DNA of 32,768 bases from NCBI GenBank assembly GCA_030601605.1, contig JAUVTI010000004.1, forward strand, positions 1 through 32,768, written 5' to 3'. Positions 1-32,768 of this stretch are shown piece by piece. A program made the position numbers and the translations under genes. Source of the DNA: Gemmatimonadales bacterium. Lineage in GTDB: Bacteria; Gemmatimonadota; Gemmatimonadetes; Gemmatimonadales; GWC2-71-9. Numbering within the stretch: the stretch's first letter is position 1; every line of letters begins with the position of its first letter. The notes under the pieces are model-generated. The model made no database searches, had not been told where the DNA came from, and saw nothing but the letters and a program-made list of their open reading frames with translations.

Positions 1-2355
1 GTACTGCATGGCGGCGTCGTACATGGAGGTCTGCTCGCCCGTCGGGAGATACTCCGTCCAGTTACCCTCCTTGCCCTCCACGAGCTTGTTCTTGATGCGG
101 ATGTTCCCGAACGTGCCGCGCATCATGATCTCGTGGTTGCCGCGGCGGGACCCGAACGTGTTGAACTCCACGGGCTTCACGCCGTGGCCGGTCAGCCACC
201 GCGCGGCCGGACTGTCCTTCGGGATCGCGCCCGCCGGCGAGATGTGATCGGTGGTGACAGAGTCGCCGAGCCACGCCAGCAGGCGGGCGTCCTCGATGTC
301 TCCCCTCGGGGCGGGCCGGGCGCCCATTCCCTCGAAGAACGGCGGGTTGGCGATGTAGGTGGATTCCGGATCCCAGGTGTAACGCCCGGTGCCCTTGGGT
401 ACCGGCAGCGCCTGCCACACCTCGTCGCCGTCGAACACCCCGGCGTACTCGCGCTCGAACATCCCGGGCTCTAGTGAAGCCGTAACGGCGTCCTTCACTT
501 CCTGCGGGCCGGGCCAGATGTCCTCGAGGTAGACGGGCTGACCGTCGGCTCCGGTCCCCAGCGGCTCCGTGGCCAGGTCGATGTCCACGCGGCCCGTGAT
601 GGCGAACGCCACGACCATCATGGGAGAGGCGAGATAGCTCGCCCGGACCAACGGGTGCACTCGCGCCTCGAAGTTGCGGTTGCCCGACAGTACCGACGCG
701 CACACGAGGTCGTGGTCGCTGATGGCCCGCGCGATGGGTTCCGCGAGCGGCCCGCTGTTGCCGATGCAGGTCGTGCAGCCGTACCCCACCAGGTGGAAGC
801 CCAGGGCCTCGAGGTCCCCGAGTACACCGGCCTGCCGCAGGTAGTCTGTGACGACCTTGGAGCCCGGTGCGAGGCTCGTCTTGACCCAGGGCTGCCGCCC
901 GAGTCCCTTCGCCACCGCGTTCCGGGCCACCAGTCCCGCCCCGATCATCACGGAGGGGTTCGACGTGTTGGTGCAGCTCGTGATGGCGGCAATCACGACC
1001 GATCCGTCACGCAGGTCGAACCGGCTGCCCTCGTGCTCGATATCGCAGGCCTCTGCGACGTGGAGCGCAACCGCCTCGGCCGGAGATTGCCCTCCATCAC
1101 CGCTCCAGCGGTCGCCGTCCTTCTCCGGCACCTCGCGCTTGGCGCCTGTTGGGACGAGGTTCGGCAGAACCTGCAGGAAGGACTCCTTGAGATCACGCAG
1201 CGCCACCCGGTCCTGCGGCCGCCGCGGGCCCGCGAGGGAAGGCTCCACCGTCCCCAGGTCGAGCTCCAGTACCGCCGAGTACTCCGGATCGGGAGTGCTC
1301 TCGGTGTGGAACAGCTGCTGCTCCTTGCAGTAGCGCTCCACGCGCTCCACCAATGCCTTGGGCCTGCCTGTGCGCTCGAGGTACACCAGGGTCTCCCGGT
1401 CCACCGGGAAGAACCCGATCGTTGCGCCGTACTCGGGTGACATGTTCGCGAGTGTCGCACGGTCGGCGAGGCCGAGGTTGGGCAGGCCGGGGCCGAAATA
1501 CTCCACGAACCGGCCCACGACGCCGAACTTGCGGAGCATCTGCGTGGCCGTGAGCACGAGGTCCGTCGCGGTGGCACCCTCCGGCAGCTGGCCGGTGAGC
1601 TTCATCCCCACCACCTCGGGCAGCTGCATGAAGTAAGGCTGCCCCAGCAACCCGGCCCCGGCCTCGATGCCGCCAACGCCCCAGCCGACGACGCCGAGTC
1701 CGTTGATCATCGTCGTATGCGAATCGGTTCCCACCAGCGTATCCGGGAACGCTACCAGTTCGCCGTCCTGTGGCACGGCGCGCACCACGCTGGCCAGGTA
1801 CTCGAGGTTCACCTGGTGCACGATGCCGGTGCCCGGCGGCACGACGCGGAAGTTGCGGAACGCCTGCTGCGCCCACTTGAGCAGGCGGTAGCGCTCGCTG
1901 TTCCGCTCCATCTCGCGCGCGACGTTCAGTTGGAATGCAGTGGGCGAGCCGAAGAAATCCACCTGCACCGAGTGGTCGATCACCAGATCGGTCTGCACGA
2001 GCGGGTTGATCTGGTCCGCGTCGCCTCCCAGGGCGACGATTGCGTCGCGCATCGCCGCGAGATCCACCACGGCCGGCACTCCGGTGAAATCCTGCAGCAC
2101 CACACGGCCCGGCATGAACGGCACCTCGAGGCTGCGATCGGGCTCGGGCCGCCAGTTCGCGACCGCGGCGACGTGGTCTTCCGTCACGATCCCGTTGCCG
2201 GCGTGGCGCAGCACGTTCTCCAGCAGGATCCGAATCGAGAACGGGAGCCTGTCCAGGTCCGCCAGGCCCGCACGGGCCAGCGCGTCCAGCCGGTACAGTG
2301 CGACCTTCCCCTCGGAAAGCGTGAGAACGGATCGGGAGTCGAAGGGATTTGCCAT
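1..2355 (-). CDS. acnA: Aconitate hydratase (AcnA/IRP type), C-terminus cut off by the window edge
   Basis: Manual reverse-strand translation from ATG at 2355 (MANPFDSRSVLTLSEGKVALYRLDAL...) stays open to position 1. Motifs GTDSHTTMINGLGV, VVIAAITSCTNTSNPSVMIGAGL and LVGYGCTTCIGNSGPL are in one frame. It is missing from the ORF track, probably because its stop lies outside the window. Confidence 0.96.
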   Translation of the reverse strand, partial: MANPFDSRSVLTLSEGKVALYRLDALARAGLADLDRLPFSIRILLENVLRHAGNGIVTEDHVAAVANWRPEPDRSLEVPFMPGRVVLQDFTGVPAVVDLAAMRDAIVALGGDADQINPLVQTDLVIDHSVQVDFFGSPTAFQLNVAREMERNSERYRLLKWAQQAFRNFRVVPPGTGIVHQVNLEYLASVVRAVPQDGELVAFPDTLVGTDSHTTMINGLGVVGWGVGGIEAGAGLLGQPYFMQLPEVVGMKLTGQLPEGATATDLVLTATQMLRKFGVVGRFVEYFGPGLPNLGLADRATLANMSPEYGATIGFFPVDRETLVYLERTGRPKALVERVERYCKEQQLFHTESTPDPEYSAVLELDLGTVEPSLAGPRRPQDRVALRDLKESFLQVLPNLVPTGAKREVPEKDGDRWSGDGGQSPAEAVALHVAEACDIEHEGSRFDLRDGSVVIAAITSCTNTSNPSVMIGAGLVARNAVAKGLGRQPWVKTSLAPGSKVVTDYLRQAGVLGDLEALGFHLVGYGCTTCIGNSGPLAEPIARAISDHDLVCASVLSGNRNFEARVHPLVRASYLASPMMVVAFAITGRVDIDLATEPLGTGADGQPVYLEDIWPGPQEVKDAVTASLEPGMFEREYAGVFDGDEVWQALPVPKGTGRYTWDPESTYIANPPFFEGMGARPAPRGDIEDARLLAWLGDSVTTDHISPAGAIPKDSPAARWLTGHGVKPVEFNTFGSRRGNHEIMMRGTFGNIRIKNKLVEGKEGNWTEYLPTGEQTSMYDAAMQY

Positions 2356-2446
2356 AATCGGAATCAGGTTTGGGTTAGCGCGTTCGGTGGCAGTTGAAGA
2401 ATAACACCAGGGCGTCTGGGGCGAGGCCGGTCGAGGCGAGAAAGAG

Positions 2447-2482
2447 GCGGCCTCCTTCTCGGAAAACCGATCTGGAGGCCGC
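2447..2482 (-). terminator. Hairpin between the small Cys-rich ORF and acnA (possible terminator or acnA leader structure)
   Basis: gcggcctcc (2447-2455) pairs perfectly with ggaggccgc (2474-2482). Inside it, tcgg/ccga pair around an AAAA loop. A short CTCTTTC follows on the minus strand. Confidence 0.45.
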
Positions 2483-2500
2483 GGATTGGGGAGGGTGAGT

Positions 2501-2821
2501 TTACCGTGAATCGGGCCGCTCGGGTGCGCCTCCCGGGTTTCGGTAGGGGCCGGCTCCGAGCGGCGCTGCGCGGTCCACGGGGACGTTCGTTGGGGCGGCG
2601 GCGCCCACCATTCGCCACAGCGGGCAGTCCTCGCGTCGCATGCCGGCGCGTATCAGCGGACAGCTGCTGTCGGGGAGGCGGCAGTGCTCCAGGCAGAATT
2701 GCTGAGCCGCGCCTGCCAACTGTGCCGTGGTGCCCCGCGCCACACGCGTGCCCGCCCAGAAGGACACCAGGGCTATCGCGGCGGCTGCGGCGATCAGCGA
2801 GGCTACGGTGAGCAACTGCAT
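2501..2821 (-). CDS. Small single-pass membrane protein with a Cys-rich C-terminal part, unknown function
   Basis: ATG at 2821 preceded by GGAGGGCCG on the minus strand. MQLLTVASLIAAAAAIALVSFWAGTRVARG... has one hydrophobic segment followed by FCLEHCRLPDSSCPLIRAGMRREDCPLW. Confidence 0.55.
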   Translation of the reverse strand: MQLLTVASLIAAAAAIALVSFWAGTRVARGTTAQLAGAAQQFCLEHCRLPDSSCPLIRAGMRREDCPLWRMVGAAAPTNVPVDRAAPLGAGPYRNPGGAPERPDSR

Positions 2822-2947
2822 CGGCCCTCCAGGACAAACCCTTTGGGCAGAGTGGGCCTGCCTGGCTGAAGAGACGGTGAAGGAAGCGTGAACCCGGCAA
2901 CGCGTGTATCTTCTTGCCCAACGCACGCATCAGACGGAGATCCCGCC

Positions 2948-4975
2948 ATGCCCGAGGCCGTTGTGGCGCGTTCCGCCGCCCTCGACCAACTCTGCATCAA
3001 CTCGATACGCGCGCTCACGATGGACGCGGTCCAGCAGGCCAATTCCGGCCACCCCGGGGCGCCGATGGGCTTGGCGCCGCTGTGCTACGTGCTGTGGACG
3101 AAACACCTGCGTCACAACCCGGCGAACCCCGCCTGGCAGGACCGCGATAGATTCGTGCTCTCCTGCGGGCATGCGTCGATGCTGCTCTACAGCCTGCTCC
3201 ACCTGACCGGTTATGACCTCTCGCTCGACGAGATCAGGAACTTCCGGCAGTTGGGCAGCAAGACTCCGGGCCACCCTGAGTACCGCCACACCCCGGGGGT
3301 GGAGACGACCACCGGGCCGCTGGGCCAGGGTGTCGCCAACGCAGTTGGAATGGCGCTCGCCGAGGCCCACCTGGCTCCGCAGTTCAACAGGCCGGAGCAC
3401 GAGATCATCGACCATCGCGTGTACTTCGTCGCCAGCGACGGCGACCTCATGGAGGGGGTTTCGCACGAGGTCGCATCCCTGGCCGGACACCTCGGGCTGG
3501 CCAAGTTGATCGGCTATTACGACGACAACCGCATCACCATCGATGGGGCCACCGACCTCACGTACAGCGACGACGTGGCGCAGCGGTTCGAGGCGTACGG
3601 GTGGCACGTGCTGCGTGTGGACGACGGGAACGATCTCGCTGCCCTGGACTGGGCCACGATCGAGGCGAAGCAGGAGACGAAGCGTCCGTCGCTGATCATC
3701 GTGCGCACCCACATCGCGTACGGGAGTCCCAACAAGCAGGACACCGCCGCGTCCCACGGTGCGCCCTTGGGCGAAGACGAAGTGAAGCTCACCAAACAGA
3801 ACCTCGGATGGCCGAGCGCGGAGCCATTTGTCATCCCGGAAGAGGCGCTGGCCGAGTGGCGGCGCTGCAGCACAGCGGGCGCGGAGTTGGAGGTCAAGTG
3901 GAATCAGGCCTTCAAGCGCTATGCGGCCGCGCACGCGAAGCTCGCCGCCGAGTTGGAGCGGCGGTGGGCGGGCAGGCTTCCGAGTGGTTGGGAGGCGGCG
4001 CTCCCCAGCTTCACTCCGGCCGATGACGCACTCGCGACGCGCGCAGCGTCGGGCATGGTGCTGAATGCGGTGGCGCCCGAGCTGCCGGAGCTGATCGGCG
4101 GCTCCGCGGATCTGGGCCCCTCCAACAACACGATCATCAAGGGCGCTCCAAACCTGGGGCCCGGCTCACTGGACGGCCGCAATATGTACTTCGGCGTGCG
4201 GGAGCACGGGATGGGCGCCGTCATGAACGGGATGGCGCTGCACGGTGGTTTCATACCGTTCGGCGGCACCTTCCTCGTGTTCTCCGACTACATGCGGCCG
4301 CCCATCCGCCTTGCGGCGATGATGGGGCTCAAGGTCGTATACGTGTACACGCACGACTCGATCGGGCTCGGCGAGGACGGTCCCACCCACCAGCCGGTCG
4401 AGATGCTGGCGACGCTGCGCACTGTTCCCAACCTGACAGTCATCCGGCCGGCGGATGCCGCCGAGACGGTGGGAGCGTGGCGGGTCGCGCTGGAGCAGAC
4501 CGGGACGCCCACCGCCCTGGTGCTCACGCGCCAGAAGGTGTCGAACCTCCATCGCAGTGGGCTCGATGCCACCGAGGGAGTGCGGCGCGGGGCGTACGTG
4601 CTCTCTGAAGCGGCGGACGGGAAGCCCCGTCTCATCCTGCTTGCCAGCGGGTCCGAGGTCGAGCTCGCACTCGGCGTGCGAGAGAAGCTCGAAGCGGAGG
4701 GGGTAGCCAGCCGCGTCGTGAGCGTGCCCAGCCTGGAGCTGTTCGCCGCGCAGCCAGCCTCCTACCGAGACGAGGTGCTCCCGCCGGGAGTGAAGGCGAG
4801 GCTGGCCATCGAGGCTGCGCATCCCATATCCTGGTATCGCTGGGTCGGGGACGGTGGAGACGTTCTCGGTATCGGCCGCTTCGGAGCATCCGCGCCCTAC
4901 AAGGAACTGTTCGAGGTCTACGGCTTTACCGTGGACTGGGCATTGGAGCGCGCCCGCGCGCTGCTCGACCGGTGA
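2948..4975 (+). CDS. tkt: Transketolase
   Basis: [58 protein letters not shown]..., ...[17 protein letters not shown]..., ...[20 protein letters not shown].... Full length. A GGAG lies upstream of ATG 2948. Confidence 0.97.
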
Positions 4976-6543
4976 CCATGATTCAGGACCTGCGCGCTGC
5001 CGTCGTGCGCCGTTTGGAGACGATTCGCGGGGCCAGCGTCGTACCGCGCATCTGGGCCAAGGACCCGACCGTCTGGTCCGACGACCCCGAGACTCCCGAG
5101 ATCACGAACAGACTGGGCTGGCTGAAAGTGGGTGGAGAGATGTCGCGCGTGGTGGGCGACCTCGAGGCGTTTGCGAACGAGATACGCCGCGACTTCGACC
5201 GGGTGGTCCTGCTGGGCATGGGCGGTTCGAGCCTCGCCCCCGAGGTTTTCCTGCGCAGCTTCGGCCGGCGGGCCGGCTACCCGAGCTTCCACATGCTCGA
5301 CAGCACCGATCCTCGTGCGATCGCCGCCGTGGAGAATGGCGGGCACCTGGATCGCACGATGTTCATCGTGGCCAGCAAATCGGGAACGACGCTCGAGACG
5401 CTGAGCTTCTATCGCTACTTCTGGAAACAGACCGCCGGATGCGGCTCCCAGTTCGTCGCGATCACGGACGCCGGCACCCCGCTGGAGCGGCTCGCGCAGG
5501 AGCAGGGTTTCCGCCGGATATTCCTGAACCCCGACGACATCGGCGGCCGCTATTCGGCGCTGTCGCTCTTCGGTTTGGTGCCGGCAGCGCTGATGGGAGT
5601 TCCGCTGGAGGTGCTGCTCGGGCGGGCCGAGGCGATGGCGGCCAAGTGCGGCGCGGACGTTCCGCCCGCCCGCAACCCGGGCGCCTGGCTGGGGACCGTC
5701 ATGGCCGAAGCCGCTCTCTCCGGCCGCGACAAGCTGACGTTCGTGCTCTCTCCCGGGATCGCCCCATTCGGGATGTGGGCCGAGCAGCTCGTTGCCGAGA
5801 GCACCGGGAAGGATGGCAAGGGAATCCTTCCCGTGGTCGACCACGTCATGCGGCGGGCGACGGCCTACCCGGCAGACCGGCTCTTCGTCGTGATGGAACT
5901 GCGTGGCGAGGAGGATCCGCGGCGCGAGACCTGGATGGGCCGCCTCGTGAGTGCGGGGCACCCCGTCGTGCGGATCACCCTCGAGGACCAGTACGATCTG
6001 GCGGCCGAGTTTTTCGGCTGGGAGTGCGCGACTGCGGTGGCCGGCGCGGTGCTCGGGGTCAACCCGTTCGATCAGCCGAACGTGGCGGAGAGCAAGCGCA
6101 ACACTCAGCGCATGCTGGCCGACCGGACAGAGCCGGCGGTGTTGCCGCAGCCCAGGCGCCACGACGTTCTCTCGTTCTTCGAGGGCACCCGGGAAGGCGA
6201 CTACGTAGCGGTGCTCGCCTATCTCCCACCGACGACGGAGAACGACGAGCGGCTGAGGACGCTGAGAGTGTGGCTCGGGGACCGGCTCGAGGCCGCGGTC
6301 ACGTCCGGCTACGGACCGCGGTACCTGCACTCCACGGGGCAGTATCACAAGGGTGGCCCGCCCAAGGGGCACTTCATTCAGCTGTACGAGCCGAGCGCGA
6401 CCGATGTTCGCGTGCCGGGCGAGGTCTACACGTTCGGGGAGCTCATCGCGGCGCAGGCGGCAGGCGACCTCCAGGCTTTGACGTCGCGCGGTCGGCCGCT
6501 GATTCGGGTGAGCGACCTCGAGCAGCTCCTGGAGAACGCGTGA
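4972..6543 (+). CDS. pgi: Glucose-6-phosphate isomerase (resembles the PGI half of bifunctional transaldolase/PGI proteins)
   Basis: [21 protein letters not shown]...[21 protein letters not shown]... and ...[24 protein letters not shown] start at 4972 overlaps the tkt stop (GTGA); ATG at 4978 is an alternative. Confidence 0.9.
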
Positions 6544-7211
6544 GCACCGACCTCAAGCGCATCGCCGCCGAGAAGGCGGTCGCCCGCGTCGAGTCGGGCA
6601 TGGTGCTCGGTCTCGGGACCGGCTCTACGGCCGCGCTGGCCGTCGAGGCGATCGGGCGGCGTCTCGTCGCCGGTGAGTTGAGCGGCATCGTTGGAATTCC
6701 GACGTCTACGCGCACGCGCGACCAGGCGGAGTCGCTCGGTATTCCGCTCACGACGCTGGAGGATCACCCGGTGGTGGACGTGACCATCGACGGGGCGGAT
6801 CAGGTGGATCCCGAAGGCAACCTCGTCAAGGGGGGCGGTGGAGCGCTGCTGTGGGAGAAGATCGTGGCCGCAGCCACCAGTCTCTACGTCATCGTCGTGG
6901 ACGAGTCGAAACTGGTGCAGCGCCTCGGCAAGGGCTTCCCGGTGCCGGTCGAGGTGATGCCGTTCGGCTGGAAGACGCACCTGCCCGCAATGAGGGAGCT
7001 GGGTGGAGAGCCCGAGCTGCGCTCGACGGATGCCGGCGACCCCTACGTCACGGACGGCGGTCACTACATCATCGACGTGACGTTCCCCGAAGGGCTTGGC
7101 GATCCCGAGCACGCCGATCATGTCTTGCTCCATCGCCCGGGCGTGGTGGAGACCGGTCTCTTCCTCGGCATGGCGCCCGAGGTGATAGTGGGGCGCCCCG
7201 CCGCGACGTGA
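6540..7211 (+). CDS. rpiA: Ribose-5-phosphate isomerase A
   Basis: GTG at 6540 overlaps the pgi TGA. LKRIAAEKAVARVESGMVLGLGTGSTAALAVEAIG...DVTIDGADQVDPEGNLVKGGGGALLWEKIVA... matches RpiA. Confidence 0.96.
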   Translation: MSTDLKRIAAEKAVARVESGMVLGLGTGSTAALAVEAIGRRLVAGELSGIVGIPTSTRTRDQAESLGIPLTTLEDHPVVDVTIDGADQVDPEGNLVKGGGGALLWEKIVAAATSLYVIVVDESKLVQRLGKGFPVPVEVMPFGWKTHLPAMRELGGEPELRSTDAGDPYVTDGGHYIIDVTFPEGLGDPEHADHVLLHRPGVVETGLFLGMAPEVIVGRPAAT

Positions 7212-7900
7212 AGCGCTACGCTCCATTAGTGGTCGGGTTGCTGGCCGCGACCCTGTTCGTGCGGCTCGGCGTGTGGCAGCTCGAGCGCCGTAGCGAGAGG
7301 CGGGCGTTCAACGCCGAGCTCCGGGTGCGCAGTGAGGAGCCACCGCTCGACGCGTCACAGATTCCGCATACGAACGAAGCCTCCGATTCACTCCGATTTC
7401 GACGTGCCGCCGCGAGCGGCACGTTTGATTTTGGGAGGCAATTGGTCGTGATGGCGCGCAGCCATCGGGGGAACCCGGGAGTGTACGTGGTTACGCCGCT
7501 CGTTCTGGCCGACTCGACCGCCGTGTTGGTAGAGCGTGGATGGGTTTTCTCGCCCGACGCGAGGACCGTCGAGTTGACTTCCGTGTCCGAGCCCGGCAGC
7601 GCGGACGTGCGCGGCGTGCTGGTCGGGGTCACATCTCTGCCGGCGGTGACCGTGGCGGACTCGACGTGGCCGCGTCACGTGCGGCGCGTCGATCCGGAAA
7701 CGCTCGCGCCGGATTTCCCGTACGCTCTTCGTAGCCTCGTGCTGCGCCGCACCGAACTGCCCGAGCATGCGCCGACGGCGCTTCAAGCGGTTCAGCTGCC
7801 CAAGCTCACCGAGGGCCCCCACCTGTCGTATGCCATCCAGTGGTTCGCTTTCGCATTGATCGCATTGGTGGGGTCTTTCTTGCTGTACCGCCGCTATTGA
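7208..7900 (+). CDS. SURF1-family protein (cytochrome oxidase assembly)
   Basis: GTG at 7208 overlaps the rpiA TGA. VKRYAPLVVGLLAATLFVRLGVWQLERRSERRAFN...VLVERGWVFSPD...HLSYAIQWFAFALIALVGSFLLYRRY has two terminal TM helices and SURF1 motifs. Confidence 0.88.
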   Translation: MKRYAPLVVGLLAATLFVRLGVWQLERRSERRAFNAELRVRSEEPPLDASQIPHTNEASDSLRFRRAAASGTFDFGRQLVVMARSHRGNPGVYVVTPLVLADSTAVLVERGWVFSPDARTVELTSVSEPGSADVRGVLVGVTSLPAVTVADSTWPRHVRRVDPETLAPDFPYALRSLVLRRTELPEHAPTALQAVQLPKLTEGPHLSYAIQWFAFALIALVGSFLLYRRY

Positions 7901-7925
7901 CATCACCCGACCGCGGCAACAGACT
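7897..7925 (+). promoter_or_regulatory. Possible sigma70-like promoter for the class-V aminotransferase gene
   Basis: TTGACA (7897-7902), 17 nt spacer, CAGACT (7920-7925), 43 nt before the GTG start at 7969. Confidence 0.4.
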
Positions 7926-7968
7926 CGCGCTAACCTACCGTACGCACACGCCTACCCAGGAGCTCACC

Positions 7969-9264
7969 GTGCTCACGCGTCGCGACTTCTTGCACTCCAT
8001 GTTCGGCACGGCTGCGATCGCGCTTCCCGCGCTCAGGAACGACGGGCTGGAGCGCATCTACTCCACGTCGGCCCGCGCAGGGAACCGCAGCCCTGAGGCG
8101 CTCGCCGAGGACGAGGATTTCTGGTTCGGGATCCAGCAGGCGTTCACCGTCGACCGCTCGCTGGTGAACCTCAACAACGGCGGCGTCTGCCCCAGTCCCA
8201 AGGTCGTTCAGGACGCTATGCGCCGCTATCTGGAGATATCCAACCAGGCGCCCGTCTACTATATGTGGCGCGTCCTGGAGCCCCAGGTCGAAGCGGTGCG
8301 CATCAGGTTGGCGCGCACGTTCGGCTGCGATCCAGCGGAGATGGCCATCACGCGCAACGCCAGCGAGGCGCTCGAGATCGCACAGCTCGGAGTGAACCTG
8401 GAGCCCGGCGACGAGGTCCTGACCACCGACCAGGACTACCCACGGATGAACACTACGTGGGACCAGCGTCACAGGCGCGAGGGCATCGTCCTCAAGATGG
8501 TCTCATTCCCCACGCCGCCGCCCAGCATGCAGTACCTCGTGGACATGTTCGAGCAGGCGATCACGCCGCGCACCAAGGTGATCCACTTCTGCCACATCAC
8601 GAACATCGCCGGGCAGATCTTCCCGGCGCAGGAAATCTGTCGCATGGCGCGGGAGCGGGGCATCATCACGATCGTGGACGGCGCCCACGCCTTCGCGCAG
8701 TTCCCGTTCGACGGCGGTGCGATCGGCTGCGACTACTACGGGTGCTCGCTGCACAAGTGGCTGTTGGCCCCGATCGGAACGGGCTTTCTCTACGTCCGCA
8801 AGGATCGGATCGAGCAAACCTGGCCTTTGATGGCGGCGCCGGAGAGGATGGACGACGACATCCACAAGTTCGAGGAGATCGGTACGCATCCGGCGGCCAA
8901 CCACAACGCCATCGCCGAGGCGCTGACGTTCCACGAGGGGATCGGACCGGAGCGGAAGGCGGCGCGGCTGCGCTACCTGCGCGATCGGTGGATGAGGCGG
9001 CTGGAGGGCCAGCCCGGTGTGGTGCTGAACACCAGCTTCGACCCCCAGATGTCGTGCGGCCTCGCCAACGTGGGGATCGAGGGAGTGGAGCCGGGCGCGC
9101 TGACCCAGCACCTGTGGAAGACACAGCGCATCATCGTGACGCCGATAGGGCACCCTGCGTGCAGGGGCATTCGTGTGACGCCCAACGTGTACACCACGCT
9201 GGACGAGGTGGATCGGTTTGCGGAAGCCATGGAGATCGTGATCGAGAAGGGGCTGCCCGACTAA
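7969..9264 (+). CDS. Tat-signal aminotransferase class V-fold PLP enzyme (isopenicillin N epimerase-like)
   Basis: GTG at 7969 with upstream AGGAG. N-terminus (V/M)LTRRDFLHSMFGTAAIALPAL looks like a twin-arginine signal. PLP-fold motifs include VDGAHAFAQFPFD and GCSLHKWLLAPIGTGFLYV. Confidence 0.88.
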   Translation: MLTRRDFLHSMFGTAAIALPALRNDGLERIYSTSARAGNRSPEALAEDEDFWFGIQQAFTVDRSLVNLNNGGVCPSPKVVQDAMRRYLEISNQAPVYYMWRVLEPQVEAVRIRLARTFGCDPAEMAITRNASEALEIAQLGVNLEPGDEVLTTDQDYPRMNTTWDQRHRREGIVLKMVSFPTPPPSMQYLVDMFEQAITPRTKVIHFCHITNIAGQIFPAQEICRMARERGIITIVDGAHAFAQFPFDGGAIGCDYYGCSLHKWLLAPIGTGFLYVRKDRIEQTWPLMAAPERMDDDIHKFEEIGTHPAANHNAIAEALTFHEGIGPERKAARLRYLRDRWMRRLEGQPGVVLNTSFDPQMSCGLANVGIEGVEPGALTQHLWKTQRIIVTPIGHPACRGIRVTPNVYTTLDEVDRFAEAMEIVIEKGLPD

Positions 9265-9683
9265 CCCGCGAGCTCCGCCAGACCATCCCGCCCTACGGCG
9301 CCGACGGCGGTCCTGACCATCTGGCCGTTCTCGAACCGGCCGAAGAAGGGGATCGAGCGGATGCCGTAGCGCTGGCTCACCGCGGGCGAGGCTTCCGTAT
9401 CGACCTTCGCCACGAGCAGCTTGCCGGCGTTGGCCTCTGCGATCTCATCCAGCACCGGTGCCATCACGCGGCACGGTCCGCACCAGTCCGCGTAGAAGTC
9501 CACGAGCACCGGGACTTCGGACTTCAGCACCGTGACGTCGAAGTTCTCCTCCGTCACCTTGACGGGCCGGTCCACCAGGAAGGGCTTGGTGCACTCGGCA
9601 CACTTGGGACGGTCGGCGTGCCGGCTGAGATCCACCTTGTTCAGCTGGCCGCAGAACTGACAGGCGAGAGTGGCACTGGGCAT
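9261..9683 (-). CDS. Thioredoxin with an N-terminal zinc ribbon (TrxC-like)
   Basis: MPSATLACQFCGQLNKVDLSRHADRPKCAECTKPF (CxxC...CxxC), then VDFYADWCGPCRVMAPVLDEIA. Confidence 0.93.
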   Translation of the reverse strand: MPSATLACQFCGQLNKVDLSRHADRPKCAECTKPFLVDRPVKVTEENFDVTVLKSEVPVLVDFYADWCGPCRVMAPVLDEIAEANAGKLLVAKVDTEASPAVSQRYGIRSIPFFGRFENGQMVRTAVGAVGRDGLAELAG

Positions 9684-9718
9684 CGCGTCGGACCTCGTTC
9701 TCGAATTCTGCGCACGTC

Positions 9719-10750
9719 TTAGGTGCCTGAATAGTACCGCCGCACCACCGCCTCCGCAGGCTTCCCCTGGGGGGTGAAGTCGCGCTCGTAGTCGGTGTCG
9801 GATCGGGCGTCGGGCCGCCACTTCCACCAGTAGAAACCGGCGAACCACCGCTCCCGCCATAGCGCGTCGAAGGCCGCCTCGTAGGCGCTGGCCTGGAGCT
9901 CCCAGTCGCGGGCGCCCGAGATCTCCCAGTTCCAGGGATGGACCGTCGCACCGCCGTGGGACTTGTAGCCTATCTCGGTGAACAGCACTCGCTTGCCGGC
10001 GGCTGCGCTCACCTGGGCCAGTCGGTGCCTGATCGGAACCCATGCTTCCCGCAGCCGGTCGCTGCGTCCCGCAGGATCGTCCGCTCCACCCGGATCGGCG
10101 AGCTCGAAGTACGCCTGCACGCCGATCAGGTCGAGGGCGTCCCACCACGGGACCCGATCGTAATCGTCCCAGTTGGCCGCGTAGGTGAGCCACCCGCGGA
10201 AGCTCTCCCGCGCGGACGCGATCGTGCTGCGCCACTCGGACTGGCGGTGCACCGTCCCGCGGAGCTCGGTGCCCACGCTCAGGCCCACCGCGCGCATCTC
10301 ATCGGCCAGTTCGGCGTAATGCAGCAGGAAGTCGCCGTAGGACGCGAACCACGCCTGCCACGCGTCCTCATCGTCCATTCTCACTTCGCCGCGCCAGTGC
10401 CCGTCCACGAAGTCGGACAGCGTGGGCAGGAGCAGCACCCTCAGCCCCGCGTCCCGGGCCATGCGGCCCGTTGCCAGCAGCCCCTCATCGGTGAGGGACC
10501 AGTCCGTGTCCTCTCCCGCGTATCGCAGCACCACGGGATCGGTGTGGCGCCGCATGTATCCGAATGAGAACAACGCCAGGTGGGTCGCGCCCAGGTCGGC
10601 GAGGGCCGCGAAGTCATCGCCCGAGGGCCTGGTGCGGTACGCGTCGAATCCGATGCCGCGCTGCGGTCCCGGCGCGGGAGCCAGCCGGCCGCGGCGCGCG
10701 CAGGCGAGGGCGAGCGCGCCTGCGGAGGCGATGAAGGTGCGGCGGCGCAT
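9719..10750 (-). CDS. GH113-like TIM-barrel glycosidase, predicted Tat/lipoprotein
   Basis: MRRRTFIASAGALALACARRG (twin-Arg then lipobox-like LALAC). The body includes LSVGTELRG, LIGVQAYFEL, VLFTEIGYKSHGG and GFYWWKWRPD. Confidence 0.72.
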   Translation of the reverse strand: MRRRTFIASAGALALACARRGRLAPAPGPQRGIGFDAYRTRPSGDDFAALADLGATHLALFSFGYMRRHTDPVVLRYAGEDTDWSLTDEGLLATGRMARDAGLRVLLLPTLSDFVDGHWRGEVRMDDEDAWQAWFASYGDFLLHYAELADEMRAVGLSVGTELRGTVHRQSEWRSTIASARESFRGWLTYAANWDDYDRVPWWDALDLIGVQAYFELADPGGADDPAGRSDRLREAWVPIRHRLAQVSAAAGKRVLFTEIGYKSHGGATVHPWNWEISGARDWELQASAYEAAFDALWRERWFAGFYWWKWRPDARSDTDYERDFTPQGKPAEAVVRRYYSGT

Positions 10751-10833
10751 GGGTCGAATCAATCTAATCTCAACTGTAACAGTCGGTTACGCTCGCTATG
10801 GCTTGACCTCGGTCTGCGACCGGACGATTCTTC

Positions 10834-10839
10834 TATACT
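10834..10839 (+). promoter_or_regulatory. Possible -10 box (TATACT) for the downstream Cys/Met PLP gene
   Basis: TATACT 21 nt before the GTG start. No well-spaced -35 box is visible. Confidence 0.35.
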
Positions 10840-10860
10840 GGACTTTGCGGGAGGGGAGCG

Positions 10861-12234
10861 GTGGCGAAATACTACAAGGAACGCGTGAGCGGCAAGATAA
10901 AGCAGCAGCCCGAGACGATGATGATCGGGGACAAGAAGCTGCAGCCGGAGAGCATGATGATGAGCTACGGGTACGACCCGTCGCTCTCCGAAGGGGCCAT
11001 CAAGTGCCCCATCTTCCAGACATCGACTTTCGTATTCAAGAACTCCGAGGCCGGCAAGGCGTTCTTCGAGATCGCCCTGGGGCTGCGCGAGCAGGGGCCC
11101 AAGGAGGAGATGGGGCTCATCTACAGCCGGCTCAACAACCCGGACCTGGAGATCCTCGAGGACCGGCTCTGCCTGTGGGACGGCGCCGAGCTCGGCGCGG
11201 CGTTCCAGAGCGGGATGGCGGCGATCGCCACCTCCCTGCTCACCTTCTGCCGGCCGGGTGACGTATTGGTGATCAGCCAGCCGCTGTACGGGGGCACCGA
11301 GTACCTGATTCACCACTACCTCCCCGAGTTCGGGATCGAAGTCGTGGGCTTCCCTGCGGGTGTGCCCACGGCCGAGATCGCGGAGAGCGTGCGAGAGCGG
11401 GTCGCGGGCCGCAGGGTGCCCGCGGTGCTGAGCGAGACGCCGGCCAACCCCACCAACGGCCTGGTGGACATCGAGGGCGCGGTGGAGCTCGCGCGCTCGC
11501 TGGCACAGGGCGGCGAGCGGCCGGTGGTCATGGTAGACAACACGTTCCTGGGCCCCGTGTTCCAGCACCCCCTCGAGCACGGCGCCGACCTGGTGATCTA
11601 CTCGGCGACCAAGTTCATCGGAGGCCACAGTGATGTGATCGCCGGTGCGTGCGTCGGCCGGCGAGAGGTGGTGGAGAAGATCCGCACGCTCCGGACCTTC
11701 ATTGGGACCGCGGCGGGACCGTGGACCGGCTGGCTGCTGATGCGCAGCCTCGAGACGCTCAAGATGCGCATGACCGCGCAGATGAAGAATGCCCAGTACG
11801 TGGCACGCTTCCTGAGCCAGCATCCGAAGATCAAGCACGTGAACTACCTCGGTTTGCTATCCGAGGACGACCCGATGATCGCGGTGTACCGCAAGCAGTG
11901 CGTGGCGCCGGGTTCCCTCATCTCGTTCGAGGTCGAGGGCGGGGAGAAGGGCGCGTTCCAGTTCCTCAACGCTCTCAAGTTGATTAGCCTCGCCGTGAGC
12001 CTCGGAGGGACCGAGTCCCTGGCGGAGCATCCGGGGACCATGACCCACGCCGACATAGACCCGGCGGAGCGCGAACGGCTGGGCATCACACCGGGACTGG
12101 CGCGCATCTCCGTCGGCGTGGAGCACTTCGAGGATCTGATCGCCGATGTTGGGCAGGCGCTGGACGCAGTCGGCAGCGCAGACGGCAAGGTGCCCGCCGC
12201 TGCTGGGCCGGAGGTTGTGAGGGCGGGGCGGTAG
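10861..12234 (+). CDS. Cystathionine gamma-synthase family / Cys-Met metabolism PLP-dependent enzyme
   Basis: GTG start after GGGAGGGGAG. CPIFQTSTFVF, YSRLNNPDLEILEDRL, VVMVDNTFLGPVFQHPLEHGADLVIYSATKFIGGHSDVIAG and VSLGGTESLAEHPGTMTH. Confidence 0.94.
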   Translation: MAKYYKERVSGKIKQQPETMMIGDKKLQPESMMMSYGYDPSLSEGAIKCPIFQTSTFVFKNSEAGKAFFEIALGLREQGPKEEMGLIYSRLNNPDLEILEDRLCLWDGAELGAAFQSGMAAIATSLLTFCRPGDVLVISQPLYGGTEYLIHHYLPEFGIEVVGFPAGVPTAEIAESVRERVAGRRVPAVLSETPANPTNGLVDIEGAVELARSLAQGGERPVVMVDNTFLGPVFQHPLEHGADLVIYSATKFIGGHSDVIAGACVGRREVVEKIRTLRTFIGTAAGPWTGWLLMRSLETLKMRMTAQMKNAQYVARFLSQHPKIKHVNYLGLLSEDDPMIAVYRKQCVAPGSLISFEVEGGEKGAFQFLNALKLISLAVSLGGTESLAEHPGTMTHADIDPAERERLGITPGLARISVGVEHFEDLIADVGQALDAVGSADGKVPAAAGPEVVRAGR

Positions 12235-12261
12235 GCCGCACTCGGGAATGGGTCAAACGAA

Positions 12262-12290
12262 ACGGCGGGAGGCCAGGTGCCTCCCGCCGT
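12262..12290. terminator. Likely bidirectional intrinsic terminator between convergent genes
   Basis: Perfect 12-bp stem acggcgggaggc / gcctcccgccgt with loop caggt. CCTTCTTT follows on + and TTCGTTT follows on -. Confidence 0.8.
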
Positions 12291-12312
12291 CCTTCTTTGG
12301 GGCTGGCGGCGG

Positions 12313-14193
12313 TCACTCGAACGTCGGGACGCCCTCCTCCTGCCACTGCAACTCGTTCGACATGACCCGCTGCGCCGTCTTGTACACCTTCACGTCGTCG
12401 TTGCTGAAGATCCCCTTCATCCGCGCCTCTATCCGGCGGCGCGACAGGCGGCAGAACGTGTCGGCCAGGTCGGTGGCCGTCTCCGCCTTGGCGCGCTCCT
12501 CCGGCGACTTGCTCGTCTTCATCGCCTGGGCCTGCGAGCACGTCGCGCTCATCGCGAACAGCTCCGCTCCTATCTCCACCATCCGGGCCAGGACGGCCTG
12601 GCGCTTCTCCAGCTTGGGCCCGAAGCGCACGATGGCGTGGAACAGCTTCCGTGCCAGCCGCCGTGATGCACGGTTGACGTAGCGCACGTGCTTCGCCAGC
12701 GATCCGAATTCGGCGTAACGCGGCCAGCGTCCCCATCCGATCCAGCGCGTCGGATACCACCAGGCGTAGTAGAGCCCGGCTCTCACGAGCGCGGCCAGCT
12801 TCGCTCCCACAGCGGCGTCCGGGTCGATTATCGCACCCGCCACCTTGAGGTGTGAGTCTACTGCCTCGCGCGCGATGAACAGGCGCATGATCTCGCTCGA
12901 GCCCTCGAAGATCATGTTGATGCGGAAGTCGCGCATGATGCGCTCGACGGGCTCGCCCACCTCGCCCCGTGCCTTGAGGCTCGGCGCGGACTCGTAGCCC
13001 CGCCCGCTGCGGATCTGCATCGTGTCGTCGATGAGTTCCCAGCCGCGCTCGCTGTTCCACATCTTGGCCATCGCCGCTTCCAGCCGAATGTCGAACCTCG
13101 CCTGGTCCGACATGTTCGCGGCCAGCTCCGCCACCGCCTCCATGGCGAAGGTCGTCGCCGCCATCCGGCCCAGGAGCTGCGCGACCGCGTCGTGCTTGCC
13201 GATGGGGTGACCCCACTGCACGCGTGTCTGGCAGTAGCGGCGCGCGATGCCGAGGCAGGTCTTGGCCGCGCCGACGGCCGCCGCGGGGATCGTGAGCCGG
13301 CCCGTGTTGAGCGTGATGAGGGACAGCTTGAGGCCCTTGCCCAGCCCCAGGAGAATGTTCTCCTTGGGCACGCGCACGTTGGTGAAGCACAGCAGCGCGT
13401 TCTCGATGCCGTGCAGTCCCATGAAGTGGCAGCGGTGCGTCACCTCGACGCCGGGCGAGTCTGACTCTACGATGAAGGCCGTGATCCTGTTGTCCGGGGT
13501 GCGCGCCATCACGACCATGACGTCGGCGATGGTCCCGTTGGTGCACCACAGCTTCTCGCCGTTGATCAGGTACGCCTCCCCGTCGTCGGTGAGCGTGGCG
13601 GTGGTCTGCATCCGGGCTGGGTCGCTGCCGACGTCCGGCTCCGTCAGCGCGAAGGCGCTGATCTCACCCGCCACGAACCGCGGGAAGTATTTCTGCTTCT
13701 GCTCGGGCGTGCCGAACAGCTTGAGTGGCTGTGGCACACCGATGGATTGGTGGGCCGACAGCAGCACGCCGACGGAGCTCTCGTAACAGGTCGCGAGCGA
13801 GATCGCGCGGTTGTAGATGGCCTGGGAGAATCCCAGCCCGCCGTACTCCTCCGGGATCTTGATGGCCATGCACTTGAGGTCGCCGAGCCCCTTGATGACC
13901 GATTCGGGAATCTTGTAGTCCCGATCGATCGCGTCGGCATCTACATTGGCCTTCAGGAACGCCGCGAGCTTGTCCATCCAGGGCTTGGCGCGATCCAGCT
14001 CCGCCTGAGGGATCTGTGGGTAGGGGTGAATCAGCTCGAGGTGCAGCCGGCCGTTGAACAGCTCCTTCACGAAACTGGGAGCGGTCCACTCCGTCTGCCG
14101 TGCCGCCTCTACGACGCGACGCGCCTCGCGCTCGCTGACGTGCTTGTCGGCCGCGGAAGCGGCCTCGTTTTCCTTGTCGGTGACGGTAGTCAT
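12313..14193 (-). CDS. Acyl-CoA dehydrogenase, long C-terminal extension (VLCAD/ACAD9-like)
   Basis: KIPEEYGGLGFSQAIYNRA, FALTEPDVGSDPARMQTTA, LINGEKLWCTNG, FEGSSEIMRLFIAREAV, followed by about 190 aa of extension. Confidence 0.94.
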   Translation of the reverse strand: MTTVTDKENEAASAADKHVSEREARRVVEAARQTEWTAPSFVKELFNGRLHLELIHPYPQIPQAELDRAKPWMDKLAAFLKANVDADAIDRDYKIPESVIKGLGDLKCMAIKIPEEYGGLGFSQAIYNRAISLATCYESSVGVLLSAHQSIGVPQPLKLFGTPEQKQKYFPRFVAGEISAFALTEPDVGSDPARMQTTATLTDDGEAYLINGEKLWCTNGTIADVMVVMARTPDNRITAFIVESDSPGVEVTHRCHFMGLHGIENALLCFTNVRVPKENILLGLGKGLKLSLITLNTGRLTIPAAAVGAAKTCLGIARRYCQTRVQWGHPIGKHDAVAQLLGRMAATTFAMEAVAELAANMSDQARFDIRLEAAMAKMWNSERGWELIDDTMQIRSGRGYESAPSLKARGEVGEPVERIMRDFRINMIFEGSSEIMRLFIAREAVDSHLKVAGAIIDPDAAVGAKLAALVRAGLYYAWWYPTRWIGWGRWPRYAEFGSLAKHVRYVNRASRRLARKLFHAIVRFGPKLEKRQAVLARMVEIGAELFAMSATCSQAQAMKTSKSPEERAKAETATDLADTFCRLSRRRIEARMKGIFSNDDVKVYKTAQRVMSNELQWQEEGVPTFE

Positions 14194-14365
14194 GAGACAT
14201 CCAGCGTGGACGTGGACGTACCGTGCGGTGGGAAACCCATCCGCCCCTCTCTACCCTTTGACCAATATAAGGAGGTCGCAGGTTCCCCGCGTTGACGGAT
14301 GGCGGTTGCGTCCTCGCGTGCGGCGAGGCAACATTCGGCGGCGGCATATCCCCAGGAATCCCGTG

Positions 14366-16417
14366 ATGAGACCAGCGATACTCTCCTGCCTGGCGGCGGC
14401 ACTCCTCGTTCCGGCACCGCTCCCGGCGCAGAACGGCGGACGGGCCATCACGATCGACGAGTTCCTATCGCTCGATCGGGTGTCCGATCCGCAGATCTCG
14501 CCCGACGGGCAGTGGGTGGTGTACCAGGTGACCACCACCGACCTGAACGCGAACAGCCGCACCAGCAACCTGTGGCTCGTACCCGCCCGGGGCGGCACCC
14601 CGCGGCAGATCTCGGGCGCCCGGCGCGGCGGCCGCCATGCGCGGTGGTCGCCCGACGGGGGGAGCATCGCCTACGTCACCTCCCGCGCAGGTCCCGCGCA
14701 GGTACAGGTATTCTCGATGACCCGAGGCCGCGCGCAGCGACTGGTGTCGCTCTCCACGGGGGCCGCCGGCGTGATCTGGTCTCCCACCGGAACGCATCTC
14801 GCCTTCGTATCCGACGTGTTCCCCGATTGCCCCGACGACGATTGCAACGCCAGGCGGCTCGAGGCAGCCGGCGAGCGGCCCAGCGGCGCGCGCGCCTACG
14901 AGGAGCTGCTGTTCCGGCACTGGACGACGTGGGACGACGGGCGGCGCAGCCACCTCTTCGTTGTCCCCGCAGGCGGGGGCACGCCCGTCGACCTCACGGC
15001 CGGGAAGCCGTACCACGTGCCGCCAGCGCCGTTTGGGGGCTCCGCCGACTACGCGTTCACGGCGGACGGGCAAGCGCTCGTCTTCACGGCCAAGGTCGGC
15101 GCCGACGGCGCCTGGCATACGAACACCGACGTTTATCAGGTGCCCCTGGAGGGTGGCGAGCTGCGCAATCTCACATCCGGACTGCGGGGAGCCGAACGGC
15201 ACCCGTCACCTTCGCCTGACGGGCGATCTCTCGCCTTCCTCTCGCAGGAGCGTGCCGGGTTCGAATCGGACAGGTGGCGTCTCATGGTGCGTGAGCTGAC
15301 GACGGGACGCGTACGCGAGGTCACGCGCGACTTCGATCGGTGGGTGTCCGACTACCTGTGGCTCCCCAACTCGCGGGAGCTCGTGTTCACGGCCCAGGAC
15401 GGCCACCGCAACGTGGTCTACCGGACCAATGTCCAGGGTCGTGTCGAGGCGCTGCTCAGGTGGGGCAACAGCTCGCAGCTGTCCATTTCGGGCGACGGAA
15501 ACACATTGGCGTTCGTGAACGACGCAATCGACCGGCCCGGCCAGGTCTATGCCTGGACGATCAACGCCGGGGGCCAGCCGCGGCGCCTCACCGAACTCAA
15601 CGATGAGTTGCTGCAGCAGGTGCAGATGTACCCCGCAGAGCAGATCAGCTGGGTTGGGGCTGACGGCAACACGGTGCGGGGCATGTTGGTGCGGCCGCCA
15701 CAGTACGAGCGGGGCAAGCGCTACCCGTTGCTCGTGCTGATCCATGGCGGGCCCCAGGGGGCGTGGCGCGACAACTTCCACTCGCGCTGGAATGCACAGA
15801 TGTTCGCCGCACCGGGATACGTCACGGTGCTGCTCAACCCGCGGGGCTCCACGGGGTTCGGCCAACGGTTCGTGGACCAGATCTCACAGGACTGGGGCGG
15901 CAGGGTCTACATCGACGTCATGGCCGGAGTGGAGCACGCCGCGCGACTGAGGTTCGTCGACTCGACTCGGATCGCGGCGGCGGGCGGATCATACGGCGGC
16001 TACATGATCAACTGGATCAACGGCCACTCCGATCGATTCGACGCGCTCATCAGCCACGCCGGGATCTACAACCTCGAGTCGTTCTACGGGGCCACCGAGG
16101 AGCTGTGGTTCCCCGAGTGGGAGTTCTCCGCCCCACCCTGGGAGAATCGCACGTACTACGAGCAGTGGTCGCCGCACCGGTTCGCGCAGAACTTCCAGAC
16201 GCCGACGCTGGTAATACACGGGGCTCTGGACTTCCGTGTGCCGGACACACAGGGGCTGGAGACGTTCACGGCACTGCGCCGTCAGGGCGTGCCGGCCCGG
16301 TTGCTCTACTTTCCCGACGAGGGACACTGGATCAACCGGCCGCAGAACCAGCTCGTCTGGTGGAGCGAGGTCCACGGCTGGCTGGACAGGTACCTCGGCC
16401 AGACCGCGGCCCAGTGA
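14366..16417 (+). CDS. S9 family peptidase (dipeptidyl/acylaminoacyl peptidase), secreted
   Basis: ATG at 14366 with signal peptide MRPAILSCLAAALLVPAPLPAQ. WD40-like propeller repeats, then LVLIHGGPQGAW, RIAAAGGSYGGYMINW, and DFRVPDTQG / DEGHWI. Confidence 0.94.
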   Translation: MRPAILSCLAAALLVPAPLPAQNGGRAITIDEFLSLDRVSDPQISPDGQWVVYQVTTTDLNANSRTSNLWLVPARGGTPRQISGARRGGRHARWSPDGGSIAYVTSRAGPAQVQVFSMTRGRAQRLVSLSTGAAGVIWSPTGTHLAFVSDVFPDCPDDDCNARRLEAAGERPSGARAYEELLFRHWTTWDDGRRSHLFVVPAGGGTPVDLTAGKPYHVPPAPFGGSADYAFTADGQALVFTAKVGADGAWHTNTDVYQVPLEGGELRNLTSGLRGAERHPSPSPDGRSLAFLSQERAGFESDRWRLMVRELTTGRVREVTRDFDRWVSDYLWLPNSRELVFTAQDGHRNVVYRTNVQGRVEALLRWGNSSQLSISGDGNTLAFVNDAIDRPGQVYAWTINAGGQPRRLTELNDELLQQVQMYPAEQISWVGADGNTVRGMLVRPPQYERGKRYPLLVLIHGGPQGAWRDNFHSRWNAQMFAAPGYVTVLLNPRGSTGFGQRFVDQISQDWGGRVYIDVMAGVEHAARLRFVDSTRIAAAGGSYGGYMINWINGHSDRFDALISHAGIYNLESFYGATEELWFPEWEFSAPPWENRTYYEQWSPHRFAQNFQTPTLVIHGALDFRVPDTQGLETFTALRRQGVPARLLYFPDEGHWINRPQNQLVWWSEVHGWLDRYLGQTAAQ

Positions 16418-16472
16418 TTCCGGATACGGCGCTGTCGGCAGAGGGGTACGACTCCCTATATTCGCTGGGATC

Positions 16473-17120
16473 ATGACCGCAGACGTCGAGGCACTCTATC
16501 CATCCCGATCCGGGGCCGGCGCACAGCTGGGGCGGCAGGTCTATCAGTACATAAACCCGCCCACCCTGGTGCTGGGGATCACTCCCAGCGGGGTGGAGGT
16601 CGCCGCCAACGTCGCCAAGGCGATGGGCTGCAAGTTCGACGTCATCGTCGCGGCCCACGTACGGCTCGAGGGGCTGGGCATCGTGGGAGCGCTGGCAGAG
16701 GACTCGGAGATCGTGTTGGACCCGGAGTTCCAGCCCCGGTTCGGAATCGTGGAGGCGCTGGACGAGGCCATCGACGCGGCCCGGCGGGCCATCAAGACCG
16801 AGCGCCTTCTGTTCCGCGGCACCCGCGAGCTCCGCTCGGTCGAGCGCCAGAACGTGGTCATCGTCGACGGCCACCTGACTACGGCCTGGAAGACGCTGGC
16901 GGCGGTCGAGGCCATCAAGGGCAAGGACCCTGCGTACATCATGATAGCTGCCCCCGTCAGCACCCAGCCGGTCCACGCGAAGATGCGCGCGCGGCGCCTT
17001 CAATTCGTGTGCCCGTCGGTCCTCATGGACCCGGCCGGACACCCCCGCCCATTTGGTGATCCACAGGATCCCAGCGCAGAGAGACTCCGCAGCATTGTGG
17101 TTGCACGCGAAGCGGCGTAG
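16473..17120 (+). CDS. Phosphoribosyltransferase-fold protein with a degenerate PRPP-binding loop
   Basis: LVLGITPSGVEVAANVAKAMGCKFDVIVAAHV...GALAEDSEIVL...NVVIVDGHLTTAWKTLAAVEAIKGKDPAYIMIAAPVS follows the PRTase layout, but VDDGxATGxT is replaced by VDGHLTTAWK. Confidence 0.75.
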   Translation: MTADVEALYPSRSGAGAQLGRQVYQYINPPTLVLGITPSGVEVAANVAKAMGCKFDVIVAAHVRLEGLGIVGALAEDSEIVLDPEFQPRFGIVEALDEAIDAARRAIKTERLLFRGTRELRSVERQNVVIVDGHLTTAWKTLAAVEAIKGKDPAYIMIAAPVSTQPVHAKMRARRLQFVCPSVLMDPAGHPRPFGDPQDPSAERLRSIVVAREAA

Positions 17121-19605
17121 TCTCGCCGTCCTGATCGCGTGCTCGGTGCTCGGTGGCCAACCGCTGGCCGCCCAGCTGGTGCCGCCTTCCGCGGGCGGGC
17201 TGGTGGAGCTGGACCGTCTTCTGCACCGCCTGGCCGTACCGTACCGCGTGCTGGTGATCGGCGCGCACCCCGACGACGAGGACACCCGCCTTCTGGCCCT
17301 GATGGCCCGCGGGTACGGGGCCGAGGCCGCCTACCTCTCGCTCTCGCGGGGCGAGGGTGGGCAGAACCTGATCGGAGGCGAGCTTGGGGTGGCGCTGGGG
17401 CTGCTGCGCTCGCAGGAGCTTGCCTCGGCGCGGGAGCTTGACGGCGCCCGGCAGTTCTTCACCCGCACTTACGACTTTGGTTACTCGCGCTCGCTGGATG
17501 AGACGGTGCGCTTCTGGCTGCCCGACTCGGTCCTCAAGGATGTGGTGCGGGTAGTGCGGCGCTTCCGGCCGCATGTGATCCTCTCGGTCTGGTCCGGGAC
17601 GCCACGGGACAGGCACGGGCAGCATCAGATGTCCGGCGTGGCTGCGTATCGAGCCTTCACGGTCGCGGGCGACCCGGCCCGATTTCCGGAGTTGGAGACC
17701 GAGGAGGGCCTCGAGCCGTGGCGGCCACTCAAGCTGTATCGATCCACGCGCTTCGATACGGCTGCCACCACGCTCACGCTCGAGACGGGGGGGCTCGACC
17801 CCATAACCGGCCGGACGTACCACCAGATCGCAATGGCAAGCCGCAGCCAGCATCGCTCTCAGGACATGGGACAGCTGCAGCGGACGGGTCCGGCCGTCAC
17901 CCGGATGCAGTTGGTGGCGGACTTCACCGGCCGGGAAGGTGAGGAACCAGAATCCGGCCTGTTCGGCGGCGTTCCCCCGGACACCTCCTGGCTGGCCAGT
18001 TTCGCCGATTCCCTGCGCGGCGCCACTACGGCTCCGCGGCTCGGGGACGCGGTTCACCCGCTGGCCGCGGCGCTGCGCCGGGCGCGCGGGCGCCAGGTAC
18101 CGGCAGGTCAGGTCGAGCTGCTGGAGCGCGCCCTCGCGGTGGCGGCGGGACTCGTGGTGGATGGAACCGCGACCCAGTCCGAGGTGGTGCCGGGCAGCAC
18201 CTTCGAGGTGACGCTGCAGATCTACAACGCCGGCCCGCACACGGCCCGGGTCGATCGCGTGTGGGTGCGGGCCCCGTCGGCGTGGCAGGTGACGCCGGTC
18301 GATCCCGCCCCGCCGGCCCTGGATCCGGGCAGCGAGGCTCGGCGCCGCTTCGAGGTCACCGTACCGGTGGACGCCGAGCCCAGCCAGCCCTACTTCCTGA
18401 GCCGTCCCGTGGTCGGCGCTCTCTATGACTGGAGCGAGACGGAACCCGCCGTCCGAGGGCTGCCGTTCGATCCGCCCCTGCTCGAGGCCTCCGTGAGCAT
18501 GACCGTGCTCGATGCCGAGGTGCGGCTGAGTCGAGAAATCAGCCGCAGGATCCAGGACCAGGTGGTGGGGGAGGTGCGGGAGCCGCTGCGAGTGGCGCCG
18601 GCCATCGAGGTCACGCTCGAACCGGACCGGCTGGTGTGGTCTTCGGCCGGGCCGGCGCAGCGAGTGTTCACCGTGACGCTGCAATATCGGGGGAGCGGTT
18701 CGACGGCGGGCGAAGTGCGACTCGAGGCGGACGGCTGGGAGATGCCGCTCCCGCAACCGTTCCTGTTCAGGGGCCGGGGCGAGTCGCAGTCGTTCAGGTT
18801 CACCGTGGTCCGGCCGGAGACGGAGCGCGCCCGCGCCACGGTGTGGGCGGTTGCCGCAACTGAGAGCGGAGCCGAATTCGACCTGGCCACAGTCCAGATT
18901 CGCTACCCGCACGTGCGCCCCACTGCCTACGTGCGCTCCGCGGCAAGCGATGTCGAGATCGCTCCGATCGTGCTGCCGCAGGTGAGCGCGGTGGGGTACG
19001 TGCGGGGAGCGGCCGACCGGGTTCCGGAGGCGCTGAGCCAGATCGGGCTGCCGGTGGAGATCCTGGGCGCGGGCGCTCTGGCGGATTCCGACCTGTCACG
19101 CTTCGACGCCATCGTAGTCGGACCGCGCGCCTACGAGATCGACTCCGCCCTCGTGAGCCACAACGACCGGTTGCTCGAGTACGTGCGGGATGGTGGGCTG
19201 CTGGTGGTGCAGTACCAGCAGTACCAGTTCTTCCGGGGCGGCTACGCACCCTATTCGCTGGAGATAGCGCGCCCCCACGACCGGGTCACCGATGAGACCG
19301 CGCCGGTCACGCTGCTGGATCCCGAGCACCCCGCCGTCACGCGGCCCAACCTCCTCGGTGACTCGGATTGGGTCGGCTGGCCTCAGGAGCGGGGACTCTA
19401 CTTCGCACACGACTGGGACGATGCCTACACTCCGCTGCTCGAGCTGACCGATCCCGGGATGCCACCCCTCCGGGGCGGGCTGCTGATGGCCTCATACGGG
19501 GACGGCACCTATGTGTACACGGGAATCTCCTTCTTACGCGCCCTGCCAGCCGGCGTCCCGGGTGCCTACCGGTTGTTTCTGAACCTGTTGGCCCTCGGTG
19601 AGTAG
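17101..19605 (+). CDS. PIG-L (LmbE-like) family deacetylase with long C-terminal beta-sandwich-like and ThuA/glutamine-amidotransferase-like regions
   Basis: YRVLVIGAHPDDEDTRLLALMARG...SRGEGGQNLIG...DRHGQHQMSGVAAYRAF carries the PIG-L zinc motifs. Signal-like N-terminus RRSLAVLIACSVLGGQPLAAQ. Start uncertain (ORF track 17053; TTG at 17101 fits the signal peptide). Confidence 0.88.
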   Translation: MHAKRRSLAVLIACSVLGGQPLAAQLVPPSAGGLVELDRLLHRLAVPYRVLVIGAHPDDEDTRLLALMARGYGAEAAYLSLSRGEGGQNLIGGELGVALGLLRSQELASARELDGARQFFTRTYDFGYSRSLDETVRFWLPDSVLKDVVRVVRRFRPHVILSVWSGTPRDRHGQHQMSGVAAYRAFTVAGDPARFPELETEEGLEPWRPLKLYRSTRFDTAATTLTLETGGLDPITGRTYHQIAMASRSQHRSQDMGQLQRTGPAVTRMQLVADFTGREGEEPESGLFGGVPPDTSWLASFADSLRGATTAPRLGDAVHPLAAALRRARGRQVPAGQVELLERALAVAAGLVVDGTATQSEVVPGSTFEVTLQIYNAGPHTARVDRVWVRAPSAWQVTPVDPAPPALDPGSEARRRFEVTVPVDAEPSQPYFLSRPVVGALYDWSETEPAVRGLPFDPPLLEASVSMTVLDAEVRLSREISRRIQDQVVGEVREPLRVAPAIEVTLEPDRLVWSSAGPAQRVFTVTLQYRGSGSTAGEVRLEADGWEMPLPQPFLFRGRGESQSFRFTVVRPETERARATVWAVAATESGAEFDLATVQIRYPHVRPTAYVRSAASDVEIAPIVLPQVSAVGYVRGAADRVPEALSQIGLPVEILGAGALADSDLSRFDAIVVGPRAYEIDSALVSHNDRLLEYVRDGGLLVVQYQQYQFFRGGYAPYSLEIARPHDRVTDETAPVTLLDPEHPAVTRPNLLGDSDWVGWPQERGLYFAHDWDDAYTPLLELTDPGMPPLRGGLLMASYGDGTYVYTGISFLRALPAGVPGAYRLFLNLLALGE

Positions 19606-20620
19606 ACGCCGTCTCGCGCTCGCCGCGTGCGCCGCGGCGCTCGCGTTGACTGCCTGCAGCGACGGGCGCACGCCACTCCTCATCTACTCGCCACATGGGC
19701 GGGATCTGCTGTTGCTGGCGGAGACCACCTTCGAGGCCGCCAACCCGGACGTGGACGTGCGGTGGCTCGACATGGGCTCGCAGGACGCGCTCGACCGAAT
19801 CCGCTCCGAGCGCGCCAACCCGCAGGCGGACGTCTGGTTCGGTGGGCCGTCCACGTTGTTTCGCAGGGCGGCGGCTGACTCACTACTGGATGCGTACCGT
19901 CCGAGTTGGGCGGCGGCGGTGCCGGCGCGCGCACACGGTCCGGACGATCTCTACTTCGCCGCTTTCGAGACGCCGGTCGTCATCGCCTTCAACAGCGACG
20001 TCGTATCTCGCGAGACCGCGCCCTCGGATTGGGATGAGGTACTCGAGCCGCGCTGGACGAACCAGGTCATCATCCGCGACCCCCTCGCGTCGGGAACGAT
20101 GCGCACGATCTTCGGCATGGTGATCGAGCGCGGCCTGGCCGCGACGGGCGACACTGCGTGGGGGTTCGACTGGCTGCGGCGGCTGGACGGGCAGACCAGA
20201 GAGTACGTGTTCAATCCGGCGCTCCTGCACCAGAAGCTGCTGCGCCAGGAGGGATCGGTGACGCTGTGGGACCTGCCCGACATCCTGGTCGAACAGGACA
20301 AGGGCAGTCCGTTCGACTTCGTGCTGCCGAGCAGCGGCACACCGGTGATCGAGGACGCGATTGCCATTGTGCGCGGCGCGCGGCATCCGGAGGTCGCCCG
20401 CCGCTTCGTGGAGTGGGTGGGCTCTCCCGAGGCCCAGCTGCTCGCCGCGCGCGAGGCATTCCGCCTCCCGGCGCGAGGGGATCTGCCGCTCGACTCGCTG
20501 CCGGATTGGGCGCGTGAGGTAAAGGCGGGCCTCGTGGTGGAGGACATGGACTGGGAGCTCCTCAGCGAACAGGGCGCCGGGTGGATGACGTACTGGGATC
20601 GCAACGTTCGCAGCCGATGA
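19598..20620 (+). CDS. Extracellular solute-binding lipoprotein of an ABC importer
   Basis: GTG start overlaps the previous stop by 8 nt. Lipobox ALALTACSDG. LLIYSPHGRDLLLLAETTFEAANPDVDVRWLDMGSQD...ADVWFGGPSTLFRRAAADSLL. Confidence 0.9.
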   Translation: MSRRRLALAACAAALALTACSDGRTPLLIYSPHGRDLLLLAETTFEAANPDVDVRWLDMGSQDALDRIRSERANPQADVWFGGPSTLFRRAAADSLLDAYRPSWAAAVPARAHGPDDLYFAAFETPVVIAFNSDVVSRETAPSDWDEVLEPRWTNQVIIRDPLASGTMRTIFGMVIERGLAATGDTAWGFDWLRRLDGQTREYVFNPALLHQKLLRQEGSVTLWDLPDILVEQDKGSPFDFVLPSSGTPVIEDAIAIVRGARHPEVARRFVEWVGSPEAQLLAAREAFRLPARGDLPLDSLPDWAREVKAGLVVEDMDWELLSEQGAGWMTYWDRNVRSR

Positions 20621-21651
20621 GCGACGCCTTTCTGGAGGTCAGCCACCTCACAAAACGGTTCGGCGACCACGTCGCGGTCGGCGATCTCTCTCTGTCCGTA
20701 CCGCGCGGCGCGGTGCTCGCGCTGCTCGGTCCCAGTGGCAGTGGCAAGACGACCACGCTCAGGCTCCTGGCAGGCTTCGAGCGTCCCGACACTGGAACGA
20801 TCGCAGTGGAGGGGCGCGACGTGACTGCTCTTCCGCCGGTCCAGCGGCGCTTCGGGATGGTGTTCCAGCACTACGCGCTGTTCCCGCACCTGACCGTGGG
20901 TGAGAACGTGGCGTTCGGCCTGGCCGGTCAGGGCACGCGTGCCGACCGTGATGCGCGGGTAACGGAGATGCTCTCGCTCGTGGACCTGGACGGTTTCGGC
21001 GGCCGACAGGTCGGCGAGTTGTCGGGAGGGCAGCAGCAGCGCATCGCCGTGGCGCGGGCGCTGGCACCCGAGCCACGCGTGCTCCTGCTCGACGAGCCGC
21101 TCTCCAACCTGGATCCCAGTCTCAGGGAACGCACGCGCCTGGAGATGCGCGCGGCGCTCGACCGCGTGGGAATCACCACGGTGTTCGTCACCCACGAGCA
21201 GGAGGAGGCGTTCGCGCTCGGCGACAGCGTGGCCGTGCTCAACCACGGCCGCCTGGAGCAAGTGGGCACCCCGCCGGAGCTGTATGAGCACCCGCGCACG
21301 CTGTTCGTGGCGACGTTCGTCGGGCGCGCCAGCGTGCTCGGCGGTGTGGTGACTGGAGATGGGCGCGTGCGGATCGATGCCGGCGTGGAGTGGCCGGTGG
21401 ACGCGTCGCAGGAGTTGGCTGCCGGCGATCGGGCGTCCCTCGTGGTGCGGCCGGAGGCGGTGCGCTTCGCCGAGGCAGGTCTCGCCGGGATCGTGACGGA
21501 GCGTCGTTACACCGGGGCGCGGGCCCTGTTCACGGTCAGCGTGAGTGGAGGAAGGGTCGAGATCGAGGCGCCGGCCCACGCGGTGAGCGTCGGAGATCCC
21601 GTACACCTGGATGTAGAGCGGGCGTTGGCGTTCCCGGAGGTGAAGGAGTGA
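20617..21651 (+). CDS. ABC transporter ATP-binding protein (PotA/FbpC type)
   Basis: LLGPSGSGKTTTLRLLAGFERPDTGTI, QHYALFPHLTVGENVAFGL, LSGGQQQRIAVARALA and LLLDEPLSNLD. ATGA overlap with the upstream stop. Confidence 0.97.
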   Translation: MSDAFLEVSHLTKRFGDHVAVGDLSLSVPRGAVLALLGPSGSGKTTTLRLLAGFERPDTGTIAVEGRDVTALPPVQRRFGMVFQHYALFPHLTVGENVAFGLAGQGTRADRDARVTEMLSLVDLDGFGGRQVGELSGGQQQRIAVARALAPEPRVLLLDEPLSNLDPSLRERTRLEMRAALDRVGITTVFVTHEQEEAFALGDSVAVLNHGRLEQVGTPPELYEHPRTLFVATFVGRASVLGGVVTGDGRVRIDAGVEWPVDASQELAAGDRASLVVRPEAVRFAEAGLAGIVTERRYTGARALFTVSVSGGRVEIEAPAHAVSVGDPVHLDVERALAFPEVKE

Positions 21652-23282
21652 CCCGGCGGCCGCGCGGCTCACTGCTCGTTCTGCTGCTGGTCTGGCTCTT
21701 CGTATACCCGGTTCTGCTCGTCGTGCTGGACAGCGTGCGCGGGCCGGACGGCTGGACGCTCGAGTACGTGGCGGCGTTCCTGCGCGAGCCGCGAGAGTGG
21801 GAAGCCCTGTGGGGCAGCCTCTGGATCTCGGTCGCCAGCGTGGCGCTCGCGGGTGTGATCGGGGTGCCGCTTGCCATTGTCTTCGAGCGGCTCGACTTTC
21901 CGGGACGCCGCGTCCTCGGAGCTCTGGTGGCGCTGCCGGCGGTGCTCCCTCCTCTGGTGGGTGTGATCGCGTTCCTGTTTCTCTACGGCGAGAGCGGGTT
22001 CGTTGCGCGCGTCCTCAGCGAGCTGCTCGGACTCGACGAGGCGCCGTGGCGACTGAGGGGTGCGGGAGCCATTCTGCTGGTTCATGCGTATTCCATGTAC
22101 GTGTACTTCTACCTGTTCACTCGCGCCGGACTCGCCAAGGTCGACGCATCGATGATCGAGGCGGCGCACTCCTTGGGGAGTGGGACCTGGAGGACGTTTC
22201 GTCGGGTGACGCTGCCGCTGCTCAGGCCGCAGCTCGCGGCGGCGGCGTTGCTCACGTTCATGACGGCGCTCGGCTCGTTCAGCGCCCCCTACATCTTCGG
22301 CGGCGGCTTCCGGGTGATGACGACCCAGATCGTCGCCAGCAAGCTGAACGGGGACATCAGGATGGCGGTGGTCGAGGCGAGCGCCCTGGCGCTGGTGGCG
22401 CTGATGGGGCTGTTCCTGCTGCGCCGGCAGGCCGAGGCTCGCTCGGTCGTGGCCGTGGGGAAGGGGACTCCGCCCGCCGCGCGAGTCCTGGCCCAGCCGA
22501 TCGCCCGGTGGGGTGCGACCGGGTTGGGGTGGGCATTCGGAATCCTGTTGCTGCTGCCGCACGCGACGCTCGTCGTCGTATCGCTCGTGCCGCTCGGTAC
22601 CTGGACCACTCAGCTCGTGCCGCCGGCATACACGTTAGCCAATTACGGCACGCTCCTGACCGAGCCGGAGCGGCTGCGCCCGCTCGTTAACTCGCTCTGG
22701 ATGGCGACCGTGGCGACCGTGGGAGCGATCGCCGTCGCGCTGTGGGCGGGGCGGCTCGTGGTGCAGCGGCGTGCCACTCTGCGCGGCCTGATCGAGACGC
22801 TGGTGTCGGTCCCGTGGGCCATCCCGGGCACGGTGCTGGCGATCGCGCTGGCGACTGCGTTTTCCATGCGGGCGCCCTGGGTCGCGCGCTGGGTGTTGGT
22901 CGGGACGGTCGTGATCCTGCCGCTCGCCTACCTCGTGCGCAACATCCCGATCGCGGCAGGATCGATACTCGCCGGCCTTCGCCAGCTGGACCCGTCGCTC
23001 GATGAGGCGGCGTCGTCGCTCGGCGCCGGGAGGTGGCGCACGCTGCGCGCGGTCACGCTGCCGCTCCTCAGGCCCGCGCTCCTGGCCGGCGGGGCACTCG
23101 CCTTCGCGACGGCTCTGGGCGACTTCGTGACATCGATCGTGCTGTACACGTACGAGACCCGCCCGATCTCGATTGAGATCCTGTCATCGCTGCGCGCCTT
23201 CGACATCGGTACCGCGGCGGCCTACGGCGTGGTGCTGATGCTGATCTCGGCCGGCGTAATGTTGGTGGGGACGCGGCGATGA
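21648..23282 (+). CDS. ABC transporter permease, two permease domains in one chain (FbpB-like)
   Basis: GTG at 21648 (GTGA overlap) with GGAGGTGAAGGA upstream. Two EAA loops: EAAHSLGSGTWRTFRRVTLPLLRPQL and EAASSLGAGRWRTLRAVTLPLLRPAL. Confidence 0.95.
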   Translation: MTRRPRGSLLVLLLVWLFVYPVLLVVLDSVRGPDGWTLEYVAAFLREPREWEALWGSLWISVASVALAGVIGVPLAIVFERLDFPGRRVLGALVALPAVLPPLVGVIAFLFLYGESGFVARVLSELLGLDEAPWRLRGAGAILLVHAYSMYVYFYLFTRAGLAKVDASMIEAAHSLGSGTWRTFRRVTLPLLRPQLAAAALLTFMTALGSFSAPYIFGGGFRVMTTQIVASKLNGDIRMAVVEASALALVALMGLFLLRRQAEARSVVAVGKGTPPAARVLAQPIARWGATGLGWAFGILLLLPHATLVVVSLVPLGTWTTQLVPPAYTLANYGTLLTEPERLRPLVNSLWMATVATVGAIAVALWAGRLVVQRRATLRGLIETLVSVPWAIPGTVLAIALATAFSMRAPWVARWVLVGTVVILPLAYLVRNIPIAAGSILAGLRQLDPSLDEAASSLGAGRWRTLRAVTLPLLRPALLAGGALAFATALGDFVTSIVLYTYETRPISIEILSSLRAFDIGTAAAYGVVLMLISAGVMLVGTRR

Positions 23283-24472
23283 GACGGCTCTCGGTGCTCA
23301 TGGCCACGGCGTTCGTGGACATGCTGGGGTTCGCCATGATCTTCCCGCTGCTGCCGTACTATGCGCTGCGGCTCGGGACGCAGGAGTGGATGATCGGGTG
23401 GATGATCGCGAGCTTCTCGATTACACAACTCGCGTCGGCGCCACTGTGGGGACGGCTGTCGGACCGCATGGGGCGGCGCGGGGCCATCATCGTGGGACTC
23501 GGAACCTCGGCCATCGCGTTCGTGGTGTTCGGGTTCGCCGCGCAGATGTGGATGCTGTTCCTGTCGCGCGTCATCCAGGGCCTCGGCGGCGGCACGACGG
23601 GGGTGCTGCAGGCCTACGTGGCCGACGTGACCGAGCCGAAGGATCGCGCGAAGGCGCTGGGCTGGCTGTCGGCGGCGACCGGCGCCGGTGTGATGATCGG
23701 GCCCGCCATCGGATCGCTCGCGTTCGGGTTGGGACCCGCGGCGCCGGGACTCGTGGCCGCTGGGCTCTGCCTCGTGAACATCGTGTTCGCGTGGCGCATG
23801 TTGCCCGAGTCGAACACCGGCCGCAAGCACGAGGAGATGGCCGGTACCGACGTTCCGAAGCAACGCTCGATCCGCTCCATGGTGCTCGAGGTGCTGCGCC
23901 GCCCGGGTGATGACGTGCCACAGCTGATCTGGATCTACGCGGTGGGCATGCTGGGCTTCATGTCCATGGCGGCCGTGCTGGCGCTCTACCTCGCGGTCGA
24001 CTTCGGGATCACGGAGAAGAACATCTTCATCTTCTTCGTTTACATAGGTGGGATCGGCGTGGTGATGCGCGCCGTGATGCTGGGCAAGCTCGTGGACTGG
24101 CTCGGTGAGGTGAAGCTGATGCGGGTCGGCGCCGCGTGCCTCGCGCTGGGCCTCGTTATCATCCCGCTGCCCAACACGGTCGTGACGCTGGGGCTGGCGC
24201 TCGGGCTGGTGCCGATCGGCACCGCGTGCCTGTTTCCGGCCACTTCCGCCCTGATCACGCATCGCGTGCCGCGTCGCCAACTGGGGCAGACCCTCGGTGT
24301 GCAGCAGGCGTTCGGCGGCATGGCCCGCGTGATCGCCCCCATCTGGGCCACCGCTGCGTTTCAGGGGCTCGGGACGAGTGTGCCGTTCTACATCGCGGGC
24401 GCGGTCGTCGCGCTGGTCACGCTGCTCGCGTTCCGGGTGATACCCCGGGCGCCGATCCCGGAAGCTGCCTAG
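23279..24472 (+). CDS. MFS transporter (TetA/multidrug-type)
   Basis: ATGA overlap with the permease stop. FVDMLGFAMIFPLLPYYALRLG, WGRLSDRMGRRGAIIVGLG and 12-TM-like hydrophobicity. Confidence 0.93.
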   Translation: MRRLSVLMATAFVDMLGFAMIFPLLPYYALRLGTQEWMIGWMIASFSITQLASAPLWGRLSDRMGRRGAIIVGLGTSAIAFVVFGFAAQMWMLFLSRVIQGLGGGTTGVLQAYVADVTEPKDRAKALGWLSAATGAGVMIGPAIGSLAFGLGPAAPGLVAAGLCLVNIVFAWRMLPESNTGRKHEEMAGTDVPKQRSIRSMVLEVLRRPGDDVPQLIWIYAVGMLGFMSMAAVLALYLAVDFGITEKNIFIFFVYIGGIGVVMRAVMLGKLVDWLGEVKLMRVGAACLALGLVIIPLPNTVVTLGLALGLVPIGTACLFPATSALITHRVPRRQLGQTLGVQQAFGGMARVIAPIWATAAFQGLGTSVPFYIAGAVVALVTLLAFRVIPRAPIPEAA

Positions 24473-24475
24473 CTC

Positions 24476-26149
24476 CTACGAAGTCCCGCGGTCCTTCCGG
24501 TAAACCACCTTTCCACCCAGCACTGTGAGCAGCACGTGCGTGTCGAGGATCCGCTCCGGCGCGATCGCCATGATGTCCTGATCCAGCACCACGAAGTCGG
24601 CGTACTTGCCGGGCGAGGGCGAGCCCGAGACGTCTTCCATGAACGCCGAGTACGCCGGCCACAGCGTCATGCTCTTGAGCGCCTCCTGCCGCGTCGTGCG
24701 CTGGTCTGGGAACCAACCGCCTGCCGGCCAGCCGTCGGCGTCCTGTCTGGTGATGAACGCCTTGAACGAGATGAGCGGGTTGGCAGCCTCCACCGGGGCG
24801 TCCGAGCCGTTGGGGATCACCACGCCCGTGTTGAGCAACGAGCGCCACGCATAGGCGCCCTGCACGCGGGTCCACCCCAGGCGATCTATCGCCCAGTACA
24901 TGTCGCTCGTCTGGTGGCTTCCCTGCATTGACGGGATCACGTCCAGTTCCGCGAATCGGGGGAGGTCCTGGAAGTGGAGGATCTGCGCGTGCTCGATGCG
25001 GAACCGGTGGTCCGCTGTCGGCACCTCCTTGAGGGCGGACTCGAACGCGTCCAACACCATGCGGTTCGTGCGATCACCGATGGCGTGCACGTTGACCTGG
25101 AAGCCGTTGCGCAAGCCGCGCACGGCGACCTCTCGCACACGTTCATAGGGTGTGGTGATGAGTCCCGTGTTGCCCGGATCGTCGGAGTATGGCTCGAGCA
25201 ATGCGGCTCCCCGGCTACCCAACGCGCCGTCAGCCGAGACCTTGATGGCCCGGATCCAGATCCGCCCGTCGTGGAGGCCGTCCTGGGGCCCGCGCTCGAA
25301 GTACCGCTGCAGTGACTCGTCGCTCGAAGAGATCATAACGTAGTTGCGCAGGTCGTAGCGGCCCTCGTCTGCCAGCTCCTCGTACAGGTCGATCGTGGGG
25401 GGCGCCACACCGGCGTCGTGCACGCCGGTGAGTCCCCACTTGTTCGCCTCGGCGATCGCCGCCAGGATTGCCTCGCGCATCTCGCGGTCGGAGCGCTCGG
25501 GGATGACCCGTGCCACGATGCCCTGCGCCCGGTCGATCAGCACGCCGGTGGGGTCGCCGCCGGCGTCGCGGATGAAGCGCCCGCCGCCAGGGTCTTGCGT
25601 GGCGGCGGTCACCTCGGCGAGTTCGAGGGCCCTGGCGTTCACCAGTGCCGCGTGTCCGTCCACCCGGGTGAGGTACACCGGATGGTCCGGCAAAGCGCGA
25701 GACAGTGCCTCGTGCGTGGGGAAATCGGTGACGGCCCAGTCGTTCTGGTCCCAGCCCCGCCCCCGGACCCACTCGCCCTCGGGCGTGTTTCGGGCGCGCT
25801 CGACGACGCGCTCGATCACCTCCTCGTAGGAGCGCGTGCCCACGAGGTCCACGATGCGCAGCGCCACTCCGAGACCCGTGAGATGTATGTGCGCGTCCAC
25901 CATGCCCGGAATGACGGTCTTGCCGTCGAGATCGAGTCTCTCGGTGCGCGATCCTGCGAAGACCTCGGCGCCGCGTGCGCTACCCACGAAGACCACGCGG
26001 CCGTCGCGAATTGCCATGGCTTCTGCGAGCGGTCTGTTGTCGTCCACCGTGTAGATGCGGGCGTTGGTGACGATCAGGTCGGCCGGCTCCTGGGCTGCGA
26101 GTGCCGGCGCGATGGCGAGGGAAAGCAGGGCCAACAGCGAGCGCTTCAT
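24476..26149 (-). CDS. Secreted amidohydrolase family 3 protein (YtcJ-like)
   Basis: MKRSLLALLSLAIAPALAAQ signal. ADLIVTNARIYTVDDNRPLAEAMAIRDGRVVFVG, GKTVIPGMVDAHIHLTGLG, RGWDQNDW, VNVHAIGDRTNRMVLDAFE and FRIEHAQIL. Confidence 0.94.
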   Translation of the reverse strand: MKRSLLALLSLAIAPALAAQEPADLIVTNARIYTVDDNRPLAEAMAIRDGRVVFVGSARGAEVFAGSRTERLDLDGKTVIPGMVDAHIHLTGLGVALRIVDLVGTRSYEEVIERVVERARNTPEGEWVRGRGWDQNDWAVTDFPTHEALSRALPDHPVYLTRVDGHAALVNARALELAEVTAATQDPGGGRFIRDAGGDPTGVLIDRAQGIVARVIPERSDREMREAILAAIAEANKWGLTGVHDAGVAPPTIDLYEELADEGRYDLRNYVMISSSDESLQRYFERGPQDGLHDGRIWIRAIKVSADGALGSRGAALLEPYSDDPGNTGLITTPYERVREVAVRGLRNGFQVNVHAIGDRTNRMVLDAFESALKEVPTADHRFRIEHAQILHFQDLPRFAELDVIPSMQGSHQTSDMYWAIDRLGWTRVQGAYAWRSLLNTGVVIPNGSDAPVEAANPLISFKAFITRQDADGWPAGGWFPDQRTTRQEALKSMTLWPAYSAFMEDVSGSPSPGKYADFVVLDQDIMAIAPERILDTHVLLTVLGGKVVYRKDRGTS

Positions 26150-26177
26150 TGGAGCCTCGTATCGGATTGGAATGTCA

Positions 26178-27638
26178 TCAGCCTCCCCCTTCCATAGCCT
26201 CACCGAGCTCGACGACCGTCTCGATCGCGATGCGGGCGTCATCCGGAGTGCTGCGGAAGTTGATGATGCACGCGCGCAGGAAGAACTCGTCGTCCAGTGT
26301 GGTTCCCGAGATGAACAGACGCCCGTCGCGATGCACCCGGTCCAGCAGCCGCCGGTTGAACTCCGACGCGTTGCCATGCCGCGGCACGTAACGGAAGCAG
26401 CTGACGCTGAGGTCCGTGGAGGGAAAGAGCTCGATCCGGTCGTGGCTCCCGGCCAGTCGGCGCAGCTCGCCGGCGGTCGCCAGGTCGCGGCGCCACAGTT
26501 CACGGTAGCCTTCCAGACCGATGTGCCGCATCACGGCCCACACCTTGAGAGCGCGGAATCCACGCGACAGCTGCGGCCCGCGTTCATGGAACCACACCGG
26601 ACCGCTGAAGTAGTCCTCGTCCCCGACCTCAAGGTACTCGGCGCGAGTCGCGAAAGCCGCATGAAGGTCACGCGGGTCACGCACGAGCACGGCTCCCGCC
26701 TCGTACGGCACGTACAGCCACTTGTGCGGATCCACGACCAAGCTGTCCGCGTCGGCCAGTCCTCGATATCGCTCGGCCAGCTCGGGCAGAGCCGCGCCCA
26801 CGGCGCCATAGGCGCCGTCGACGTGGAACCACAGACCCTCCCTCCGAGCCACCTCGCCGATCTCGGCCAATGGGTCCACGGCGCCGGTGTTCACTGTGCC
26901 GGCGGTAGCAACGACGCAGACCGGCGTTGCTCCGACTCGCCGGTCGTCGGCGATCATCCGCTCCAGTGCGCCGACGTCCATCCGCCACTCGTCGTCGACC
27001 GGCACCCACCGCAGCGCATTCGTGCCGAACCCGAGGAACTCCACCGCACGGGTGATACAGGAGTGCACCTCAGCGGAGGCATAGACCAGCGGCCTGTCCT
27101 CGCGTCCCGGCATGCCCTCTGCGCGGCTTCCCGGCAGCTGACGTTCGCGCATGGCGGAGAGCGCCACGAAGTTCGCCGCGGAGCCGCCGCTCATGAGCAG
27201 CCCGCCCGCCCGCGGTTCGTAGCCCACGAGCTCTGCCAGTCAGCGAAGCACGGTGAGCTCGAGGTGAGTCGCGACCTGCGCGCTCCCCGCGCAGTTGCTG
27301 TTCATCGTGGTGGCCAGCAGATCCGCTGCCACGCCCATGGGGCTGGCGGAGGCGCGCACGAAACCCCACCAGCGCGGGTGGCCGATCCCGAGAGAGTACG
27401 GCATGATGTCGGCACCGATGTCGGCCAGGATGCGGTCCGCCGATTCTCCCTCCACCGGCAGTGGCGCGTTGCAGAGCCTGTCCGTTACGTCATCGGGCGG
27501 TCTTCGGAATGCGGGGCGCTGCGGGAGATCACGCAGGTAGTCCACCGCCATGCGGCTCACCCGTTCGATGGTGCGTGCGAACTCGTCGGGCGAGAAATCC
27601 GGTACGCTCCCTGAAGGGGATTGCCGCGGTGCAGCCAT
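26178..27638 (-). pseudogene. Group II PLP-dependent (aromatic-amino-acid type) decarboxylase interrupted by one in-frame TGA
   Basis: The 27240..27638 and 26178..27227 ORFs share a frame and read as one decarboxylase: ...HLELTVLR*LAELVGYEPRAGGLLMSGGSAANFVAL...WFHVDGAYGA...VVDPHKWLYVPYEAG.... The only break is TGA at 27240-27242. Confidence 0.88.
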
Positions 27639-27639
27639 G

Positions 27640-28473
27640 CTAGAAGAGGTGCTCCCGGAGGAACTCGTGCATGCGGCGGCGGTACTCCTCGCCGCCCTCC
27701 AGGTACGTGTCGTTGTGTCCCGCGCCGTCGATCACGACGAACTCCTCGGCGCGGCCCGCCTCCGCTACGGCGCGGCCCATCGGGAGCGGCGCAATCCAGT
27801 CGTCGCTGCCGTGGAACACGAGCAGCGGGACCGTGAGCTCGCGCGCCCGGCTCACGTTGTCGAGCTCGAGCTCGACCAGCACGCTCGGCACCGGCGCGTA
27901 ATGCTCTTCGGCCATGTCCCGCCCGCTGGTGAACGGCGATTCCAGCACGACGGCACTCACGGGGTGCTCCGTCGCCAGGTAGAGCGCCACCGCACTCCCG
28001 ATCGAGCGTCCGTATACGGCGACGCGTGTGTCGTCGATCTCGGGACGTGAGGTGATGTACTCCCATGCGGCATCCGCGTCGCGATACACGCCCCTCTCGG
28101 TGGGCTTGCCGCCGCTTTGCCCGTACCCTCGGTAGTCGAGCACGAGCATCCCGATGCCGGGCGGGCGAAACTCGCGCAGCACGGGTGCAATGCCGCCGAT
28201 CGTCTCCATGTTGCCGTAGAACCAGAGTAGTCCGGGCGCCTTTCCCTCCGCGGGGGCCGGGTTCGGTGGCAGGTACCAGCCACGCAGCGTCACGCCGTCC
28301 TGCGTCGTCACCTCGACCAGCTCGCCGTCGGGGATGCCGACTGCCGCGGGCGCCGGCAGAGCCCCGCGCGGGGCCGGGAAGGCCACCCGCTGCTGGAAGC
28401 GCCAGGCCAGGAACACGGCTAGCGCAAACAGCACGACCAGTACGGCAATGATCTTGAGAACCGCTGAAATCAT
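27640..28473 (-). CDS. Membrane-anchored alpha/beta hydrolase
   Basis: MISAVLKIIAVLVVLFALAVFLAWRF anchor. LLWFYGNMETIG, LDYRGYGQSGG, VYGRSIGSAVALYLA, FHGSDDWIAPL and DGAGHNDTY. Confidence 0.92.
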   Translation of the reverse strand: MISAVLKIIAVLVVLFALAVFLAWRFQQRVAFPAPRGALPAPAAVGIPDGELVEVTTQDGVTLRGWYLPPNPAPAEGKAPGLLWFYGNMETIGGIAPVLREFRPPGIGMLVLDYRGYGQSGGKPTERGVYRDADAAWEYITSRPEIDDTRVAVYGRSIGSAVALYLATEHPVSAVVLESPFTSGRDMAEEHYAPVPSVLVELELDNVSRARELTVPLLVFHGSDDWIAPLPMGRAVAEAGRAEEFVVIDGAGHNDTYLEGGEEYRRRMHEFLREHLF

Positions 28474-28487
28474 GGGGGGAAAGGTAA

Positions 28488-29879
28488 CTACTCGCTGTGC
28501 GTGACGAGGAAGCGCAGCGAGCATGCTCGGCGGGCGGCGCCGACCCACACGCGTACCTCGGCTTGGGTCGGGCGGCCCGGGGGTGGGAGAAAGTCGCCGA
28601 GCGACTCCCGCGGGTGTGCGGCGCCGTCGGCCCGGGCCTCGTGCACGGCCCGCCACAAGGGGACGGGCGAACGGCGTGCCAGTCCACAGACGGTGACCGT
28701 GCCGACGGCGTGCAGCGAGCGCGCATGTTCGGTTCCTATTCCGCTCAGCGTAACGAGCCGCACGCTCTCCACCACGCGGTATGCGTCAGCGGGCCGGATT
28801 CCCGTTCGCTCTGCCAGGGCGGCGGGCGTGCTCCGCGCGACACGGAACGGTGATGCCAGCCCCGCCTCCTCGAGGCGCACGACTTCGTCGGGTGTGAGTC
28901 CGGGCACCTCGGCGATGCGCGGCGCGGTAGAGCTGATCGTCCAGCGTTCCATCCCCCCCAGAACGAGCGCCGCGAAGAAGATGGCGGCCACGGCGGTGGA
29001 CACGACGCGAGCGTGTGGGAGGCGAGTCTCACCCCCAGGGGGAAGAGCGACGCGCAAGCAGCAGAGCGCGTGATAAATCGCCCAGGCCTCGAGGGCGAAG
29101 AGCGGGAAGCCCACGAATCCCAGCGGTGGCATCTCGAAGAACTTCGTGTGCTCGAGCCACGGCACCGTATAGATCCATCTGCCGCGCGCCCAGAAGTTGA
29201 AGAACTCCCAAAGGAAACCGATGAAGAGCCCTCCGAGCATGATCCGTCCGATGCGGCCCCACTCCCCCCGTTCGATGTCGTGCAGTAGCGACCACTCCCT
29301 GTTTCTCCGATATACGAACGGGTCGAAGATCAGCCACGCGGCGCCCCAGATGAGCGGGAAGAACACGGTTGGTTGGATCAGGGCGAGCAGGGCCATGACG
29401 ATCCCCGCCATTTGAGCCGCCGCGAGGTGCCATGGTTTGGTGTGCAGTGGGCGCGAGCGCCACTCGTGGCCGACGCCGGCCGCCTCGAGCAACCGCGTGG
29501 CGAGCACGAGCGCAGGCAGCACCGTCGCGAACGAAAGCAGGATCCCGATCCAGCGCTCCGGCACCGCGCCCGGCAGGAAGACGTAGTACCAGTTTCGTAG
29601 CCGGAAGTTCGCGGCTTCGAACAGGAGCCAGATGACGGGCGACCAGGCGAAGAGCGAGAGGGCGCTGCGGGTGCTCAGCACTGGGGGCCTGCGCCACATG
29701 CTGCTTGCCGCCTGGTCGAGCACGACGAGTGTGGGGTACCACGCGAACACGTAGAACCAGGTCGGCACCGGATCCACCTGCAGAATCACCAGCACCCACG
29801 TAGCGGCGATCACGACGAGAGAAAGCGCTGCCAACATGGTCCCCAAGCTTGCGCACGTGAGTCCCGCGCGCCAGGGCAT
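28488..29879 (-). CDS. Polytopic membrane protein with a C-terminal helix-hairpin-helix-like region, unknown function
   Basis: ATG at 29879. Multiple TM segments with WLLFEAANFRLRNWYYVFLP and GFLWEFFNFWARGRWIYTVPW. Tail contains VPGLTPDEVVRLEEAGLASPFRVA and LSGIGTEHARSLHAVGTVTVCGLA. Confidence 0.72.
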   Translation of the reverse strand: MPWRAGLTCASLGTMLAALSLVVIAATWVLVILQVDPVPTWFYVFAWYPTLVVLDQAASSMWRRPPVLSTRSALSLFAWSPVIWLLFEAANFRLRNWYYVFLPGAVPERWIGILLSFATVLPALVLATRLLEAAGVGHEWRSRPLHTKPWHLAAAQMAGIVMALLALIQPTVFFPLIWGAAWLIFDPFVYRRNREWSLLHDIERGEWGRIGRIMLGGLFIGFLWEFFNFWARGRWIYTVPWLEHTKFFEMPPLGFVGFPLFALEAWAIYHALCCLRVALPPGGETRLPHARVVSTAVAAIFFAALVLGGMERWTISSTAPRIAEVPGLTPDEVVRLEEAGLASPFRVARSTPAALAERTGIRPADAYRVVESVRLVTLSGIGTEHARSLHAVGTVTVCGLARRSPVPLWRAVHEARADGAAHPRESLGDFLPPPGRPTQAEVRVWVGAARRACSLRFLVTHSE

Positions 29880-29921
29880 GCCGGGTTGATTCTTCCCTGG
29901 GCTTCCCGTTGATTGCCCGCC

Positions 29922-30851
29922 ATGCCCGAAGCTGCCATCAAGTGCCGCGAACTGGTGAAGCGCTACGGAGACCTTACCGCAGTGGCCGGGATCGACCTGG
30001 ATGTGCGCCGGGGTGAGTGCTTCGGCATGCTCGGTCCCAATGGTGCCGGCAAGACGACCACCATCGAGATCCTCCAGGGCCTGAGAGAGCCGGACGGAGG
30101 CGAGGTGGAGGTGTTGGGGCTGACCTGGGATCGCCACGAGGGCGAGCTGCGTCAGCGCATGGGCACTCAGCTTCAGGAGACCAAGCTGCCCGAGAAGCTC
30201 AAGGTGGAAGAGGTGGTGCGCCTGTTCCGGAGCTTCTACCGGCGCGGCCGGAGCGTGGACGAGGTACTGGCCCTGGTCGCGCTCGAGGAGAAGCGTACGG
30301 CATGGGTGGGCAAACTCTCCGGCGGGCAGCGGCAGCGCCTGGCCGTTGCGTGCGCGCTCGTGTGCGATCCGGATCTGCTGTTCCTGGACGAGCCGACGAC
30401 GGGACTGGACCCGCAGTCGCGGCGGCAGCTGTGGGGCGTCATCGAGGAGTTCCGCCGGCGTGGCGGCACCGTGCTGCTCACCACGCACTACATGGAGGAG
30501 GCGGAGCGCCTGTGCGACAGGGTCGCGGTCGTCGACCATGGCGAGATCATAGCGCTGGGGTCGCCGCGCGAATTGATCGCTTCACTGGGAGCCGAGCATG
30601 TGGTCGAGTTCGCCCTGGAGCAGGGCGAGGCGCCCCCTGACGACGTGCTGGCCGCGCTCCCGGGCGTCGAGCACGTGGCGCGCGAGAACGGCACGACGCA
30701 TCTGACGGTTAGCCGAGTACACCAGGTGATCCCGGCGCTGATGCGGCTTCTGAGTGAGCGCGGCGCATCGCTGAGCGAGCTCACGACGCATCATGCCAGC
30801 CTCGAGGACGTGTTCCTCAACCTGACCGGGCGGCACATGCGCGATGAATAG
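29922..30851 (+). CDS. ABC transporter ATP-binding protein (ABC-2 exporter type)
   Basis: MLGPNGAGKTTTIEILQGLREPDGG, KLSGGQRQRLAVACALVCDPDLLFLDEPTTGLDPQSRRQLW and C-terminal SLEDVFLNLTGRHMRDE. Confidence 0.97.
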   Translation: MPEAAIKCRELVKRYGDLTAVAGIDLDVRRGECFGMLGPNGAGKTTTIEILQGLREPDGGEVEVLGLTWDRHEGELRQRMGTQLQETKLPEKLKVEEVVRLFRSFYRRGRSVDEVLALVALEEKRTAWVGKLSGGQRQRLAVACALVCDPDLLFLDEPTTGLDPQSRRQLWGVIEEFRRRGGTVLLTTHYMEEAERLCDRVAVVDHGEIIALGSPRELIASLGAEHVVEFALEQGEAPPDDVLAALPGVEHVARENGTTHLTVSRVHQVIPALMRLLSERGASLSELTTHHASLEDVFLNLTGRHMRDE

Positions 30852-31884
30852 GCCCGAAACCAGCGCCCTGGTCCAGCTCACGTTGTGGCGGCTGCGCGAG
30901 TTCACGCGTGAGCCCGAGGCGCTCTTCTGGGTGTTCGCGTTTCCCATCCTCCTGGCGTTGGCCCTCGGAATCGCGTTCAAGGGGCGCGGGCCCGAGGTCG
31001 TGCGGGTGGCGGTCGAGGCGGGGCCCGGTGCGGAAGCTCTCGCGCAGTCGCTCAATGCGGACGGCAGGATCGAGGCCGCCATCGTCGACAGCGCAGAGGC
31101 GCACAGCAGGCTGCGCACCGGGAGAGTGGCGCTCGTGGTTGGTGCGGGAGATCCGCTGGTGCTGCGCTTCGACACCACGCGCGTCGAGAGCGACATCGCG
31201 CGTCTGGTGGTGGTGAACGCGGTCCAGGAGTCGGCCGGGCGCCGCGATGTGGCGGTGATCCGCGACGTGCGCGTGACCGAGCCGGGAGCGCGCTACATCG
31301 ACTTCCTGATACCGGGTCTGATCGGCCTCAACATCATGGGGACCGGGATGTGGGGTATCGGGTTCGGGATCGTGAAGGCGCGCAACGACAGGCTGCTGAA
31401 GCGCCTTCTGGCGTCGCCGATGCGCAAGAGCGAGTTCATGCTCTCGTTCATGCTGTCGCGCCTGATCTTCCTGGGGTTCGAGGTGGGCGCGGTGCTGCTC
31501 TTCGGCCTCCTCATGTTCGGCGTGCCGATCAGGGGGTCCATCCTGGCCATCGCGGCCATCGTTGTGATCGGCGCCATGACGTTCTCCGGGGTGGGCCTCC
31601 TCGTTGCCAGCCGCGCCAGAACGATCGAGGGTGTGTCGGGATTGATGAACTTCGTGATGGTCCCGATGTGGATCTTTTCGGGCGTGTTCTTCGCGTACTC
31701 CCACTTTCCCGACGGGATGCAGCCCGTCATCAGGCTGCTGCCGCTCACCGCCCTGAACGACGCCCTGCGCGCGGTGCAGCTCGACGGTGTGGCGCTCGCC
31801 GCAACGGCCGGGCCCATCGCTCTGCTGGTGGCTTGGGGAGCGTTGAGCTTCGTCGTGGCGCTCAAGGTGTTCCGCTGGCAGTAG
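30844..31884 (+). CDS. ABC-2 family permease
   Basis: Overlaps the ATPase by 8 nt. YIDFLIPGLIGLNIMGTGMWGIGFGIVKARNDRLLKRLLASPMRKSEFMLSFMLSRL and LLPLTALNDALRAVQLDG. Confidence 0.94.
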   Translation: MNRPETSALVQLTLWRLREFTREPEALFWVFAFPILLALALGIAFKGRGPEVVRVAVEAGPGAEALAQSLNADGRIEAAIVDSAEAHSRLRTGRVALVVGAGDPLVLRFDTTRVESDIARLVVVNAVQESAGRRDVAVIRDVRVTEPGARYIDFLIPGLIGLNIMGTGMWGIGFGIVKARNDRLLKRLLASPMRKSEFMLSFMLSRLIFLGFEVGAVLLFGLLMFGVPIRGSILAIAAIVVIGAMTFSGVGLLVASRARTIEGVSGLMNFVMVPMWIFSGVFFAYSHFPDGMQPVIRLLPLTALNDALRAVQLDGVALAATAGPIALLVAWGALSFVVALKVFRWQ

Positions 31885-31943
31885 ATCGGGTTGCTCCGGA
31901 GGGTCTCCGAAACTCGCCTCAGTCTCGACGCCCCTGTCGTACG

Positions 31944-31971
31944 TTTCCCGCTTCCCGCCTCCCGCTTCCCG
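31944..31971. repeat. Four tandem 7-bp units (TTTCCCG CTTCCCG CCTCCCG CTTCCCG) flanked by GTCGTAC direct repeats
   Basis: Direct reading. GTCGTAC occurs at 31936-31942 and 31972-31978, and a further C-run tract continues to 32002. Confidence 0.9.
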
Positions 31972-32017
31972 GTCGTACCCTTCCCCCTTCCCCTCTCTTC
32001 CCGAAACCGCCCGCCGG

Positions 32018-32046
32018 TTGACCCCGTAGGGAGCCTCAGCTAGACT
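32018..32046 (+). promoter_or_regulatory. Sigma70-like promoter of the TetR-family gene
   Basis: TTGACC (32018-32023), exactly 17 nt spacer, TAGACT (32041-32046). Confidence 0.7.
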
Positions 32047-32073
32047 TAACGCCGTTAACTTAACAGCGTTAAC
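32046..32073. promoter_or_regulatory. Doubled palindromic operator, probably the TetR-family autoregulation site
   Basis: TTAACGCCGTTAAC followed directly by TTAACAGCGTTAAC. Each is an inverted repeat TTAAC-N3-GTTAA, starting at the last base of the -10 box. Confidence 0.75.
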
Positions 32074-32133
32074 CACCACGAATCTGTCGGAATTCCGGCA
32101 GTTTGCGGGGGTGGGACCGGCAGCGAGGGGACA

Positions 32134-32768
32134 ATGACCAGCAAGGAACCAAACGGCCGCGGCAGCGGCGAGGTGGAGACGGCCATCCTGGGTGCTGCCC
32201 GCGACCTTCTGGCGGAGAAGGGGCTGCAGGGGCTCTCCATGCGGACCGTGGCCCAGCGCGTCGGCGTCTCGGCGACCGCGATCTACCACTACTTCGAGAA
32301 CAAGGACGCGCTGGTTGGCAGCGTGGTGCAGAGCGGCTTCCACCGGTTCGGCGAGTACATGGAGCAGGCGATGGACCTGCACCCGAAGGGGTCGCTCGCG
32401 CGGGTGCGGGCCGTAGGGGAAGCGTATCTCCGCTTCGCGCTGGAGAACCAAGCGTACTTCAGGGTCCTGTTCAGCCTGCAGCACCCCGATCCACATGCGC
32501 TCGAGGACCTGCCGGAGGGCGGCGGATACGGCCTGCTGCGCCAGGCGGTTTCGGAGGCCATGGACGCCGGTACCATGCGGCGCGTCGATCCGGATCTGAT
32601 GGTGATGTTCCTGTGGAGCCTCACCCACGGCCTGTTGACCATCAGCATGGCGTGCCGGATCGACCACTGCCCGGAATTCGGCAAGGATGCCGTGGCGCAC
32701 ACGCCGCTCGATCTGTTCAAGGCGTTCGGGCCGATGGTGCGCGAGGGGATCATGGGGCCGGCCGCGAC
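32134..32768 (+). CDS. TetR/AcrR-family transcriptional regulator (3' end outside the window)
   Basis: MTSKEPNGRGSGEVETAILGAARDLLAEKGLQGLSMRTVAQRVGVSATAIYHYFENKDALVGSVV is a typical TetR HTH. Open to the window edge. Confidence 0.95.
   Translation, partial: MTSKEPNGRGSGEVETAILGAARDLLAEKGLQGLSMRTVAQRVGVSATAIYHYFENKDALVGSVVQSGFHRFGEYMEQAMDLHPKGSLARVRAVGEAYLRFALENQAYFRVLFSLQHPDPHALEDLPEGGGYGLLRQAVSEAMDAGTMRRVDPDLMVMFLWSLTHGLLTISMACRIDHCPEFGKDAVAHTPLDLFKAFGPMVREGIMGPAA

Follow-up and report, generated by a model that had tools for sequence, protein, structure and literature searches.

A 32,768-nucleotide stretch of DNA (the window), whose uncultured host is placed in Gemmatimonadota by named relatives, carries at its end a TetR-family gene preceded by two abutting palindromes. 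We consider it likely that the TetR protein acts through this array to repress the TetR-TolC-MFP-RND efflux operon, that transcription comes most likely from an ECF-type promoter, and that a ligand releases the repressor; we infer the binding, repression, induction, cooperativity, and identity of the sigma factor in this reading. The features concerned are as follows.

32003..32007, + strand: GAAAC, -35-like half of an ECF-sigma-type promoter, from the conservation of GAAAC-N16/17-CGTA
32018..32023, + strand: TTGACC, sigma70 -35-like hexamer inside the ECF spacer, present in the window
32025..32028, + strand: CGTA, -10-like half of the ECF-type promoter with an N17 spacer; same motif before other conserved gene sets in genomes G000, G002, G007, and G046
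32032..32045, + strand: putative place of a lost third unit, here AGCCTCAGCTAGAC; a unit is present at +7 in L115 and L116
32041..32046, + strand: TAGACT, sigma70 -10-like hexamer, TAGRYT-like in the closest relatives
32046..32059, + strand: operator unit 1, TTAACGCCGTTAAC, 21 bp from the C of CGTA; register +21 also in L113, L115, and L116
32060..32073, + strand: operator unit 2, TTAACAGCGTTAAC, 35 bp from the C of CGTA; register +35 also in L113, L115, and L116
32134..32766, + strand: TetR-family repressor gene, first of the efflux operon, with its stop codon on contig C71

Two abutting palindromes precede an efflux operon

The initial annotation had described two back-to-back palindromes of the form TTAAC-N3-GTTAA, and both units were confirmed, head to tail, with unit 1 a 13-bp palindrome plus 1. 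They had been placed immediately after TTGACC-N17-TAGACT; all of these sequences are present, but TAGACT and the first palindrome share one T, the last of the hexamer, and so overlap by one base. The 27-bp block TTAAC-N3-GTTAA-N-TTAAC-N3-GTTAA is symmetric as a whole, so that its description as a direct repeat of palindromes has one equivalent alternative. A search of the window with TTAACNNCGTTAAC, allowing up to two mismatches, found the two units only (4 strand-matches), whereas shuffled windows gave a mean of 0.15 matches and 0 of 100 shuffles reached 4. In the 2.09-Mb genome TTAACNNNGTTAA occurs at three places, two of which are the window units, and the reversed control gave 0.

The product of the adjacent gene matches Pfam TetR_N (PF00440, 5.6e-16) and TetR_C_33 (PF13305, 2.1e-11), and its AlphaFold model (pLDDT 84) is all helical, with 3on2, DarR, and FadR as the best folds. 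The regulator therefore combines the TetR_N helix-turn-helix with the all-helical C-terminal domain that define the TetR family. None of the NCBIfam equivalog cut-offs compared was reached (AcrR, 22.7 against 271 bits; MtrR, 33.5 against 280; tetracycline TetR, 31.9 against 265). Contig C71 starts with a 141-bp exact overlap with the end of the window's contig, so that the operon can be read beyond it. There, tetR is followed by closely spaced, co-directional genes for a TolC-type outer-membrane protein, an RND periplasmic adaptor (MFP; TIGR01730, 1e-59), and an RND permease (NF033617, 1.1e-173), and the regulator thus shares an operon with MFP and RND genes, as a local repressor of RND efflux should. 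The autorepression layout proposed in the initial annotation is supported by the comparisons below, but we read the regulated unit as the whole TetR-TolC-MFP-RND operon and not tetR alone.

On the upstream side of the array, 250 bp separate tetR from the end of an ABC permease gene. In relatives L037-L046 the space between these genes holds an alpha/beta-hydrolase gene, which in L041, L043, L045, and L046 points away from tetR, with the array between the two; the window has no such gene.

The array is conserved with the adjacent regulator

Orthologs of the regulator in Gemmatimonadota and Fidelibacterota (43-75% identity) keep the operator sites. A distinct set of orthologs (47-75% identity) could be separated from weaker TetR homologs among 151 relatives, and the array lies upstream of every member of this set; the 14-spaced pair occurs in 14/14 upstream regions, against a shuffle mean of 0.003. 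In a search of named genomes, abutting 14-bp units were found in 14 of the 16 orthologs above 42% identity, and two Fidelibacterota orthologs have a single unit only. A lack of palindromes upstream of orthologs had been named beforehand as the observation that would speak against an operator, and the opposite was found. Abutting 14-bp-spaced units were found upstream of 0 of 64 weaker TetR homologs; these homologs have single palindromes of related sequence before their own genes (CTAAC, TTGAC, and ATAAC half-sites), as would be expected if the helix-turn-helix and its site evolve together. TolC follows tetR in all orthologs with enough sequence, with MFP and RND next wherever the contig reaches. 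Conservation among relatives is partly shared descent. Taken as a comparison of sequences, the case that the array is the operator of the operon's own TetR-type repressor is well supported.

We noted two further features of the orthologs. Three of them (L120, L125, and L126) come from bins labelled Neomarinimicrobiota (Fidelibacterota), by horizontal transfer or mis-binning. At L051:3381-7409 (G025:C84), ~3.6 kb of inserted DNA breaks the tetR ortholog after about residue 43, a natural loss of the repressor in which the operator array and pump genes remain.

The pair in the window appears to be a reduced form of a longer array. Three units in 14-bp steps, each with at least 8/10 bases matching, are present in nine orthologs (L115, L116, L117, L118, L121, L122, L123, G187, and G241), the last two from another family of the class, and G025 has a tenth such array with a weaker first unit. 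Counted from the CGTA box, units start at +7, +21, and +35 in L115 and L116 and at +21 and +35 in the window. In a tree of the TetR proteins, whose deep forks are weakly supported, the closest relatives of the window all have two units and three-unit arrays are found in other lineages; the simplest reading is therefore that the window's clade lost its first unit. The palindrome pair of the initial annotation is present as described, but probably as what remains of a three-unit arrangement. One variant array, in L114, has steps of 14 and 19.

The array is essentially confined to one operon

The site had been judged specific enough for a regulon search. Across 394 genomes of the class and 102 of the family, array matches fall almost exclusively at the efflux operon. 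They occur in 13/102 family genomes (reversed control, 0), and all but one lie at the efflux operon, including the copy with the broken tetR; the exception precedes a PadR gene. A large regulon beyond the operon was rejected, the other array match being this one PadR-gene site with 3 mismatches (G057). Judged by these searches, the regulon would essentially be one operon. The upstream ABC transporter pair was rejected as a target, the window search having given no operator site nearby. Single sites occur upstream of a MarR gene (G007:C18) and, in one case, likely inside a gene (G023, L090).

A single TTAACnnnGTTAA also stands in front of gltA (citrate synthase) in G000, G002, and G007, and with a mismatch in G001; the gltA gene of G021 has no TTAACnnnGTTAA site. 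The sites beside gltA are at L089:4572-4584 (G000:C225), L097, L094, and L107, in G000 between gltA and a divergent gene, and four relatives share the flanking sequence GTATCTTTAAC...AACTGTC. The gltA site is possibly a second target or the site of another regulator.

These distributions bear on whether the neighboring TetR protein is the one that reads the array. A different regulator, a paralogous TetR or a global factor, might bind it while the adjacent TetR acts elsewhere, and the gltA sites in three genomes do show that a half-site can occur at another locus. We find this quite improbable, as the array tracks the ortholog group, is absent with other TetR homologs, and has the efflux operon as essentially its sole locus per genome. 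Even less credit, practically none, goes to the idea that the palindromes are a chance or non-regulatory presence in a promoter: the shortness of each unit is the only point for it, and the shuffle tests, the rarity in the genome, the constant 14-bp period, and the conservation, which rules chance palindromes out, all stand against it.

A probable ECF-type promoter lies upstream of the array

The promoter of the initial annotation, TTGACC-N17-TAGACT, is present in the window but is not the element conserved in the clade, which is GAAAC-N17-CGTA. GAAAC-N16/17-CGTA lies directly upstream of the array in 11/20 orthologs, including the whole clade of the window, where shuffles expect 0.06/20, and the bases between the two boxes vary in these 11. 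A GAAAC-CGTA match in L088 falls on the downstream side of the array and is left out of this count. In nine of the 20 orthologs no ECF-like motif sits beside the array, and promoter type therefore differs between lineages. Upstream of the promoter, at 31940-32003, is a pyrimidine-rich TTCCCGCTTCCCGCCTCCCGCTTCCCG tract, and L124 has a similar CCGTCCTTCCGTCCTT tract in the same place.

The same TetR array could instead act on transcription from the sigma70 promoter, with GAAAC...CGTA unused or serving as another factor's site. The hexamer pair has 9/12 consensus matches, and no other sigma70-like pair occurs between 31880 and 32200 (shuffle mean, 0.0). Of the 11 clade members with GAAAC and CGTA, 5 retain TTGAC, and TTGAC is also found near the first unit in L087, L088, and L122, which have no ECF-like motif beside the array. 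Against this, TTGAC is replaced in L114, L116, L118, L119, L121, and L051, and GAAAC and CGTA are retained there. We therefore think sigma70-driven transcription unlikely, though less so than binding by a different regulator, and prefer the ECF-type promoter.

Bacillus sigmaW-type ECF promoters have the form TGAAAC-N16-CGTA. The GAAAC and CGTA boxes at the window are like these, and the spacing agrees within one base, the window spacer being one base longer; we infer the sigma factor at the window promoter from sequence. In four related genomes (G000, G002, G007, and G046), the GAAAC/CGTA motif gave 83 matches versus 15 in a reversed control. It precedes M48 peptidase genes in three genomes, the gene that immediately follows an ECF sigma gene in three, an outer-membrane efflux protein (TolC-like) in two, PAS-Fis proteins in two, and also unnamed membrane proteins. 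Because the motif recurs before matching genes across genomes, it probably represents a genuine class of ECF promoters there, to which the efflux operon probably belongs.

A similar element, AAC-N17-CGTA, lies upstream of the ECF sigma gene itself in G000 and G002, and the sigma-adjacent promoters have N16 after GAAAC, versus N17 at the window promoter. At L196:904-2051 (G000:C9), L191, and L192, the ECF sigma gene has behind it a conserved gene of unknown family that may encode its anti-sigma factor, and TGAAAC-N16-CGTA begins at the stop codon of the sigma gene. This locus is likely the core of an envelope-stress regulon with the M48 protease and TolC-like genes.

Proposed mechanism and comparison with known systems

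We suggest that one repressor dimer binds each 14-bp unit and that transcription starts most likely from GAAAC-N17-CGTA (32003-32028), just upstream of the array. The dimers would then occupy roughly +10 to +38 of the ECF transcript, whose start we put near 32035; with the sigma70 option they would lie over the start site, and in either case the operon as a whole would be kept from being transcribed. Dimers bound over the start site would thus silence tetR and the co-directional TolC-MFP-RND genes until a ligand, probably a pump substrate, frees them. Since an ECF-type promoter is combined with a TetR array, full expression would depend both on a stress sigma factor being active and on the repressor being lost. 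A 14-bp step is ~4/3 of a turn, so that neighboring dimers would be rotated by about 120 degrees, and cooperativity is possible. More tentatively, three dimers may form a three-fold screw over 42 bp (four turns) behind the ECF promoter, so that an RND pump in Gemmatimonadota would be controlled by a stress-AND-ligand gate; we hold this as a possibility that is rather doubtful in its entirety.

Systems of the AcrR, TtgR, SmeT, and MexZ type likewise have a TetR gene beside an RND pump, an operator over the promoter, and presumed release by substrate. Here, in contrast, tetR itself opens the pump operon, in the same direction, and the operator is built from 13-bp palindromes, two or three in number, that abut at a 14-bp step. 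In P. aeruginosa, NfxB is the local repressor of mexCD-oprJ. That RND operon is also under an envelope-stress ECF sigma factor, AlgU (PMC11200565), a precedent for the dual control proposed here, whereas the present case is in a different phylum, has a different array, and is linked to a sigma factor by sequence only.

QacR, CprB, and DarR, the last among the nearest solved folds to the window TetR, resemble our prediction in placing more than one TetR-family dimer on a control site (PMC6018408, PMC10636190). In those systems the palindromes overlap, or two dimers read one site of 20-28 bp (PMC6018408, PMC10636190), whereas here the palindromes are complete, abutting, and up to three in a row. 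A 3-bp gap between half-sites is that of one-dimer TetR-type operators and not of the overlapping QacR type (PMC6018408), which favors a one-dimer operator for each unit. The units also abut without overlap, and so depart from a QacR-type dimer-of-dimers operator with its overlapping palindromes and longer half-site gap. A literature search with the literal operator sequences gave no relevant paper, one for triple or tandem TetR operators gave no result, and the geometry of two or three abutting units at a constant 14-bp step was not found in the literature searched.

For an efflux operon from a phylum that is little studied and mostly uncultured, the array and its promoter provide a candidate code of operator and promoter sequences, and would link the pump to a candidate envelope-stress sigma regulon.
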